A stretch of 64,000 bases of DNA, taken from assembly GCA_947311485.1 (NCBI GenBank), contig CAMZLM010000007.1, positions 1 to 64,000 on the forward strand, read 5' to 3'. Source of the stretch: an uncultured Paracoccaceae bacterium. GTDB lineage: Bacteria; Pseudomonadota; Alphaproteobacteria; Rhodobacterales; Rhodobacteraceae. Position 1 is the first letter of the stretch. Every line of letters begins with the position of its first letter. The translations under genes were made by a program, and so were the position numbers. The notes below the pieces were generated by a model. It did not search any database. It saw only the letters and a list, made by a program, of their open reading frames with translations, and was not told where the DNA came from. Positions 1 to 64,000 of this stretch are shown here, piece by piece.

Positions 1-122
1 ACGATCCTGTCTTCGTCAAACATGCTGTCCACCGCCATCAGGCGTTTTATGCCGGCCAGATTGCGGCTCAACACCAGCCCGCCCAGAATGCGGGCCTTGT
101 CGCTCAGTTCGTTGAAATCCAT
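1..122 (-). CDS. Partial hypothetical protein (N-terminus only)
   Basis: Reading leftwards from an ATG at 122, the minus strand stays open to the window edge. It gives about 40 residues starting MDFNELSDKARIL. An AGGGA ribosome-binding sequence lies about 8 nt upstream. The gene follows the DUF2332 gene by 45 bp on the same strand, so the two may be co-transcribed. I do not recognise the family from this N-terminus. The visible part is a plain soluble helical stretch without a signal peptide. Confidence 0.6.
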   Translation of the reverse strand, partial: MDFNELSDKARILGGLVLSRNLAGIKRLMAVDSMFDEDRI

Positions 123-167
123 GTGCCATCCCTTTTTGCCGGCAGTCTGGCCAAGGGGCGGGTTTTG

Positions 168-1202
168 TCAACCAAAGCCGCGCCAGTTGACCCAACGCCC
201 ATGGAAATCGGCGCGCCCCAGATCGTATTTTTCCCCGCCGGGCCAGATTTGCGCGCTCAGGCCGGCCCCTTGGCCTTTGCCGTCGGCCTCCATCCCGAGG
301 TGAACCAGCGGGGCGCTCGGGGTGGCCTGTGCGCCGGCGTGCTCCAGGGTGGCAGCGCAGGATTGCTGTACCGCTGGCGGGAAATATTGCCATGCTACCG
401 TGTGATAGACCACATGCACGGCCCCGTTGAACGGGAGGGCAAGGCGGGTTTGCAACCAGTCCTCGGCACCGGCGCGGGCGAGGGGGGCATTTTGCTGCAA
501 CGCGATGGCAATCGCAGCCTCGGTGCGGTGCAGGCGGTCGGTTTGGTCCGGCCAGATATAGGCGCGCAGGCGCAGGGCGTCCGCTGCCGGATCCAGCGGG
601 TTGATGTCGCAGCCGGCCTTGTCGATCACCTGCGGGGGGATTTGCGGGGGCAGGGGGCCGGTCCAGTCAGGGGTCAGCTGCACAGGGGAATCCGGGTTGC
701 CGAAGCTGTGGTCCCCAAGGGTCAGCCCGAAGTGGTCCCAGTTCAGGTTCAACCCCGCGCTGGCCCCGAGTTCGGAAACCACCAGTGGCAGGTTGAACAT
801 CGCCTGCAGGGACAGCATGGCAGGCATAAGCGCGGCGGCGCGGCGGACCTCGTTGGTTTGTGGCGGCGAATTCAACCATTGCTGAAGCTGTGCTTCATGG
901 GTTTGCAACGCGCTGTGAACGGCTTGCCAGAGGGTGGTATCATCCACGGTATGCGGAGGGTAGGCGGCGACCAGATCGGGGGCTTTGCCCTGCAACACCA
1001 GCGCGTGCAGCGCGCCGGTCAGGCGCAGCGGTACGGAATCCGTGCGGTTGGAGGCATCGCCGGCCCAATTCAGGATACGCGCGCCAACGGCCGTATCCGG
1101 TGCAAGGTTTTGCGCCAGTATCGTCAGTAATCTGCCGGTAAAAGGGGAGCCAAGGGCGGTGCAGGCGGTGGCCTGTTCAATGAAAAAATCGCGTACAGTC
1201 AT
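168..1202 (-). CDS. DUF2332 family protein
   Basis: 344 residues, soluble, with no signal peptide. The sequence fits the DUF2332 (COG4427) family, which is common in alphaproteobacteria and actinobacteria and has no established function. Residues 144-153 (ELGASAGLNL) resemble the glycine-rich loop of Rossmann-fold SAM-dependent methyltransferases, so a methyltransferase-like fold is an inference, not an assignment. It lies 25 bp downstream of pth on the same strand and 45 bp upstream of the partial gene at the window edge. That fits the tail of a rplY-pth gene cluster. Confidence 0.8.
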   Translation of the reverse strand: MTVRDFFIEQATACTALGSPFTGRLLTILAQNLAPDTAVGARILNWAGDASNRTDSVPLRLTGALHALVLQGKAPDLVAAYPPHTVDDTTLWQAVHSALQTHEAQLQQWLNSPPQTNEVRRAAALMPAMLSLQAMFNLPLVVSELGASAGLNLNWDHFGLTLGDHSFGNPDSPVQLTPDWTGPLPPQIPPQVIDKAGCDINPLDPAADALRLRAYIWPDQTDRLHRTEAAIAIALQQNAPLARAGAEDWLQTRLALPFNGAVHVVYHTVAWQYFPPAVQQSCAATLEHAGAQATPSAPLVHLGMEADGKGQGAGLSAQIWPGGEKYDLGRADFHGRWVNWRGFG

Positions 1203-1227
1203 ATAAATCCCTGAATAATGTCAGGAT

Positions 1228-1902
1228 CTATTTAAACTTGTCCGCCAGTTTTTGCAAAGCAGTGCGGGTATCTTCGGGTTCGGGGGCCGGTTTTGCGGGC
1301 TTTTTAGCCACTGGTTTTGTCGTCGATGAGCGCGGCGGGGCTGTGCGCAGGGCGACCGCATTCATAAAGCGCCCCGTGTCGCCGCGCGCCAGTTCATCCG
1401 CGCCGTCCGAAATGCCGCGCAGCAGATCATCGAGCCAGTCCTGATCCGCCTTGGCGAAATCATGCAGCACATAGCGCGCGACGAGTTCCTTGCGGCCCGG
1501 GTGGCCAATGCCCAGCCGCACCCGGTTGTATTCCGGTGTGATATGCTGGTGGATGGAACGCAACCCGTTGTGCCCGGCATGACCGCCACCCTTTTTTACG
1601 CGGCATTTGCCGGGGGCGAGGTCTAGTTCGTCGTGGAAAACCGTGACATCCCCGGGGGCGAGCTTGTAAAAGCGCATGGCCTCGCCCACGGATTGGCCGG
1701 ACAGGTTCATGAATGTTTCCGGTTTCAGCAGGGCAATTTTTTCGCCCCCCAGACGGCCTTCGGAAATCTGGCCCTGAAACTTGCGCCGCCACGGCGAAAA
1801 CCCGTGGTCGCCGGCGATCCGGTCCAGCACCATAAAGCCGATATTGTGGCGGTTCTGCGCGTATTTGGAGCCGGGGTTGCCAAGGCCTACAAACAGTTTC
1901 AT
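1228..1902 (-). CDS. pth: Peptidyl-tRNA hydrolase
   Basis: Releases peptides from prematurely dropped peptidyl-tRNAs in the cytoplasm so that the tRNA can be reused. The start [11 protein letters not shown] is the family signature, with the conserved Asn in GLGNPG and the catalytic-type His in QNRHNIGF at residue 19. I prefer the ATG at 1902 over the ORF-track start at 1911, because the extra MDD is not typical and a GGATG purine run precedes the inner ATG. At 224 residues it is longer than usual. The excess is a Lys/Pro/Ala-rich C-terminal tail (about residues 185-224), which I know from rhodobacterial homologues. It sits downstream of rplY with a small lipoprotein gene between, a common pairing. 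Confidence 0.95.
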
Positions 1903-1931
1903 GTCATCCATCCGAAATTCTATTTGCGCCG

Positions 1932-2285
1932 TTATACGCCGTGAACCATCAGGGTGACCACCAGATTTTCGCGTGATTTCGGGGTATCTGCCTGAAACAG
2001 GGAAAAATCCTTTTTCAGCAGGGCCAACAGGTCGGGGCGGGTCGCGGGGGCGATGCCGGCCAGATCCAGCGCCGTTGTCAGGGCTGGGCCGGTGCCGGCC
2101 CGAATATCCCGCAAAATGTCGGGGTGGTGTGCCGAAACATGATCGGAAAGCTTTTGTCGCCGTGCATCATAGCCGGCGTTGCCAACAGCGGTTATCAGGG
2201 CGGACACGGGCAATAACACCGGATTGCCCAGATGGCCCATGTCACACCCGGCCAACGCCACAGGCAGGAGAAATAGTAACCGCAT
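1932..2285 (-). CDS. Small putative lipoprotein
   Basis: 117 residues starting [17 protein letters not shown], which is a short lipoprotein signal with lipobox LAGC (Cys at about residue 14). Export and lipidation at the inner face of the outer membrane are therefore likely. The ORF track starts 59 codons earlier at 2462, but that extension overlaps rplY and its terminator. The start at 2285 has an AAGGG ribosome-binding site about 7 nt upstream. The mature part is mixed alpha-helical and ends in [11 protein letters not shown] do not recognise a family. It lies between rplY and pth on the same strand. Confidence 0.7.
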
Positions 2286-2346
2286 GGATGGACCCTTTCG
2301 TTTCCTGCTATGTGGGAAACCATTGCCGGATAACAAGATCACCCAT

Positions 2347-2381
2347 AAAAAAACGCCCCGACCAAGGATCGGAGCGTTTTG
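2347..2381 (-). terminator. Rho-independent terminator after rplY
   Basis: On the minus strand AACGCTCCGATC pairs with GGTCGGGGCGTT around a CTT loop, followed by a run of seven T. It lies about 20 bp past the rplY stop codon and before the lipoprotein gene, so it separates the two transcripts at least partly. Confidence 0.85.
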
Positions 2382-2400
2382 CATTTCCAGTGCTGGAAAC

Positions 2401-3045
2401 TTATTCTTCGGTTGCGGCCTCTTCGGTTGCAACTTCTTCTGTTGTTTCTTCGTCGTCGTCATCTTCGGCCTTCAGGCTGCTTGGCGCAGAGATGTTGGCA
2501 ATCACGAAATCACGGTCGGTGATCATCGGACGTGTGCCTTCGGGCAGTTTGATCGAGGAAATGGTGACCACGTCGCCCACATCCAGATCTTCCAGATCGA
2601 TTTCGATGGACGTAGGAATGTTGCCTGCGGTCACTTTCAGTTCGATTTCCGAACGCACAACTGTCAGAACGCCACCGCGTTTCAGGCCAACGGAGGTTTC
2701 TTCGTTGGTGAAGGACACAGGGATGTACAGGTTCACACGCGAATTGCGGTGCAGGCGCATCAGGTCGATGTGGGTTGGCAGGTCTTTGACAACGTGGCGC
2801 TGAACACCGCGGCAGATGACGCGGAAGTCATCGTGGCCTTCGAGTTTCAGGTTGAACAGAGTCGACAGGAATTTCCCGGCTTTCAACTGTTTCAACAGCT
2901 CGTTGAATTTGACGTTGATTGCGACTGGCTCTTCGCCGCCACCGTATACAACACCTGGAACCATTCCGTCGCGGCGTGCTTGGCGGGCGGCCCCCTTGCC
3001 TGTCCCCGAACGCACTGTCGCGTTAATTGTTGGCATTTCGGCCAT
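2401..3045 (-). CDS. rplY: 50S ribosomal protein L25 (CTC form)
   Basis: Binds 5S rRNA in the large ribosomal subunit. The 214-residue protein has the two-domain general stress protein CTC layout: an N-terminal L25 beta-barrel (about 1-95, with [18 protein letters not shown]) and a C-terminal domain (about 100-190, with the [13 protein letters not shown] region). A very acidic tail [20 protein letters not shown] follows. A clear GGAG site lies 8 nt before the ATG. The tail is rich in Glu/Thr repeats, as seen in other Rhodobacterales L25 proteins. It is the first gene of the leftward cluster leading to pth. Confidence 0.95.
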
Positions 3046-3109
3046 GATAATTCTCCAATTTTACAAGAGCGGCAATCCTCCAAGGGTGTAAGTGCCGCGT
3101 GAAGTCGCT

Positions 3110-3168
3110 GCTATAGGGGGAAAACGGGCGAAAGAAAAGGGTTTTTTAACAGGTCCGGCCCCTATAGC
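3110..3168. repeat. 10-bp inverted repeat between rplY and lldD
   Basis: GCTATAGGGG at 3110-3119 and its exact complement CCCCTATAGC at 3159-3168 flank 39 bp upstream of rplY. The right arm covers the lldD stop codon. It could be an unusual lldD terminator or part of the rplY promoter region. No T-run closes the hairpin. Confidence 0.5.
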
Positions 3169-4325
3169 CACGCGCCGGCGAAATCTTTCGGGATAAGCAG
3201 GTTTTCACGGCCCATATTGCGCAATTCCCGTTCCCCGCAAAGCGCCATGGTGATGTCCAGTTCCTTGTGGATGACCTCGAGCGCGGTGGTCACGCCGGCC
3301 TTGCCCATCGCCCCCAGCCCGTAAATATAGGCGCGCCCGATCATGGTGCCTTTGGCCCCCATGGAAATCGCCTTGAGCACGTCCTGACCGGAGCGTATGC
3401 CGCTGTCCAGATGGACCTCGATGTCGTCACCGACGGCGTCCAGAATGCGCGGCAGCATCCGAATGGAGGACAGCGCCCCGTCCAGCTGCCGCCCGCCGTG
3501 GTTGGAAACGATAATCGCATCGGCACCGGTTTTTACGGCCATTTTCGCATCTTCCGGGTCCAGGATTCCCTTCAGGATCAGCGGCCCGCCCCAGCGTTCC
3601 TTGATCCAGGCCACATCATCCCATTTCAGCGACGGATCAAACTGTTCTGCCGTCCATGCGCCAAGGTTGGCCATGTCGGACACGCCTTCTACGTGGCCGA
3701 CAATATTGCCGAATACCCGCCGTTTGGTGCCCAGCATCCCCCAGGCCCAGCGTTGTTTCATCGCGATGTTGATCATGGTGGGCAGGGTCATTTTTGGCGG
3801 TGCGGTCAGGCCGTTTTTCAAATCCTTGTGCCGTTGGCCGAGGATTTGCAAATCATAGGTCAGCACCAGCGCCGAACAGCCCGCCGCCTTGGCGCGGTCA
3901 ATCAGACGGCCAATAAAATCGCGGTCTTTCATCACATAGAGCTGAAACCAGAACGGTTTGGTGGTGTGTTCGGCTACGTCCTCGATCGAACAGATCGACA
4001 TGGTGGACAGGGTGAAGGGCACGCCGAATTCCTCGGCGGCCTGCGCGGCCTTGATTTCGCCATCGGGGTGCTGCATCCCCGTTAACCCGACAGGGGCCAG
4101 CGCCACCGGCATTTTATAGTTTTTCCCGAGCAACGGCATTTCGGTGCTGCGGTTGGTCATGTCCACGGCAACCTTCTGGCGCAGGCGAATATCGGAAAAA
4201 TCGCTGACGTTGTCGCGAAAGGTCTGTTCGGACCAGGAGCCGCTCTCGCAATAGTCAAAAAACATTTTCGGGACGCGTTTTTTGTAAAGCGTGAACAGAT
4301 CGTCGATATTGGTGATGACGGGCAT
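3162..4325 (-). CDS. lldD: FMN-dependent alpha-hydroxy-acid dehydrogenase (L-lactate dehydrogenase type)
   Basis: Oxidises L-2-hydroxy acids such as lactate to 2-keto acids, passing electrons through FMN to the respiratory chain. The 387-residue protein shows the family's active-site segment SNHGGRQLDG (His276, Arg279), the phosphate-binding DSGIRSGQDVLKA at 307-318, and the substrate/FMN region around TYDLQILGQRHKD. The true start is the ATG at 4325, preceded by a near-perfect AGGAGG site. The ORF-track start at 5018 merely reads through the neighbouring aminotransferase. It follows the aminotransferase by 77 bp on the same strand, so the two may share a transcript. The exact hydroxy-acid substrate is not readable from sequence. 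Confidence 0.92.
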   Translation of the reverse strand: MPVITNIDDLFTLYKKRVPKMFFDYCESGSWSEQTFRDNVSDFSDIRLRQKVAVDMTNRSTEMPLLGKNYKMPVALAPVGLTGMQHPDGEIKAAQAAEEFGVPFTLSTMSICSIEDVAEHTTKPFWFQLYVMKDRDFIGRLIDRAKAAGCSALVLTYDLQILGQRHKDLKNGLTAPPKMTLPTMINIAMKQRWAWGMLGTKRRVFGNIVGHVEGVSDMANLGAWTAEQFDPSLKWDDVAWIKERWGGPLILKGILDPEDAKMAVKTGADAIIVSNHGGRQLDGALSSIRMLPRILDAVGDDIEVHLDSGIRSGQDVLKAISMGAKGTMIGRAYIYGLGAMGKAGVTTALEVIHKELDITMALCGERELRNMGRENLLIPKDFAGAWL

Positions 4326-4402
4326 GGGGTCCTCCTGTGTTGCGGGCAGGTTAAAACCGCCGCGCGCCTGCAGCAAGCCAAAGCAGCCGGAAATTGGTAA
4401 GA

Positions 4403-5593
4403 TCAGTTTCCCAAATTGTCGCTTTTGCACAGGGACGCCGCGAAATCCGCCAGTTTTTGCAGGCTTTCGGCGAATTTGCTGTCCTCGATGGTCATGGCCA
4501 CGCGGATATGGCCGGCGGCGGATTGGCCAAAGCTCTCGCCGGGCATTACCGCGATCAGGGCCTCGCGCAGCAGACGAAAGGCAAAGGCCTCGCCGCTCAG
4601 GCCGGTGGCGCGGATGTCGAGCATCAGATACATCGCCCCCTGAGCGGGAATCAGGCGCAGGGTGTTGCTCTTGGACAGGATCTTTTCGGCTATGGCCTTG
4701 CGGGTGCGAAAGACTTCGGCGACCTTTTGTTCCGCATCCGGCCCCAGTTTCAGGGCGTATTCTGCCGCATCTTGCAGGAAACCCGGCACGCCATAGGCGT
4801 TCACCGTGGACAGGTTGGTGATTTCCTCGATCGCGCGCGCCGGCCCGATGATCCAGCCGATACGCGATCCGGTCATGGCGTGGCTTTTGGACATGGACCC
4901 GATCACCAGCGTGCGGTCGGCCATGCCGGGCAGGGCGCGCGGAGACAGGTGTTCGCCTTGCCAGATCTGGCTGTCGTAGACCTCGTCCGAAATCAGCCAG
5001 ATGTCGTTTTTGATACATACATCGGCAATCATTTCCATGGTCTCGCGCGGATAGACAACACCCGTGGGGTTGTTGGGGCTGTTGATTAACAGGGAGCGCG
5101 CGCCTTGGGCTGTGGTTTCAAGAACAGCACGTTGCGGCAAGAAACAGTCGCTGGAACGGGTGGCAACACGGCGCAAATCGGCACCCGCTGCGCGTAAAAC
5201 CCCGGGGTAGGTTGCATAATACGGGTCGCAAATCAGGCCGATGTCCCCGGGATCCAGCACCGCCATATGCGCCGAAAACAATGCCGCCTGTCCGCCGGTG
5301 GTTACAAGAACATTGTCCATATCGGTTTTTACACCGGTAATACGTTGATAGCGCGCGGCTATTTCCGTGCGCAGTGTGCTGCTTCCGGGAACTTCTGCAT
5401 AGCCGGTGTTGCCTGAACGGGCGCTTTCATACATTTGCATCAGAATATCGGGGGCCGTGCGCGTATCATGTTCCCCGATGGTCAATTCGACCACGGGTTG
5501 GCCGGCATCAATCATGCGACGGGCCTCTAGAAAGACCTCCCAGCCATCAGAGCCACCCCCGTTAATGTTCAGCAAGCGATTTGATAGTTTCAT
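4403..5593 (-). CDS. PLP-dependent class I aminotransferase
   Basis: 396-residue fold-type I aminotransferase of the aspartate aminotransferase superfamily. Visible motifs are NSPNNPTGVVY (171-181), SDEVYD (202-207) and the PLP-binding lysine in SMSKSHAMTGSRIGW (Lys236). An Arg in the C-terminal HIRVAM region probably binds the substrate carboxylate. The start MKLSNRLL at 5593 is chosen because AGGAAA lies 7 nt upstream. The track's start adds 19 atypical residues. The next gene on the strand is the hydroxy-acid dehydrogenase, so the pair could handle a hydroxy, keto and amino acid set. That link is inference. Confidence 0.9.
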   Translation of the reverse strand: MKLSNRLLNINGGGSDGWEVFLEARRMIDAGQPVVELTIGEHDTRTAPDILMQMYESARSGNTGYAEVPGSSTLRTEIAARYQRITGVKTDMDNVLVTTGGQAALFSAHMAVLDPGDIGLICDPYYATYPGVLRAAGADLRRVATRSSDCFLPQRAVLETTAQGARSLLINSPNNPTGVVYPRETMEMIADVCIKNDIWLISDEVYDSQIWQGEHLSPRALPGMADRTLVIGSMSKSHAMTGSRIGWIIGPARAIEEITNLSTVNAYGVPGFLQDAAEYALKLGPDAEQKVAEVFRTRKAIAEKILSKSNTLRLIPAQGAMYLMLDIRATGLSGEAFAFRLLREALIAVMPGESFGQSAAGHIRVAMTIEDSKFAESLQKLADFAASLCKSDNLGN

Positions 5594-5866
5594 GAGATTT
5601 CCTGTCAAGATTACTTTGGATAGGGTGGTCAAGGCTGTGCAATTTGGCAAGTATATTTGCGAATGCCTCTATTTTGCAGTGAGGTATACTTTAGGTAGAG
5701 AAAATACGATGATATGCAACAGTAAGACTTTACGTATGCAAAACGGCATGGTAATCCTGTGATTGAATTGATACGTTTTGAATCTATTTTGATGCAGTTG
5801 ATTGTGTTGGGTGGGGGCGGCGTATGGAATTTGCAATTTAAGAATGAATAAGTAGTGGAGACTTAC
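5594..5866. other. AT-rich divergent intergenic region
   Basis: 273 bp between the leftward aminotransferase and the rightward OmpA-like gene. It is visibly richer in A and T than the genes around it and should hold both promoters. I see no convincing -35/-10 pair or operator. The only short ORF (ATG at 5710, 17 codons) has no ribosome-binding site. Confidence 0.4.
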
Positions 5867-6406
5867 ATGAAAAAAGCAACATTGAACGTCCTGAGAGGCG
5901 CAATTTTTGCTGTCGCTTTTTTGCCGGCGGCATCAGCATTTGCTGAAACCGTAGCTGTGGTGAACTTTGCAACAGCGCGTCACGATCTGAGCGCGCAGGC
6001 GCGCGCCACGTTGGCTGAATTTGTCAAGAAAAATGGCAAACAGTGCATTAATTTGACCGGGCACACCGACACACGCGGTAGCCTGTCTTACAATCAGGCG
6101 CTTTCGGAGCGTCGTGTGCGGTCTGTTGCTAATTATTTGAAGTCTCTGGATTTTAAGCATGATGTTACGGCGGCGAATGCTCTTGGCGAGACCCATTTGG
6201 CCGTTGCCAAAGAAGGCGATGTTGTTGCAAACCGCCGCGTAGAATTGCGCTCTTATAAATGTGGCGCGGCCGCGTTTCCGGCCGGCGCTGTGCCAGCCTG
6301 GCTGGCGGCGGTTCCGCTTGTTTGTCTGGCCGGGGCTTGTGACTTCTCGTCCTCTTCTTCCACGTCGACAACAACCACAACCACAACGACAACCACCAGT
6401 AACTAG
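5867..6406 (+). CDS. OmpA-like domain protein with Ser/Thr tail
   Basis: 179 residues: a signal peptide (about 1-27, ending SAFAE), a compact OmpA_C-like domain (about 28-130) with the peptidoglycan-binding motif TGHTDTRGS at 64-72 and ANRRVEL at 121-127, a short hydrophobic stretch (about 141-158, VPAWLAAVPLVCLAGAC), and a tail of five Ser followed by Thr repeats. The likely place is the periplasm or outer membrane. The ATG at 5867 has GGAG 7 nt upstream. The GTG used by the track lies within that spacing. A terminator follows, then the YjbH gene. A Ser/Thr homopolymer after a hydrophobic segment is unusual and could be a glycosylation or surface-tethering region (inference). Confidence 0.85.
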   Translation: MKKATLNVLRGAIFAVAFLPAASAFAETVAVVNFATARHDLSAQARATLAEFVKKNGKQCINLTGHTDTRGSLSYNQALSERRVRSVANYLKSLDFKHDVTAANALGETHLAVAKEGDVVANRRVELRSYKCGAAAFPAGAVPAWLAAVPLVCLAGACDFSSSSSTSTTTTTTTTTTSN

Positions 6407-6425
6407 AGTGGGGTTTAACGATTTG

Positions 6426-6455
6426 AATGCCCGGCATGGATGTGTCGGGCATTTT
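6426..6455 (+). terminator. Rho-independent terminator after the OmpA-like gene
   Basis: AATGCCCG and CGGGCATT pair around a 12-nt loop, followed by TT. It lies about 20 bp after the stop codon and separates this gene from yjbH. Confidence 0.75.
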
Positions 6456-6551
6456 GGTACCAAGCAAGCATCAGATTTGTGTGACCTATCAGGGGACGGC
6501 GCGTAACAGCTCGGTTGTTGACGTGCCAAATTTTTCAGAAAGTCGAGCGGT

Positions 6552-8639
6552 ATGAAACCCACTAAACTTCGTGTCTTTTTTTCCGCTTGCGCCTGTGTTT
6601 CGGCGCTTTTTCCGGGACAGGGTTTCGCCCAGTCCAAACCGTCGCTGAATATGTTCGGCAACCCCGGTTTGATCGATATGCCCAGTGCAGAAGCCAATCC
6701 GGATGCAGAACTGAGCCTGTCGGTTTCCCATTTCGGCAAGGCAACCCGCACCGCTCTGAGCTTTCAGATCAGCCCGCGTATTTCCGGCACGTTTCGGTAT
6801 TCACGGATCGGGAACTGGTTTATCGGAGACCAGACTTTTGACCGGAGCTTCGATGTACGCTTCTTGCTGTTGAAAGAACGGAAATATCTTCCTGCTGTGG
6901 CGCTTGGCCTGCGTGATTTTATGGGAACCGGACTGTATTCTTCGCAATATCTGGTTGCGACCAAGAACTTGGGTGACAATTTTAAAGTTACCGCAGGGCT
7001 TGGGTGGGGGCGTTTGTCCGGCACCAGCCAGTTTCAACCATTGAACTTTGGTCAGGGCGGAAAGCCCAATTACAAAGAATGGTTTCGCGGTGATATCGGC
7101 GTTTTCGGCGGGCTGGAATGGAAAACCCCGATCGACGGCTTGCGGGTAAAGATTGAATACAGCCCGGATCAATATGTCTGGGAAAACCGGATTTTTCAAA
7201 ACCGGACAGTGAAAACCTTTGATCGTAAATCATCGGTCAATTTTGGCTTCTCCTACATCACCAAACGAAATTTGCAGATTAGTGGCTATTACATGTACGG
7301 CACAGAGGTCGGCCTGTCGTTTTCCACCTCGCTCAATCCCAAACGCAAGCGGCAGTTGCTGCGGGCAACGCCGGAACAGCGCAATCTGGCCATTCGCCAG
7401 CGCCCCCAAGGGTTTACCACAGCCGCCTTTGACGGGGATTTCGACAAGCTCACCACCCAGAGCTATACCGAGCGCCTGCAAAAGGCCCTGGGCAAGAAAA
7501 CGGTGCAGGTGATCTATTCCAAATACAACGGCAATTCCGCCGAGGTGCGGATTCGCAATGCCAAGTTTGATCGCCCCGGGCAGGCCGCCGAACACACCAT
7601 GCGCGCGATGACGCAGGTTCTGCCTGACGGGATCGAGAATTTTTCCGTGGTGTTGATGGAAAATGATTTGCCGATTTCAACCGTTCACGCCAAACGCGCC
7701 GACATAGAGGCCTTGGGCCGTGGCGAGGGGGCTGCCAGCTTTGGTCAGCTGGTGGCGGTTGATGCTGGTAAAAAGGCAACCGGCGACGGGTTTTATACGC
7801 AAGGTCTGTTCCCGAAATTCACGTCTTATCTGCGGCCGTTCCTGAAACCGCATTTGTTTGATCCGGACGATCCGGTTCGCGCCGATTTCCGGATTGGCTG
7901 GAATTCCGTGTACGATATCACCCCCGGCCTGTCGATTTCATCGGAACTGTCGGCCAAGGTGGTGGGCAATCTGGACAATAACAGGCGCGGCTCCAATTCT
8001 GTGTTGCTGCATGTGCGCACCGATCTGGACAAATACCAAAGCAATGGTGCCTTTACTATTGATCGCCTGACGATTGATTACCTGACCAAGCTGTCGCCAT
8101 CGGTCTATGCCCGCGTCAGCGCCGGTATTTTTGAACAGATGTACGGGGGCGTTTCTGCCGAGGTTCTGTGGAAACCCGTCAACAGCCGCCTTGCCTTTGG
8201 GGCAGAGGTGAACTGGGTCAAGAAACGCGACTATGACCAACGGCTGAGCTTTAGGAATTTCTCGACTGTGACGGGCCATGTGTCTGCCTATTGGGACATG
8301 GGCAACAGCTATTACGGCCAAGTCGATGTGGGGCGTTATCTGGCGCATGACCTCGGGGCGACGTTTACCTTTGAGCGGCGTTTTGACAACGGTTGGCGGA
8401 TCGGGGCGTTTGCGACCTTTACCAATGTTTCTTTTGCCGATTTTGGCGAAGGGTCGTTTGACAAAGGTATCAATGTCACCATTCCGTTTTCCTGGCTTGC
8501 CGGACAACCCACACGGCGGCGGCATACTTTGGTTATCCGGTCTATTACCCGTGATGGCGGGGCGCGTGTGGATATTCCAAACCGTCTCTACGGGATTGTT
8601 TCGGATGCGGGACGCAAACAGATCGTTAATTCCTGGTAA
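6552..8639 (+). CDS. YjbH-family exopolysaccharide outer-membrane protein
   Basis: 695 residues with a signal peptide (cleavage likely after GQGFA, about residue 26). The mature start NMFGNPGLIDMPSAEANPDAELSLSV is characteristic of YjbH (PF06082), the outer-membrane component of the yjbEFGH exopolysaccharide locus of E. coli. The long aromatic-rich, beta-strand-like mature part fits a large outer-membrane barrel, with a central soluble insert (about 270-410). Normally yjbE, yjbF and yjbG neighbours accompany it. Here none is present, only the OmpA-like gene upstream, so the role in polysaccharide export rests on family membership. A weak GAGCGG precedes the ATG. Confidence 0.85.
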   Translation: MKPTKLRVFFSACACVSALFPGQGFAQSKPSLNMFGNPGLIDMPSAEANPDAELSLSVSHFGKATRTALSFQISPRISGTFRYSRIGNWFIGDQTFDRSFDVRFLLLKERKYLPAVALGLRDFMGTGLYSSQYLVATKNLGDNFKVTAGLGWGRLSGTSQFQPLNFGQGGKPNYKEWFRGDIGVFGGLEWKTPIDGLRVKIEYSPDQYVWENRIFQNRTVKTFDRKSSVNFGFSYITKRNLQISGYYMYGTEVGLSFSTSLNPKRKRQLLRATPEQRNLAIRQRPQGFTTAAFDGDFDKLTTQSYTERLQKALGKKTVQVIYSKYNGNSAEVRIRNAKFDRPGQAAEHTMRAMTQVLPDGIENFSVVLMENDLPISTVHAKRADIEALGRGEGAASFGQLVAVDAGKKATGDGFYTQGLFPKFTSYLRPFLKPHLFDPDDPVRADFRIGWNSVYDITPGLSISSELSAKVVGNLDNNRRGSNSVLLHVRTDLDKYQSNGAFTIDRLTIDYLTKLSPSVYARVSAGIFEQMYGGVSAEVLWKPVNSRLAFGAEVNWVKKRDYDQRLSFRNFSTVTGHVSAYWDMGNSYYGQVDVGRYLAHDLGATFTFERRFDNGWRIGAFATFTNVSFADFGEGSFDKGINVTIPFSWLAGQPTRRRHTLVIRSITRDGGARVDIPNRLYGIVSDAGRKQIVNSW

Positions 8640-8684
8640 CCCGGTAACGCGCTTGTAAAAACCCGCTTGTGTTAAGGGGGAAAA

Positions 8685-8747
8685 GTGCGTTACATCAACG
8701 GCATGAAAACCTGCACCATCATTTGCTGCATTTGTATTCCCTGCTAA
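8685..8747 (+). CDS. Putative cysteine-rich leader peptide of cysS
   Basis: A 20-codon ORF starts at GTG 8685, 4 nt after a strong AAGGGGG ribosome-binding site, and ends at TAA 8745-8747. Its last eleven residues are CTIICCICIPC, with five cysteines (four TGC, one TGT). An in-frame ATG at 8703 would give a 14-residue form but has no good ribosome-binding site. The ORF lies 80 bp before the cysteinyl-tRNA synthetase gene and is followed by inverted repeats. This is the arrangement of a ribosome-mediated attenuator that senses charged tRNA-Cys. Function is inferred. It is too short for the ORF track. Confidence 0.6.
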   Translation: MRYINGMKTCTIICCICIPC

Positions 8748-8754
8748 CATCGCT

Positions 8755-8825
8755 GCGCGGGCCGGTTTTTCATTTCCAGAATAAAATGTGACAGGCCCGC
8801 GTCGGGACAAACGACCGCGAGACGC
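8755..8825 (+). promoter_or_regulatory. Overlapping inverted repeats before cysS (candidate attenuator)
   Basis: CGCGGGCC (8756-8763) pairs with GGCCCGCG (8794-8801) around a 30-nt loop that carries GGTTTTTC and a small CATTT/AAATG hairpin. A second pair, GCGTC (8799-8803) with GACGC (8821-8825), shares bases with the first and covers the cysS translation start region. The two pairings exclude each other. The 5' arm of the first begins 8 nt after the leader stop codon, within reach of a ribosome stalled on the last Cys codons. Which form turns cysS on cannot be decided by eye. Confidence 0.4.
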
Positions 8826-8827
8826 CT

Positions 8828-10201
8828 ATGACCGAGATCAAGCTCTATAACACCAAGACCCGCAGCAAGCAGGTTTTTACCCCGATTGATGCACGGAACG
8901 TGCGGATGTATGTCTGTGGGCCAACGGTTTATGACCGCGCCCATATCGGCAACGCGCGGCCTGTGATTGTGTTTGATACGCTGTATCGGTTGCTGCGCCA
9001 TGAATATGGTGTTGAACATGTTAAATACGCCCGGAATTTCACCGATGTAGACGATAAAATCAACGCCCGCGCCGCCGAAACCGGCCGTGACATCCGCGAC
9101 ATCACCGATGAAACCATCCAGTGGTTTCTGGACGATATGGGTGCGCTTGGGGCGCTGGAACCGGATTTTGCGCCGCGGGCCACCGAGTATATCGACCAGA
9201 TGGTCGCCATGACGCAGGAATTGATCGACCTGGGCCATGCCTATGCGGCGGAGGGCCACGTGCTGTTTGCGGTGGAAAGCTATGACAAATACGGCATCCT
9301 GTCGGGGCGGTCTGTGGATGATATGATTGCCGGTTCGCGGGTCGAGGTCGCCCCCTATAAACGCAATCCGATGGATTTTGTGCTGTGGAAACCGTCGGAT
9401 GAAAAGACGCCGGGCTGGGAAAGCCCATGGGGGCGGGGGCGTCCGGGCTGGCATATTGAATGTTCGGCCATGTCGCGGGAATTGTTTGGCGATCGTTTCG
9501 ATATTCATGGCGGAGGGCTGGATCTGGCGTTTCCGCACCACGAAAACGAACGCGCCCAGAGCTGTGCTTGCTGTGGCGAGAATAGCTATGCCCAGGTCTG
9601 GATGCATAACGAAATGTTGCAGGTCGAGGGCAAGAAAATGTCCAAATCGCTGGGTAATTTTTTCAGCGTGCGCGAATTGCTGGATCGCGGAATACCCGGA
9701 GAAGTAATCCGCTTTGTCTATCTGTCCACGCATTACCGCAAGCCGATGGACTGGACCGATAAAAAGGCGGCGGAGGCCGAAGCGACGTTACGCAAGTGGC
9801 GGGCGCTGACGGCGGGTATCGAACCCGCCGCCAACGCGGCCTCTGCGGTTGTTGCGTGTTTGGCGGATGATCTGAATACGGCCGGCGCGATTGCGGCGTT
9901 GCATGATCTGGCGCGGGCAGGCGACGGGGCGGGGCTAAAGGCCTCTGCGGCGCTTTTGGGGCTGCTGGGGGATGATCTGGGCGGCTGGGATGTGGTTGCT
10001 GCTGCCGGTGACGGCGTATCCGCGCGTATCGAGGCATTGCTGGCCGATCGGGCGGCGGCGCGGGGGGCCAAGGACTGGGCGCGCGCGGATCAGCTGCGCG
10101 ACGGTTTCGCCGCTGCCGGTGTGGCGGTCAAGGACACGGCTGACGGGGCCGTGTGGGAGCTGCTGCCGGAATTTGACGCGACCAAACTGGAGGGTTTGTG
10201 A
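8828..10201 (+). CDS. cysS: Cysteinyl-tRNA synthetase
   Basis: Charges tRNA-Cys. It is a class I synthetase of 457 residues with the HIGN motif (AHIGNARP, 38-45) and KMSKS (270-274). The zinc site is complete: Cys30, Cys212, His237 and Glu241, equivalent to the E. coli ligands. The C-terminal DALR-like tRNA-binding helices follow. No strong ribosome-binding site is seen directly before the ATG, only GCGAGACGCCT, which lies in a potential hairpin. Translation may therefore be controlled by the upstream leader. The stop overlaps the start of cimA (TGATG), so the two genes are translationally coupled. Confidence 0.97.
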
Positions 10202-11826
10202 TGGGCAAGGAACGGCTCTATCTGTTTGATACCACGTTGCGCGATGGCCAACAGACCCACGGGGTGGATTTCACCGCAGATGACAAAACCCGTATCGCAC
10301 TGGCGCTGGATGCGTTGGGGATTGATTATGTCGAAGGCGGCTGGCCCGGGGCCAACCCCACCGACAGCGATTTTTTCGAGGCCCCGCCCGTGTTGGAACA
10401 TGCGACGCTGACGGCATTTGGCATGACCAAACGGGCCGGTCGATCGGCGCAAAACGACGAGGTTCTGGCAGGGGTCATGAATGCACATACGCCGGCTGTG
10501 TGTCTGGTAGGGAAATCTTATGATTTTCATGTGACAACGGCACTGGGAATCACATTGGAGGAGAACCTCGCCAATATTTCGCAAAGCGTCGCCCATATTG
10601 TGGCCGCGGGGCGCGAGGCGCTTTATGATGCGGAACATTTTTTTGACGGGTTCGCGGCGAACCCCGATTATGCGCTGGCCTGTGCGCGGGCGGCCTATGA
10701 CGCGGGGGCGCGGTGGGTGGTGTTGTGTGACACCAATGGCGGGGCCTTGCCGGCACAGGTGGCCGCGGCCACGCGCGCGGTAATTGCAGCGGGGATTCCG
10801 GAGGATCATATCGGAATCCACACGCATAACGATACGGAACATGCGGTGGCCAATTCGCTGGCGGCGGTGGAGGCCGGCGCGCGGCAGGTTCAGGGAACGC
10901 TGAATGGACTGGGCGAGCGCTGCGGGAATGCCAATATGGTGACTTTGATTGCGACTTTGCTGTTAAAACAACCCTTTGCAGGGCGTTTTGAAACCGGAGT
11001 CGGCCTTGAAAAATTGCCGCAATTGACCCGGATTAGCCGGATGCTGGATGATATCCTGAACCGGGTGCCAAATAAATTTGCCGCCTATGTGGGGTCCTCG
11101 GCCTTTACCCACAAGGCCGGATTGCACGCCAGCGCGATTTTGAAGGATCCGACGACATATGAACATATCGTGCCGGAAACCGTGGGCAATACCCGCCATA
11201 TTCCGATGTCCAATCAGGCGGGGCTGTCCAACCTGCGCAAACGGCTGGCGGATGCGGGGCTGGAGGTAGCCAAGGATGACGCGCGGCTGGGGGAAATCCT
11301 GCAGGCGGTCAAACAGCATGAGGACAGGGGCTATGCTTTTGACGGGGCGCAGGCGTCGTTTGAATTGCTGGCGCGGCGTATTCTGGGGCAGTTGCCGCAG
11401 TTTTTCGAGGTAAAGCGCTATCGTGTGATCGTGGAACGGCGCAAGAACCGGTATGATAAAATGGTATCGGTATCCGAGGCCGTCGTCGTGGTGAAAATCG
11501 GCAAGGACAAGGTTTTGTCCGTGTCCGAAAGCATGGATGACAGCGGGTGTGACCGTGGGCCGGTGAACGCGCTGTTTCGGGCGTTGGGCAAGGATCTCGG
11601 TCCTTTTCAACCCTATATTGATGATCTGCGGCTGGTGGATTTCAAGGTGCGGATCACCCAAGGCGGCACCGATGCGGTAACGCGGGTGATTATCGACAGC
11701 GCAGACGGGCAGGGGCAGCAGTGGTCCACTGTTGGCGTGTCAGCCAACATCGTTGACGCCAGTTTCGAGGCGCTGCTGGATGCGATAAACTGGAAGCTCA
11801 TACGGGATGGGGCGAGAATTACATAA
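10201..11826 (+). CDS. cimA: (R)-citramalate synthase
   Basis: Condenses pyruvate and acetyl-CoA to citramalate, the entry of the threonine-independent isoleucine route. The 541 residues follow the TIGR00977 type: a TIM-barrel HMGL-like domain with DTTLRDGQQ at 10-18 and the metal-binding HTHND near 205-209, a linker, and a C-terminal LeuA-type regulatory domain (about 400-535), the usual site of end-product feedback. An isopropylmalate synthase is less likely, because the sequence GQQTHGVDF after the first motif is typical of the citramalate group. The ATG overlaps the cysS stop by one base. Confidence 0.92.
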   Translation: MGKERLYLFDTTLRDGQQTHGVDFTADDKTRIALALDALGIDYVEGGWPGANPTDSDFFEAPPVLEHATLTAFGMTKRAGRSAQNDEVLAGVMNAHTPAVCLVGKSYDFHVTTALGITLEENLANISQSVAHIVAAGREALYDAEHFFDGFAANPDYALACARAAYDAGARWVVLCDTNGGALPAQVAAATRAVIAAGIPEDHIGIHTHNDTEHAVANSLAAVEAGARQVQGTLNGLGERCGNANMVTLIATLLLKQPFAGRFETGVGLEKLPQLTRISRMLDDILNRVPNKFAAYVGSSAFTHKAGLHASAILKDPTTYEHIVPETVGNTRHIPMSNQAGLSNLRKRLADAGLEVAKDDARLGEILQAVKQHEDRGYAFDGAQASFELLARRILGQLPQFFEVKRYRVIVERRKNRYDKMVSVSEAVVVVKIGKDKVLSVSESMDDSGCDRGPVNALFRALGKDLGPFQPYIDDLRLVDFKVRITQGGTDAVTRVIIDSADGQGQQWSTVGVSANIVDASFEALLDAINWKLIRDGARIT

Positions 11827-11828
11827 AA

Positions 11829-11880
11829 TGTAACCTTGACGTTACTTTGTCAGCGGCCTAAATGTAACGCCAGAGTTACA
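11829..11880 (+). promoter_or_regulatory. Promoter with two TGTAAC-N6-GTTAC operators before sugE
   Basis: Two inverted repeats, TGTAAC-N6-GTTACT (11829-11846) and the perfect TGTAAC-N6-GTTACA (11863-11880), lie 34 bp apart, starting 3 bp past the cimA stop. A candidate -35 TTGACG (11836-11841) is inside the first and a weak -10 TAAATG (11859-11864), at 17-bp spacing, touches the second. A dimeric repressor bound at both would cover the promoter. The small XRE regulator in the operon is one candidate. Confidence 0.5.
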
Positions 11881-11892
11881 AAAGGGGGGCGT

Positions 11893-12210
11893 ATGGCCTG
11901 GATCATATTATTTGCGTCTGGTTTATTGGAAGTGGTCTGGTCAGCGGCCATGAAGGTCTCGGACGGGTTCAGTAATCTACCGGCAACGATTATTACGTTT
12001 CTCGCGGCCGGGATTGGATTCTGGCTGCTGGGATTGGCCATGAAAACCTTGCCTCTTGGCACGGCCTATCCAGTTTGGGTTGGTATTGGGGCTGTTGGTG
12101 CCTTTGGTGTTGGCGTGATATTTTTAGGTGAGCCGCTGACCTTGATCAGGGGGGGTAGTGTGTGCCTGATTGTGCTGGGTATTATTGGCTTGAAGGCATC
12201 GGCAGGATGA
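11893..12210 (+). CDS. sugE: SMR-family exporter, SugE/Gdx type
   Basis: 105 residues with four predicted membrane helices, the size of a small multidrug resistance transporter. MAWIILFASGLLEVVW with the essential membrane glutamate (Glu13), then GTAYPVWVGIGAVGAFGVGVIFLGE and the end LIVLGIIGLK, match the SugE/Gdx guanidinium exporters better than EmrE. These export guanidinium ion, and some also export quaternary ammonium compounds, in exchange for protons. The ATG at 11893 follows a GGGGGG stretch. The track start 19 codons earlier lies inside the operator region. The gene leads a five-gene operon and overlaps the next gene by ATGA. Confidence 0.88.
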   Translation: MAWIILFASGLLEVVWSAAMKVSDGFSNLPATIITFLAAGIGFWLLGLAMKTLPLGTAYPVWVGIGAVGAFGVGVIFLGEPLTLIRGGSVCLIVLGIIGLKASAG

Positions 12211-12620
12211 AATGGATTACGCCTTTAGCGATTTCATGGCTTAGGACGCTCGCAATGATAACGGCGGGAATGATCTGCCTAGCCTATGGTGTTATGGCAG
12301 TTTTTCTGGGGCGGCCTGATCCTTTCCTGCCTTGGCTGCCCGGGGTTTCTGGCCTGCTGGCTGCGATCCTGATTGCACTGGGGGCGGTACTTGCAGGCCG
12401 GAAAAATGCAACGATTGCCCATGACGAGGGATATTTTAACGACAGCCATCGGGCACAGCGCATCAGTTTCTGGGTGGCTATTTCGCTGTATCCGTTGTTT
12501 GGCATTGCCATTTGGCAAGGCTGGAGCAATTACCATGTGGCCTTTGCCGCGATGGGGACGCTAACGGCCGCAAGTTTTCTGTTATTGTTCGGCATTTTCG
12601 ACCTGCGGGGCCGCTGGTGA
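12207..12620 (+). CDS. Small membrane protein (about four helices)
   Basis: 137 residues from the ATG at 12207, which overlaps the sugE stop as ATGA. Hydrophobic segments fall at about 13-33, 42-62, 88-106 and 112-131, separated by a polar loop around NATIAHDEGYFNDSHRAQR. The DEGY...RAQRISFWVAI pattern recalls the DUF2178-type proteins that are commonly encoded beside small XRE regulators. The next gene is exactly that kind of regulator, and its start overlaps this stop. A membrane sensor or partner of the regulator is inference. Confidence 0.75.
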   Translation: MKWITPLAISWLRTLAMITAGMICLAYGVMAVFLGRPDPFLPWLPGVSGLLAAILIALGAVLAGRKNATIAHDEGYFNDSHRAQRISFWVAISLYPLFGIAIWQGWSNYHVAFAAMGTLTAASFLLLFGIFDLRGRW

Positions 12621-12823
12621 AGCTGCAAAACAATCTTAAAGCTTTGCGCGCGGCACGCAAGATGACACAGGCCGATCTGGCAACCGCCGTCGGCGTGACG
12701 CGCAAAACCATCAACACGATAGAAAACCGGGTTTTTGTACCCAGCACGGTTTTGGCCTTGCGGATTGCACAGGTTCTGGAATTGCCGGTCGAAGAAATTT
12801 TTGAATTAACAGAGCAGGACTGA
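12617..12823 (+). CDS. Small XRE-type transcriptional regulator
   Basis: 68 residues, almost all one helix-turn-helix domain: LKALRAARKMTQADLATAVG (first helices) and VTRKTINTIENRVFVPS (recognition helix and wing region). This is the YozG-like class of minimal Cro/CI regulators. I start it at GTG 12617, which overlaps the preceding TGA. The ORF-track start 35 codons earlier lies inside the membrane protein gene. It has no ligand domain of its own, so control may come from the co-encoded membrane protein. It may regulate its own operon through the two TGTAAC operators upstream of sugE (inference). Confidence 0.85.
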   Translation: MKLQNNLKALRAARKMTQADLATAVGVTRKTINTIENRVFVPSTVLALRIAQVLELPVEEIFELTEQD

Positions 12824-12827
12824 GAAA

Positions 12828-13805
12828 ATGACGATATTAATGCCTGTAGCGAAGTTCGTGGTGATCTCTGGCATAGTCTATCTGGTTATCGCTGTCGGGC
12901 TGATCTATTCGCAGTTTCCGCAGCCGTTCAAGCAAACAAAAGGGCTGGATTTTACCCGTTTGGATCAGGAAAACCAGCCGATGGAGCCTTTGACCTACCG
13001 TGCGCGGGACGGGGCGGAATTGGCATATCGTCATTATGGGCAGGAAAACGCCGGCCCGCTGGTTGTTGTTGTCCATGGGTCCGGTGCCTTTGGTGCTGCT
13101 TATGACGGGTTGGCGCGGGGGATTGCGGCGCAGGGATCAGATGTTTTGCTGCCGGATTTGCGTGGCCATGGCAGCAATCCGGAACCGCGCGGCGACGTGG
13201 CGTATATTGGTCAGCTTGAAGATGACCTGATGGATTTGATCAGGCTGCACCGCAAAGAGGGACAAGAACTGGTGTTGCTGGGACATTCGTCAGGGGGTGG
13301 CTTGGTGTTGCGTTTTGCCGGTGGGCAATATGGTGCAGAGCTGGATAAAGCCGTGCTTTTGGCCCCGTTTCTGAAATACAATGCGCCCGCAACACGGGAA
13401 AGTTCTGGCGGTTGGGCGCGTGTGTTAACGCGCAGGGTTATTGGATTATCGATGTTGAATACGGTGGGGATTAGCCAGTTAAATCACCTCGTTATGATCC
13501 AGTTCAATTTTCCCGACGCCATTCGCAACGGCCCTTATGGCGATCTGCTGACTGATGCCTATAGCTTTGCCCTCAACACGTCATACGCGCCGCGAAATGA
13601 TTATCTGAAGGACATTGCCGCCTTGCCTGAATTTGTCTTGATTGTGGGCGATCAGGATGAGGCATTTTATCCGCAAAAATATGAACCGCTGATGAAGGAG
13701 GTCACCGACAAAGGCCGGTATTTCTTGCTGGAAGATGTCAGCCACCTTGGGGTAAGCTCGGCACCGCAAACGCTGAATATCATTACGGATTTTATGAATG
13801 ACTGA
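12828..13805 (+). CDS. Membrane-anchored alpha/beta hydrolase
   Basis: 325 residues with an N-terminal membrane helix (about 8-28), followed by an alpha/beta-hydrolase domain. The catalytic triad can be read as Ser154 in GHSSGG, the Asp in IVGDQDEAF (about 276) and the His in EDVSHLGV (about 306). The oxyanion region is VVVHGSGAFG (80-89) and a LRGHG motif follows at 111-115. These are lysophospholipase/esterase-like features, but the substrate is unknown. The gene begins 4 bp after the XRE gene and overlaps the next gene by 8 bp, inside the same operon. Confidence 0.85.
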   Translation: MTILMPVAKFVVISGIVYLVIAVGLIYSQFPQPFKQTKGLDFTRLDQENQPMEPLTYRARDGAELAYRHYGQENAGPLVVVVHGSGAFGAAYDGLARGIAAQGSDVLLPDLRGHGSNPEPRGDVAYIGQLEDDLMDLIRLHRKEGQELVLLGHSSGGGLVLRFAGGQYGAELDKAVLLAPFLKYNAPATRESSGGWARVLTRRVIGLSMLNTVGISQLNHLVMIQFNFPDAIRNGPYGDLLTDAYSFALNTSYAPRNDYLKDIAALPEFVLIVGDQDEAFYPQKYEPLMKEVTDKGRYFLLEDVSHLGVSSAPQTLNIITDFMND

Positions 13806-14583
13806 AGACGAAAAAAACTGTGCGGAGTTGTTGCGCGTTCAGGATCCGGACCGGTTTTTGTCGGCCATGACAGCCGATGGCGAGACCCGCGCGGCATTGA
13901 TGGTTGTCTATGCCTTCAGTCTGGAAATTTCCCGCGCGCCCTGGGCAACGCAAGAGCCGATGCTGGCGGAAATGCGGCTGCAATGGTGGCTGGATCAGGT
14001 GGCGGATATCTATGAAAAGGGGCAGGTGGCACCGCATATGGTGATGACGCCGTTGCTGGCTCTGGTGCAAAAACACGACCTGCCGCGTGTGGTTCTGGAT
14101 GATATGATCAACGCTTTGCAATGGATGATTTACCATGAACCCCATGCGGATCAGGCCGCGCTGGACCGGTTTATCAACGATACGGCGGGCGGGGTTTTGC
14201 GCCTTGCGGTTCAGGTGTCCGGCGGGCCGCTGCCGGATTTGCAGGCGTTGGCGCAGCTGGGCTATGCGCGCGGCATGGCGGCGTGGTTTCGCGCGGTGCC
14301 GGCGCTGGAAAACTATGGGCGCGGTGCGCCTCTGGTGGATCGCTCGGCAGAGGGTGTGCGCCTTTTGGCACAAGAGGCCTTGGCCGCCGATGTTCAGGCA
14401 CGGAAAATGCTGAAGACGGTTGATAAACGCCTGTTGCCGGCGTTGCGGGGCGGCTGGATGGCACCAAGTGTTCTTGGGAAAACAATCAAAGATCCCGACC
14501 TTGTTTTCCACGGCGGGCTTGAACCGGCAGAGGGTATATCGCGGCTGTCCTTGATGTGGAAAACGGCCACGGGTCGGTTTTAG
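13798..14583 (+). CDS. Squalene/phytoene-synthase-like protein (NDUFAF6-like)
   Basis: 261 residues of the trans-isoprenyl diphosphate synthase head-to-head superfamily. The segment EPMLAEMRLQWWLDQVADIYE carries the first Asp-rich position in degenerate form. The second DxxxD motif of true squalene/phytoene synthases is not seen (NDTAGGVLRLA stands in its place). The protein therefore resembles the non-catalytic-looking group that includes NDUFAF6, a mitochondrial complex I assembly factor. No carotenoid or hopanoid genes are nearby, which argues against a pigment role. The ATG at 13798 overlaps the hydrolase stop. Confidence 0.7.
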   Translation: MTEDEKNCAELLRVQDPDRFLSAMTADGETRAALMVVYAFSLEISRAPWATQEPMLAEMRLQWWLDQVADIYEKGQVAPHMVMTPLLALVQKHDLPRVVLDDMINALQWMIYHEPHADQAALDRFINDTAGGVLRLAVQVSGGPLPDLQALAQLGYARGMAAWFRAVPALENYGRGAPLVDRSAEGVRLLAQEALAADVQARKMLKTVDKRLLPALRGGWMAPSVLGKTIKDPDLVFHGGLEPAEGISRLSLMWKTATGRF

Positions 14584-14586
14584 GGA

Positions 14587-14675
14587 ATTAAGTGCAGGCT
14601 TCTGTTGCCTAAGAGTTTTGCCCGAAGGGCAAAAGCTCCTGCAATCAATGTGATTAAGTGCAGGCTTCTGTTGCC
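14587..14675. repeat. 23-bp direct repeat at the tmRNA 3' end
   Basis: A 23-bp sequence beginning ATTAAGTGCAGGCTTCTG occurs exactly at 14587-14609 and again at 14653-14675. The second copy is the pseudoknot-containing 3' end of the tmRNA coding piece (minus strand). The 43 bp between copies hold a strong hairpin, TTTTGCCC with GGGCAAAA (14616-14633). This is the pattern left by a site-specific integration at ssrA, with the outer copy as a duplicated att core. Confidence 0.8.
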
Positions 14676-14976
14676 AGGTGCCTGCGAACCCCGCCAGTCC
14701 CGGCTAGGGGAAAGGACTTAAGTTTTCGGTATTAGGTACTGCTTACGCAGCAACTGCAACCGGAGCATTGTTGTCATTTGCAACTAGCTTAAATGAGCCG
14801 ATAACGGTGGCATCGTGCCGAATGAAAGCTAACATCTTTAGACGTCCGTCGATCCTATTTCGACCCCATGGTCCCCAAATGAGGGATGTTTGGTGGAGTC
14901 GCCGGGTACCGCCCCCGGGTCCGAACCGCTTATTACATGCGCGTTTATCATCATAGTTCCCGAAGGAACACGTTAC
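14653..14976 (-). ncRNA. ssrA: Two-piece (circularly permuted) tmRNA
   Basis: Rescues stalled ribosomes by trans-translation. The gene is in permuted order on the minus strand. The acceptor piece (about 14976-14891) ends with an encoded CCA at 14891. The coding piece starts at 14867 with GGGGTCGAAATAGG, whose first seven bases pair with CGACTCC before the ACCA to form the acceptor stem. The 23 nt between are the excised loop. The tag reads GCA AAT GAC AAC ... GCT GCG TAA, giving ANDNNAPVAVAA, typical of alphaproteobacteria. Pseudoknot stems (GCAGGC/GCCTGC) follow. The 3' limit near 14653 and the 5' limit are approximate. Confidence 0.92.
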
Positions 14977-15014
14977 ATATAGGGCAGGTTCGGGGCAGTT
15001 AAAAGGGGGCAGGG

Positions 15015-15923
15015 CTACATTTCCCAGCCAAATTCGCGGCATTGAGCCAAAATCCGGTCTTTGACAAATTCGCGCGAGGTATTGATGCAATTGCGTTGCA
15101 GGTACCAAAACAGAAATTTGGCATAGGCGGGGGGATGGGTCAGAACGCGGTCAAAACACTGCGTGACCGGCGCGTATTGCACGCTTTGAAAGGCATGGTG
15201 GAATTCGCTATGGGCAAAGAGGATCCCCGGTTTTCGATGGAACAATCCCTTGAGCGCCACCGAGGAGTTTTGCGCAACAACATAGTCGCAGCCCGCCAGA
15301 AGGTCGTTCAAATCACCGTCAACCAAATGCGCGCGGGGATGTTCCAATACGCGGTCAAGCGCCTGTAGTTCTGCGTCGGAATAGACCTCTCGCGGGTGTT
15401 TTTTGATAACAATATCGCGGTTTTGTTCATGTTGCAGCGTGGTTTTTATCATGTCGATCGGGGACATGGTTTGCCCCACGCGGCAGCGGGTAAGCTTGCC
15501 CTGAAGCGGAACAAATACCGCGCCGGTGTGGGTGGGGGTGGGCTGGCCGATGACATTTTCACGCCAGTTCCGGAAAAACCGCTGCGCCAGATTGGCGTCA
15601 ATCTTTGCCGGTCGGAATTTTTTCCCTGTCGTGCGGAAATCCTGCCGATAGGTTTCGCTTTCGAGCTTGTAAAACGGTCCGATATAGGCCGATCGTGCAT
15701 CCAGCGCGCGGTCGTGAAACGGGTCTTTGTAGTGAAACATCGCATAGGCATTTTTGCCCAGCGACGCCAGCCGTGCCGCGTCGGTATCAACAACCCAATG
15801 GACATCAAAGCCAAGTTCGGAAAAGGCATCGGTGACCGGGGTGAAAAAACGATGGGTTTTCCTCGCATTCAGATGCCGGCACAACCCTTCGGGCAGATAA
15901 ATATCGAGCGTTCTGATTGCCAT
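15015..15923 (-). CDS. Capsule polysaccharide synthesis-type protein (KpsS/KpsC-like transferase)
   Basis: 302 residues from ATG 15923. A TTG 33 nt further upstream is the track's alternative. Near residues 225-247 the segment VVAQNSSVALKGLFHRKPGI, together with the earlier VFVPLQGKLTRCR and IKKHPREVYS, matches the C-terminal pattern of the capsule synthesis proteins KpsS and KpsC, which add beta-Kdo to the lipid anchor of capsular polysaccharide. No other capsule gene lies nearby and the protein is shorter than KpsS, so the acceptor and sugar are unknown. It is directly upstream of the tmRNA gene on the same strand. Confidence 0.7.
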   Translation of the reverse strand: MAIRTLDIYLPEGLCRHLNARKTHRFFTPVTDAFSELGFDVHWVVDTDAARLASLGKNAYAMFHYKDPFHDRALDARSAYIGPFYKLESETYRQDFRTTGKKFRPAKIDANLAQRFFRNWRENVIGQPTPTHTGAVFVPLQGKLTRCRVGQTMSPIDMIKTTLQHEQNRDIVIKKHPREVYSDAELQALDRVLEHPRAHLVDGDLNDLLAGCDYVVAQNSSVALKGLFHRKPGILFAHSEFHHAFQSVQYAPVTQCFDRVLTHPPAYAKFLFWYLQRNCINTSREFVKDRILAQCREFGWEM

Positions 15924-16064
15924 TTGTGGCGCGGTCCTTGTCCTTGGCTGTGCCAACTATACCGCGCCGCATTGCAGGCGCAACCGCAACTATTTCGGGG
16001 TCCGGGCTGACGGGATGCAGGGGGCATCTTGACACGGGGCACTTGCCACGCCAAGCCTTGGCGC

Positions 16065-17513
16065 ATGTTTGATATTCGACCCGCAGCTTATGTAATTGGA
16101 ATGTTGGTGGCCGTGCTGGGCGCGACCATGGTTGTTCCTATGTTTATGGATGTTTACGACGGGAACGGCCATTGGCAGGTGTTTGCCTTGTCAGCCTTGC
16201 TGACCTGTTCGACCGGCGGCTCGATTGCGCTGGCCTGTGCGAATGCGACCTCCCGGGGGTTAACCATTCAACAGACGTTTTTGCTGACCACGGCGGTATG
16301 GGCGGTTTTGCCGGTTTTTGCCGCTTTGCCGTTGATGTTCGGGGCCACCCAAAGCACGGTTGTGGATGGTTTTTTCGAGGCGCTCTCGGCCCTGACGACA
16401 ACAGGGGCGACGGTTTTGTCCGGTCTGGATGATTTGCCGCGCGGGTTGTTGTTGTGGCGGTCCATGTTGCAGTGGTTCGGCGGGGTAGGGATTATTGTTG
16501 TGGGAATGGTTTTCCTGCCGGAACTGCGGGTTGGGGGCATGCAGATATTCAGGACGGAAGCTTTTGATACCAGAGGAAAAATTCTGCCCAAAGCCGCCGA
16601 AATAGCCAAGTCGATTGCGAATATCTATGTGGGGCTGACGTTGATGTGTCTGGTGGCCTTTCTGGCGGTCGGGATGCCTGTTTTTGATGCGATCAACCAT
16701 GCGCTGACGACGCTGTCCACCGGCGGGTTTTCCACACATGACGCGTCTTTCGGGGCCTTTAGCGGTACGCCGGAATATGTGGCTTCCTTGTTTATGATTC
16801 TGGCGAGCCTGCCGTTTGTGCGGTTTGTGCAAATGGTGGCTGGGTCATCGCGGCCTTTGTTCCACGATCAGCAGGTACGGGGGTTTATGAAGGTCACGAT
16901 CGTGTTGATTGTCGCCCTTACGTTGCACCGGTTTTTCGTGGCGGGGGAACATTTCGAAGTGTCCCTGCGGGAGGCGGTTTTTAACGTGACCTCGATTCTC
17001 AGCGGCACAGGGTTTGCCAGTGCGGATTATCAATTGTGGGGCAGCTTTTCGGTTACGCTGTTTTTCTTTATGGGGTTGATCGGGGGCTGTGCGGGGTCAA
17101 CCTGTTGTTCGGTCAAGATTTTCCGCTTTCAGCTGTTGTTTGCCTCGATCAAGACCCAGATTCGCAAGATCCACTATCCGCACGGGGTGTTTACCCCGCA
17201 ATACGAAGGCCGCCCCGTACCAGAGGAGGTCATGTCCTCGGTGATGGCATTTTTTGTGATGTTTCTGGTGATCCTCGGGGTTCTTTCCGGTTTGCTGGGG
17301 CTGACGGGGCTGGATTTTGTCACATCGGTTTCCGGTGCGGCAACGGCGTTGGCCAATATCGGGCCGGGGCTGGGGGATGAAATCGGGCCGGCGGGAAATT
17401 TTGCCAATATCAACGACACAGCGAAATGGTTGTTGATGGCGGGCATGTTGATTGGCCGACTAGAGGTCATGACCGTGCTGGTCCTGTTTTCGATTAACTT
17501 CTGGAGAGGCTGA
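16065..17513 (+). CDS. trkH: TrkH-family potassium uptake protein
   Basis: 482 residues of a K+ channel-like transporter subunit in the inner membrane, with repeated membrane-pore-membrane units. The four filter segments are recognisable: TTTGATVLSG, TLSTGGFSTHD, ILSGTGFASAD and ALANIGPGLGD. The start MFDIRPAAYVIG at 16065 is the usual N-terminus. The track start adds 12 residues. It normally works with the cytoplasmic regulator TrkA, which is not encoded in this window. Two bases after the stop begins the truncated TPP-enzyme fragment. Confidence 0.93.
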   Translation: MFDIRPAAYVIGMLVAVLGATMVVPMFMDVYDGNGHWQVFALSALLTCSTGGSIALACANATSRGLTIQQTFLLTTAVWAVLPVFAALPLMFGATQSTVVDGFFEALSALTTTGATVLSGLDDLPRGLLLWRSMLQWFGGVGIIVVGMVFLPELRVGGMQIFRTEAFDTRGKILPKAAEIAKSIANIYVGLTLMCLVAFLAVGMPVFDAINHALTTLSTGGFSTHDASFGAFSGTPEYVASLFMILASLPFVRFVQMVAGSSRPLFHDQQVRGFMKVTIVLIVALTLHRFFVAGEHFEVSLREAVFNVTSILSGTGFASADYQLWGSFSVTLFFFMGLIGGCAGSTCCSVKIFRFQLLFASIKTQIRKIHYPHGVFTPQYEGRPVPEEVMSSVMAFFVMFLVILGVLSGLLGLTGLDFVTSVSGAATALANIGPGLGDEIGPAGNFANINDTAKWLLMAGMLIGRLEVMTVLVLFSINFWRG

Positions 17514-17515
17514 CA

Positions 17516-17722
17516 ATGACCCGACAAAAACCGCTGGGTGTGCAGATTTCGCACATGTTGCAGGTACGTGGCGTCGAGGTGATTTTCGGCATTCCCGGTG
17601 TGCACAACATTGAAATGTATCGCGGCATTCAAGAGGCCGGCATCACCCATATTCTGGCGCGCCATGAACAAGGAGCCGGTTTTATGGCCGATGGTTATGC
17701 GCGCGCAACCGGCAAACCTTGA
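17516..17722 (+). pseudogene. N-terminal fragment of a TPP-dependent enzyme
   Basis: A 68-codon ORF encodes the start of an acetolactate synthase-like enzyme: a PYR-domain N-terminus with VEVIFGIPGVHNIEMYRGI and the TPP-activating glutamate in LARHEQGAGFMADGYARATGKP. Such enzymes have about 530-570 residues. Here translation stops right after ATGKP, where family members continue into a GPG-containing segment. The remaining about 1.4 kb is absent: asmA starts 92 bp further on. The sequence resembles the 5-guanidino-2-oxopentanoate decarboxylase type, but that detail is uncertain. It follows trkH by 2 bp and is probably a deletion relic. Confidence 0.8.
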
Positions 17723-17814
17723 TCCATTTAACGCCGGATTGCCTTGTGTAACAGGATGTGATTTCCCTTCGGGCGTGGTTGTACTAGGGTAAAGAAAACA
17801 AACGGAGTTGCGCA

Positions 17815-20139
17815 ATGCGGTGGATTTTTCGAATTATTGTGGCGCTGGTTTTGGTTCTGGCCGTGGCGATGGGCATGGTTTTCATGCTGCCCAGCGACAA
17901 AATCGGTAAAATTGCGTCGGATCAGCTGGAACGCATGACCGGACGCAAATTAACCTTGTCTGGCCGGTTTAGTCCGACGATTTATCCTGTGCTTGGCGTA
18001 AAAACCGGCCCGATCAGCATTTCCAACGCGGATTGGGCCAGTGATCCGGTTATGGTCAAGGCCGAAGGCGCGGCCGTCGGGGTTGGCTTGACGGCCTTGT
18101 TTGGCGGTACGCTCGACGTCAGGAAAATGCAGTTGATCAATCCGGTGATCCATCTGGAAAAGGCCGCAGACGGGCAGGTGAACTGGGATTTCGGGAACGG
18201 CAAGGGGGGATCAAAGGCGGATACGGGGGCGGGCGAAGGTTCCGGCCGCGCGCAAGAGGTATCGCTGGAGCTGGGCGAGGTCGTGTCCGGTATGCTGACG
18301 TATTCGGACCAACAGACCGGCGAGGTTATTACCCTGTCTGACATAAATATGGCGTTGTCCCTACCCAAAGGCGGAAATTTGATGACGCTTGACGGCGGCG
18401 CGAAGTTTCAGGGGGAAAAGGTTAAAATAAACCTGAAACTGACTGATTTAAAACAGTTTATAGCCGGTGATACGGGCGGAATCGATGCCTCTGGGACCTA
18501 TGCCGGTCTGGATTTGGGATTTGCCGGACGGCTCGGCGTTCTTGGCCGTGGTGCGCCTGTGGTGGATGGCCGGTTGAAGGTTCAGGCCAAAAACATGGTG
18601 CCCATCAAGGCGTTGGCCGGGCCAATGCCCGACGCGATCGGCAAGGCAGAGGATCTGAAACTGGATGGTGTGATCCAGTCATCGCTGGCCGGCTTGGCTT
18701 TTGATGGAAATATCGATTTGTCGCTGAACGGATTGCCGGTGAAACTTGCGCTGGAAGCTACCGGAGGCGATGACTGGGCGCAGACGCTGGGTTTCGATAT
18801 CACGGCAAACCTCGCGGCGGGCAAGGCGTTGGCCCTGCGGTTTGACGGGGTTGTGAATGGACAAAAGCAGGCCGCCAGCGGCGCGCTGGATTTTACGTCG
18901 AATGATTTTCGCGGGCTGATGAAGGCCCTGAATATGCCGCTGGATGCCCCTTCCGGCACCCTGAAAAAAGTGGCGCTCAAGGGGGGCTTGTCTGCCACCC
19001 CCGCAGCTGTGAAGCTCAATAAAATGCGCTTGCAGGTTGATGATAATGTACTGTCGGGAAATCTGCTCATTAAAAATGCAAAGAAACCGTATGTGCAGGC
19101 TACGCTAAACAGTCAATCGCTCGATTTGGCACCGTTTGTATCCGAAACATCTGCCGGTGGCGGGGCCGAACCCGCTTCGGTCGGCTGGAGCAAAGAGCCT
19201 CTGCGCATTGTTGGTCTGGATATGCTGGACGCAGATGTGACGCTTAAGGCCAACAAGGTTAATCTGGGCGTAAGCAAGCTGGGCCTGACACATATCAAAC
19301 TGAAGCTGGCAAAAGGTCTGTTGACAGCAAAACTGATTGATGTGCGCGCCTTTAAGGGGGCGATGTCGGGCGTGCTGCACTTGCGCGGGGGCAAACAACT
19401 GGCCTTTGATGCCGATGTTCTGGCCAAGGATATGCGCCTGAAACCGTTGCTTTCAGAATTGCTGGGGATTGATCGGTTGATCGGATCCGGTACCACAAAA
19501 ATGAAACTCGCCGGACGGGGGGGGAGCCTGTATGAGGTGATGAATTCATTGTCAGGCAAAGGCACGATCAATTTCGCCAACGGCGCTTTTCGCGGCATTG
19601 ATCTGGCCGCAATGATGCGCAACCTGAAATCCGCTTTCGGGGGATTTCAGGGGGCCACAGAATTTACCTCGATGACCGGCAGTTTCACCTTGAACAAAGG
19701 TGTGCTCGAAAACGTTGATCTGTCATTGGTCAGCCCGTTGTTCAAGGCAATCGGCAAAGGCAAGGTCGGGATCGGCGGGCGTTTCATGGATTATGTTATC
19801 ACGCCGTCGACCCTGAATGGGGATGCAAAAATCTCGGTGCCGGTGTTTATCACGGGGTCTTGGGATAATCTGAAATTCCGTCCGGATCTGAAAAACCTGA
19901 TCGATTTGGTGCTGCAAGGCAGGCTCAAGGACAATGCCGAAGTGCAAAAAGCCAAAGACAGGCTGAAAAAACTGCGCGCGAAAACCCGTGATCCGAAGAA
20001 AACCGCGGCAGAAGAACTGCGCAAGAAGGTTGCCAAAGAGCTGAACACGACTGCGACAGATGAAAAAATGCTAAAGAAAAAAGCGGAAGAAAAAGTAAAA
20101 GAAGAACTCGGTAATGCGCTGCTTCGGCTTTTGAAGTAA
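17815..20139 (+). CDS. AsmA family protein
   Basis: 774 residues: an N-terminal membrane anchor (about 4-24) and a long repeating beta-groove region exposed to the periplasm, with an AsmA_2-type C-terminal domain (about 540-700, around GKGTINFANGAFRGIDLAAMMRNL). It ends in a highly charged Lys/Glu-rich coil (about 705-774). AsmA-like proteins (AsmA, TamB, YhdP) are thought to move phospholipids between inner and outer membranes. The charged tail is longer than usual. The gene stands alone, between the TPP relic and the repeat hairpin. Confidence 0.88.
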   Translation: MRWIFRIIVALVLVLAVAMGMVFMLPSDKIGKIASDQLERMTGRKLTLSGRFSPTIYPVLGVKTGPISISNADWASDPVMVKAEGAAVGVGLTALFGGTLDVRKMQLINPVIHLEKAADGQVNWDFGNGKGGSKADTGAGEGSGRAQEVSLELGEVVSGMLTYSDQQTGEVITLSDINMALSLPKGGNLMTLDGGAKFQGEKVKINLKLTDLKQFIAGDTGGIDASGTYAGLDLGFAGRLGVLGRGAPVVDGRLKVQAKNMVPIKALAGPMPDAIGKAEDLKLDGVIQSSLAGLAFDGNIDLSLNGLPVKLALEATGGDDWAQTLGFDITANLAAGKALALRFDGVVNGQKQAASGALDFTSNDFRGLMKALNMPLDAPSGTLKKVALKGGLSATPAAVKLNKMRLQVDDNVLSGNLLIKNAKKPYVQATLNSQSLDLAPFVSETSAGGGAEPASVGWSKEPLRIVGLDMLDADVTLKANKVNLGVSKLGLTHIKLKLAKGLLTAKLIDVRAFKGAMSGVLHLRGGKQLAFDADVLAKDMRLKPLLSELLGIDRLIGSGTTKMKLAGRGGSLYEVMNSLSGKGTINFANGAFRGIDLAAMMRNLKSAFGGFQGATEFTSMTGSFTLNKGVLENVDLSLVSPLFKAIGKGKVGIGGRFMDYVITPSTLNGDAKISVPVFITGSWDNLKFRPDLKNLIDLVLQGRLKDNAEVQKAKDRLKKLRAKTRDPKKTAAEELRKKVAKELNTTATDEKMLKKKAEEKVKEELGNALLRLLK

Positions 20140-20148
20140 TCGGCATGT

Positions 20149-20230
20149 ATTTCGAATTTGCCTAAATATCCCCGCCGGAGGCATAAAAGTTTTAATGCCT
20201 CCGGCGGGGATATTTTAACGAATTCGAAAT
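20149..20230. repeat. Inverted pair of a roseobacter-type intergenic repeat
   Basis: Two head-to-head copies of a repeat read outward: ATGCCTCCGGCGGGGATATTT, 5 nt, then AATTCGAAAT. Together they form a perfect 21-bp stem (20164-20184 with 20195-20215), a 10-nt loop, and a further 10-bp outer stem (20149-20158 with 20221-20230). It can terminate asmA transcription through its ATATTTT end. Related single copies lie at 36740 and 43009 in this window. Confidence 0.85.
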
Positions 20231-20294
20231 GAATAAGTGTAAAATTGCGCATACGGTACAGGCTGGGAAGCCGATGGCCGTCGAAGTCGAAGTG

Positions 20295-20327
20295 CCCCGC
20301 TTTACGTTTGTAAAGCGGGGTTTTTTA
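20295..20327 (+). terminator. Strong rho-independent terminator facing guaA
   Basis: CCCCGCTTTAC pairs with GTAAAGCGGGG around a GTTT loop, followed by TTTTTTATT. It lies on the plus strand, just outside the 3' end of the leftward guaA gene, and stops rightward transcription from the asmA side. It comes 65 bp after the repeat hairpin, so it may end a short separate transcript. Confidence 0.85.
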
Positions 20328-21893
20328 TTCCCACTCGATGGTGCCGGGCGGTTTTGAGGTGATGTCATAGGTGACACGGTTGATGCCTTCGACCTCGTTG
20401 ATGATCCGTGTGGCGGTTTCGCCAAGGAATTCATGGCTGAAGGGATAGTAATCCGCTGTCATACCATCCACCGACGTCACAGCGCGCAAGGCGCAGGCAA
20501 AGTCATAAGTGCGCCCATCGCCCATCACGCCGACAGTACGGACCGGCAGGATGGCAACGAAGGCTTGCCAGATGTCGTCATACAATCCGTGTTTGCGGAT
20601 CTGGTCGATGTACACCGCATCCGCCTTGCGCAGGATTTCGAGCTTCGGACGGGTGATTTCGCCGGGGCAGCGGATCGCGAGGCCGGGACCGGGGAAGGGG
20701 TGACGCCCGATGAAGGATTTGGGCAGACCCAGTTCCATTCCCAGCGCGCGGACCTCGTCCTTGAACAATTCGCGCAGCGGTTCCACCAGTTTCAGGCCCA
20801 TTTTTTCAGGCAGGCCACCGACGTTGTGGTGGCTTTTGATGGTGACAGATGGCCCGCCGGAGAAGCTGACGCTTTCGATCACATCGGGGTAAAGCGTCCC
20901 TTGGGCAAGGAATTTTGCGCCGCCCACGGCGCTGGCGTGTTTCTGGAACACGTCGATGAACAGCTTACCGATAATCTTGCGTTTGGTTTCCGGATCGGAC
21001 ACGCCATCCAGTTGGCCAAGGAACAATTCCTGTTCTTCTGCGTGGATCAGAGGCATTTTATATTCGTCGCGGAACATGGCGACGACTTCTTCGGCTTCGC
21101 CCTGACGCAACAAGCCGTGGTCGACAAATACACATGTTAACTGGTCGCCGATTGCCTCGTGGATCAGTACGGCGGCGACAGAGGAATCCACCCCGCCGGA
21201 CAGGCCGCAGATCACCTTGGCATCGCCAACGGTTTCACGGATTTTGCGGATGGCTTCCTCGCGGTAGGCCCCCATGGTCCAGTCGCCGCTGAAACCGGCC
21301 AGTTTGACGAAGTTTTCGTAAAATTTCGCCCCGTTCGGGGTGTGGTGGACCTCCGGGTGGAACTGCACCGCATAAAAATTGCGCGCCACATCTGCGGTGA
21401 TGGCAAAGGGGGCGTTGGGAGAGGTGCCGTAGACCTGAAATCCCGGGGCAATTTCGCTGACGTGATCGCCGTGGGACATCCAGACCTGTTCTTTGTCGTC
21501 ATCGGCGGTAAACCAGCCATCCAGCAGCGGAATGTGGTCGGCGGTCGGTGTGACAAAGGCGCGGCCGAATTCGGCGGTGCCATGGCCGGTTTCGACCTTG
21601 CCGCCGAGCATGTGCATCATCACTTGCTGGCCATAGCAAATCCCCAGCAAAGGCACGCCAAGTTCAAAGACGCTGGCCGGCGGACGGGGGGAACCGTCGT
21701 CGATCACGCTGGCGGGGCCACCGGAGAGGATCACGGCCTTGGGCGCGAAATCGGCCAGAAAAGCGCCTGTCACCTTTTGATAGGGGTGAATTTCGCAATA
21801 GACGTTCAACTCCCGCAGGCGGCGCGCAATCAGCTGCGTTACCTGTGAGCCAAAGTCGATGATGAGGAGGCGGTCATGGGATGTATCTGTCAT
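20325..21893 (-). CDS. guaA: GMP synthase (glutamine-hydrolysing)
   Basis: Converts XMP to GMP, using glutamine as the ammonia source. 522 residues: a class I glutamine amidotransferase domain with the nucleophile Cys86 in GICYGQQ and the HPEV His near 180, then the ATP pyrophosphatase domain with the P-loop SGGVDSS (about 230-236) and the C-terminal dimerisation domain ending PPGTIEWE, the universal GuaA terminus. No strong ribosome-binding site is seen before the ATG. guaB is not in the window. Confidence 0.97.
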
Positions 21894-22122
21894 AGGCGCG
21901 GTTTAGGCGTGCGGGCGGATTCGCGCAAGCCTGATTGCGGAAAATGGTCGCTTGTGGAGGGTTTTCAGCCAGATCAATACAGGTATTTTGCCAAAAAACG
22001 ACAGGGAATGTCGCACATGGCAACTGTCGAGGCGAATTTATCCGCCGCAGGGCTGGGCGGGGCATTAGAACGGTCCTAACATGTCACCCAAGGCTAAACT
22101 GCCCTCTGTAAAGGTTTCTTAA

Positions 22123-23673
22123 ATGTCCGAAGCTGCTGTCACACCTGTTCGCCGTCGTACCCGTGGGGGCGGCGGGGCTGCACGCCGTGCCGAACGTAAC
22201 GCGATTCAGGTTGAATTCGCCAAGTATATCGAACGCAATATTCCGAATTTCGAGGTCCTGAACGAAGAAGCCTTGCAAATAATCGAGGCGAATGCCGAAC
22301 AGGTTCTTGAAGAAATCGGGGTGAATTTTCCGGATAATCCGGTGGCGCTGCAACGGTGGCGGGATGCGGGGGCGGACGTGCAGGGCGAACGCGTGCGTTT
22401 GCCGCGCGGATTGGCACGGGAGCTGATTAAAACCGCGCCAAGCGCGTACATCCAGCACGCCCGAAATCCGGCGCGCAATGTGCGGGTCGGGGGCAATTCG
22501 ATGGTATTGGCACCGGTATACGGGCCGCCGTTTATTCGCGATCTGGACGGCGGGCGGCGGTATGCCACCATGGATGATTTCCGCAAGATCGTCAAACTGA
22601 CCTACATGTCCAAATGGCTGCACCATTCCGGCGGTACGGTTTGCGAACCAACGGATGTTGCCGTGAACAAGCGGCATCTGGATATGCTCTATGCGCATAT
22701 GACCCTGTCGGACAAACCCTATATGGGGTCTGTTACCGCACCGGAGCGGGCCGAGGATTCCGTGCGTATGTCGGAGATCCTGTTCGGCGGGTCGATCAAG
22801 GATAAATGCGTGATGACCTCGTTGATCAACGTCAATTCGCCGATGACCTTTGACGATATCATGATGGGGGCGATGGATGTTTACGCCAAAAACAATCAGG
22901 CATGCATCCTGTCGCCGTTTATCGTTGGCGGCGCGATGGCACCGGTTTCTGTGGCGGGAACGCTGACGCAGGCCTTGGCCGAGGGGCTGGCGGGTGTGGC
23001 CTATAACCAGCTGTGCAATCCCGGTGCGCCGGTGATTATGGGGGCGTTTGTGACCTCGATTGACATGAATTCGGGTGCGCCGACCTTTGGCACGCCGGAA
23101 GCGTCGAAAATTCTGTATGGGATGGGGCAATTGGTGCGCCGGTTGAACCTGCCGTTCCGGTCTGGTGGCGGGTTGTGTGGATCCAAATTACCGGATGCAC
23201 AGGCGGCCTATGAAACCGCCAACACGCTGAATGCGGCGTTGTTGGGCGGGGTGAATTTCTGTCTGCACGCGGCGGGGTGGCTCGAAGGCGGGCTGGTGGC
23301 GTCGATTGAAAAGCTGGTGATGGATGCGGATCAGCTGGGTGTTTTACATTCTCTGGCCGAAGGCATCGACATGTCCGAAGATGCCCAGGCCATGGGAGCA
23401 ATTGCCGAAGTCGGGCCGGGGGGGCATTATCTGGGCTGCGCCCACACACAGGCCAATTTCAAAAATAGTTTCTGGAAATCCGGTGTGCTGGATTACAAGC
23501 CTTTTGAAACATGGGCCGAGGATGGCGAGCGTGATACGATGACACTGGCGGCGGCCAAGGCGCAAAAAATGCTGACAGAATATCAGCAACCGCCCCTGGA
23601 CCCGGCGATTGATGCGGCGTTGCAGGCCTATGTTGCCGAACGCAAGGCCAGCGAACCGGATGCTTTTGGCTAA
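22123..23673 (+). CDS. Trimethylamine methyltransferase (MttB) superfamily protein, non-pyrrolysine
   Basis: 516 residues of the MttB superfamily (PF06253): a TIM-barrel corrinoid methyltransferase that moves a methyl group from a quaternary or tertiary amine to a corrinoid protein. The frame is open throughout without an internal amber codon, so it belongs to the group lacking pyrrolysine, which includes the glycine betaine methyltransferase MtgB. The ribosome-binding site AAAGG lies 8 nt before the ATG. The ProXWV betaine importer is encoded 3 kb downstream, which makes betaine or a related osmolyte the leading substrate guess. No corrinoid protein gene is adjacent. Confidence 0.88.
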   Translation: MSEAAVTPVRRRTRGGGGAARRAERNAIQVEFAKYIERNIPNFEVLNEEALQIIEANAEQVLEEIGVNFPDNPVALQRWRDAGADVQGERVRLPRGLARELIKTAPSAYIQHARNPARNVRVGGNSMVLAPVYGPPFIRDLDGGRRYATMDDFRKIVKLTYMSKWLHHSGGTVCEPTDVAVNKRHLDMLYAHMTLSDKPYMGSVTAPERAEDSVRMSEILFGGSIKDKCVMTSLINVNSPMTFDDIMMGAMDVYAKNNQACILSPFIVGGAMAPVSVAGTLTQALAEGLAGVAYNQLCNPGAPVIMGAFVTSIDMNSGAPTFGTPEASKILYGMGQLVRRLNLPFRSGGGLCGSKLPDAQAAYETANTLNAALLGGVNFCLHAAGWLEGGLVASIEKLVMDADQLGVLHSLAEGIDMSEDAQAMGAIAEVGPGGHYLGCAHTQANFKNSFWKSGVLDYKPFETWAEDGERDTMTLAAAKAQKMLTEYQQPPLDPAIDAALQAYVAERKASEPDAFG

Positions 23674-23702
23674 AATCCAAGCGTTTTTTTTCGATGAATT
23701 TG

Positions 23703-23737
23703 AATGCCCCCTGCCCAATGGTAAGGGGGCATTAATT
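23703..23737 (+). terminator. Terminator after the mttB-type gene
   Basis: AATGCCCCC and GGGGGCATT pair around a 13-nt loop and are followed by AATT. It lies 30 bp beyond the stop codon. Confidence 0.7.
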
Positions 23738-24074
23738 GTATTGAGTATACAAGACGACACAGAAATATCGGTTCCATAAGGTGTCTTGATTGATGCCTGT
23801 TACAAAACAAAGAAGCGTCAAATTGGAAACAAATTTACGCCACATTGTTTGGTATAAAGGAACTGTAGTGGGCGGTTTGCCCTTGGTCTCTGCTCCTTAT
23901 GGGGCTTGTTAACGAGTAGGTGGGTTTATGGTTGTTGCGAGTATTTTTGCTTCGGGAATTCTTATCGGTTTTGTGGTGGGGTTCATTAGCTTTACACTGA
24001 TCTACGCATTTTTGGCGTAACTTTTTAATTTTATCAATATGATACAGGGTGATCTTCGTTCCGGATTGCCTTTG
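23738..24074. other. Intergenic region between mttB-type gene and glycerate kinase gene
   Basis: About 337 bp, clearly lower in G+C than the neighbours. It holds a TATAAA box near 23850 preceded by AT-rich sequence and the 30-codon ORF at 23928, which together could form a small independent gene. Nothing else is recognised. Confidence 0.4.
23928..24020 (+). CDS. Possible 30-residue single-span membrane peptide
   Basis: A short ORF below the track cutoff reads MVVASIFASGILIGFVVGFI followed by SFTLIYAFLA. It is one continuous hydrophobic span with no charged residue, which suits an inner-membrane small protein. AGGTGG lies about 7 nt before the ATG. It is not antisense to any gene: the glycerate kinase gene ends at 24075. 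Random AT-rich sequence rarely gives an uninterrupted, uncharged span with a ribosome-binding site, but no homologue is known to me. Confidence 0.45.
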   Translation: MVVASIFASGILIGFVVGFISFTLIYAFLA

Positions 24075-25328
24075 TCATATCTGCGGTTCTATCACAATTG
24101 CACGGAAATCATTGACGTTCGTCAGGGTCGGCCCTGTGATCAGCTGCGCCCCTAGTGCTGCGAAAAAGCTGTGCGAATCGTTTTCGGCCAAGGCCTGTTT
24201 CGGGTCCAGTCCACGGTCCTGTGCGGCGGTCTGGCTGTCTGGCCCAATGATCGCGCCGGCAACTTCGGCGGCACCATCCACGCCGTCGGTATCCCCCGCC
24301 AGCACATGAATGCCCGGCTGACCGTTCAGCGCGACAAGGGCTGCCAATACGAATTCCGCATTTGGCCCACCGATCCCGTCGCCGCGTCGGGTAACGGTGC
24401 ATTCGCCACCGGACAGCAGTAGAACCGGTGCATCATCTGCTTTTAACCCTGTCTGGATCTGTCTTGCCTGCGCAATCTGGCGGTTGGCTTCGTCGCGGGC
24501 TTCGCCTTCGATGGCATCGCCAAGGATCTGCACGCGGAAACCCTGTGCTTTGGCGTGATCGCGCGCGGCCGCCAAGGAGGCCGACGGGGCGGCGATGATC
24601 CGGTTCTCCACATGGGACAAGCGCGGGTCGTTTGGCGGGATAACACTGCTTTGGCGCAGGGCCTCAAGCGCGGTTTCGGGCATTGGAATTTGCCATTCTT
24701 TCACAATGTCCAGCGCATCTTGTGGCGTGCTTGGTTCGCCCACAGTCACCCCCGAGGCAATATCCGCCGGATTGTCGCCCGGCACATCGGAAATCATCAA
24801 GGTCAACATTTTGGCGCGGGTTGCCGCCGCCATTTGCCCGCCTTTGATCCGGCTAAGGTGCTTGCGGACCACATTCATTTGCGCAATCGGTGCGCCGGAG
24901 GCCAGCAAGGCCTGATGAACGGCCTGTTTATCGGCCAGAGTCATCTGTCCCGCCGGTGCGCAGAGCAAAGCAGAGCCGCCACCTGAAATCAGGTTCAGCA
25001 CAAAATCATCAGGTGAAAGACCTTGTAACAAGGTCAACATCCGTTCCGTCGTCGCCATGCCCATGGCGTCCGATACCGGATGCGCGGCTTCGACGATTTC
25101 GATACCTTTGCAGGGGCGGGCATAGCCATAGCGGGTCAGGACCAGCCCCTCGCAAGGCCCCCAAACGGTTTCTACGGCCTCGGCCATGCGGGCAGAGGCC
25201 TTGCCCGCACCAATCACCAGAACACGGCCAGCAGGTTTGGTTGGCAGCACTGCAGGAATAACCTGCATCGGGTCCGCTTTGGCCACGGCAATGTCGAATA
25301 GATTGGCTAGAAACGGGATGTGGTGCAT
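24075..25328 (-). CDS. Glycerate 2-kinase (MOFRL family)
   Basis: 417 residues: an N-terminal DUF4147 domain with VLVIGAGKASARMAEAVE, the ISGGGSALLCAP loop near residues 115-126 and VRKHLSRIKGG, then a C-terminal MOFRL domain with LLLSGGECTVTRRGDGIGGPNAEF and AGDTDGVDGAAEVAGA. These enzymes phosphorylate glycerate to 2-phosphoglycerate in the serine cycle and in glycolate or tartronate breakdown (GckA/TtuD). It stands alone in the minus orientation. A one-carbon link with the nearby methyltransferase is possible but not shown. Confidence 0.92.
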   Translation of the reverse strand: MHHIPFLANLFDIAVAKADPMQVIPAVLPTKPAGRVLVIGAGKASARMAEAVETVWGPCEGLVLTRYGYARPCKGIEIVEAAHPVSDAMGMATTERMLTLLQGLSPDDFVLNLISGGGSALLCAPAGQMTLADKQAVHQALLASGAPIAQMNVVRKHLSRIKGGQMAAATRAKMLTLMISDVPGDNPADIASGVTVGEPSTPQDALDIVKEWQIPMPETALEALRQSSVIPPNDPRLSHVENRIIAAPSASLAAARDHAKAQGFRVQILGDAIEGEARDEANRQIAQARQIQTGLKADDAPVLLLSGGECTVTRRGDGIGGPNAEFVLAALVALNGQPGIHVLAGDTDGVDGAAEVAGAIIGPDSQTAAQDRGLDPKQALAENDSHSFFAALGAQLITGPTLTNVNDFRAIVIEPQI

Positions 25329-25369
25329 GGGGAAACTCCTGGGGCTGATGCCAGGCGATCAAAACCGGT

Positions 25370-25543
25370 TCAGGAACAATCACAATCCTGACCGACCAGA
25401 TTATAGCGCCCGCATTTGGGGCATTTGACGGCCTTTTGAACGGTTTTCTTTGACTTCATTTTGGGAACCTTGGGCAGGCGAAAGCGGCCAAACATGGCCA
25501 GTACCAGAATGAAAATCAAAAACAGGGTGAATATTTTAACCAT
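25370..25543 (-). CDS. Small membrane-anchored zinc-ribbon-like protein
   Basis: 57 residues, missed by the ORF track. The sequence starts MVKIFTLFLIFILVLAMFGRF, a membrane helix (about 3-18), followed by a Lys-rich linker and a CPKCGRYNLVGQDCDCS end. The four cysteines (CxxC and CxC) could bind zinc. It begins 3 bp after the stop of the S49 peptidase gene, so the two are almost certainly co-translated. The pairing suggests a role with the protease at the membrane (inference). No named family is recognised. Confidence 0.75.
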   Translation of the reverse strand: MVKIFTLFLIFILVLAMFGRFRLPKVPKMKSKKTVQKAVKCPKCGRYNLVGQDCDCS

Positions 25544-25546
25544 GAT

Positions 25547-26350
25547 CTATAACCCGAATTGCGCCCAGAGGGTGCGGTCCTCTACGGCGGAGAGCACATC
25601 ACTGGCGGTGCCGATACCAAGCCGCTGAAACATGCTGCGTTTCTGGCCGCGGACCACAAGGTTGACCTTGTCGCCGTAAATTTCTTTCATTTTGGGCACC
25701 AGATGGGCGATGCCATCGGCAAGCCCCACATCAATCGCACCCTGACCGACCCAGATTTCGCCGGTAAACAGGTCGCGGTCCGCCAGTTTGGCCCCGCGCC
25801 GGTCGGTGATCTGGCGTTTGAAATTCTGGTGGATCACTTTTTGCAGGGCCTTGAGCCGTTCGACCTCTTCGGGTTTTTCGGGTTTGAACGGGTCCATCAG
25901 GCTCTTGTTTTCGCCGGCGGTATGCACGCGCCGTTCAATGCCGTGTTTCTGGATGAATTCGTGAAACCCGAAAGAGGCGGAAATCACCCCGACGGAGCCA
26001 ATGATCGAGCTTTCGTCCACATAAATTTCATCGGCGGCACTGGCCAGCCAATAGCCCCCCGAAGCGGCGACATCCTCGCAAAAGGCATAAACGGGAATGT
26101 TCTTTTCTGCCGCCAGCCGCCGGATACGCGCGCCGATCAGCGAGCTTTGCACAGGGGAGCCGCCGGGGGAATTGATCGCAAGGGCTACGGCCTTGGGTTT
26201 GCCCTTGCTAAACGCGCGTTCGAGCAAAGATGCCAGCCCCGCATCATTCAAGGTATTGGAGCCGAAAGACCCACCCGTGGCGATAACACCGGACAGGCGG
26301 ACAACAGAAACAGTGGGGCGGGACCGCAAGCGGTTTATCATGGTTCGCAT
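25547..26350 (-). CDS. S49 family signal-peptide-peptidase-like protease
   Basis: 267 residues of the SppA/SohB clan, which degrades cleaved signal peptides and membrane-protein fragments. INSPGGSPVQSS (60-71) is the substrate-binding loop. The nucleophile is Ser97 in DVAASGGYWLAS, and the general base is probably Lys149 in GENKSLMDPF. It is the short, single-domain form. It lacks the N-terminal membrane helix of E. coli SppA, which may explain the co-encoded membrane-anchored zinc-ribbon protein. The start could be Met1 or Met4, and neither has a clear ribosome-binding site. Confidence 0.9.
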   Translation of the reverse strand: MRTMINRLRSRPTVSVVRLSGVIATGGSFGSNTLNDAGLASLLERAFSKGKPKAVALAINSPGGSPVQSSLIGARIRRLAAEKNIPVYAFCEDVAASGGYWLASAADEIYVDESSIIGSVGVISASFGFHEFIQKHGIERRVHTAGENKSLMDPFKPEKPEEVERLKALQKVIHQNFKRQITDRRGAKLADRDLFTGEIWVGQGAIDVGLADGIAHLVPKMKEIYGDKVNLVVRGQKRSMFQRLGIGTASDVLSAVEDRTLWAQFGL

Positions 26351-26646
26351 GGCTTACATGTAAGGGGGAATGCGGAGTGCGGCAAGGGGTAGGATATTAT
26401 TGCATTTTGAAATGCAAGCGGCTTTGCAAATCGAGAAAACCCGTTTGTGAGTGTCGTTAAATGGCTTAATGTGCCGCTTTCCGGTGTTCATGCCCGAATT
26501 GCTCTGATAGGCTCCCTTGTGTGTTAAGGCTACAGCCACATATCAACCATGTTGGGCCATATGCCCGCCAACGCGAAAGCGCATGCCAAATGGGCGATGC
26601 GTGTTGGCGTGTTGCTACATAAAAACTTACCAATGGGAGAAAGACT
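26351..26646. other. Divergent regulatory region upstream of proX
   Basis: 296 bp between the protease gene (leftward) and proX (rightward). It holds the palindrome TTGCATTT-TG-AAATGCAA at 26400-26417, a plausible operator for one of the two promoters. A GGGAGAAAG ribosome-binding site precedes the proX ATG. I see no riboswitch-like fold and no credible ORF. Confidence 0.5.
26400..26417. promoter_or_regulatory. 18-bp palindrome in the proX upstream region
   Basis: TTGCATTT and AAATGCAA form a dyad with a 2-bp centre. The site lies 50 bp before the leftward protease start and 230 bp before proX. It looks like a dimeric regulator site. The regulator is unknown. Confidence 0.45.
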
Positions 26647-27642
26647 ATGAAGAAAATACTTGCTACCTCCGCCCTTTTGGCGGCCACGTTTGGGGCATCC
26701 GCTGCATTTGCTGAATGTGGAAGCATCAAAATGGCAGAATTTAACTGGGCATCCGGTGAATTGATGGCCAATGTTGATAAAATCATCCTTGAAGAAGGCT
26801 ACGGCTGTGAAATTGAATTGGTTGTTGGCGGGACAACTGCAATTTTTACGTCCATGAACGAAAAAGGCGAGCCGCAAATTGCTGGTGAACAGTGGGTGAA
26901 TGCCCTGCGCGAGATCCTTGATCCTGCTCTGGAAGAAGGGCGTATCCATGCGGTCAACAAAGGCCCGATTCTGGGGCTTGGTGAAGGTTGGTGGATCCCG
27001 CCATATACGGCCAAAGCGAACCCGGAACTGAAAACGGCTCTGGATATCATCGAACATCCGGAACTGTTCCCCGATTCCGAAGATCCAAGCAAAGGTGCCT
27101 TTATCGGTTGTCCTGCCGGTTGGGGCTGTCAGGCTATAAACGCCAATTTGTTCAAAGCGTTCGATATGGAAGCCAAAGGCTGGAAGCTGATTGATCCGGG
27201 CTCTGCTGCCGGTCTTGATGGTTCAATTGCCAAGGCAAACGAACGTGGTGAAAACTGGTTTGGGTATTACTGGTCACCAACGTCGATTATTGGCAAATAC
27301 AACATGCAATCGGTTCCGTTCGGTGTCCCATTCGCCGGCATGGATAACTGGAGCAACTGTATCTCCAAAGATGATTGTGTTGAACCAGTGAAATCGGCAT
27401 GGGTGAAATCCGAAGTGTTCACGCTGGTTACCGATGAATTCTACAAAGGCAATGCCGACATCAACGCCTATCTTGAAAAACGCGTGTTCCCGGGCGAAGT
27501 TATGGGGTCCATGCTGGTCTTTATGGCTGATGAACAAGCCGCCGGTGAAGATGCCGCAATCGAGTTCCTGACAAAATACAAGGATGTCTGGACCAAGTGG
27601 GTTTCCCCGGAAGCAGCGGAAAAAATCAATAAATCCCTTTAA
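26647..27642 (+). CDS. proX: Glycine betaine/proline ABC transporter, substrate-binding protein
   Basis: 331 residues with a Sec signal peptide (about 1-22, ending SAAFA) and an OpuAC-type ligand-binding fold. Tryptophans and aromatic residues that could build the quaternary-amine cage appear in EFNWASG, GEGWWIPPY and GYYWSPT. Conserved cysteines (CGSI, GCEI, GCPAGWGC) suggest disulfides in the periplasm. The strong ribosome-binding site GGGAGAAAG and the hairpin after the stop fit high expression relative to the permease. The ligand may be betaine, choline, proline betaine or carnitine. Confidence 0.9.
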   Translation: MKKILATSALLAATFGASAAFAECGSIKMAEFNWASGELMANVDKIILEEGYGCEIELVVGGTTAIFTSMNEKGEPQIAGEQWVNALREILDPALEEGRIHAVNKGPILGLGEGWWIPPYTAKANPELKTALDIIEHPELFPDSEDPSKGAFIGCPAGWGCQAINANLFKAFDMEAKGWKLIDPGSAAGLDGSIAKANERGENWFGYYWSPTSIIGKYNMQSVPFGVPFAGMDNWSNCISKDDCVEPVKSAWVKSEVFTLVTDEFYKGNADINAYLEKRVFPGEVMGSMLVFMADEQAAGEDAAIEFLTKYKDVWTKWVSPEAAEKINKSL

Positions 27643-27665
27643 GGATATATTGCTTGAAAATGTAT

Positions 27666-27694
27666 CGGCCTGCCTGAATTTTTCTGGCGGGCCG
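27666..27694 (+). repeat. Intercistronic hairpin between proX and proW
   Basis: CGGCCTGCC pairs with GGCGGGCCG (one T-G pair) around an 11-nt loop. Hairpins at this place in binding-protein operons commonly protect the upstream message and lower permease expression. No poly-T tract follows, so it is not a full terminator. Confidence 0.6.
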
Positions 27695-27724
27695 TGTGAA
27701 TAAAAATAAAAAGGGGGAGGGGAT

Positions 27725-28633
27725 ATGTCACTAAAAGAGATGCTACCCGATGTTCTGGCCGAGTTTCCCAAAATGGGGCGGGCCGACTTGCGGGATTTCA
27801 AAAAAGGGATCGACGAGACATTTCGGGTCTTTACCCGCGAAAACGGAGAAGCAATCGAGAATTTTTTCTACCCGTTGAAAATGTTCATGGTCTGGTTTGA
27901 AAAACTGTTGCTGGCAACGCCGTGGCCTTTAATGATTGTTGTTTTGTGCCTGCTGGTTTGGCTGGGCGCACGCAGTATTACTATGGTCATTATGACGGCT
28001 GTTGCGCTCTTCCTGATTGGATATCTGGGTATGTGGGACGATACAATGCGCACACTGGCGCTGGTTTCGGTTTCTACATTTGTGTGTATTGCTATTGGCA
28101 TTCCGGTGGGGATCTTGATGGCAAAATCCGATCGCACCCAGGCTGTGATCGTGCCGATTTTGGACATTATGCAAACCATTCCCGCCTTTGTGTATCTGAT
28201 CCCTGTTTTGATGCTTTTGGGTATTGGCAAGGTGCCGGGCCTGATTGCGGTGTGTATTTACGCCATTCCACCGGTTGTGCGTTTGACGGATCTGGGTATT
28301 CGTCTGGTGGATAAAGATGTGCTTGAGGCGGCCGATGCTTTCGGGGCCTCGCCAACGCAAAAGATGTTCAAGGTGCAGTTGCCTCTGGCATTGCCAAACC
28401 TGTTCGCCGGCGTAAACCAGACGATTATGATGGCGCTGGCCATGGTTGTTGTGGCGTCTTTGATCGGGGCGCATGGTCTTGGATCGCAAGTATTGAAAGC
28501 GGTGAACAACCAGTATCTGACCCTTGGCATGATGAACGGTTTGGCCATTGTTGCGATTGCGATTGTGTTTGACCGCGTCAGTCAGAAATTTGGCAAACGT
28601 TTGCAAAAACATTCGGAGACGATCCATGGCTGA
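27725..28633 (+). CDS. proW: Glycine betaine/proline ABC transporter, permease
   Basis: 302 residues with a cytoplasmic N-terminal segment (about 1-60) and about six membrane helices. The EAA-loop that contacts the ATPase reads EAADAFGASPTQKMFKVQLP near residues 200-219. It fits the ProW/OpuAB family. A GGGGGAGGGG ribosome-binding site lies just before the ATG. The stop overlaps the proV start by 8 bp. Confidence 0.92.
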   Translation: MSLKEMLPDVLAEFPKMGRADLRDFKKGIDETFRVFTRENGEAIENFFYPLKMFMVWFEKLLLATPWPLMIVVLCLLVWLGARSITMVIMTAVALFLIGYLGMWDDTMRTLALVSVSTFVCIAIGIPVGILMAKSDRTQAVIVPILDIMQTIPAFVYLIPVLMLLGIGKVPGLIAVCIYAIPPVVRLTDLGIRLVDKDVLEAADAFGASPTQKMFKVQLPLALPNLFAGVNQTIMMALAMVVVASLIGAHGLGSQVLKAVNNQYLTLGMMNGLAIVAIAIVFDRVSQKFGKRLQKHSETIHG

Positions 28634-29651
28634 TAACGGAATCGAGGTTAAGAACCTTTATAAAATCTTTGGGCCTCATGGCGACCGCTATATCCAGATG
28701 GTCGAGGATGGCATGTCCAAGGATGAACTGAATGCCAAGCACGGGCATGTGTTGGGGTTGAAAAATATCAACATCTCGATGCCTTCGGCGAAAATTCAGG
28801 TCATCATGGGGCTATCGGGGTCGGGTAAATCGACCATGATCCGTCACATCAACCGCCTGATCGAGCCGACCTCGGGCGAGGTGATTTATCAGGGGCAGGA
28901 TATTTGCAAAATGTCCAAGGCCGATTTGATGAATTTCCGCCGCGAGAAAACCGCGATGGTGTTTCAGAAATTCGCATTGCTGCCGCACCGCACTGTGATT
29001 GACAACACCTTGTTCGGGATTGAAATTCAGGGGGCTTCTCGTGGCCAAGCCGAAGAACGCGCCAAGCATTGGCTGAAGCGTGTCGGATTGGAAGGCTATG
29101 AAACGTATTACCCAAATCAGCTGTCAGGCGGTATGCAGCAACGTGTGGGGCTTGCCCGCGCGTTAACCAATGATGCCGATATCCTGATGATGGACGAGGC
29201 CTTTTCTGCTCTGGATCCGCTGATCCGGATGGATATGCAGTCTATCTTGCTGGAACTACAGGAAGAATTGCATAAAACGATTGTGTTCATTACGCACGAT
29301 CTGGACGAGGCATTGCGCCTTGGCGACAAAATCGCGATTCTGCGTGACGGAGAAGTAGTCCAGCAGGGGACGGGACAAGAGATTGTTCTAAATCCGGCGG
29401 ACGCCTATATTTCGGATTTTGTGAAAGAGGTAAACCGCGGGCGCGTGATTAAGGTGGATACCGTTATGACAGAAAACAGCGGTAATACGACGCTCCGGAT
29501 TGCCAGTGGTTCGTCGCTTGAAGACGCCGCAAAGCGGTTGATCGATGCCGGTGAAACCGCTGCGGATGTTGTGGATGCCAGTGGCGCGCCGATTGGCGGG
29601 ATCACCATCAAGGCAACGATTGATGCCATGGTTACCCCGGCCACACATTAG
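28626..29651 (+). CDS. proV: Glycine betaine/proline ABC transporter, ATP-binding protein
   Basis: 341 residues. The Walker A loop is GLSGSGKST (62-70), the signature LSGGMQQRVGLARAL, and Walker B ILMMDEAFSALDP. The family-typical N-terminal insertion (VEDGMSKDELNAKHG) and a short CBS-like C-terminal part (about 275-341) are present. In OpuA-type transporters the CBS part senses ionic strength. The ATG at 28626 overlaps the proW end. The track start lies 26 codons too early. It completes the proXWV operon. Confidence 0.93.
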   Translation: MADNGIEVKNLYKIFGPHGDRYIQMVEDGMSKDELNAKHGHVLGLKNINISMPSAKIQVIMGLSGSGKSTMIRHINRLIEPTSGEVIYQGQDICKMSKADLMNFRREKTAMVFQKFALLPHRTVIDNTLFGIEIQGASRGQAEERAKHWLKRVGLEGYETYYPNQLSGGMQQRVGLARALTNDADILMMDEAFSALDPLIRMDMQSILLELQEELHKTIVFITHDLDEALRLGDKIAILRDGEVVQQGTGQEIVLNPADAYISDFVKEVNRGRVIKVDTVMTENSGNTTLRIASGSSLEDAAKRLIDAGETAADVVDASGAPIGGITIKATIDAMVTPATH

Positions 29652-29735
29652 GGGATCTCGCCTTTAACGTGGTGATTCAGGTTTGAGGCGAGATGCTTTA
29701 TACAAAACATCCGGTTTTACCGGTATTGTAAGGGC

Positions 29736-30080
29736 CTACAGAATATCCAGAACCGATTCCGGTGGGCGGCCAATCGCGGCTTTGCCGTTGGCAAACACGA
29801 TCGGGCGCTCGATCAGCATGGGGTGTTCGGTCATGGCCTTGATCAGGATGTCCGGCGCGTCGGTTTTGGACAGGCCCAGTTCCTTGAACAGCTTGTCACC
29901 GCTGCGCATGATCTCAATCGGGCTGCGGTCCAGCTTGGCCAGCACATCGCGCAGGGTTTCTTCGCTTGGCGGATTGGTGCGATAGTCGATGACCTCGGGC
30001 GTGATCCCGCGCTCCTGCAACAGGGCAAGGGTGGTACGGGATTTGGAACAGCGCGGGTTGTGCCAGATTTTAACGCTCAT
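29736..30080 (-). CDS. arsC: Arsenate reductase (glutaredoxin-dependent) family protein
   Basis: 114 residues of the ArsC/Spx-like thioredoxin fold. The catalytic Cys11 lies in HNPRCSKSR, and the arsenate-binding arginines are at IMRSGDKLF and MLIERPIV. It would reduce arsenate to arsenite with glutathione and glutaredoxin. No ars efflux pump or ArsR is nearby. Its start overlaps the pyrD stop by 4 bp, so expression follows pyrD. Chromosomal members of this family often have unproved arsenate activity. Confidence 0.88.
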
Positions 30081-31135
30081 GTGTAATGCTCCTTGTCGAT
30101 GCCAACGGCCTGTGAAATGGTGTCGAACCCGTCTTGCGCCAGCAGGGTATCCAGACCGGTGTTGATGTCGGATACAAGCGACATACCCTTGTAAATCAAT
30201 GCGGAATAGAGCTGTAGCGCGCTCGCGCCGGCGCGGATTTTGGCATAGGCCTGTTCGGCACTGCCAATGCCGCCCACCCCGATCAGCGGAATCTCCCCGT
30301 TCAGAAGAACCGCCAGTTGCCCCAGAACCCGGGTGGATTTTTCAAACAGGGGTGCGCCGGACAGACCACCGGCCTGATCGCGGTCGGGGCTTTGCAGGCC
30401 ATCGCGTGACAGGGTGGTGTTGGTGGCGATAATCGCGTCCAGTTTCTGGGCGCGGGCCACATCGGCAATGTCTTGCAAATCGTTTTCCGACAGGTCCGGT
30501 GCGATTTTCAAAAATACCGGCAACGGTTTTGACAGGGTTTCACGGGCGTCCATCACACCGGCCAGCAGGGCGGAAAGCGCGTCTTTTCCCTGCAAATCCC
30601 GCAGCTTTTCGGTGTTGGGCGAGGATACATTCACCGTAACGAAATCCACAAATTCACCACAGGTTTTCAACACGGAGGCAAAATCGCCGGCGCGATCCGT
30701 GCTGGTTTTATTGGCCCCGAGGTTCAGCCCCACAATCCCGTGGGCCGGACGTTTCATCAACCGTTTGGCGATGATCCCGGCCCCGTCGTTGTTGAACCCG
30801 AACCGGTTGATCACGGCCTGATCGGCACGCAGCCGGAACAGACGGGGTTTGGGGTTGCCGGGTTGGGGCAGGGGTGTTGCGGCCCCGACCTCGATAAACC
30901 CGAAACCGCTGGCCAAAAGCGGCGCAACGGCGGTGGCATTTTTGTCAAAACCGGCGGCCAGCCCAAGCGGGTTGGGCAGATCAAGCCCGGCAAGGCGGGT
31001 GCGCAGGCGCGGGGTGCTGATGGTGCCGGCCCGCGGTACCAGACCGGCCTGCAAGGCCCGTATCGCCAGCCCGTGGCCGGTTTCAGGGTCCAGACGGTAC
31101 AGCGCTGCCAGCGCCAGCTTTTCAGTGAGCTTCAT
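30077..31135 (-). CDS. pyrD: Dihydroorotate dehydrogenase (quinone)
   Basis: 352 residues, class 2 enzyme at the inner membrane, converting dihydroorotate to orotate with electron transfer to quinone. The N-terminal amphipathic helix region (about 1-35) that docks to the membrane is present. The catalytic serine lies in [16 protein letters not shown] (Ser171/172). FMN-binding segments [23 protein letters not shown] and LYSALIYKG are clear. It is encoded 3 bp after the DUF952 gene and overlaps arsC. Confidence 0.96.
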
Positions 31136-31138
31136 CGC

Positions 31139-31474
31139 CTAGATCGGGTCTTCGGGGAAGACATGGCCGTCTTCTTCCAGCGGCAGCGGCAGCGCCCAGG
31201 AGACCTTGTTCAATGGCAATTCGCCGTACAAATGCGGGAACAACTGCCCGCCACGGGATTTTTCCCAAACCACGGTTTCAACATCGTCTTCTTCGACGCC
31301 AAGCAACCACAGATCGGTTTGGCCGGCGAAATGTTTTTCGGCGGTTTCCGCACACTGCATGGCGGATGAAAAATGGATAAAGCCGTCCTGCAAATCAATC
31401 GGAGCGCCTTTGGTGGTCCCGTCCTCTTGCAATGCAAGCCATTGGGCGTTGGTCAGTATCTTGTAAATCAGCAT
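31139..31474 (-). CDS. DUF952 family protein
   Basis: 111 residues matching the DUF952 family, which is small and soluble and resembles ADP-ribosyl-binding folds in structure. Characteristic segments are YKILTNAQWLAL at the N-terminus, GFIHFSSAMQ near 31-40 and a central LWLLGVEEDDVETVVWEKSRGGQLFPHLYG. No enzymatic role is established. It is immediately upstream of pyrD (3 bp), a common neighbourhood in Rhodobacterales. Confidence 0.88.
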   Translation of the reverse strand: MLIYKILTNAQWLALQEDGTTKGAPIDLQDGFIHFSSAMQCAETAEKHFAGQTDLWLLGVEEDDVETVVWEKSRGGQLFPHLYGELPLNKVSWALPLPLEEDGHVFPEDPI

Positions 31475-31516
31475 ATGCGCTTGATGCCGTGCAATGGCCT
31501 GCGCGTCAAGGGCGGG

Positions 31517-32038
31517 TCAGTTATCCGGCCCGAAATCCTTGGGTTTGACGAATTGCACAAAGCGCAGTTTGCTTGCGCTCAGGGAGGTCCATTTGCCGTC
31601 CATTTCAAAACGCGCAATGGCGGCGGTCTGGAATTTTTGCAAGGCGCGGGCGCAATCTTTGGGCAATGGCGGTTGGGCCAATGCCGCCGTAAGCTGGCTC
31701 ATGGTCGGGTCGTGGTTGATGACCAGCAGGGTTTTGACCGATTTGTCCGTGTTGCGAATCCGCGCCAGCAGGTAATCCGGATTGGTCATGTACAGGCTTT
31801 TGTGAACATCAACCGGCGGGGGATTGGTCAGATACGGACGCAGGTGTTCCCATGTTTGCACGGTGCGTTTTGCGCTTGATAACAGCACGCTATCCGGGGT
31901 CAGATTGTTTTCCGACAGCCATTTCCCCATGGTCTGCGCCGCTCGCACGCCGCGTTTTGACAGCGGTCGGTCGTGGTCCGGGCAAAACAGGTCTTTCCAG
32001 CTGGATTTCGCGTGACGCATGAGCAAAAGTGTTTTCAT
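31517..32038 (-). CDS. Histidine phosphatase family protein (SixA-like)
   Basis: 173 residues with the phosphohistidine motif LLMRHAKSSW (His9), the second arginine in SSAKRTVQTWEHL, and the second catalytic His in LVINHDPTM (about 108). It is the short form typical of SixA, which removes phosphate from histidine-phosphotransfer domains, but closely similar proteins act on small phosphoesters. It lies 42 bp upstream of the DUF952 gene on the same strand. Confidence 0.88.
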   Translation of the reverse strand: MKTLLLMRHAKSSWKDLFCPDHDRPLSKRGVRAAQTMGKWLSENNLTPDSVLLSSAKRTVQTWEHLRPYLTNPPPVDVHKSLYMTNPDYLLARIRNTDKSVKTLLVINHDPTMSQLTAALAQPPLPKDCARALQKFQTAAIARFEMDGKWTSLSASKLRFVQFVKPKDFGPDN

Positions 32039-32060
32039 ACTGCGACTATAGGACGAAAAA

Positions 32061-32678
32061 TCAGCGGTGGAAATAGGTCATGTGATGGGCTGACTGGGCA
32101 TCGGGGCGTTTCAGGGAACGGGGGCAGGCACGCCGTGCGGCGCAGCCTTGTGACAGGCAGGGCCGGCCTTCGGGGTGGTCCAGAAAACCGTGACATTTTG
32201 CGGTGTCATACCCCTGCGGGCCAAGCGCACCGACAGGGCAGGCCGTGCGACAGGGCTTGTCTGTGCAGGTTTCACAGGGGCTTTGCACGGGCGGGGCGGG
32301 CAGGTTGATTTTCCGTGGCACTGTCAGCGCCCCGCGAAAGGAAACCATCAGGCCGCAACTGTCATGCACCAGCATCCCGACCGGAGAAGACCAACAGCGC
32401 CCCGATTTGAGCGCCCAGGCCAGAAAGGGTGCATAGGGTGGCCCGCCAAAGGGCAGGGCGGGGCTGGCGTTGAATTGTCTGGCCAGCAGGGGAATCACCC
32501 GCGCGGACCAGCGATCCACTGGATCGGGGTGGGTGGATTCGGGGCTGGCGGTCAAAATGGCCCAAAAATCCGCCGCCGGTCCAAGCAGCAGCAGTGTTTC
32601 TCTGCCCGACGGATGAAACCCGCCCAAGAGGGCCAGCCCGTGTTGGGCCGCAGCCTGTTCTATGGCGGCATAGGTCAT
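32061..32678 (-). CDS. Ferredoxin-like 4Fe-4S protein
   Basis: 205 residues. The N-terminal two thirds show a flavodoxin- or QueG-like layout without obvious cofactor motifs. The C-terminal part has CETCTDKPCRTACPVGALG and a second cysteine set CHGFLDHPEGRPCLSQGCAARRACP, enough for one or two iron-sulfur clusters. Similar proteins are annotated only as ferredoxin. The start overlaps the desaturase stop by 4 bp (ATGA), so the two are co-translated, and the protein could supply electrons to that di-iron enzyme (inference). Confidence 0.8.
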   Translation of the reverse strand: MTYAAIEQAAAQHGLALLGGFHPSGRETLLLLGPAADFWAILTASPESTHPDPVDRWSARVIPLLARQFNASPALPFGGPPYAPFLAWALKSGRCWSSPVGMLVHDSCGLMVSFRGALTVPRKINLPAPPVQSPCETCTDKPCRTACPVGALGPQGYDTAKCHGFLDHPEGRPCLSQGCAARRACPRSLKRPDAQSAHHMTYFHR

Positions 32679-33469
32679 TTCTTGCGAAACGGCAGCGCCA
32701 GATTCCAGCCAATTCGCGCGGGGTTTTCATCCTGCCATTGCAGGCCGATTACCATGTCATCATGGCCTTCCGCCGGTTGGGCCACATAGGTGCCAAACAT
32801 CCGGTCCCAGATTGACAGAGAAAACCCGTAGTTGGAATCATGTTCGTTGCGATGCACGGAATGATGCACACGGTGCATATCCGGTGTTACCAGCACAAGC
32901 CGCACAGGCCGGTCGAGCCACAGCGGCAGGCGCATGTTGGCGTGGTTGAACATGGCCGCGCCGTTCAGGATGATTTCAAACAGGATCACCGCCACCGCCG
33001 AAGCCCCGAGCAAATACACCGCACCGATTTTCAGCAGCATCGACAAGGCGATTTCCACCGGATGGAATCGGATGGCGGTGGTTACATCCATATCCCTGTC
33101 GGCATGATGCACACGGTGCAGCCGCCAGAGCAGGGGGATTTTATGGGTAATCAGATGCTGCCCCCAGATCAGGAAATCCAGAATCAGCAGGGCGGCCACT
33201 GTTTCCACCCAGACAGGCAGATCCAGCATGTTGAACAGGCCCCAGCCCTTGGCAGAGGCATCCATCGCCGCACCGACAGCCAGCAACGGAATAACCAACG
33301 CCATTAGCCGCAAAGTGGCGGTATTCAACAACACCAATGCCCAGTTGTTGATCCAGCGTTTTCTTTTGCGAATGCGCAGCGGGCGGCGCGGGATCAGGGT
33401 TTCAATCAGGGCCAGCAGGGCAAACAGGCCCAGAAACACGGCAAGGCGGAGGGTGGCTTCGTTTTCCAA
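32675..33469 (-). CDS. Sterol desaturase/fatty acid hydroxylase superfamily protein
   Basis: 264 residues with about four membrane helices and the three histidine clusters of membrane di-iron oxygenases: HLITH, HRVHH and a second HRVHH in TPDMHRVHHS, plus FNHAN. The substrate is a membrane lipid or related molecule. I start it at TTG 33469, which has AGGAG 5 nt upstream, right after the argB stop. The track start at 33532 lies within the argB coding end and its first 21 residues look like argB shadow sequence. The ferredoxin-like gene overlaps its end. Confidence 0.85.
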   Translation of the reverse strand: MENEATLRLAVFLGLFALLALIETLIPRRPLRIRKRKRWINNWALVLLNTATLRLMALVIPLLAVGAAMDASAKGWGLFNMLDLPVWVETVAALLILDFLIWGQHLITHKIPLLWRLHRVHHADRDMDVTTAIRFHPVEIALSMLLKIGAVYLLGASAVAVILFEIILNGAAMFNHANMRLPLWLDRPVRLVLVTPDMHRVHHSVHRNEHDSNYGFSLSIWDRMFGTYVAQPAEGHDDMVIGLQWQDENPARIGWNLALPFRKK

Positions 33470-33477
33470 ATCGGCTC

Positions 33478-34341
33478 CTATGCGCGAATCATGCTGCCCG
33501 CGCCAAATGTGGTGAACAGTTCCAGCAAACATGCATTGGGCGTGCGTCCGTTCATAATCACAACTGCGCGAACGCCGCCTTTTACCGCATCCAGTGCGGT
33601 TTGGGTTTTCGGGATCATGCCGCCGGAAATCACCCCGTCGCGGGTCAGCTGTACCACCTGATCGGCGCTGATTTCGGTGACCACATCGCCGTCGGCATCC
33701 TTGACCCCGTCCACATCGGTCAGCAACAACAGACGGTCGGCCTTTAGCCCCGCGGCGATGGCACCGGCAGCGGTGTCGCCATTGACGTTGAAGGTTTCAC
33801 CGTTTTCACCGCCGCCCAGCGGGGCGATGACCGGGATGAAACCGTCCTTGAACAGGGTTTCGACCACCTTGGCATTGACGGATACCGGATCGCCGACCAT
33901 GCCCAGCCCGCCTTTGGCCTGTTGACACATCAGCAAATCGGCGTCCTTGCCGGAAATACCCACGGCACGGCCACCTTCCTGATTGATGGCCTGCACGATG
34001 TTTTTGTTGACCTTGCCCGACAGCACCATTTCCACCACATCCACAATTTCAGGGCTGCTGATGCGTTTGCCGTCCTTGAATTCGGATTTGATTTGCAGTT
34101 TGTCCAGCATCGCATTGATTACCGGCCCGCCCCCGTGCACGACAACCGGATGCAGGTTGCATTGCTGCATCATCAGGATATCGCGGGCAAAGCTGGCCAT
34201 GGCTTCGGGACTGGACATGGCGTGGCCACCCAGCTTGATCACCACGATGGATCCGTCATGGCGGCGGATGTGGGGCAGGGCGTCGTTCAGGACTTTGGCG
34301 GTGGTCAGGGAATCACGTTTCACGGCTTTGGATTTCTCCAT
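33478..34341 (-). CDS. argB: Acetylglutamate kinase
   Basis: 287 residues. Phosphorylates N-acetylglutamate in arginine synthesis. Amino-acid kinase motifs: [12 protein letters not shown] (33-44), [29 protein letters not shown] and [12 protein letters not shown]. The N-terminal helix (about 1-30) and the C-terminal [12 protein letters not shown] region suit the hexameric, arginine-inhibited form, but inhibition is inferred. The desaturase-type gene follows within 10 bp. Confidence 0.96.
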
Positions 34342-34409
34342 GGGGCTTGCTCCGGTTGCTTGCGCCCCTGATTAGCGGGTTGGCGCGCGCAGGCCAAGGC
34401 TTTTACACG

Positions 34410-35213
34410 TTATTTAAAGGCAAGACAGGGATCCGCGCGTTCCGCCGGTTCCGTGGTCAGCCACAGATCAAAGGGCGGGGTGCCTTCTGCCGGCGCTTCC
34501 AGCAGGCCGACGGACAGCACGGTGACATCGGGGGCGGCCAGATGGATCAACGCGGGCACGGCCCAATCGGTGCGGGCATGGCCGGTGCCGGTAATCAGCA
34601 CCACCGGCGCGCCGTTTTCGCGCAGGGCCTGTAACACCGTGTCGGCAAAGGCGGCATCGCGGAAACGCTGGGCCTCGACCATGCCGCCCATCAGGTCTAT
34701 CGGCATGGCTTCGCAGTGGTCGGAGAATTGTTCCTGTTTGCGCTGTTCCAGCTGTTTTTCAGGCAGGGGGGAGGTCAGGCCGTACCGGTCGGCATGAACA
34801 CCAAACACGCGGGCGGCCCCCTGTTTATAGGCGGCGCGAACGTCGGTTTTGGCGCGCGCCGCCCCGTAGAATTTGCTGTTTTTGGCGGCTTTGAAGACGG
34901 GGTAATACAAATCGAAATCGGGCCAACCACTGTCATGCCAGCGCAAGGCCTGTTCCAGCGCCGGTTTGTTGACAATCAGGTCGGGGAATACTTTTGCGGC
35001 CTGTTCGGGGGTGAGCATTTCAAACACAACGACGGTCGGTTTGAGGGTCGTGATGGCGTCGGCCTGTGCCAGATGGTGTTGGGCGTTGTCATGGGTTTCG
35101 CCCAGAATAACCACATCGGCTGGCGGCAGAGCGGCCAGATCGAGGCGGGTGATTTCGCCGGCTTGTGTGGTTCCGGCAAGGGCCATCAGTATGGGGAAGA
35201 CAAGGTGTTTCAT
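34410..35213 (-). CDS. ChaN family (DUF399) haem-binding-type lipoprotein-like protein
   Basis: 267 residues with a signal peptide (about 1-18, MKHLVFPILMALAGTTQA) but no lipobox Cys. The domain starts DVVILGETHDNAQHH, the ChaN hallmark, and contains VVVFEMLTPEQA and VVLITGTGHARTDWAVP. Campylobacter ChaN binds two haems and is iron-regulated, so a periplasmic haem or iron role is likely. The ATG at 35213 has a GAGG site. The track start lies 50 codons upstream. It follows the nnrU-type gene by 8 bp. Confidence 0.85.
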   Translation of the reverse strand: MKHLVFPILMALAGTTQAGEITRLDLAALPPADVVILGETHDNAQHHLAQADAITTLKPTVVVFEMLTPEQAAKVFPDLIVNKPALEQALRWHDSGWPDFDLYYPVFKAAKNSKFYGAARAKTDVRAAYKQGAARVFGVHADRYGLTSPLPEKQLEQRKQEQFSDHCEAMPIDLMGGMVEAQRFRDAAFADTVLQALRENGAPVVLITGTGHARTDWAVPALIHLAAPDVTVLSVGLLEAPAEGTPPFDLWLTTEPAERADPCLAFK

Positions 35214-35221
35214 GGAGTGCC

Positions 35222-35890
35222 TCAGGAAACAAAAGGGGACACGCCGATAAACCAGACGTGCGAAAACAGAAGGGAAAGGTAGATCAGAATGCCAACCGCG
35301 ACGCGGATTAACCCGCCGGTGGTGATTGTCAGTTTGCGTTTGGTGTTGGCAAGGCGGGTCCATTCATCCCCCCCTAAAATTCGCCGCGCGCGTTTGTTGA
35401 TGATCCACATGCCCAGCAGGGAAAATGCGGCAAACAGACCAAACACAATCACATGCGCCAGATCGCCATTGGGCACCAGATGCGCCAGCGACCAGATCAG
35501 CAAGGCCACCAGCAACGGATGGCGCACCCAGCCAATCAGGCCCGGATTGTCCGGATCGAAACGCTCATGTCCCCAGCCCCCGAACGACAGCGGGTTGGGG
35601 CGCCCGATTGCCAGCGTAATCAGCAGGGTTGCAAATAACATGCCCGTAAGCGGGATATGGTTTTGCCATGGCTGCCACCCCCACAGTTCGACATAAGGCG
35701 CACGACCGGCGGCGCTGATGATCCAGCCCAGAATGGCGATCGACAGGGCCGAATAGGCCAGCGTAAAGCCAAGCGCCCCGATACGTGCAACAAGACGTTT
35801 TTTGATCGGGGGGCGCACGGGCAGGGTATGGGACAGGAAAAACACCCCGAAGGCCGCGATGAATTCGCCCCAATCCGATAGAAAAGCCAT
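35222..35890 (-). CDS. NnrU family membrane protein
   Basis: 222 residues with about six membrane helices, of the NnrU family (PF07298), first seen beside denitrification genes and distantly related to isoprenylcysteine methyltransferases. The tract NPGLIGWVRHPLLVALLIWSLAHLV is diagnostic. Its biochemical role is not established. No denitrification gene lies nearby. It is the first gene of a pair with the ChaN-like gene. Confidence 0.88.
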   Translation of the reverse strand: MAFLSDWGEFIAAFGVFFLSHTLPVRPPIKKRLVARIGALGFTLAYSALSIAILGWIISAAGRAPYVELWGWQPWQNHIPLTGMLFATLLITLAIGRPNPLSFGGWGHERFDPDNPGLIGWVRHPLLVALLIWSLAHLVPNGDLAHVIVFGLFAAFSLLGMWIINKRARRILGGDEWTRLANTKRKLTITTGGLIRVAVGILIYLSLLFSHVWFIGVSPFVS

Positions 35891-35985
35891 TGGTCGTTCT
35901 CCTGTTTGCGTTGTTGCTTTCCTATTTAGCGGTTTGCAGCAAAGGTTCCAGCGGTTAAACAGGGGGTGAAACAGGAGACTGAGCC

Positions 35986-36729
35986 ATGAGCGATCAAAAA
36001 CACCAGAAAACCATGCTGTTGACCGGTGCCAGCCGCGGCATCGGCCATGCCACGGTCAAGAAATTCAGCGCCGAAGGCTGGCGGGTTCTGACCTGTTCGC
36101 GTCAGGCGTTTTCCGAACATTGCCCCTGGCCGGGGGGCGAAGAAAATCACATTCAGCTGGACCTGTCCAACCCGCAAAGCACGATGAACGCGGTGCAGGA
36201 CATCCGTTCACGGCTGAAGGACGGGATGCTGGATGCTTTGGTCAATAATGCGGGTATTTCACCCAAAGGCCCCGAGGGCGAGCGACTGACCACGTTGACC
36301 ACGGATTTGATGGATTGGGCCAGCGTGTTCCATGTGAATTTCTTTGCCTCGGTGGTGTTGGCACGCGGGTTGAAAGAGGAACTGCAAGCGGCCAAGGGGG
36401 CGGTTGTGAATGTGACCTCGATTGCCGGATCACGCGTGCATCCGTTTGCGGGGGCGGCCTATGCCACCTCCAAGGCGGCACTGGCGGCGTTGACGCGGGA
36501 AATGGCGCATGATTTCGGCCCGCTCGGTGTGCGGGTGAACGCGATTGCGCCGGGAGAGGTGGAAACAGCGATTCTGAGTCCCGGAACGGAAAAAATCGTG
36601 GAACAGCTGCCGATGCGGCGGTTGGGGCAGCCCGAAGAAGTGGCCGATGTGGTTTATTTCCTCTGTTCGGAGGCGAGCTCCTATGTGTCGGGCACGGAAA
36701 TAGAGGTAAACGGCGGGCAGCACGTTTAG
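35986..36729 (+). CDS. Short-chain dehydrogenase/reductase
   Basis: 247 residues, classical SDR. The nucleotide-binding loop is LLTGASRGIGHAT (11-23), then NNAGIS, the catalytic serine in NVTSIAG, and the YATSK active site (Tyr and Lys four apart). The C-terminal PMRRLGQPEEVADVVYFLCSEASSYVSGTEIEVNGG is the FabG-like end. The cofactor is probably NADPH or NADH, and the substrate is unknown. It is a monocistronic-looking gene, ended by a repeat copy and a bidirectional terminator. Confidence 0.9.
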   Translation: MSDQKHQKTMLLTGASRGIGHATVKKFSAEGWRVLTCSRQAFSEHCPWPGGEENHIQLDLSNPQSTMNAVQDIRSRLKDGMLDALVNNAGISPKGPEGERLTTLTTDLMDWASVFHVNFFASVVLARGLKEELQAAKGAVVNVTSIAGSRVHPFAGAAYATSKAALAALTREMAHDFGPLGVRVNAIAPGEVETAILSPGTEKIVEQLPMRRLGQPEEVADVVYFLCSEASSYVSGTEIEVNGGQHV

Positions 36730-36739
36730 ACGGTTTGTT

Positions 36740-36770
36740 GCCTCCGGTGGAGGTATTGGGGAAAATGAGA
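36740..36770 (+). repeat. Degenerate copy of the GCCTCCGGCGGGGATATT repeat
   Basis: GCCTCCGGTGGAGGTATT followed by GGGGAAAATGAGAA at the 3' end of the SDR gene resembles the arms of the 20149-20230 element, with two substitutions in the core. It is followed immediately by a terminator hairpin. Confidence 0.55.
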
Positions 36771-36805
36771 ACGGGGCCGTATGCGAAGCACGGCCCCGTT
36801 TTTGT
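36769..36805. terminator. Bidirectional terminator between SDR and FOXRED2-like genes
   Basis: GAACGGGGCCGT pairs with ACGGCCCCGTTT around ATGCGAAGC, flanked by TTTT on the plus side and by AAAATGA (TCATTTT on the minus strand). It serves two convergent genes. Confidence 0.85.
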
Positions 36806-38430
36806 TAACTTGCGCAGGAGATTTCCGCAGTGCCAAACAGGCCGTTGCTGTCAAGGAAGGCTTCCAGCTGTTGGCGTACCACGGTTGAGGGGGGCAGGGT
36901 TTCGCCCGCATCGGCAAAGGTGATGCGGGTGATGGTGCCAACGCCGGGGTCTTTTTCGGCGTCCGGTCGCCAGTCTGCATCCAGATGGTCAGACAGGTGG
37001 GTCATGGATTGCAAGGCACCGTTTTTAAAGTGGCGGATCACCGGATGGATAAAGGCATCCGGCGTTTTGCCAAAGATATTATGCTGGCGTTTGACGTGAA
37101 AAGAGTTTTCGCCGAAATCACCGAATTCAAGCGTTACTTGCAGGAATTCATCCTTGGCAAAATCGGCAATCTGTTGCGCCCAGTCAACGGGGATTTCCTG
37201 AAATACACGGCCCGCATGGGCACCGGACAGCACGATGGCATCGCCCAGAAATCCCGGTTGCAAAAACAGGCCGGCAGACAGGCTTATCCGGTCGATGATC
37301 TGTTTGATGACGGTCTGTTTGTCCAGTGTCACAGGCGTGTCAGGATAGGCGGTGCCGTTTGCGCGCATGGCGATGAATTCGGCCAGACAGGCGACGTTGT
37401 GACGGAACCCGTGCACAAAGCCGGACATGGTTTTCCGGTAATCGCGCGAATGGGTGATGGTGCCGGCAAAGAACAGGTCGGGGGTATTGAGGCTCTCCCA
37501 CATCGGGGACATCAGCGGCAGTTTGTTGTTGGGGCACATATCGGGGCGGATGGATGCGTCAAAAATGCCATTGTCGAATTTGAAGCCGGTACAGGCGATG
37601 ATGTGGTCATATTGCAGGATAATTTCGTGGCCCTCGGCGGCGGCCATGTCGATGTTGACCGTATAGACGCCATCCTGAAGCGTGATTTTGGTGATCTCCC
37701 CGTCCAGCATCGCGTTTTGGGTTTTCAGCTGATAGGTGTCGAGGAAATTGTTGTTCACCGCGCGCAGGTCGCCGACATAGTGGGTTTGCCAGGCAAAGGA
37801 TACGGGGTCCGGGCTGACCACATGGATTGCCTGGGCGGTTTCCACCAGCGCATCGGCGGTTTCAAAAGCAGAGTTGCCCTTGCCGATAATCAGCACCCGT
37901 TTGTTTTTGTAGCGCGCGGGGTCGGTATCAAAATCGGCGTAGTTATCCACGGTTTCAATGCCGGGAATGGCGGGGATCCACGGTTTGCCAAATCCTGTTG
38001 CCACAATCACGCGGCGGGCCTGTATTTCGGACCCGTCGGCACAGGCCAGCATGTAGCCATCTGCGGATCTGGAAATTCGGGTGATGTCGCAATTTAGCTG
38101 GATGTTATCGGACAGCTGTTCGGCGAAACCCTCAAGATACCGCACATAATCATCCGCATTGGGGAAGTAGTCCTGTGACATGTTGCCAAACAGGTTGCCT
38201 TCGTCATTGATCAGGCTGTTCCAGTCATAGCGCAGGCGGGTGTCCGGATTGGACATGCCGGTATTGGGTTTATTCACTGAAATCAGGGTGCGATGGCGGG
38301 GGAACTGGCGGAAAAAATTCCCCACCGCGCCGGATTTTTCCAGAATTTTGAAATCCAGCCCTTTTTGTTTTAGAAAATACCCAGCTTGCAGGCCTGCCGG
38401 GCCTGATCCGATAATGCAGCAGTCAATCAC
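36805..38430 (-). CDS. FAD-dependent oxidoreductase similar to eukaryotic FOXRED2
   Basis: 541 residues. FAD-binding start MIDCCIIGSGPAGLQAGYFL, NAD(P)-binding loop VLIIGKGNSAFETAD, and a third motif IIACTGFKFDNGIFD. Several segments read nearly like human FOXRED2 (ERFAD) as I remember it: FRQFPRHRTLISVNKPNTG, LRYDWNSL, THYVGDLRAVNNNFLDTYQLK and HSRDYRKTMSGFVHGFRH. FOXRED2 works in disposal of misfolded proteins in the endoplasmic reticulum. The bacterial substrate is unknown. A C-terminal region of about 130 residues follows the flavin fold. No signal peptide. It stands alone. Confidence 0.8.
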   Translation of the reverse strand: MIDCCIIGSGPAGLQAGYFLKQKGLDFKILEKSGAVGNFFRQFPRHRTLISVNKPNTGMSNPDTRLRYDWNSLINDEGNLFGNMSQDYFPNADDYVRYLEGFAEQLSDNIQLNCDITRISRSADGYMLACADGSEIQARRVIVATGFGKPWIPAIPGIETVDNYADFDTDPARYKNKRVLIIGKGNSAFETADALVETAQAIHVVSPDPVSFAWQTHYVGDLRAVNNNFLDTYQLKTQNAMLDGEITKITLQDGVYTVNIDMAAAEGHEIILQYDHIIACTGFKFDNGIFDASIRPDMCPNNKLPLMSPMWESLNTPDLFFAGTITHSRDYRKTMSGFVHGFRHNVACLAEFIAMRANGTAYPDTPVTLDKQTVIKQIIDRISLSAGLFLQPGFLGDAIVLSGAHAGRVFQEIPVDWAQQIADFAKDEFLQVTLEFGDFGENSFHVKRQHNIFGKTPDAFIHPVIRHFKNGALQSMTHLSDHLDADWRPDAEKDPGVGTITRITFADAGETLPPSTVVRQQLEAFLDSNGLFGTAEISCAS

Positions 38431-38524
38431 GGTTTTGTCTTCCCTCGTTGGTGTTCGTGATCAGAGAATAGCGTCACCAATGCAATTTTGTATAGAGAAA
38501 AACTATTTTAAATAGTTATCATTG

Positions 38525-38666
38525 TTACGCAACACCCTCTAAAATGGCGTTGGCTTGGGGGGATATCGGTGTATTCAGCCGGATTTCAGGATATTTATCG
38601 GCTATGCTGTTGAAATGCGCCTCAAACGCCTTGATGCCCTTGACGGCGTGCTGAATCGGTCCTAAT
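38525..38666 (-). other. Possible C-terminal relic of a protein gene
   Basis: Upstream of the FOXRED2-like gene the minus strand is open for 47 codons without a start codon and ends at TAA 38525-38527. The reading, KGIKAFEAHFNSIADKYPEI then RLNTPISPQANAILEGVA, has protein-like composition and heptad-like helices. It overlaps the rpmB promoter on the other strand. I do not recognise a parent family, so this may also be chance. Confidence 0.25.
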
Positions 38667-38668
38667 AA
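38640..38668 (+). promoter_or_regulatory. Sigma-70-type promoter of rpmB
   Basis: TTGACG (38640-38645), a 17-bp spacer and TAATAA (38663-38668) lie 62 bp before the rpmB ATG. Five of six -35 bases match the consensus. This is the clearest housekeeping promoter in the window. Confidence 0.7.
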
Positions 38669-38730
38669 GCGGCTCGAAATTCAATTGCGCCGTGGACATT
38701 CCCGGCTGGCAGAACCGAAGGAATAACCGC

Positions 38731-39018
38731 ATGTCCCGTCGTTGCGAACTAACAGGTAAATCGCCGATGTCCGGCAACAATGTGAGCCACGCTAAAAACC
38801 GCACCCGTCGCCGGTTTTTGCCGAATCTGAATGATGTGACCCTGATCAGCGATGCGCTGGGCCGGTCTTTTAAATTCCGGATTTCGGCTGCTGCGCTGCG
38901 TACTGTTGATCACCGTGGTGGTCTGGACGCATTCATGGCCAAAGCCAAAGACACCGAGCTGTCCGATGCAGCCCTGAAAGTGAAAAAAGAAATTGCAAAG
39001 GCTCAGGCTGCCGCCTGA
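38731..39018 (+). CDS. rpmB: 50S ribosomal protein L28
   Basis: 95 residues starting [33 protein letters not shown], an unmistakable L28 N-terminus. The C-terminal helix ends [11 protein letters not shown]. The start is fixed at 38731, with AAGGAA 8 nt upstream. The track starts 13 codons earlier. It retains one cysteine (Cys5) and is not the four-cysteine zinc form. It is monocistronic behind a good promoter. Confidence 0.96.
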
Positions 39019-39159
39019 TTTCCTTTTTGATTTGAATTTGTTGCGGCCTCGGACTTGCTTTCGAGGCCGCTTCACTTTGTCCTGCATCATTTTGTTCTTC
39101 TACAGAATACAATTGCGCACAAAGGGCCTTACCCGTGATGCGGACCCGCAGGAGTGAAC

Positions 39160-39627
39160 ATGCGCGTTTTATTGACATCTGCCAAGTTGATAGCGGTGCT
39201 TCTGGCGTTGAGCTGGGCGGGCTTTGCGATCTACCTTGGGTCAATTTCCAATTACGCGCGGTTGTTGGTCGAAGATGCGGTTGTTGTGGTCAGCAGTCCG
39301 GTATCCAAATCCGCTGCGGCCTATATGGTTATTCAAAACAACACTGATTCCAATGATCGTTTGATACAGGTCCGGACCGATATTGCACGGATTGCCGGCT
39401 TGCATACGATGACGACCGAAGCAAATGGCACGACCAAAATACAGGCGCTGCCCGGGGGGATTGTGGTCAATTCCGGCGAACAGGTATATCTGAATTCAAG
39501 CGGAAACCGTATTCTTCTCAAGGGGTTGAAACGATATCTGACGCAGGGGGAAAGCGTGACAATGATCCTGACCTTTGAAAAGGCAGGGGAGTTGGTTATC
39601 AGCGTACCTGTGCAGATAAAAACCTAG
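39160..39627 (+). CDS. PCu(A)C-like protein lacking copper ligands
   Basis: 155 residues with an uncleaved-looking signal/anchor (about 8-28) and a DUF461/PCu(A)C-type cupredoxin-like domain: AAYMVIQNN, GLHTMTTEANGTTKI, LPGGIVVNSGEQVYL, GLKRYLTQGE and the end MILTFEKAGELVISVPV. Copper chaperones of this family bind metal through H(M)x10Mx21HxM. Here only the first His-Thr-Met remains: the later Met is replaced and the HxM reads NRI. The fold is kept but copper carriage is doubtful. The ATG at 39160 has AGGAG upstream. Its stop overlaps the tdk stop on the opposite strand at CTAG. Confidence 0.7.
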   Translation: MRVLLTSAKLIAVLLALSWAGFAIYLGSISNYARLLVEDAVVVVSSPVSKSAAAYMVIQNNTDSNDRLIQVRTDIARIAGLHTMTTEANGTTKIQALPGGIVVNSGEQVYLNSSGNRILLKGLKRYLTQGESVTMILTFEKAGELVISVPVQIKT

Positions 39628-40208
39628 TCGTCATCCGCCATCGCACGGCGCCAATGCGGCCGGCACAGGGATACATAGCTTTCATTGCCGCCGATTTGCA
39701 CCTGCGCGCCGTCTTTGATCACGTCGCCGTTTTCGTCCTGCCGTACAACCATCGTGGCCTTCTTGCCGCAATAACAAATGGTGCGGACCTCGCGCATTTC
39801 ATCAGCACAGGCCAGCAGTGCGGCCGATCCGGGAAACAGATTGCCCAGAAAATCAACCCGCAACCCGTAACACATGACCGGCACCCCCAGATCATCCACC
39901 GCGCGCGCCAGTTGCCAGACTTGATCGCGGCTCAGGAATTGGGCCTCGTCGATAAAAACACAGGCCAGAGTGCTGGCGTTTTTGCGGGTTTCGATCATGT
40001 CGAACAGATTTGATTCCGCATCAAACCCGTCTGCCGCTGCCGAAATGCCGATTCTCGACGTGATTTTGCCAGCACCGGCGCGATCATCAAACCGCGCGGT
40101 AATCAGATAGGTTTCCATACCGCGTTCGCGATAGTTATGTGACGCCTGCAAAAGCGCAGTGGATTTACCTGCATTCATGGTGGAGTAATGAAAATAGAGT
40201 TTCGCCAT
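39624..40208 (-). CDS. tdk: Thymidine kinase
   Basis: 194 residues, type II thymidine kinase of the salvage pathway. P-loop STMNAGKSTALL (9-20), catalytic Glu88 in FIDEAQF, thymidine-binding lasso near GLRVDFLGN, and four zinc-type cysteines (LACADE, TICYCGKK, LCRPHW). The start at 40208 gives the canonical MAKLYFHYSTMNAGKS. The track's extra 62 residues are not part of the family. It converges on the PCu(A)C-like gene with shared stop-codon bases. Confidence 0.95.
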   Translation of the reverse strand: MAKLYFHYSTMNAGKSTALLQASHNYRERGMETYLITARFDDRAGAGKITSRIGISAAADGFDAESNLFDMIETRKNASTLACVFIDEAQFLSRDQVWQLARAVDDLGVPVMCYGLRVDFLGNLFPGSAALLACADEMREVRTICYCGKKATMVVRQDENGDVIKDGAQVQIGGNESYVSLCRPHWRRAMADDD

Positions 40209-40363
40209 TGTCTGTCTCTGCTGGTTCCCTGTTGGGTCAACCTTTGGCGCAAAACCGGCGGTAAAATCAAGGAAATTGTGACCGGCGGGAATTTGCCCGT
40301 GTCGAACTTGGCCTTGGCAGGCGGATGGGGTAGTCTGCGCAAAAGACAGCGGAGTAGGGTCGT

Positions 40364-41740
40364 ATGGTTCAGTCGTTTGAAACACTTGCCGCAATCCGGT
40401 TCGGATACGGGTTCAAAAAGGGCGCGCCGGACATGCGGGATGCGGGGCAGGTTCTGGCGCAACTGCGGGGGGCGGATGTTGCCATGGCGGCGTTTCCTAC
40501 CCCTGATTACACCGAACGCCGGGGTGTTTATACGCATTACCGGGAACAGGTACGCCGCGCCAAAAAGGCCGGCAAGAAAGCCGACCGTGCATTGCGGCTG
40601 GATGTTCAAAGGGCCAAAAGGGCGCGTAAACATTTGGTGGTCAGGGATATTCACGCGCGGTTTGCCCGGGCGATCCTGAGCGATACCGGATTTCGGGAAC
40701 GGCTGGCCATATTCTGGAGCGATCATTTTACCGTCGCGCCCAAGGGGCAGTGGCCCCAGATCCTCTATGGCGACATGATGGATGCGGCGATCCGGCCTCA
40801 TCTGGCAGGGAATTTTCTGGACTTGCTGTTGGCGGCGGCGCTGCATCCCAGCATGTTGATTTATCTGGATCAACCTAAATCTTACGGGCCGAATTCACCG
40901 CGCGGGTTGCGCAGTGATAAGGGATTGAATGAAAACCTCGCGCGTGAGCTTCTGGAACTGCACACCATGGGGGTGGACGGGGGCTATGGGCAAAACGACG
41001 TGCGCCAACTGGCAGAGCTGCTGACCGGTATTGTGACAACGGACCAGGGGATGGAGTTCCACGAGAAGCAGGCCGAACCGGGGCCGGAAACGGTGTTGGG
41101 CAAACCCTATGGCAGTGATGCCGAGCCACGTTTTTCCGACATTCGCGAATTTTTCTACGACATTTCACGCCATCCGGACACGGCGCGCAACCTTGCCCGC
41201 AAGCTGGCGGTGCATTTCGTGGCGGATGATCCGCCCGAAGACCTCGTGCGTGCCATGCAACAGGCCTATCTGGATAGCGGGGCGGAATTGACGGCGCTCT
41301 ATGAGGCGATGCTGGAACATCCGGCCTCTTGGGGGGCGCTGGGGGGCAAGGTGAAGCAACCGTTCGGATTTGTTGTTTCCGGTTTGCGGGCGTTGGATGT
41401 GTCGCGCGATACGGTGGCGAATATGGGCATCAGCGGCACGCGGCGGATGATGAGCATCCCGATGGCGGCCATGGGGCAATCCATGCTGCGTGCGCCCGGG
41501 CCGAATGGCTGGCCCGAGGAGGCCGAGGCCTGGATCACCCCGCAAGGGATCGCCGCGCGTTTGCAATGGGCGCTGGTGGTCAGCGCGGTCTATGGGGCCG
41601 AACTTGACCCGCGTGAATTTGTGCAAACATCCCTGCGCGATGCGGCAGGAAAGACCCTGATTTTGGCAGCAGGCGCAGCGGAAAACCGTAACGAGGGGTT
41701 GGCGCTGGTGCTTTCCTCCCCTGAATTCAACAGAAGGTAG
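40364..41740 (+). CDS. DUF1800 family protein
   Basis: 458 residues matching DUF1800 (PF08811): an N-terminal region with AAIRFGYG, then RARFARAILSDTGFRERLAIFWSDHF, the highly conserved NENLARELLELHTMGVDGGYGQNDV (about 190-214) and a C-terminal VLSSPEFNRR. The function is unproved. These proteins are nearly always encoded beside a DUF1501 protein, as here (6 bp gap), and the pair is probably exported or surface-active together. No clear Sec signal is seen in this member. A bridging ORF with tdk leaves about 155 bp for a divergent promoter. Confidence 0.9.
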   Translation: MVQSFETLAAIRFGYGFKKGAPDMRDAGQVLAQLRGADVAMAAFPTPDYTERRGVYTHYREQVRRAKKAGKKADRALRLDVQRAKRARKHLVVRDIHARFARAILSDTGFRERLAIFWSDHFTVAPKGQWPQILYGDMMDAAIRPHLAGNFLDLLLAAALHPSMLIYLDQPKSYGPNSPRGLRSDKGLNENLARELLELHTMGVDGGYGQNDVRQLAELLTGIVTTDQGMEFHEKQAEPGPETVLGKPYGSDAEPRFSDIREFFYDISRHPDTARNLARKLAVHFVADDPPEDLVRAMQQAYLDSGAELTALYEAMLEHPASWGALGGKVKQPFGFVVSGLRALDVSRDTVANMGISGTRRMMSIPMAAMGQSMLRAPGPNGWPEEAEAWITPQGIAARLQWALVVSAVYGAELDPREFVQTSLRDAAGKTLILAAGAAENRNEGLALVLSSPEFNRR

Positions 41741-41746
41741 CGGCAG

Positions 41747-42970
41747 ATGGATCGTTCAAGACGCAAGTTTTTATCGAAAACGCTGGCATTTGCCTGTTCG
41801 GCAGCGGCCAGCCCGTTGCTGACGCCGATGACTTTGGCGTCGGTGCCGTCGGACAAACGGTTGGTGGTGATCATTCTGCGCGGTGGTATGGACGGGCTGG
41901 ATTTGCTGCGGCCAAGCGGGGATCCGTTGTTGGTCGGCTATCGCCCGACGATTAGCGCGCGCATGGGGGAGGACCTGAACGGGTATTTTTCCCTGCATCC
42001 AAGCCTGTCGGGTTTATTGCCGATGTGGCAGGCGGGGGAATTGGGATTTGTGCATGCGGTTTCAACGCCTTATCGCAACAAGCGGAGCCATTTTGATGGG
42101 CAGGATATTCTGGAATCCGGCAGTGACCACACAGGAGCGGATACGCGCGATAGCGGTTGGTTAAACCGGATGCTGGGGTTGATTCCCGATGCGCAAAAGG
42201 AATTGGTGTTTTCTGTTGGACGGGAAAACATGCTGCTGCTGCGCGGGGATCAGCCGGTGTCGAGCTGGTCGCCGGCGGGGCGGATGGATATGTCCCCGCA
42301 AGGGCAGCTGTTGCTCGAGGCTATTTACGCCAAGGACCCGTTGTTTTCCGAAGCAGGTCAGGCGGCGATAAGCCTGGCAGGGCAATTGGGCGGTCAGGGG
42401 ATGATGGCCACCGAGGACACGGGGCAGGACAGTATGCAAATGATGGTGCAAAATATCGCCAAGGCAGGGCGGCGGCAAAAGGCCGAGGCTTTGGCACGGT
42501 TCGCGGCGGGGCGGTTGCGCAGTGACACCCGCATTGCGGCGTTTTCGCTGGGTGGTTGGGATACGCATTTGAAGCAACACAATACCCTGCGCAAGGCGCT
42601 TGGGCAGTTGCAGTCGGCCTTGTTGACGCTCAAGGCGGAATTGGGGCCGGTGTGGCAGAAAACCGCGGTTGTGTGCATGACGGAATTTGGCCGCACCGTG
42701 CGGGAAAACGGATCCGGCGGGACGGATCACGGGACAGGCGGGGCGATGGTTCTGGCGGGCGGTGCCGTGCGCGGGGGCAGGGTTTACGGCGATTGGCCGG
42801 GGATTGCGGAACCGGACCTGTTTGCGGGGCGGGATTTGCTGCCTACCGATGACGTGCGCCGCTATGCAGCCTGGATTCTGCGTGGATTTTACGGGTTGGA
42901 ACGGGCGGGGCTGGAGCGCACGGTGTTTCCGGGGCTTGATATGGCGCGTGATCCGGGGCTGTTGTTGTAG
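41747..42970 (+). CDS. DUF1501 family protein with Tat signal
   Basis: 407 residues starting MDRSRRKFLSKTLAFACSAAAS, a twin-arginine signal (RRKFL), so the folded protein is sent to the periplasm. The DUF1501 domain (PF07394) is a sulfatase/alkaline-phosphatase-like fold, visible in VVIILRGGMDGLDLLRP, FSLGGWDTHLKQHN, VVCMTEFGRTVRENGSGGTDHGTGGAM and GDWPG. The Asp/His positions could bind metal. The substrate is unknown. It forms a two-gene operon with the DUF1800 gene, ended by tandem hairpins and a repeat copy. Confidence 0.92.
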   Translation: MDRSRRKFLSKTLAFACSAAASPLLTPMTLASVPSDKRLVVIILRGGMDGLDLLRPSGDPLLVGYRPTISARMGEDLNGYFSLHPSLSGLLPMWQAGELGFVHAVSTPYRNKRSHFDGQDILESGSDHTGADTRDSGWLNRMLGLIPDAQKELVFSVGRENMLLLRGDQPVSSWSPAGRMDMSPQGQLLLEAIYAKDPLFSEAGQAAISLAGQLGGQGMMATEDTGQDSMQMMVQNIAKAGRRQKAEALARFAAGRLRSDTRIAAFSLGGWDTHLKQHNTLRKALGQLQSALLTLKAELGPVWQKTAVVCMTEFGRTVRENGSGGTDHGTGGAMVLAGGAVRGGRVYGDWPGIAEPDLFAGRDLLPTDDVRRYAAWILRGFYGLERAGLERTVFPGLDMARDPGLLL

Positions 42971-43032
42971 GGGGCGCTGCCCCCAAGACCCGAACGGGTC
43001 TTCCCCCCGGGATATTTCTACGAATTCGAAAT
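42970..43032 (+). repeat. Tandem hairpins and a copy of the GATATTT-N5-AATTCGAAAT repeat
   Basis: After the DUF1501 stop come GGGGGCGCTGCCCCC (42970-42984), AAGACCC-GAAC-GGGTCTT (42985-43002) and CCGGGATATTT-CTACG-AATTCGAAAT (43007-43032). The last part has the same 5-nt spacing and AATTCGAAAT end as the element at 20149-20230. The hairpins probably end the DUF1800/DUF1501 transcript. Confidence 0.75.
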
Positions 43033-43046
43033 GGGGGGAGGAAGGT

Positions 43047-43121
43047 TGGCTCCGACGGTAGGGATCGAACCTACGACCAATTGATTAACAGTCAACTGCT
43101 CTACCGCTGAGCTACGTCGGA
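43047..43121 (-). tRNA. tRNA-Asn (GTT)
   Basis: On the minus strand the cloverleaf runs from TCCGACGTAGCTCAG to CGTCGGAGCCA. Acceptor stem TCCGACG/CGTCGGA, D-arm GCTCAGCGGTAGAGC, anticodon arm TTGAC-TGTTAAT-CAA with anticodon GTT, T-arm GTAGG-TTCGATC-CCTAC, discriminator G and an encoded CCA. Confidence 0.97.
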
Positions 43122-43198
43122 ACACTCTAACCTTGCGGTGAGGGCCGTATAGCAGTGGTTTTTTTGGGCGGCAAGCGGGATTTTACGGATTGTTGAAA

Positions 43199-44122
43199 TT
43201 ATTTTTTGTGGAATACGCTGTGCTGGGAAAGCGGGCCGTCGCTGCTGGCCAAATCGCGGGAGTAAAGGTCGATCAGATGCGCCAGAACGTTGCGGGTGGC
43301 GGCAGGGATCAGGCGGGGGTCGACATCGGTATAGATGGTTCGGGCGATACTGTTGGCGGTGGCGCTGCCAAGGGCGAGTGTGTCCAGAATCTGTGACTCG
43401 CGGGATTTGCGGTGTTTTATCAGATGGTTGACCATGGCCAGCGGGGCGGTGACCGGCGCGCCGTGGCCCGCGTAATAAATGCGGTCGTCCTGACGTTCGG
43501 CCAGAAGCGCAAGCGAGGCCATGAACGCGCTGAGGTCGCCATCCGGCGGAGAGACCATGCTGGTGGCCCACCCCATGACGTGGTCGCCGCTAAACACGGC
43601 ACCGGTGGCATTGTTGGCAAAGCAGATGTGGTTGGACAGGTGGCCCGGTGTGTGCAGGGTTTCCAGTTCCCAGCCATCGCCGGTGATGATCTGGCCGTGG
43701 GTCAAGCGGTGGTCAAAGCGGAAATCGGTGTCGATGCCTTCCTGACCACCAAGGTCGCCGGTTTGGGCAAGGCGTTCCATCAGCGGGCTGCGACTGTCAT
43801 GTGCGGTGCCAAAGGCATAGACCGGCGCGCCGGTTTTTTCCGACAGGCGGCGGGACAGGGGCGAGTGGTCCACATGTGAGTGGGTGACGAGAATATGGCT
43901 GAGCGGGCGACCGTTGAGCGCGGCCAGCAGGGCATTCAGGTGGCTATCGCTGTCAGGGCCGGGGTCGATGATGGCCATGGTGTTATTGCCAAGCAGATAG
44001 GTCTGGGTGCCGGTAAAGGTCATCGGGCCGGCATTCGGGGCGGTGATCACCTGCACCCCGGGTTCCAGATCAAGCGCGCGGCCTATGCGCGGTTTGTGGG
44101 ACAGATCGAAGGGGGTGCTCAT
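43199..44122 (-). CDS. MBL-fold metallo-hydrolase (LACTB2-like)
   Basis: 307 residues. Metal ligands: THSHVDHSPL (His81, His83, Asp85, His86), HTPGHLSNH, FSGDHVMGW and YYAGHGAP. A C-terminal winged-helix region (about 240-295) is typical of the LACTB2 group, some of which are RNases while others are of unknown function. The start at 44122 has AGGAG at a good distance. The track start lies 25 codons upstream and overlaps the histidine kinase gene. The two genes are divergent with a 55-bp gap. Confidence 0.88.
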   Translation of the reverse strand: MSTPFDLSHKPRIGRALDLEPGVQVITAPNAGPMTFTGTQTYLLGNNTMAIIDPGPDSDSHLNALLAALNGRPLSHILVTHSHVDHSPLSRRLSEKTGAPVYAFGTAHDSRSPLMERLAQTGDLGGQEGIDTDFRFDHRLTHGQIITGDGWELETLHTPGHLSNHICFANNATGAVFSGDHVMGWATSMVSPPDGDLSAFMASLALLAERQDDRIYYAGHGAPVTAPLAMVNHLIKHRKSRESQILDTLALGSATANSIARTIYTDVDPRLIPAATRNVLAHLIDLYSRDLASSDGPLSQHSVFHKK

Positions 44123-44177
44123 CGGTGGCTCCTTTGGTCTTGCCCTTTGGGGGGCTTGGGCATAACCCTTTGTGGAG

Positions 44178-45491
44178 ATGTTTAACAAATGGCTCAAGCC
44201 CTATTTGCCCCGATCGATGCTCGGGCGCGCGGTTGCCATCCTGATTGTGCCGGTTGTGCTGATTCAGGTGGTGGTTGGTGTTGTGCTGGTGGAACGTCTG
44301 TTTCAAAATGTTTCCGGGCAAATGTCCGGTGTGGCTGCGCTTGAGCTGAACCTGTTGCTGGACAAGATGGCGGTCGATGCGCCGGATTTGCCCGAAGTGG
44401 CGTCGGCGTTGTTGATTAAGGTTGAACGTGATGTTGCGCCGGTTACGGGGGGGGACAGGCGGCGGTTTCGGGATATTTCCGGCATTACGGTGATCGCGGT
44501 GTTACGGGCGGCGGTGCCGGATGTGGTGCAGGTCGATTTGGCGCGCGACGGTAGTTTTGCCTTTGTCACGGTGGATCGGGGCGATGAACGGGTGACCTTT
44601 CGGGTGCTGCGCCAACATTTGTCGGCCCCGAATCCGCATCAGTTGCTGGTGATTATGATGCTGGCCTCGATCCTGATTACCGGCCTGTCGATCCTGTTTT
44701 TGCGCAATCAAGTGAAACCGATCCGGCGTTTGGCAGAAGCGGCAGAGGCCTTTGGCAAGGGGGAATCGCTGGAATTGCGCCCGCGCGGGGCATCCGAAGT
44801 GCGCGCGGCGGGGCATGCATTTTTGGCCATGCGCAGCCGGATTGAACGCCAGATCGAGCAGCGCACCTTGATGTTGTCCGGTGTCAGCCATGATTTACGC
44901 ACGCCGTTGACGCGGTTGAAATTGTCGCTGTCGCTGATGGAGCAAGACGGCGAAGTGGACCTGATGCAGCGCGATCTGGATGACATGGCGGAAATTCTGG
45001 ATGAATTTCTGGCCTTTGTGCGCGGTGACGGTGGCGAGGAGGTCGAGCCGGTTTCGCCCAAACAGGTGGCCAAGCAACTGGTCCGGAATTACCGGCGCAA
45101 CGGTGCAGAGGTCGCGTTGGAATTTGCCGGTAACACACAGGATGATACCCTTGTAAAGATGCGTAAACAGGCGGTGCAGCGGGCGCTTGGCAATTTGCTG
45201 GGAAATGCGCAGAAGTATGGCGATCAAACCCGTTTGACCCTGTATCTGGGGGGTGGGTTTATTGAATTCATTGTCGAGGACAACGGCCCGGGGATTGCCA
45301 GAGACCTGCGTGAAACCGCGCTGAAGCCGTTTTCGCGGCTGGATAGTGCCCGCAATCAGGACCGTGGGTCGGGGGTGGGGCTGGGTTTGGCGATTGCGGC
45401 GGATATTGCCCGCAGTCATGGCGGCGGGATCAGTTTGGGCCAGAGCGCCGATTTTGGCGGGCTAAAGGTGAGCTTTCGTATTCCTCGTTAA
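44178..45491 (+). CDS. EnvZ-like sensor histidine kinase (orphan)
   Basis: 437 residues. Membrane helices at about 19-39 and 156-176 enclose a periplasmic sensor part of about 115 residues. A HAMP domain (about 177-230) follows, then the phosphoaccepting His238 in GVSHDLRTPLTRL, and an ATPase domain with NLLGNAQKYG, VEDNGPGIA and GSGVGLGLAI. It has the layout of EnvZ, which pairs with OmpR, but no response regulator gene is adjacent, so the partner lies elsewhere. GGAG sits only 1 nt before the ATG, so the GTG at 44172 remains possible. Confidence 0.9.
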   Translation: MFNKWLKPYLPRSMLGRAVAILIVPVVLIQVVVGVVLVERLFQNVSGQMSGVAALELNLLLDKMAVDAPDLPEVASALLIKVERDVAPVTGGDRRRFRDISGITVIAVLRAAVPDVVQVDLARDGSFAFVTVDRGDERVTFRVLRQHLSAPNPHQLLVIMMLASILITGLSILFLRNQVKPIRRLAEAAEAFGKGESLELRPRGASEVRAAGHAFLAMRSRIERQIEQRTLMLSGVSHDLRTPLTRLKLSLSLMEQDGEVDLMQRDLDDMAEILDEFLAFVRGDGGEEVEPVSPKQVAKQLVRNYRRNGAEVALEFAGNTQDDTLVKMRKQAVQRALGNLLGNAQKYGDQTRLTLYLGGGFIEFIVEDNGPGIARDLRETALKPFSRLDSARNQDRGSGVGLGLAIAADIARSHGGGISLGQSADFGGLKVSFRIPR

Positions 45492-45535
45492 AAAGCAGTT
45501 ACTTGGGTATCCGACTAAAATAGTCGATAAAAGAC

Positions 45536-45555
45536 TTGATAATGAGTTGCAATAA
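45536..45555 (+). promoter_or_regulatory. Candidate Fur/Mur-type box before the manganese transporter gene
   Basis: TTGATAATGAGTTGCAATAA lies 39 bp before the ATG. The first half matches the GATAATGA half of classical Fur boxes and TTGCAATAA resembles alphaproteobacterial Mur sites. The dyad is imperfect, and the assignment leans on the gene downstream. Confidence 0.35.
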
Positions 45556-45593
45556 CCCTAGTAAGATACTCAACAATCACATCCCGTTGGGTT

Positions 45594-46751
45594 ATGGCTA
45601 TGCATACTGCAAAAACGACATCGTTCTTGATCGGGTCTTTACATGAGCTGCAAACTTGGGTCAGGGCACATTTCCCGCGACTCGGGGTGGTTTTGTTGTT
45701 GCTGGTTCTGGCGGTTTGGCCGGATGAAGTCGGGCAAATCACCCGTGGCTTGATGCATGATGCTTATGTCGGGGTGTCGGTGTTCGTGGCGGCAACGCTG
45801 TTGCTGGTGTATGGGTCCGAGCGATTGTTTCGCTTTGATCTGGGTGATTTTTTGCGTCAGCGGACCCGGTTGCAAATTCCGATAGCGGCTTTGTTGGGCA
45901 TGTCGCCGGGCTGTGCGGGGGCGATTGTTGTGACCTCGGCTTATTCTTCGGGCAATGTCAGCCTCGGGGCGCTGGTGGCGGCATTGACCGGCACCATGGG
46001 GGATGCCGCATTTTTGTTGATTGCGACGAAACCGATGGCGGCGGCGGTGTTGTTGCCGGTGTCGCTGGTGGCGGGGATTGTTACAGGGCTGGTTGTGGAC
46101 CGGTTCCACAAAAAACACATTGCCGGACGCACCACGGTGAGCTGTGATCCCCGCACGTTGATCGGGCCAATTCGCCGGCGGGACTGGCTGTTTGCACTGT
46201 TTGCTGTGCCGGGGCTGGGGCTGGGTTTGCTGGATGCGTTTCAGGTACAGCTGGGCCCGCAGATGTCCTTTGGGGCGCTGGTTTTGTCGCTTGCGGGGAT
46301 GGTGGTTTTGCTGCTGGTCTGGCTTGTGTCGCCCATGGGGGCGGTCAGCAATCCGTCGGATCCGCCGTTGGTGCGGGTGGTGGAGGAAACCTCCTTTATC
46401 ACGATCTGGGTGCTTGGGGCCTATCTGGCTTATGGCTACGTGGAGGCTTTCTCCGGTCTTGATATTGCGGCGCTGTTTGCCGGTGTGGCGGTGTTGATGC
46501 CGCTGATTGGTACCCTGATCGGGTTTATCCCGGGGTGTGGTCCGCAAATCCTTGTGGCGACGCTCTATATCAACGGATTGGTGCCGTTCTCTGCGCTGGT
46601 GGCAAATTCGATTTCCAATGATGGCGATGCGTTGTTTCCAGCGATCGCGTTAAACCCGCGTGCGGCGTTGATTGCCACTATTTACACCTCGTTTCCGGCA
46701 ATTATTGTCGGCTACGGGTTCTATTTTTTCCTGCCGGGGTTCATGAATTAG
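45594..46751 (+). CDS. Putative manganese transporter (ArsP-2-like exporter)
   Basis: 385 residues with about ten membrane helices. It contains paired pore-like motifs LLGMSPGCAGAIVVTSAYSSGN near 100-121 and LIGFIPGCGPQILVATLYINGLVP near 305-328, as in the putative manganese transporter family (PF11449). Members are thought to export Mn and are often under Mn-dependent control. A possible Fur/Mur box lies upstream. The stop overlaps the stop of aminopeptidase P on the other strand by three bases. Confidence 0.82.
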   Translation: MAMHTAKTTSFLIGSLHELQTWVRAHFPRLGVVLLLLVLAVWPDEVGQITRGLMHDAYVGVSVFVAATLLLVYGSERLFRFDLGDFLRQRTRLQIPIAALLGMSPGCAGAIVVTSAYSSGNVSLGALVAALTGTMGDAAFLLIATKPMAAAVLLPVSLVAGIVTGLVVDRFHKKHIAGRTTVSCDPRTLIGPIRRRDWLFALFAVPGLGLGLLDAFQVQLGPQMSFGALVLSLAGMVVLLLVWLVSPMGAVSNPSDPPLVRVVEETSFITIWVLGAYLAYGYVEAFSGLDIAALFAGVAVLMPLIGTLIGFIPGCGPQILVATLYINGLVPFSALVANSISNDGDALFPAIALNPRAALIATIYTSFPAIIVGYGFYFFLPGFMN

Positions 46752-48544
46752 AGCGGGGCGCAGGCCGCCTGAAGCCAGGCCCCGACAATGGGGGAGCACA
46801 TGGGTGCGATTTTTGTCAGTGTTTGGGCATGATACCGGTTCAGCCAGTGGCGTTCGGTGGCGGTTAACAGGTTAACATCAATCATGCGCCGGTCAATCGG
46901 TGCCCATGTCAGGGTCTCGAATTCCAGCATATCGCGCTTGTCGCCCTTTGGAATGGCTTTTTGTACCACGATCAGGTTTTCGATGCGGATGCCGAATGCG
47001 CCTTCGCGGTAATAGCCCGGTTCATTGGACAGGATCATACCGGCGCGCAAGACCTCGGTCGATATCCGCGAAATCCGTTGCGGGCCTTCGTGCACGCTCA
47101 GGAATACACCTACCCCGTGACCGGTGCCGTGGTCATAATCCATGCCTTCTGACCAGAGCGCCATGCGTGCCAGCGGGTCCAGATCGCGGCCTGACAGACC
47201 TTGGGGGAACTGTTGGCGGGAAATGGCGATCATGCCCTTGAGCACAAGGGTAAAGGCGCGCACGGCCTCTGCTGGCGGGGTGCCGATGGCCATGGTGCGG
47301 GTGATGTCGGTGGTGCCGTCAAGGTATTGCCCGCCACTATCCACCAGCAGTACATCGCCGCGCCGGATTTGACGGTTTGTGTCGGTGTTCACCCGATAAT
47401 GCACAATCGCGCCATTGGGACCGGAGCCACAGATCGTATCAAAGGAAATATTGCGCAGCTTACCGGTGGCCGCGCGGATGGTTTCGAGCTTTTGCGCCAC
47501 CTCGATTTCGCTGATATGCGGATCCACGCCAAGGCTGTCAATCCAGCACAGGAATTCCGCCATCGCCGCCCCGTCACGCAGATGTGCCTGACGGCTGCCG
47601 TTGATTTCGGCGGGGTTTTTCACCGCTTTGGGCAGGATCACCGGATCGCGCGCGTCGATGATGGCGATCCCGGCCGATTTCAGTTGGTCGCTCACCCAAA
47701 GGGGGGCGCTGTTGCTGTCCACCAGCACCGGCCCCTGCAAGGTTTTGAGCGCGGAGCCAAAGCTGTCGGGCACGGCAATGCTGACCGTATTGCCAAGGTG
47801 ATCGCGCAGGGCCTCGTCTGCCTTGGCCGGATCCATGAACAGGGTGACATGGCCGTCATCCGCAAGGATCGCAAAAGCCAGCGCCACCGGTGTTTGGCCA
47901 AGGTCGGTGCCCCGGGTGTTCAACAACCAGGCTATGGAATCGGGCAGGGTAATGACGGCGGCCTTTAGCCCCTGTTTGCGCAGGTCCGCCGCGATGTCGG
48001 TGCGTTTTTCCGCATGGGTTTTACCGGCCAGTTCCGCCGGATAGGCCACCATCAAATCCCGTGGCGGGGCAGGGCGGTCGGTCCAGATTTTGTCCACAAG
48101 GTTTTCGCAACGCCGCAGGCGAATGCCGCTGCCGGCCAGCCGTTTTTCTATCTTGGCAATTTCGCCGGCCGTGTGCAGCCACGGGTCAAACCCGACCACA
48201 CCGCCGGACAGGTTTTCCACCAGCCAGTCGCCCGGCTGTGTTTCGGGCCAGGGTACCGGCGTGAAATGGTCCAGATCCACCTGATCACGCACTTGCAGGG
48301 TATAGCGCCCGTCAATGAACACGCCGGCCTTGTCCAGCAGGGCAATACAGAAACCGGCAGATCCCGTGAACCCGGTCAGCCACGCCAGCCGCATATCGCT
48401 GGCGGCGACGTATTCGCCTTGGTGTGCATCGGCGCGCGGGATGATAAATCCGGCCAGCCGTTCATGCTGTAAAACCTTGCGCAGTGCAGCAAGGCGCGGG
48501 CCGCCGGTTTCGGGGCAGGAGGGATTGTCATAGCTCTGATACAT
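46748..48544 (-). CDS. pepP: Aminopeptidase P family metallopeptidase
   Basis: 598 residues of the long XPNPEP1-like form, removing N-terminal residues before proline. Two creatinase-like N-terminal domains (about 15-300) precede the M24 catalytic domain. Metal ligands can be read in LLVDSGGQYLDGTTDITRT (two Asp), GTGHGVGVFLSVHEGP (His), SNEPGYY (Glu) and IRIENL (Glu). It starts one codon after the cobT end: the two share bases at 48544. Confidence 0.92.
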   Translation of the reverse strand: MYQSYDNPSCPETGGPRLAALRKVLQHERLAGFIIPRADAHQGEYVAASDMRLAWLTGFTGSAGFCIALLDKAGVFIDGRYTLQVRDQVDLDHFTPVPWPETQPGDWLVENLSGGVVGFDPWLHTAGEIAKIEKRLAGSGIRLRRCENLVDKIWTDRPAPPRDLMVAYPAELAGKTHAEKRTDIAADLRKQGLKAAVITLPDSIAWLLNTRGTDLGQTPVALAFAILADDGHVTLFMDPAKADEALRDHLGNTVSIAVPDSFGSALKTLQGPVLVDSNSAPLWVSDQLKSAGIAIIDARDPVILPKAVKNPAEINGSRQAHLRDGAAMAEFLCWIDSLGVDPHISEIEVAQKLETIRAATGKLRNISFDTICGSGPNGAIVHYRVNTDTNRQIRRGDVLLVDSGGQYLDGTTDITRTMAIGTPPAEAVRAFTLVLKGMIAISRQQFPQGLSGRDLDPLARMALWSEGMDYDHGTGHGVGVFLSVHEGPQRISRISTEVLRAGMILSNEPGYYREGAFGIRIENLIVVQKAIPKGDKRDMLEFETLTWAPIDRRMIDVNLLTATERHWLNRYHAQTLTKIAPMCSPIVGAWLQAACAPL

Positions 48545-50421
48545 TATCCGGCCTGCTTGAATTTATTCCGTTGCAACATCTTTTTGGCGGCGCGCGGGTC
48601 ATTGTCAAACAGCGCGGCCAGTTGTTCGGTGATCACACCGGCCAATTGTTCCGCATCGGTAATCGTCACCGCGCGGTCGTAATAGCGGGTCACATCGTGG
48701 CCGATACCGATGGCAATCAATTCCACCTGTTTGCGTTTTTCCACCATGGCAATCACATCGCGCAGGTGTTTTTCAAGAAAGCTGGCGGAATTCACCGACA
48801 GGGTGGAGTCATCCACCGGCGCACCATCGGAAATCACCATCAGAATGCGGCGCTGTTCCTGCCGACGGCACATGCGGTTATGCGCCCATTCCAGTGCTTC
48901 GCCGTCGATGTTTTCTTTGAGCAGCCCCTCTTTCATCATCAGCCCCAGATTGGGCCGCGAACGCCGCCAGGGTGCATCGGCCCCCTTGTAGATGATGTGG
49001 CGCAGATCGTTCAGGCGGCCCGGATTGGCGGGGCGGCCTTCTTGTAGCCATTGTTCGCGGCTCTGCCCGCCTTTCCACGCGCGGGTGGTAAAACCGAGGA
49101 TTTCGCATTTCACCTGACAACGTTCCAGCGTGCGCGCCAGCACATCGGCACAGATCGCCGCAATTGAAATCGGGCGTCCACGCATGGAGCCGGAATTGTC
49201 GATCAGCAGGGTAACGATCGTATCTTTGAATTCCGTGTCCTGTTCCACTTTGAACGACAGCGGCGTGGTCGGGTTGGCGACAACCCGCGCCAGACGGCCC
49301 GCATCCAGAATGCCTTCTTCCTGATCAAACGACCACGACCGGTTCTGTTGCGCCTGAAGTCGGCGTTGCAATTTGTTGGCCAGCCGCGACACCGCCCCCT
49401 TGAGCGGTTCCAGCTGTTGATCCAGATAGGTCCGCAGGCGTTCCAGTTCGGCGGGCTCGGCCAGATCTTCGGCCTTGATTTCCTCGTCGAATTTGGTGGT
49501 AAAGGCGGTGTAATTCGGGTCTGCCTCGGAACGCGGGGCAGGGGGGGGATCCAGCGGCGGTTCCCCGTCCGGCGTTTCCATTTCCTCGCCTTCGTCCAGA
49601 TCGTCCATGTCGGCGGATGACATTTGTGCCATCTGCTGTTCCATGCTGGTTTGCTGGTCGTCCTGCGCCTGTTCCTCGTCGTCCTCGCCGGACTCTTCGT
49701 CGCCGTCTTCCTGATCGGGCTGTTCCTGATCCTCTTGTTCTTCTTCGGCTTCTTCCTGATCTTCGTCATCCAGATCGGGGTCGTCACCCAGTTCGTCGCT
49801 ATAGCCCAGATCGGCAATCAACTGGCGGGCAAACCGTGAAAATTCGGCCTGATCGGTCAGGGTGTCGTTTAATTGCGCCAGATTGTCCCCGATGCGGGCA
49901 TCAAGGGTTTCGCGCCACAGATCAACCGCGTTTTCCATGGCGGGGGGTAAATCGCGCCCGGTGGCCAGTTGCCGGATGTAATAGCCAAGCGCGGCCTGCA
50001 TCGGCACCTGTTCCAGCGAATTCGCCTGATCGTAACCGGATTTTACCGCCGCCTGTTCCAGCACCGCATTGATGTTGCCGCTGGTGCCGGGCATCGCGCG
50101 GGAACCGACGGCCTCGCAGCGGGCGGTTTCCAGCGATTCATACAGGCCGCGCGCTGTGTCGCCCTGCGGGGCGTAACGGGCGTGGGTGGCCTCGTTATGA
50201 AACCGTAACCGCAGCGCCATGGCATCGGCGGTGCCGCGCGCGTGCAGGACCTCGGCCTTGCTCAGGCGGCGGGTGACTTGCGGCAGGCGCATGCTGTCGT
50301 TGGTCACACCGGACGGGTCCACCGTATAGGAAACGGTCATATCCGGCGTGTTGGCCATGGCCTTGGTGGCTTCGCCCAAGGCTTTTTTGAACGGGTCGGC
50401 GGGGTTGTCGTTCTGTGTCAT
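48544..50421 (-). CDS. cobT: Cobaltochelatase subunit CobT
   Basis: 625 residues. Part of the CobNST complex that inserts cobalt into hydrogenobyrinic acid a,c-diamide in aerobic cobalamin synthesis. An N-terminal domain (1-215) is followed by a very acidic stretch (about 215-300, [19 protein letters not shown]). The C-terminal von Willebrand A domain carries the metal-site motif [12 protein letters not shown] and later ISDGAPVDD. It forms an AAA-plus motor with CobS, encoded 72 bp upstream. CobN is not in the window. Confidence 0.95.
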
Positions 50422-50493
50422 GGGGAAGGTTTCCCTTGGTAACTGTTTCGCCCGGAATTGGACGCGCCCGACTGTACAGGCGCGCCTGTACTC

Positions 50494-51477
50494 TTACCCC
50501 AAACTGACGCTGGCGGCGCTTTCGGGCAGTTCTTCGTCAAAACAACGCTGATAGAATTCGGCCACGGTCTGGCGTTCCAGTTCGTCACATTTATTCAGAA
50601 AGGACAGACGAAAGGCAAAGCCGGTGTTGCGGAAAATCGTGGCATTTTGTGCCCAGTTGATCACTGTACGCGGTGACATCACCGTGGACAGATCGCCATT
50701 CTGAAAGGCGCTGCGGGTCAGATCGGCCACTGTCACCATCCGCGAGATGGTCTTGCGGCCTTCTTCGGTGTTGTAGATCGGGTTTTTCGACAGCACGATT
50801 GCGGTTTCCGCGTCATGGGACAGATAGTTCAGCGTCGCCACCAGTGACCAGCGGTCCATTTGTGCCTGATTGATTTGCTGGGTGCCGTGGTACAATCCGG
50901 TTGTGTCCCCCAGACCCACCGTATTGGCGGTGGCGAACAGGCGGAAAGACGGGTGCGGGGTGATGACTTCGTTCTGATCCATCAGGGTCAGCTTGCCGTC
51001 GTGTTCCAGAACCCGCTGGATCACAAACATCACATCGGCGCGCCCGGCGTCGTATTCGTCAAACACAATCGCGGTGTTGGTGCGCAGGGCGGCGGGGAGG
51101 ATGCCTTCCTGAAATTCGGTTACCTGTTTGCCATCACGCAGTTTGATCGCGTCCTTGCCGATCAGGTCGATACGGGAAATATGGCTGTCGAGGTTCACCC
51201 GCACACAGGGCCAGTTCAACCGCGCTGCCACCTGTTCGATGTGGGTGGATTTACCGGTGCCGTGAAACCCCTGAATGATCACCCGCCGGTTATGGGTGAA
51301 ACCGGCCAGAATCGCCAGCGTGGTGTCCGGGTCGAATTTATAGGTCGGATCAATTTCCGGCACGCGGTCGCTGGCGGTTTCAAACCCCTTGACCTGCATG
51401 TCGCTGTCAATGCCGAAAACCTCGCGTACCGAAATATCCATTGTCGGGCGAAGTGTATCCATAGTTCCGTCAGCCAT
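50494..51477 (-). CDS. cobS: Cobaltochelatase subunit CobS
   Basis: 327-residue AAA-plus ATPase, the motor subunit of the cobaltochelatase. Walker [10 protein letters not shown] (70-78), Walker [12 protein letters not shown], and the sensor region [12 protein letters not shown]. It is the first gene of the cobS-cobT-pepP run. The corrinoid made this way could also serve the MttB-type methyltransferase encoded at 22 kb, but that is only a functional connection. Confidence 0.96.
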
Positions 51478-51575
51478 AGTCTTTGTCCTGTCTTGGTTGC
51501 CCCATGGGCAAATTGCTTAACAGCTTAGTGATATATAATCCGCAGGCGTGCAAGGGGGGCAGGGTGATTTAACGC

Positions 51576-52880
51576 CTATCGCCCCAATCTGTCGCGCATG
51601 GCATACCATGACATCGCCAACACCAATCCGGGCCAGCGCAGCAGCGTGCCGCCGGGGAAACGCGGGCTTGGCGCCTGTTCCAGCACGTCGAAATCGCCCG
51701 CCTGACCGGCAATTGCATCGGCAGTGATCCGCCCTGCCAGCGTGGCCAGCGCCACCCCGTGACCGGAATAGCCCGATGCATTCAGGATGTTGCCGCCAAG
51801 ACGGGCAAAAACCGGCATTCGGTTCATGGTGATCGCCAGCGTGCCGCCCCAGGCGTAGTCGAGCTTCACCTTTGCCAGTTGCGGATAGACTTCGAGCATG
51901 GGTTTGCGCACCAGACCGCGAATATCGCGGGGGAATTTCCAGCCGTAACTCTCGCCGCCGCCCCAGAGCATCCGGTTATCGGCAGAGCGGCGGAAATAAT
52001 TCACCACGAATTTACTGTCGGCCACGGCGATATCCTTGCGGATCAGATCCGCAGCCCCATCGCCAAGCGGTTCGGTTGCCACGATAAAATTGTTGATCGG
52101 CATCACCCGCGCGGCGACCTGACCGTTCAGCCCACCGAGATATCCGTTGCACCCCAGCACCAGAAAATCCGCCTCTACCCGCCCGTGACGGGTGACAATG
52201 CTGACGGGGGTGCCTTCGACGATTTTGGATACTTCGGATTGCTCGTAAATCCGCACACCGGCCGCCGCCGCCGCGCGCGCCAGTCCCAGCGCGAAATTCA
52301 GCGGGTGGATATGGCAGGCCCCGTGATCCAGCGTGCCGCCATGGTAAACATCCGTCCCCATCAGATCACAACAGGCGTCTCGATCCAGCAATTCCAGTTG
52401 GTCGTACCCATAGCGGTCCTGCACAAACCGCGCCGAAGCATGGGCGTCCGGCACATCGCGCGCGTGCCAGTCGACATGCGCCACACCATCGCGCAGATCG
52501 CAGTGAATATCGTGTTCCGCAATCAGATCGCGCACACAGGTCACAGAATCGCGGGCAATTTCGAACAGGCGGCGGGCGTGCTCCGGCCCCTGCTGTTTTT
52601 CCAGATCGCGCTGGTCCTTGTTCCAGCCCCCGGCGACCTGCCCGCCGTTGCGCCCCGATGCGCCCCAACCGACACGCTGGGCCTCCAGCAGCACCACATC
52701 AAAGCCGCGTTTGGCCAGATGCAGCGCGCTCGACAATCCGGTAAACCCGCCGCCCACCACACAGACATCGGCCTTTTGCGTGCCTTTCAGCGCGGGGAAT
52801 GCGGGCAGGGTCTTGGCGGTGGCGGCATACCAGCTATCGGGATATTCGCCGCGCTTGTCGTTGGAATAGAGCAGGTTCAT
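51576..52880 (-). CDS. FAD-dependent oxidoreductase, PuuB-like (gamma-glutamylputrescine oxidase type)
   Basis: 434 residues of the DAO superfamily. The FAD loop VCVVGGGFTGLSSALHLAKRG lies at about 39-59, and GWGASGRNGGQVAGGWN is the flavin-contact tract seen in PuuB. It ends with NILNASGYSGHGVALATLAG. PuuB oxidises gamma-glutamylputrescine to the aldehyde, releasing ammonia and hydrogen peroxide. The GS-like ligase gene lies 2 bp upstream, which supports this substrate over other gamma-glutamylated amines. It is the last gene of the operon. Confidence 0.85.
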   Translation of the reverse strand: MNLLYSNDKRGEYPDSWYAATAKTLPAFPALKGTQKADVCVVGGGFTGLSSALHLAKRGFDVVLLEAQRVGWGASGRNGGQVAGGWNKDQRDLEKQQGPEHARRLFEIARDSVTCVRDLIAEHDIHCDLRDGVAHVDWHARDVPDAHASARFVQDRYGYDQLELLDRDACCDLMGTDVYHGGTLDHGACHIHPLNFALGLARAAAAAGVRIYEQSEVSKIVEGTPVSIVTRHGRVEADFLVLGCNGYLGGLNGQVAARVMPINNFIVATEPLGDGAADLIRKDIAVADSKFVVNYFRRSADNRMLWGGGESYGWKFPRDIRGLVRKPMLEVYPQLAKVKLDYAWGGTLAITMNRMPVFARLGGNILNASGYSGHGVALATLAGRITADAIAGQAGDFDVLEQAPSPRFPGGTLLRWPGLVLAMSWYAMRDRLGR

Positions 52881-52882
52881 GG

Positions 52883-54253
52883 CTATACATTCATCAGCAG
52901 GTGTTCACGTTCCCAAGGCGAAATCACCTGTTGGAATTCATCATATTCCATGCGTTTCGCGGCAATATAAACGCGGGTGAAATCCGGTCCCAGTAAATCC
53001 CAGAGCGGCTGGCATTCCTCCAGCTGCGCCAGCGCATCATAGAGCGACGGCGGAATATCGCGGTCCGCGTCATAGGCTTCGCCGGTGGCGGACGCGCGCG
53101 GGGTGAGCTGGCCTTTCATGCCCAGAAAACCACAGGCGAGCGAGGCCGCAATCCCCAGATAGGGGTTGCAATCCATGCCGGCCACACGGTTTTCCACCCG
53201 CCGGCCTTCGGGGGTGGAAATCGGCACGCGAATGCCGGTGGTGCGGTTGTCCTCGGCCCATTCCAGATTGATCGGTGCCGAGAAATTCGCCACATAGCGC
53301 CGGTAGCTGTTCACATAGGGCGCGATAAACGGGGTTGCCGCCGGCAGATAGGTTTGCATGCCGGCGATAAACTGGGTGAAGCGGTCCGTCGGGCCGCCAT
53401 CCGCATCGGTAAAGATATTCTTGCCGGTTTTGCTGTCCAGAATGGAATGGTGGATATGCATGGCCGAACCGGGTTGATCTGCCATCGGTTTTGCCATGAA
53501 GGTGGCAAAACAATTATGGCGCAGGGCGGCTTCCTTCAGCAGACGTTTGAAATAGAACACCTGGTCCGCCAGCTTGATCGCATCGCCATGTTGCAGGTTG
53601 ATTTCGATCTGGCCGGCCCCGCCTTCCTGAATGATGGTGTCGATCTCGAAGCCCTGTGCCTCGGCGAAATCATAGATATCGTCGATCACAGGGCCGTATT
53701 CATCAATCGCCGACATGGAATAGGCCTGCCGAGAAATCACCTGCCGCCCCGTGCGCCCCATGGGGGGTTCGATCGGGTGGTTGGGGTTGGTGTTTTGCTT
53801 GACCAGATAGAATTCCATTTCCGGTGCCACCACCGGCGACCAGCCTTCGGCCGCATAGGCATCCAGCACCCGTTTCAGCACGTTGCGCGGCACGGTTTCG
53901 ATCGGCTTGCCTTGCAGATCCGTTACATTATGGATGATTTGCAACGTCACATCCCCCGCCCAGGGCGCGGCGGTGGCGCTGTCGAAATCGGGTGTCAGCA
54001 CCATATCGCGTTCCGCGTACTGGTTTTCGATATCGTCGATTTCCACATAGGATCCGGTGATGGTCTGATAGAAAATCGCGTCCGACAAATACATCTGGTC
54101 CATCTTGCCGAATTTGCGCGCTGGCATGCATTTTCCACGGCTGGTGCCGGCGGTGTCGGCAATGATGCATTCGACCTCTTCCAGCCGTTTGCCTTGAATA
54201 TATTCCTGTGCCGCCGCAGGCAATTTTTCTGTCCAGTGTCCAGTATCAGCCAT
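52883..54253 (-). CDS. Glutamine synthetase family ligase, PuuA-like
   Basis: 456 residues with the GS beta-Grasp and catalytic domains. EMEFYL is the first metal-binding motif. INLQHGDAIKLADQVFYFKRL and PGSAMHIHHSILDSKTGKN (equivalent to the GSGMHxHxSL of GS) lie in the centre, and NRVAGMDCNPYLGIAASLACG follows. The absence of the adenylylation loop of housekeeping GlnA and the operon with a PuuB-like oxidase point to gamma-glutamylation of putrescine or another amine. Its start overlaps the amidotransferase gene by 8 bp. Confidence 0.87.
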   Translation of the reverse strand: MADTGHWTEKLPAAAQEYIQGKRLEEVECIIADTAGTSRGKCMPARKFGKMDQMYLSDAIFYQTITGSYVEIDDIENQYAERDMVLTPDFDSATAAPWAGDVTLQIIHNVTDLQGKPIETVPRNVLKRVLDAYAAEGWSPVVAPEMEFYLVKQNTNPNHPIEPPMGRTGRQVISRQAYSMSAIDEYGPVIDDIYDFAEAQGFEIDTIIQEGGAGQIEINLQHGDAIKLADQVFYFKRLLKEAALRHNCFATFMAKPMADQPGSAMHIHHSILDSKTGKNIFTDADGGPTDRFTQFIAGMQTYLPAATPFIAPYVNSYRRYVANFSAPINLEWAEDNRTTGIRVPISTPEGRRVENRVAGMDCNPYLGIAASLACGFLGMKGQLTPRASATGEAYDADRDIPPSLYDALAQLEECQPLWDLLGPDFTRVYIAAKRMEYDEFQQVISPWEREHLLMNV

Positions 54254-54935
54254 TGGTTTTCTCCTGCTTTAGCAAACGTTCAAACATATCGGCGACCTGT
54301 GCCTGTGCGGCTTTTGGCCCCAAATCCTGTGCGGCCTGTTCCAGCTGCGCATCCGGCACCAGCCCGCGCCCGCGTTTTTCGATCAGTTCCCGGACGAAAT
54401 CCGTGCCGAATTCCGGATGTGGCTGCATGGTCAACACCTTGTCCCCATAGGCCAGCACCGCATGTTCGCAAAAATCCGTGCTGCCAAGGGTTCGGGCATT
54501 GGCGGGCTTTTCAATCACCTGATCCTGATGCCAGGCATGCAGAGGCAGGGAACTGCCATCCTGCATCCGGTATTCCACATGGCCGATAGACCAGCCACCA
54601 TCGTATTTGGCGACCTTGCCACCCAGTGCCTGTGCAATGATCTGATGGCCAAAACAGACCCCGATCAGGGGCATGTCAGCGGCGAAGATATCCCGCACCA
54701 GCTGTTCCAGCGGCGCGATCCAGTCGTGATCCTCGTACACACCGAACCGTGAGCCGGTAATCAGCCAGCCGTCGGCCTCTTGCGGTGTGTCCGGGAATTC
54801 TCCGTCCAGAACTTTGTAAGTCCGAAAGCTGAAACCGCGACCGGCCAGCAATTTAACGAACATTTGGTCATATTCGCCAAAGTCATCGACAAGCATGTCC
54901 GGTGAGCGGCCGGTTTGCAGAATGCCTATTATCAT
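54246..54935 (-). CDS. Class I glutamine amidotransferase-like protein
   Basis: 229 residues. The triad is complete: nucleophile Cys in IGVCFGHQIIAQALGG (about 94), and His-x-Glu in MQPHPEFGTDF. It resembles the GMP-synthase-type GATase1 proteins (COG0518), not the longer peptidase C26 protein PuuD that normally releases GABA from gamma-glutamyl-GABA in this pathway. It may fill that hydrolase step, or process another gamma-glutamyl product. It is the first gene of the leftward operon, directly after the palindrome region. Confidence 0.85.
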   Translation of the reverse strand: MIIGILQTGRSPDMLVDDFGEYDQMFVKLLAGRGFSFRTYKVLDGEFPDTPQEADGWLITGSRFGVYEDHDWIAPLEQLVRDIFAADMPLIGVCFGHQIIAQALGGKVAKYDGGWSIGHVEYRMQDGSSLPLHAWHQDQVIEKPANARTLGSTDFCEHAVLAYGDKVLTMQPHPEFGTDFVRELIEKRGRGLVPDAQLEQAAQDLGPKAAQAQVADMFERLLKQEKTNG

Positions 54936-54990
54936 TTTTCACCTGTATGACTGTGTTGTGACAGGGCTACCATTGCAGAGGGGTTTGGCG

Positions 54991-55018
54991 CAAGAATAAT
55001 TTGATCAAATTATTCTTG
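54991..55018. promoter_or_regulatory. Perfect 28-bp palindrome between the puu-type operon and gcdH
   Basis: CAAGAATAATTTGA is followed directly by its exact complement. It lies 56 bp before the amidotransferase start and 97 bp before gcdH, in the only space for both promoters. Its length and perfection suit a dimeric or double-dimeric regulator site. It lacks a T-run and coding genes diverge from it, so it is not a terminator. Confidence 0.75.
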
Positions 55019-55068
55019 TCGGTTAGAAAGCACGCATCGCTTGGGCTTGTTTGTTGTTGGCAATCATG

Positions 55069-55096
55069 CTTTAAGCTTAAAGTGAATGGCCATTCA
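55069..55096. promoter_or_regulatory. Two 14-bp palindromes just before gcdH
   Basis: CTTTAAGCTTAAAG (55069-55082) and TGAATGGCCATTCA (55083-55096) are adjacent perfect palindromes ending 19 bp before the gcdH ATG. TGAATG/CATTCA half-sites are used by TetR-type regulators of fatty-acid breakdown genes such as Bacillus FadR, a loose parallel. They probably control gcdH. Confidence 0.55.
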
Positions 55097-55114
55097 ATTA
55101 AATGAGGCAAGCCC

Positions 55115-56332
55115 ATGACCACCCCGACACTCAAAGCCAAAGACAAGCCCGATCTGGGATCCTTTCAGTGGGATGACCCGTTTTTGCTGGATGATCAGCT
55201 GGAAGAGGACGAACGCATGCTGCGCGATGCGTCGCGCGCCTATGCACAGGAAAAATTGCAGCCGCGTGTGATTGACGCCTATGCAAATGAAACCTGTGAT
55301 CCGGACATTTTCCGCGAGATGGGCGAAATGGGGCTGTTGGGGATTACGGTGCCGGAACAATACGGCGGTCTTGGCGCAGGATACGTGAGCTACGGGCTCG
55401 TCGCGCGCGAGGTCGAGCGGGTCGATTCGGGGTACCGGTCGATGATGTCGGTGCAAAGCTCGCTGGTGATGTATCCGATCTATGCCTATGGTTCCGAAGA
55501 ACAGCGGATGAAATACCTGCCCAAACTGGCCAGCGGTGAATACATTGGCTGTTTCGGATTGACCGAACCGGATGCGGGGTCCGATCCGGGCGGCATGAAA
55601 ACCGTGGCGAAAAAGACCGATGGCGGCTATGTGCTGAACGGATCGAAAATGTGGATTTCCAACAGCCCGATTGCCGATGTGTTTGTGATCTGGGCCAAAT
55701 CCGATGCGCATGGCGGCAAAATTCGCGGGTTTGTGCTGGAAAAAGGGATGAAAGGCCTGTCCGCGCCAAAAATCGAAGGCAAGCTCTCCTTGCGGGCGTC
55801 GATCACCGGTGAAATCGTGTTGCAGGATGTGGAGGTCAGCGAAGACGCGCTGTTGCCGCATGTGCAGGGGCTGAAAGGGCCGTTTGGCTGTTTGAACCGT
55901 GCGCGCTACGGTATCAGCTGGGGCGTTTTGGGGGCGGCGGAATTCTGCTGGCATTCGGCACGCCAATACGGGCTGGACCGGAAACAATTTGGCCGGCCTT
56001 TGGCGCAAACGCAGCTGTTTCAGAAGAAACTGGCGGATATGCAGACCGAAATCACCCTTGGTTTACAAGGTTCCCTGCGGATCGGGCGACTGCTGGATGC
56101 GGCCAATGCGGCACCGGAAATGATTTCGCTGATGAAGCGTAACAACTGTGGCAAGGCGCTGGAAATCGCGCGCATGTCGCGTGATATGCATGGCGGGAAC
56201 GGGATCAGTCAGGAATTCCAGATCATGCGCCACATGTGCAATCTGGAAACCGTCAACACCTATGAAGGCGCACATGATGTGCATGCGCTGATTCTGGGAC
56301 GGGCGCAGACCGGATTGCAGGCGTTCTTTTAA
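55115..56332 (+). CDS. gcdH: Glutaryl-CoA dehydrogenase (acyl-CoA dehydrogenase family)
   Basis: 405 residues. Oxidises and decarboxylates glutaryl-CoA to crotonyl-CoA in lysine, tryptophan and glutarate breakdown. [52 protein letters not shown] and the base Glu384 in [19 protein letters not shown] are all typical of GCDH and not of butyryl- or isovaleryl-CoA dehydrogenases. The sequence GSMYA-type FAD sites are as in the family. It faces the polyamine operon, and a putative shared control region lies between them. Confidence 0.9.
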
Positions 56333-56352
56333 CGAACTCTTTAAATAACCTT

Positions 56353-56381
56353 AAAAAGGGGGCGCGATTGGCCCCCTTTTT
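56353..56381. terminator. Bidirectional terminator after gcdH
   Basis: AAAAAGGGGGC pairs with GCCCCCTTTTT around GCGATTG. T-runs occur at both ends, so it serves gcdH and the convergent DUF59 gene. Confidence 0.85.
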
Positions 56382-56419
56382 CGTGAAATGGTCTGTTATT
56401 GCGTGAAATGGCCCGCGTT

Positions 56420-56782
56420 TTACATAAAGCCCAGCTCAAGGCGGGCTTCGTCGGACATCATATCCATACCCCATTGCGGCTCCCAGACCAGATTGACACT
56501 GACGGTTTGAACGCCGGGAACCGCCATTACGGCATCTTCGATCCAGCCGGGCATCTCGCCGGCAACCGGACAGCCGGGCGCGGTGAGCGACATGACGATG
56601 TCGACCACACCGTTGTCGTCGATCTCGATCGTGTAAACCAGACCAAGGTCGTAAATATTCACGGGAATTTCAGGGTCATGCACGGAACGGCAGGCCTCTA
56701 CCACTGCGTCATACAACGGGTGGTCGGTGGTGGAGGGTTTGATCAGCGGGGTGCCTTCCATGGGGGCGGGACTGGTGTTCAT
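56420..56782 (-). CDS. MIP18/DUF59 family protein (SufT-like)
   Basis: 120 residues of the DUF59 family involved in iron-sulfur cluster assembly and delivery. The domain begins YDAVVEACRSVHDPEIPVNIYDLGLVY and contains LTAPGCPVAGEMPGWIEDA with the conserved reactive Cys. I use the ATG at 56782. The track uses GTG 12 nt upstream, and neither has a clear ribosome-binding site. In many Rhodobacterales this gene belongs to or lies near the suf operon. Here no suf genes are adjacent. Confidence 0.88.
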   Translation of the reverse strand: MNTSPAPMEGTPLIKPSTTDHPLYDAVVEACRSVHDPEIPVNIYDLGLVYTIEIDDNGVVDIVMSLTAPGCPVAGEMPGWIEDAVMAVPGVQTVSVNLVWEPQWGMDMMSDEARLELGFM

Positions 56783-56900
56783 GGCGGTGCTCACTTGTGC
56801 TGGGGATTATTTCTTGAGTCTTTATATATGGTATTATTTCGAGGCTGTCCATGGCCCAAGCTGCGGCATATTGAAGGGGTTTCTGCCCGTCCGGTGCGGG

Positions 56901-57044
56901 ATGTCCCGGGGTGTTTACGTTAAATTAACCCTGGGTCTGCTAGTGACAGGGATGCTGCTTGCACTTTTATTACCCGAGTCGGGAGGGCGATTGACGAGAA
57001 TAGACTTGAATTCGGATGCGTTTGCGATACTCAACGCGCCATGA
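56901..57044 (+). CDS. Possible 47-residue membrane peptide upstream of tgt
   Basis: An ATG at 56901 opens a frame ending at TGA 57042-57044, whose stop overlaps the tgt start as ATGA. It has a basic N-terminus MSRGVYVK, one hydrophobic span (about 9-25, [15 protein letters not shown]) and a short polar tail. The overlap suggests translational coupling with tgt. The weak ribosome-binding site (GGTGCGGG) and lack of a known family keep confidence low. The longer ORF in the track starting at 56727 overlaps the DUF59 gene and is not believable. Confidence 0.4.
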
Positions 57045-58171
57045 CACAGAAATTTACCTTTGCCGTTGCCCAGCGTGACGGACGCGCGCGTACCGGTGTG
57101 ATCAACACTCCGCGCGGCGATATTCGGACACCGGCGTTCATGCCGGTGGGAACGGCGGCCACGGTCAAGGCGATGATGCCCGAAAGCGTGCGTGCAACGG
57201 GGGCGGATATCCTGTTGGGCAATACCTATCATCTGATGTTGCGCCCAGGGGCGGAGCGGGTGGCGCGTTTGGGCGGGTTGCACAAGTTTATGAACTGGGA
57301 TCGTCCGATCCTGACCGACAGCGGCGGATTTCAGGTCATGAGCCTGACGGCCCTGCGTAAAATGACCGAAGAAGGGGTGACCTTTCAAAGCCACATCGAC
57401 GGGTCCAAGCACCACCTGTCGCCGGAGCGGTCCATGGAAATTCAGGCGTTGTTGGGATCCGACATCGTTATGAGCTTTGATGAATGCACCCCGCATCCGG
57501 CGACCCACGAGGTGGCGCAAAAAAGCATGGAACTGTCGATGCGCTGGGCGCAACGATCCCGCGATGCCTTTGGCGATCGTCCGGGGCATGCGTTGTTCGG
57601 CATTCAGCAGGGCAGCACATTCGAGGATTTGCGCGCCCAAAGCGCCGACGCCTTGCGCCGGATTGAATTTGATGGCTATGCCATTGGGGGACTGGCCGTG
57701 GGCGAAGGTCAGGAAGCCATGTTCAAGGTGCTGGATTTCGCGCCGGGGCAATTGCCGCAGGACAAGCCGCGCTATTTGATGGGCGTGGGCAAGCCGGATG
57801 ATATCGTCGGGGCCGTGCAACGCGGTGTGGATATGTTTGATTGTGTGCTGCCCTCGCGGTCGGGGCGCACCGGACAGGCGCAAACCCGTGTCGGGGCGAT
57901 CAACCTGCGCAATGCACGCCACAAAGACGATCCGCGCCCGCTCGATGCGGAATGTACCTGCCCAACCTGCCGCAATTATTCGCGCGCCTATCTGCATCAT
58001 GTGGTGCGGGCGCAGGAAATGATCGCGGGTATGTTGTTGACTTGGCATAATCTGCATTACTATCAGGAGCTAATGTCCGGGCTGCGCGGCGCAATCAGAA
58101 CGCAGGGTCTGGACGGTTTTGTCGCGGATTTCCACGCGCGGCGCGCGCAAGGGGATATTGAACCGGTTTAG
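57041..58171 (+). CDS. tgt: tRNA-guanine transglycosylase
   Basis: 376 residues. Exchanges guanine 34 for the queuosine precursor preQ1 in tRNAs with GUN anticodons, which include the tRNA-Asn of this window. DSGGFQVMS is the substrate-binding loop, [19 protein letters not shown] contains the catalytic Asp, and the zinc site is [16 protein letters not shown]. The length is standard. The start overlaps a possible small membrane peptide gene. A terminator follows. Confidence 0.97.
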
Positions 58172-58218
58172 GTGGTTTTCCCCTGTTCCTGCCAGAACCG
58201 CGGTTTCACGCGGTAATT

Positions 58219-58239
58219 GCCCCCCTTGCGGGGCTTTTT
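58219..58239 (+). terminator. Terminator after tgt
   Basis: GCCCC and GGGGC pair around a CTTGC loop and are followed by TTTTT. It lies about 45 bp after the tgt stop. A wider CCCCCTTGC/GCAAGGGGG inverted repeat overlaps it. Confidence 0.65.
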
Positions 58240-58350
58240 GTCCTTGCAAGGGGGGGCTGACGCCAATACAAGGGCGACTGATTTCACAGGTTTCGCCCGT
58301 GCGCTTTTGTGCGGCCCGCCACAACACTAGAATGCTAAAAGGATGCCCTC

Positions 58351-59682
58351 ATGCAGGTTACTGAAACGCTCAACGAAGGCCTGAAACGCGCCTACACGAT
58401 TTCGATCCCCGCCAAAGAGCTGGAAGATAAAGTGAACGCCAAACTGGCAGAAGCGCAGCCTACCATTGAAATGAAAGGTTTCCGCAAAGGCAAAGTGCCT
58501 ATGGCGATGCTGAAAAAACAGTATGGTGCCTCTGTGATGGGCGAAGCCATGCAGGAAACTGTTGATGGCGCAATGAACGAGCATTTCGAAAAAACCGGCG
58601 ACCGTCCTGCAATGCAGCCCGACGTGAAAATGACCAACGAGAGCTGGAACGCAGGCGACGATGTCGAAGTGACACTGTCCTATGAGTGTCTGCCAGAGGT
58701 TACGGCCCCGGATTTTGCCAAGCTGAAACTGGAAAAGCTGGTTGTCAAAACCGACGACAGCGATGTTGACGAAGCTTTGGAAAATCTGGCCAGCACTGCA
58801 CAGGATTTCAAAGACCGCAAAAAAGGCTCCAAAGCCAAGGACGGCGATCAGGTCACCATCGATTTCCTCGGCAAAGTGGATGACGTGGCATTTGAAGGTG
58901 GCGCAGGCGACGATTACCCGCTGGTTCTGGGGTCAAACAGCTTTATCCCCGGTTTTGAAGAACAGCTGGTCGGGGCCAAAGCTGGCGAAGACGTAAAAGT
59001 GAATGTTAAATTCCCTGACGAATACGGTGCTGAAAATCTGGCGGGCAAAGACGCTGTTTTTGAATGCACTGTAAAAGCCGTGAAAGAGCCGGTAGCGGCA
59101 GAAATCAATGACGAATTGGCGGAAAAATTCGGCGCAGAGAGCTTGGATGATCTGAAAAAACAGATCACCGAGCGTCTGGAAGTGGAATATGCCGGCGCGG
59201 CACGCATGGTGATGAAGCGCGAAATGATGGACGAGCTGGACAAGCTGGTTGATTTCGATCTGCCGCCAACATTGGTAGAACAAGAAGCCGCACAAATCGC
59301 GCATCAGCTCTGGCATGAAGACAACCCCGAAGTTCAGGGCCATGATCACCCCGAAATCGAAACCACTGACGAGCACCGCAAATTGGCGGAACGTCGTGTG
59401 CGTTTGGGGCTGTTGCTGGCCGAGGTTGGCAAAATTCAGGAAATCAACGTGACCGAACAGGAAATGCAGGCCGCCGCCATGGAGCAGGCGCGCCAGTATC
59501 CGGGCCAAGAGCGTGAATTCTTTGAGTTCCTGAGCAAAAACGAGCAGATGCAACAGCAGATGCGCGCACCGATCTTTGAAAACAAGGTGATTGATTACAT
59601 CGCCGAACTGGCCGATGTGACAGAAAAAGAAGTTTCCAAAGACGAGCTGCAGAAAGCGGTTGAAGATCTAGAAGCTGAATAA
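58351..59682 (+). CDS. tig: Trigger factor
   Basis: 443-residue ribosome-associated chaperone with peptidyl-prolyl isomerase activity. The N-terminal ribosome-binding domain contains [16 protein letters not shown] (the FRKGxxP signature). The FKBP domain (about 160-245) includes [21 protein letters not shown]. The C-terminal helical cradle ends with an acidic tail. In many bacteria clpP and clpX follow. Here they do not: a terminator and an unknown operon come next. Confidence 0.96.
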
Positions 59683-59704
59683 TCAGCATCTTCGGAAGTT
59701 TATC

Positions 59705-59733
59705 AAAAGGGCGTCCTGAGGGGCGCCCTTTTT
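59705..59733 (+). terminator. Terminator after tig
   Basis: AAAAGGGCG pairs with CGCCCTTTT, with one more T, around TCCTGAGGGG. It lies about 22 bp after the tig stop codon. Confidence 0.85.
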
Positions 59734-59841
59734 CGATGCTCTTCTTTGAGGCACAATTTTAATAAAAATATTCCCAATCTTGAGTTGTCTGCAGCGCGCG
59801 GTTAGTACTGAAAAAAACGAAGTACAATTCGCAGGTGACGT

Positions 59842-61167
59842 ATGACCGTCAATAAAGATAATTTTTATAAGCGACTCGAGAAAATAGAAAGCAAATCGCC
59901 GAAGGGTAAAAAAACGGTAAAACGACCCCGAAAACAGGCGACCACGCGAACAGGCTATGGCCGGTTTGCGGGGATAGGGGTGGTGATATTGGTTTTACTT
60001 GCCGGTGGTGGGGCTGGCTATTACTTCAGGGCGAACCTGAGCCCCGTGTTTGCCCGTGTGAAACAATCCTTTACCAGCCTGCAGGCGATGAATACGGTTG
60101 ATCCAACCACGCCCAAAGGCGATCAAACCCCGCTGGTTCCCGGAGTGTTACGCGAGGCATCTTTGTATGGTGGTTTTGTCCATTCTCCGGCTGTGGTTTC
60201 TGCGGACAGTCAGGATTATCTGGTTGCGGATATTGCGTCCGGATTTTCAGTGTCCTCTGGTTCTGTTGCGCCCAAAGACCTGATATTGTTCGATAGAAAC
60301 ACAACATGCGAATTTCGCGCGCCGAAGCGATCTGAAAAATTCTATAGCGTTAATCTGGATTATGGTTTGATCAAGACGCAGGTGCGGGCCTTTTCTGACA
60401 CAGAGGTTGCCAGCAAACTGAAGGCGTTTATCAAGTGGAATATGAATTTTTCATATACCGGAAAAGCAAAATTGGAAAAGTATTTGGTTTCGGGAAAAGT
60501 TAACGCTGTTGATGTGTTTGTAACCGACACAACCGCGCCTGTGTATTTGGTGTTGCAATCCTTTGGCGTGCCGGTGATCTGGAATGTCCATACTGCAGAA
60601 AACGTGAAGATTGCCCATATTGCCGTGAATAGCCCGGGGGTGTCCGGCGTGGTCTTGCCTGTGCAAAATACTCCGGTAGAAGCGATAAATTTCAAGGATT
60701 TTCTGATTTCGGATAAAGGGAATTCCAGTCAAAGAAACGCAGCCAATAAAAATTCAGCTACATTTTGTGATGCGCGGCCTTGGCGAAAACCCAAGGAACA
60801 TTGGGTTCAATGGATAAAAGCCGACAGAAGCGATGGCCCTTATCGCAACCAGCGTGACACCTTTTTTGAAAAAGCACGGGCCTATGATAAATGGTTCCGG
60901 ACGGTCTTTGGCCAAGGGGCAGAAGAAAACCTGACCGAAGCAGAAGCCGCAGCACATGTATTGCTTGGCCCGCTGCCAAAACAAAGAATTCCCTATCGAC
61001 CCTTGGCAGATTCAGTGGTGCATCTGGTGCGAACCGACCATGTTATTGTGGCGGATGAAACAGAAAGTAAAAAACAGGTGTTTGCTTTGCAAAATGCGAT
61101 TCTGGACCGCATTACAGACGGCGGATTTGATAAAATCAATCCGGGGTACATGGAGGTAACGCAATGA
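59842..61167 (+). CDS. Unrecognised membrane-anchored protein A
   Basis: 441 residues. A very basic cytoplasmic start (about 1-40, KGKKTVKRPRKQATTRTGYG) is followed by one membrane helix (about 43-63, GIGVVILVLLAGGGAGYYF) and a large periplasmic part of about 375 residues. A proline/threonine-rich linker (DPTTPKGDQTPLVPG) leads into a mixed alpha/beta domain with four or five aromatic-rich strands, and a Trp-rich segment (DARPWRKPKEHWVQWIKADR) lies near 310-330. AGGTGA precedes the ATG at a good distance. I do not recognise a family. It overlaps the next unknown gene by 4 bp, and the two surely act together. Confidence 0.75.
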   Translation: MTVNKDNFYKRLEKIESKSPKGKKTVKRPRKQATTRTGYGRFAGIGVVILVLLAGGGAGYYFRANLSPVFARVKQSFTSLQAMNTVDPTTPKGDQTPLVPGVLREASLYGGFVHSPAVVSADSQDYLVADIASGFSVSSGSVAPKDLILFDRNTTCEFRAPKRSEKFYSVNLDYGLIKTQVRAFSDTEVASKLKAFIKWNMNFSYTGKAKLEKYLVSGKVNAVDVFVTDTTAPVYLVLQSFGVPVIWNVHTAENVKIAHIAVNSPGVSGVVLPVQNTPVEAINFKDFLISDKGNSSQRNAANKNSATFCDARPWRKPKEHWVQWIKADRSDGPYRNQRDTFFEKARAYDKWFRTVFGQGAEENLTEAEAAAHVLLGPLPKQRIPYRPLADSVVHLVRTDHVIVADETESKKQVFALQNAILDRITDGGFDKINPGYMEVTQ

Positions 61168-62201
61168 TTATCGTTCGAATAATTCAAGTTCTCGGGGTTT
61201 TATTTACGGTTTCGATGATGGCCTGGGGCGTGCGTATGACGGTCTATTCCGAGAACATGCTTAGCGGTGCCACGGACAATGACACGGGGTTTCAATTTGA
61301 AATGCCGAAAATGCCATGGTTTTTGCGACAGGTGACCCAGCAAAATCCGGATGTCCCCTTGGAAAAAGGTGTGATTCGCCGGATACCAACCGATATTGGC
61401 GGGGCGGTACCGGGCAAGAGAAACGAGTTATTGTTTCGCCCTGATGATCTGAATGTTACCCGCAGCATTAAAATAGAACAGGTTTTGCCATTTTCGGCCT
61501 TTCTGAATGAAGATGAGGAAATGCCTTCGGAGGATATAAAAATCCTCTATGTCCGGACGCGGGCAGCACGGGTTTTAGCCCCGTATTGTCGGGAAATGTT
61601 GGGGGTTTTGGCCAAAGGCTGTGCCTATAAATCGACACAGGTAACCGAAGGTAAAGACGGAACTTACCGGGTTGGAGTGACGTTTGTGTATGTGCCAGCC
61701 TATGATTTGGGGGCGTTTAAGGTGCAACAAGGCTATGAGGAGCTGTCCGCGATTGTGAATTTGACCCCACAAAGGACATTTGGCATCATCAATTCACCCG
61801 AGGCCCGCGCCGCAGTGTATCGCAAAGCGTTGAAGGCCTGTGATGAATTCAGAAAGCTGTATCCGAACTGTGTTCTGGAGCGCATGTATTTTACAATTGT
61901 TCCCAAACAAGAGCGTAAATCGACCCGCAGCAAGAGAAAAAAAGCCCCGGAAAAGAAAAAGTCGTTGCTCAAGCGGGCTAAACGTTTTGGTGAAAAAGGC
62001 GCATTTGGATCAAAGGCTGGGTTTGGCAAAAAAAGTAAAACCAAAAAGCCGTACAAAATAGAAGCAACCACGGATTTTCGTTATACCAACGAAACCTTCC
62101 GTGCGCATGCTGTTCTGGGTGTTTATGCCATTGATACGGAGGACGAAAACACAGCCGTGCGTGAACTGGGCAAAGCGGTGTCCGAAAAGCTGATGCAATA
62201 A
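61164..62201 (+). CDS. Unrecognised membrane-anchored protein B
   Basis: 345 residues. An N-terminal membrane helix (about 4-24, VRIIQVLGVLFTVSMMAWGV) is followed by a periplasmic part. Near residues 125-160 are cysteines in LAPYCREMLGVLAKGCAYKS and later ACDEFRKLYPNCVLE, possibly two disulfides. A strongly basic Lys/Arg-rich insertion (about 252-297, KSTRSKRKKAPEKKKSLLKR) is followed by a short folded end (TDFRYTNETFRAHAVLGVYAI). The start overlaps protein A as ATGA. The basic insert could bind an acidic polymer or the cell surface (inference). No family is recognised. Confidence 0.75.
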   Translation: MIIVRIIQVLGVLFTVSMMAWGVRMTVYSENMLSGATDNDTGFQFEMPKMPWFLRQVTQQNPDVPLEKGVIRRIPTDIGGAVPGKRNELLFRPDDLNVTRSIKIEQVLPFSAFLNEDEEMPSEDIKILYVRTRAARVLAPYCREMLGVLAKGCAYKSTQVTEGKDGTYRVGVTFVYVPAYDLGAFKVQQGYEELSAIVNLTPQRTFGIINSPEARAAVYRKALKACDEFRKLYPNCVLERMYFTIVPKQERKSTRSKRKKAPEKKKSLLKRAKRFGEKGAFGSKAGFGKKSKTKKPYKIEATTDFRYTNETFRAHAVLGVYAIDTEDENTAVRELGKAVSEKLMQ

Positions 62202-62206
62202 ATGCA

Positions 62207-63097
62207 TCAGTGGATAGTTTCACCCACATGATGACGCGCAAGTGGTCCATAGCTGCCAGGGTCATTTTGTAACGAAGGCAGGGCCTTGAACACGGATTGT
62301 TTTTGCCGGGGTGCCAGCAAGGCAAGGTTTTGTGCCGACGGCAGATAGCTCTCCATGGCGGCAGCCTCGGCGTAGATCACCGCGTGGGCGGGCAACAATA
62401 GCTGATAAAACGGGCGTCCGGAATTTGAAGTGTAGTGAATATCATCGCCATTCACAAAGGTACGCGCCGCGATCAGAACCTCGCGTTGGCCATAGCGGAG
62501 CAGGGCTTGAGACCCTTTCAGCACGACCAGTTGATTGGGGGAAACTGTCATGTCGCGGCTGTTGTTGATACTGTCTTTGCTAAAAACCACGAATTTGGTC
62601 GAGGCGGAGGGGGCTGCTGTTCCGATCCATAACAGAGGTTGCATGCCACGATCGCGGGTCACGATCAAATCACCGATGCGCAGGTTTTCCACCGGAACCT
62701 CGCCTTTGATGGTCATGATATGGGTGTGTTGGCAAATACCGGTGGATTGGCCGGTTTGGGTGACGGGCTGTTCAGGGCGGCGCAGCTTGCTGTTCGAGGA
62801 AACCGAGGTGATGATGTCCAGGGTTTCGTACACTTGTCCCTTTTCCAATGCCCGTTCGGACGTCAGGGCGGTGCGTTGAGAGGTACAAACCTGCCGAACA
62901 GAAAAAACGTCGCCGGCGGGAACGGTTTTAATCCGCCAAAGGATCTCGGAGGTGTGATTATTTTGAAAATCAGGGGTTGATGTGCGGGGGCGCATTGGAG
63001 GGCAAGTATCGCCTTCAAACGATGAAAATCCGCCTCGAATAGTTGAGAAGGGCACGTTATTATTTAACATTTCATAGTAAAAGGGATATTTTTGCAT
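62207..63097 (-). CDS. Hint-domain (Hint_2-like) protein
   Basis: 296 residues. The C-terminal two thirds match the Hint_2 family abundant in Rhodobacterales: a Cys start (GICQHTHIMTIKG, about 120-132), VPVENLRIGDLIVTRDRGMQPLLWIG, VSPNQLVVLKG, REVLIAARTFVNGDDIHYT and FYQLLLPAHAVIYAEAAAMESYLPSAQN. Hint domains can cleave or splice the protein at the Cys. The usual start is CFTPGT, and here the residues after Cys differ. The N-terminal 115 residues are unlike known exported partners and have no signal peptide. Convergent with the unknown operon, 5 bp apart. The start site is uncertain. Confidence 0.8.
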   Translation of the reverse strand: MQKYPFYYEMLNNNVPFSTIRGGFSSFEGDTCPPMRPRTSTPDFQNNHTSEILWRIKTVPAGDVFSVRQVCTSQRTALTSERALEKGQVYETLDIITSVSSNSKLRRPEQPVTQTGQSTGICQHTHIMTIKGEVPVENLRIGDLIVTRDRGMQPLLWIGTAAPSASTKFVVFSKDSINNSRDMTVSPNQLVVLKGSQALLRYGQREVLIAARTFVNGDDIHYTSNSGRPFYQLLLPAHAVIYAEAAAMESYLPSAQNLALLAPRQKQSVFKALPSLQNDPGSYGPLARHHVGETIH

Positions 63098-63443
63098 ACT
63101 GAACTCTACTCGTAATACTGTTACAGGGGCGCGATACTCGCATACTTAGATATTTGGCGTTGGTTTAGATATTTGGCATTGGTTTAAGGCAAAAGTTTGT
63201 CAAAATAGGTACGAATTCAAGTAAGGAGAAGTTTTAGCTCAAAATCAAGAATAATATTTACGACACATATTGTGTTGTTTGCGACATTTGTAATTTGCCA
63301 GCCTGTCAACGAGACTGATTATATTGGCGACACGCAATAAATTGAATGTCCGGCGGTTGCAATTAGGGCCGTTTCTTGTCTAGGATAACCGGAATGATAA
63401 AGGGGTCGCTAAAAACCCCGTCAACAGGGTACCGGGAGAAGGC
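63098..63443. other. AT-rich divergent region before the ABC transporter gene
   Basis: 346 bp of low G+C sequence between the Hint protein gene and the PotA-type gene. It holds a 19-bp tandem repeat (63146-63183), a 13-bp dyad ACACA-TAT-TGTGT (63263-63275), and a GGGGT/ACCCC hairpin near 63407-63420 before the ribosome-binding site GGGAGAAGG. No ORF has a credible start. Confidence 0.5.
63146..63183. repeat. 19-bp tandem direct repeat
   Basis: TTAGATATTTGGCGTTGGT is repeated at once with a single G-to-A change, and a third copy begins (TTAAGG). It lies about 50 bp upstream of the Hint-domain gene and could be a regulator site or a slippage product. Confidence 0.7.
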
Positions 63444-64000
63444 ATGACTGCCAATTCAGCAGACGAAGGTTTCGTCGTATTTGATCGCGTCCAGAAAAGC
63501 TATGATGGCGAAATTCTTGTTGTCAAAGATTTAAATCTTAATATCGCCAAGGGTGAGTTCCTGACAATGTTGGGGCCATCGGGGTCTGGCAAGACAACTT
63601 GCCTGATGATGCTTGCCGGGTTTGAAACCGCGACCCACGGGGATATTCGCCTTGCTGGCAAGCCAATCAACAATATTCCGCCCCACAAACGCGGCATTGG
63701 TATGGTGTTTCAGAACTATGCCTTGTTCCCGCATATGACGGTTGGCGAAAACCTGTCTTTCCCGCTGGAAGTCCGCAACATGGGCCAAAGCGAACGCGAG
63801 GCCAAGGTCAAGCGCGCGCTGGATATGGTGCAGATGGGCGATTTTGCCGGTCGTCGGCCTACGCAATTGTCCGGCGGTCAGCAACAGCGGATCGCGCTGG
63901 CGCGTGCGCTGGTGTTTGATGCGGAACTGGTGCTGATGGACGAACCGCTTGGCGCGCTGGATAAACAGCTGCGTGAACATATGCAGTTTGAAATCAAACA
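63444..64000 (+). CDS. potA: Polyamine-type ABC transporter ATP-binding protein (partial)
   Basis: The frame opens at ATG 63444 after GGGAGAAGG and runs past the window edge (185 codons visible). Walker A LGPSGSGKTTCLMMLAGF (about 43-60), Q-loop GMVFQNYALFPHMTV, signature LSGGQQQRIALARAL, and Walker B LVLMDEPLGALDKQLREHM. The sequence follows the PotA/spermidine-putrescine group, which would import polyamines such as those used by the gamma-glutamylation operon 9 kb upstream. The missing C-terminal TOBE domain and following permease genes would be needed for certainty about the substrate. Confidence 0.85.
   Translation, partial: MTANSADEGFVVFDRVQKSYDGEILVVKDLNLNIAKGEFLTMLGPSGSGKTTCLMMLAGFETATHGDIRLAGKPINNIPPHKRGIGMVFQNYALFPHMTVGENLSFPLEVRNMGQSEREAKVKRALDMVQMGDFAGRRPTQLSGGQQQRIALARALVFDAELVLMDEPLGALDKQLREHMQFEIK

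Follow-up and report, generated by a model that had tools for sequence, protein, structure and literature searches.

In the 64,000-nt stretch of DNA from an uncultured Paracoccaceae bacterium analyzed here (the window), the cysteinyl-tRNA synthetase gene cysS is preceded by a short cysteine-codon ORF (uORF) and a set of hairpins. This arrangement, a case of the uORFC-8-2 motif, quite probably controls the cysS-cimA unit by ribosome-mediated transcription attenuation. The attenuation reading of cysS is well supported by comparative evidence and has already been published; from the same sequence comparison, a probable leaderless start of the uORF, the occurrence of the element in other orders and a possible sensing of isoleucine are new here.

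The leader uORF and its genomic context

A plus-strand ORF at positions 8685 to 8747 translates to VRYINGMKTCTIICCICIPC* and contains five Cys residues, with its end 80 nt upstream of the cysS ATG (8828). The first-pass annotation had reported a Cys-dense short ORF 80 bp upstream of cysS, and its coordinates agree with ours. It had also assigned a 20-codon frame starting at GTG 8685. In the closest relative (L026, with a cysS 96% identical), this GTG is replaced by GCG while ATG 8703 is retained, and sequence comparison places the conserved start of the relatives at this internal ATG, giving peptides of 13 to 14 amino acids. Judged by this comparison, the GTG is the wrong start, and the true conserved leader is the plus-strand uORF at 8703–8747, which consists of 14 codons (MKTCTIICCICIPC) and a TAA stop codon and whose ATG, Cys codons and length are kept across relatives.

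A promoter was predicted on the plus strand at 8666 to 8696, with a −35 element CTTGTG (8666 to 8671) and a −10 region TTACAT, the TA of which lies at 8691 to 8692. Its register relative to the ATG is fixed in 54 unique loci (CTTG at −37 to −34, TA at −12/−11 and a pyrimidine, C or T, at −1). The identical register was found with CTTGAC in 29 Hyphomicrobiales-type uORFs, 93% of which carry C at −1. The predicted transcription start is most likely the A of ATG 8703. Since the spacing between promoter and ATG does not vary among 54 relatives, the uORF is probably leaderless and devoid of a Shine-Dalgarno sequence. The AAGGGGG motif, which had been taken for a strong ribosome-binding site, falls instead into the spacer between the −35 and −10 elements. 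An E. coli-type consensus promoter scan did not report the leader promoter at 8666 to 8696, and an Rfam search of positions 8400 to 9100 (E ≤ 5) matched no family.

The regulated gene, cysS, occupies 8828 to 10201 on the plus strand (TIGR00435, 451 bits against a cut-off of 340) and is followed on the same strand by cimA (10201 to 11826; TIGR00977, 577 bits against a cut-off of 450), which encodes citramalate synthase of an isoleucine precursor route. The cysS stop codon and the cimA start codon overlap in TGATG (10199 to 10203), as had been annotated before. The gene preceding the leader (6552 to 8639) encodes a YjbH/YbjH exopolysaccharide biosynthesis protein (PF06082), and it is itself preceded by a gene for an OmpA-family protein with a Ser/Thr-rich C-terminal tail (5855 to 6406).

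Conservation in Rhodobacterales and occurrence in other orders

A covariance model (R1) built from 42 Rhodobacterales sequences matched 132 of 150 Rhodobacterales genomes, with one match per genome, and found no match in the other 18. In the genome from which the window comes, no site other than that at 8703 matched convincingly. At the model-found loci examined, the element was located directly before cysS, save for three sub-threshold matches in that genome and two weak ones outside the order, which were obtained from 241 genomes of the class; neither of these two lies at cysS, and both were discarded as spurious. By name, the relatives include Roseovarius, Sulfitobacter and Marivivens. All 67 unique Rhodobacterales uORFs contain Cys, encoded by TGC (195 codons) far more often than by TGT (25 codons), and 55 of them contain a tandem Cys pair (CC), which begins at codon 8 to 10 in 53 cases; the uORF of the window has TGC TGC at codons 8 and 9. 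The number and spacing of the Cys residues vary, with one to five per peptide arranged as CC, CIC or single C. Together with the covarying alternative hairpins described below, these 67 uORFs and the 132 matched genomes provide strong comparative support for the ribosome-mediated attenuation of cysS that the first-pass annotation had proposed, and regulation of cysS by the leader is predicted on this comparative basis.

The same annotation had named related genomes with cysS but no Cys-rich ORF as evidence against its reading. Such relatives exist: the low-GC members of the window's genus L011, L014, L015 and L016 have cysS without a Cys uORF, L006 has only a remnant, and the 18 unmatched genomes belong here as well. 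These absences are scattered, however, and, as far as the sequences tell, do not overturn the overall pattern of conservation.

The same layout was detected at cysS of Rhizobium, Ensifer, Mesorhizobium, Bradyrhizobium, Devosia, Bosea, Phyllobacterium and Stappia. These loci have in common a CTTGAC promoter in an unchanged register, an AUG, a short Cys-containing peptide, a hairpin that spans the stop codon, and a U-rich tract that pairs with the AUG region. A second model (R2), built from 11 such cysS loci, matched at least 32 of 150 Hyphomicrobiales genomes under strict filters. Across the class, the same filters left only two genomes, both of one small third order, a low yield that is probably due to the few genomes drawn per family. 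Every R2 locus examined sits before cysS. By these sequence criteria, the architecture exceeds its published range and is present in Hyphomicrobiales as well as in the small third order. In the third order, the cysS leader of L148 (G280, 1501 to 1554) reads MKTAATIWCICCTIIIS, and the sequence 5′ of it resembles, by eye, the terminal part of a gene for glutamyl-tRNA synthetase. Other Cys-rich short ORFs, outside this family, were seen before cysS in two alphaproteobacterial metagenome-assembled genomes, at −139 to −55 in L072 (MTHQSCSCKKCDCHGNCGKNCACGCCK) and at −153 to −60 in L091 (MTMRPTTCCRTSCCLPGGCAATCACCPSTV).

Alternative RNA hairpins

Three helices around the uORF have comparative support. 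H1 joins the 5′ end of the predicted transcript (AUGAAAACC, 8703 to 8711), including the AUG region, to a 3′ arm within the U-rich tract (GGUUUUUCAU, 8764 to 8773), with one U bulged. Its own arms pair more stably than arms swapped between species (−7.2 versus −4.3 kcal/mol in a thinned set of 22; 0 of 2000 shuffles), control segments being flat in this swap test; relatedness inflates such shuffle tests, an effect against which the thinned set and the flat controls offer partial protection. For the Hyphomicrobiales set, the corresponding values were −13.5 (own) and −10.1 (swapped). H2 (8740 to 8761) is a terminator-like hairpin that spans the last codons and the stop codon and pairs CCUGC (8740 to 8744) with GCGGG (8757 to 8761). 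In the alignment, 86.5% of its cells are paired, with 21 double-change cells compared to 6.9 ± 2.2 in shuffled alignments (0 of 500). The 10 nt past its 3′ arm contain on average 5.6 U residues (42 relatives), other bases break up the U tract in most species, and a consensus terminator scan called no plus-strand terminator at the leader.

H3 (8756 to 8801) pairs CGCGGGCC (8756 to 8763) with GGCCCGCG (8794 to 8801); 84.5% of its cells are paired, with 20 double-change cells compared to 11.0 ± 2.4 after shuffling (0 of 500), and its outermost pair changes from CG to GC among relatives. Both H2 and H3 also exceed slid controls. Since GCGGG is common to H2 and H3, the two hairpins are mutually exclusive. 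The 3′ arm of H3 is placed downstream of H2 and the U tract, and the distance from its end to the cysS ATG is 27 nt.

Constrained folding of the free RNA gave a mean pairing of 0.62 for H2 and 0.80 for H1, and both values were 0.30 with a ribosome placed at the second Cys codon; in a longer RNA, H3 reached 0.74. For the window's own sequence, a modelled stall at codon 9 removed H1 and left H2 at 0.61. With a ribosome placed on the stop codon, H2 pairing fell to 0.0.

The sequence of the H3 loop, GTTCTTTATTTTCA...AAAGTGATA, is kept in the low-GC loci L014, L015 and L016 (about 35 to 70 nt before cysS) and also in L006 and L011, where the Cys uORF is lost or degraded. Some feature of the loop seems to matter even without the leader. 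We considered whether the loop (TTTC...GTGATA/TTGCTA) might be a second promoter and rejected this candidate; its spacing varies and is shorter in the window, L003, L004 and L026.

Proposed mechanism and alternative explanations

In the mechanism that we derive from these comparisons, from the leaderless start through stalling and termination to the direction in which cysS is regulated and the part played by H3, transcription would begin at the AUG of the 14-codon uORF or within a nucleotide or two of it. When Cys-tRNA is plentiful, the uORF would be translated and the ribosomes would depart, after which H2 could fold over the stop codon while H1 joins the 5′ end to the U-rich tract; with both formed, RNA polymerase would halt in this tract. 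A ribosome at the stop codon would block H2 too, and release must therefore be quick. When charged tRNA-Cys is scarce, the ribosome would stall on the Cys codons, and its footprint would cover the stretch between the 5′ arms of H1 and H2 and impede both helices, so that the polymerase could read through into cysS and cimA. Full coverage of the H2 arm in the window would require a stall at codon 11 or 14. H3 would then fold in the read-through RNA; as it is made only past the U tract, it comes too late for the part of a classical antiterminator.

The mutually exclusive and individually supported hairpins H2 and H3, together with the missing call of a textbook terminator, might also point to translational control, in which alternative hairpins mask or expose the cysS start. 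We consider this unlikely, since no supported pairing was found that involves the cysS start region, H3 stops short of the cysS ATG, and H2 is followed by a U-rich tract. A different possibility is that the peptide itself, with up to five Cys in 14 residues, is a metal- or redox-sensing small protein like the Cys-containing copper leader peptides. It is very improbable: relatives retain Cys codons and the position of these codons with respect to the hairpin, while Cys number and spacing vary, and the gene context is cysS throughout. Finally, a functionless Cys-rich ORF could arise by chance, and the window does contain another ORF of this type at 16429 to 16488 (MICRAGCCCGGPCCSGSAG), which appears to be accidental. 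Five or more Cys per 11 residues were found in 2 of the 796 short ORFs of the window, and simulated 64-kb windows (Markov model) contained on average 0.25 such ORFs, corresponding to about 0.0004 in any 200 nt of a single strand, in line with the first-pass view that this density next to cysS is hardly accidental. A chance origin, already refuted by the conservation of the element across Rhodobacterales and by the covarying structure (H1, H2 and H3), can be practically dismissed, and ribosome-mediated attenuation is the reading that we retain.

Possible isoleucine sensing

The first-pass annotation had suggested that cysteine supply would also control cimA, and this point may be extended to the Ile codons of the uORF. 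As a refinement of the attenuation reading, the leader could be a dual-signal attenuator that senses Cys-tRNA for cysS and Ile-tRNA for cimA, an option that we take seriously but do not favor. Ile is the commonest residue of the leader peptides, at 31% in 65 Rhodobacterales peptides and 29 to 30% in the Hyphomicrobiales-type set, compared to a background of 5.3% in the long ORFs of the window and 7.2% when the nucleotides of these uORFs are shuffled; choosing peptide sets by score may bias their composition, but the Hyphomicrobiales-type set, located by the model alone, gave equal figures. Leu (1.8%) and Val (0.3%) are both depleted; therefore, the Ile excess does not reflect general hydrophobicity, and among the branched-chain amino acids it is Ile that CimA serves. 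Moreover, ATT and ATC freely replace one another at positions −2 (26/19) and −1 (24/22) from CC. In each of the 19 Rhodobacterales loci that carry the leader and have sufficient flanking sequence, cimA is next to cysS, and in all four rhizobial regions examined it is found downstream of cysS on the strand of that gene. On the other hand, ATT is nearly fixed at +2 from CC, and AUY may have been kept for nucleotide reasons in an unstructured, pyrimidine-rich stretch. The cysS-cimA neighborhood is also present in alphaproteobacteria without the leader, the two genes are separated by 2.4 to 3.1 kb in rhizobia, and stalls at Ile codons 6 and 7 would fall short of the H2 arm.

In E. coli, the thrL leader contains in one uORF the codons of Thr and Ile, two metabolically linked amino acids, and dual sensing is established for it. 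The cysS leader resembles thrL in having codons of two amino acids; it differs in bacteria, genes and sequence, and dual sensing is only proposed here. The literature search yielded no paper on leader attenuation of citramalate synthase among the matches listed. More tentative still is the generalization that a leaderless Cys and Ile attenuator family might control the cysS-cimA neighborhood in at least three orders of Alphaproteobacteria and thus couple tRNA-Cys charging to isoleucine synthesis by the citramalate route.

Relation to known attenuators

The first-pass annotation had named no described cysS case in this bacterial group; the uORFC-8-2 motif, published as a computational one, is exactly such a case. 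The available excerpt of its description (Brewer et al. 2021, RNA Biol., PMC8632094) reports 145 examples, exclusively upstream of cysS in Rhodobacterales, and proposes ribosome-mediated attenuation. According to this excerpt, the motif shares with the leader of the window its position before cysS in Rhodobacterales and an AUG uORF with tandem Cys codons, mostly UGC. It is described with two stems, the first of which holds the Cys codons, and a 3′ U run, matching H1, which encloses the Cys codons, the nested H2 and the U-rich 3′ arm. The excerpt gives positions 14 and 15 as the usual place of the Cys pair, whereas in 53 of our 55 cases it begins at codon 8 to 10 of a 13- to 14-residue peptide, a mismatch that possibly results from different counting of positions. 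The promoter register and leaderless start, H3, the Hyphomicrobiales members, the Ile codons and cimA go beyond the excerpted account. The literature search found no other paper naming uORFC-8-2, no experimental test of its switch and no papers on cysS attenuators in Sinorhizobium.

The trp attenuator rnTrpL/peTrpL of Sinorhizobium meliloti (PMC10117765, PMC7298713) has an experimentally proven leaderless 14-aa uORF that starts at the AUG. It is likewise an alphaproteobacterial attenuator with a 14-aa uORF, the leaderless start being only predicted for the cysS leader; it differs in its Trp codons, in its target trpE and in the demonstrated action of RNA and peptide in trans. Cys-codon leaders have also been reported for actinobacterial cys operons and cbs (Seliverstov et al. 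2005, PMC1262725). These, too, are short ORFs in which Cys codons form runs close to the stop codon, located before cysteine-related genes, but they precede biosynthetic operons and not cysS, lack a conserved terminator hairpin and belong to another phylum.

The corrected start codon and the predicted transcript start make the switch testable, and the arms of H1, H2 and H3 as well as the Cys versus Ile codons are pointed out as informative sites for mutation. With the range extended to rhizobia, laboratory models are at hand. The analysis also raises the question of whether a single 14-codon ORF may monitor two amino acids on behalf of two genes that follow it.
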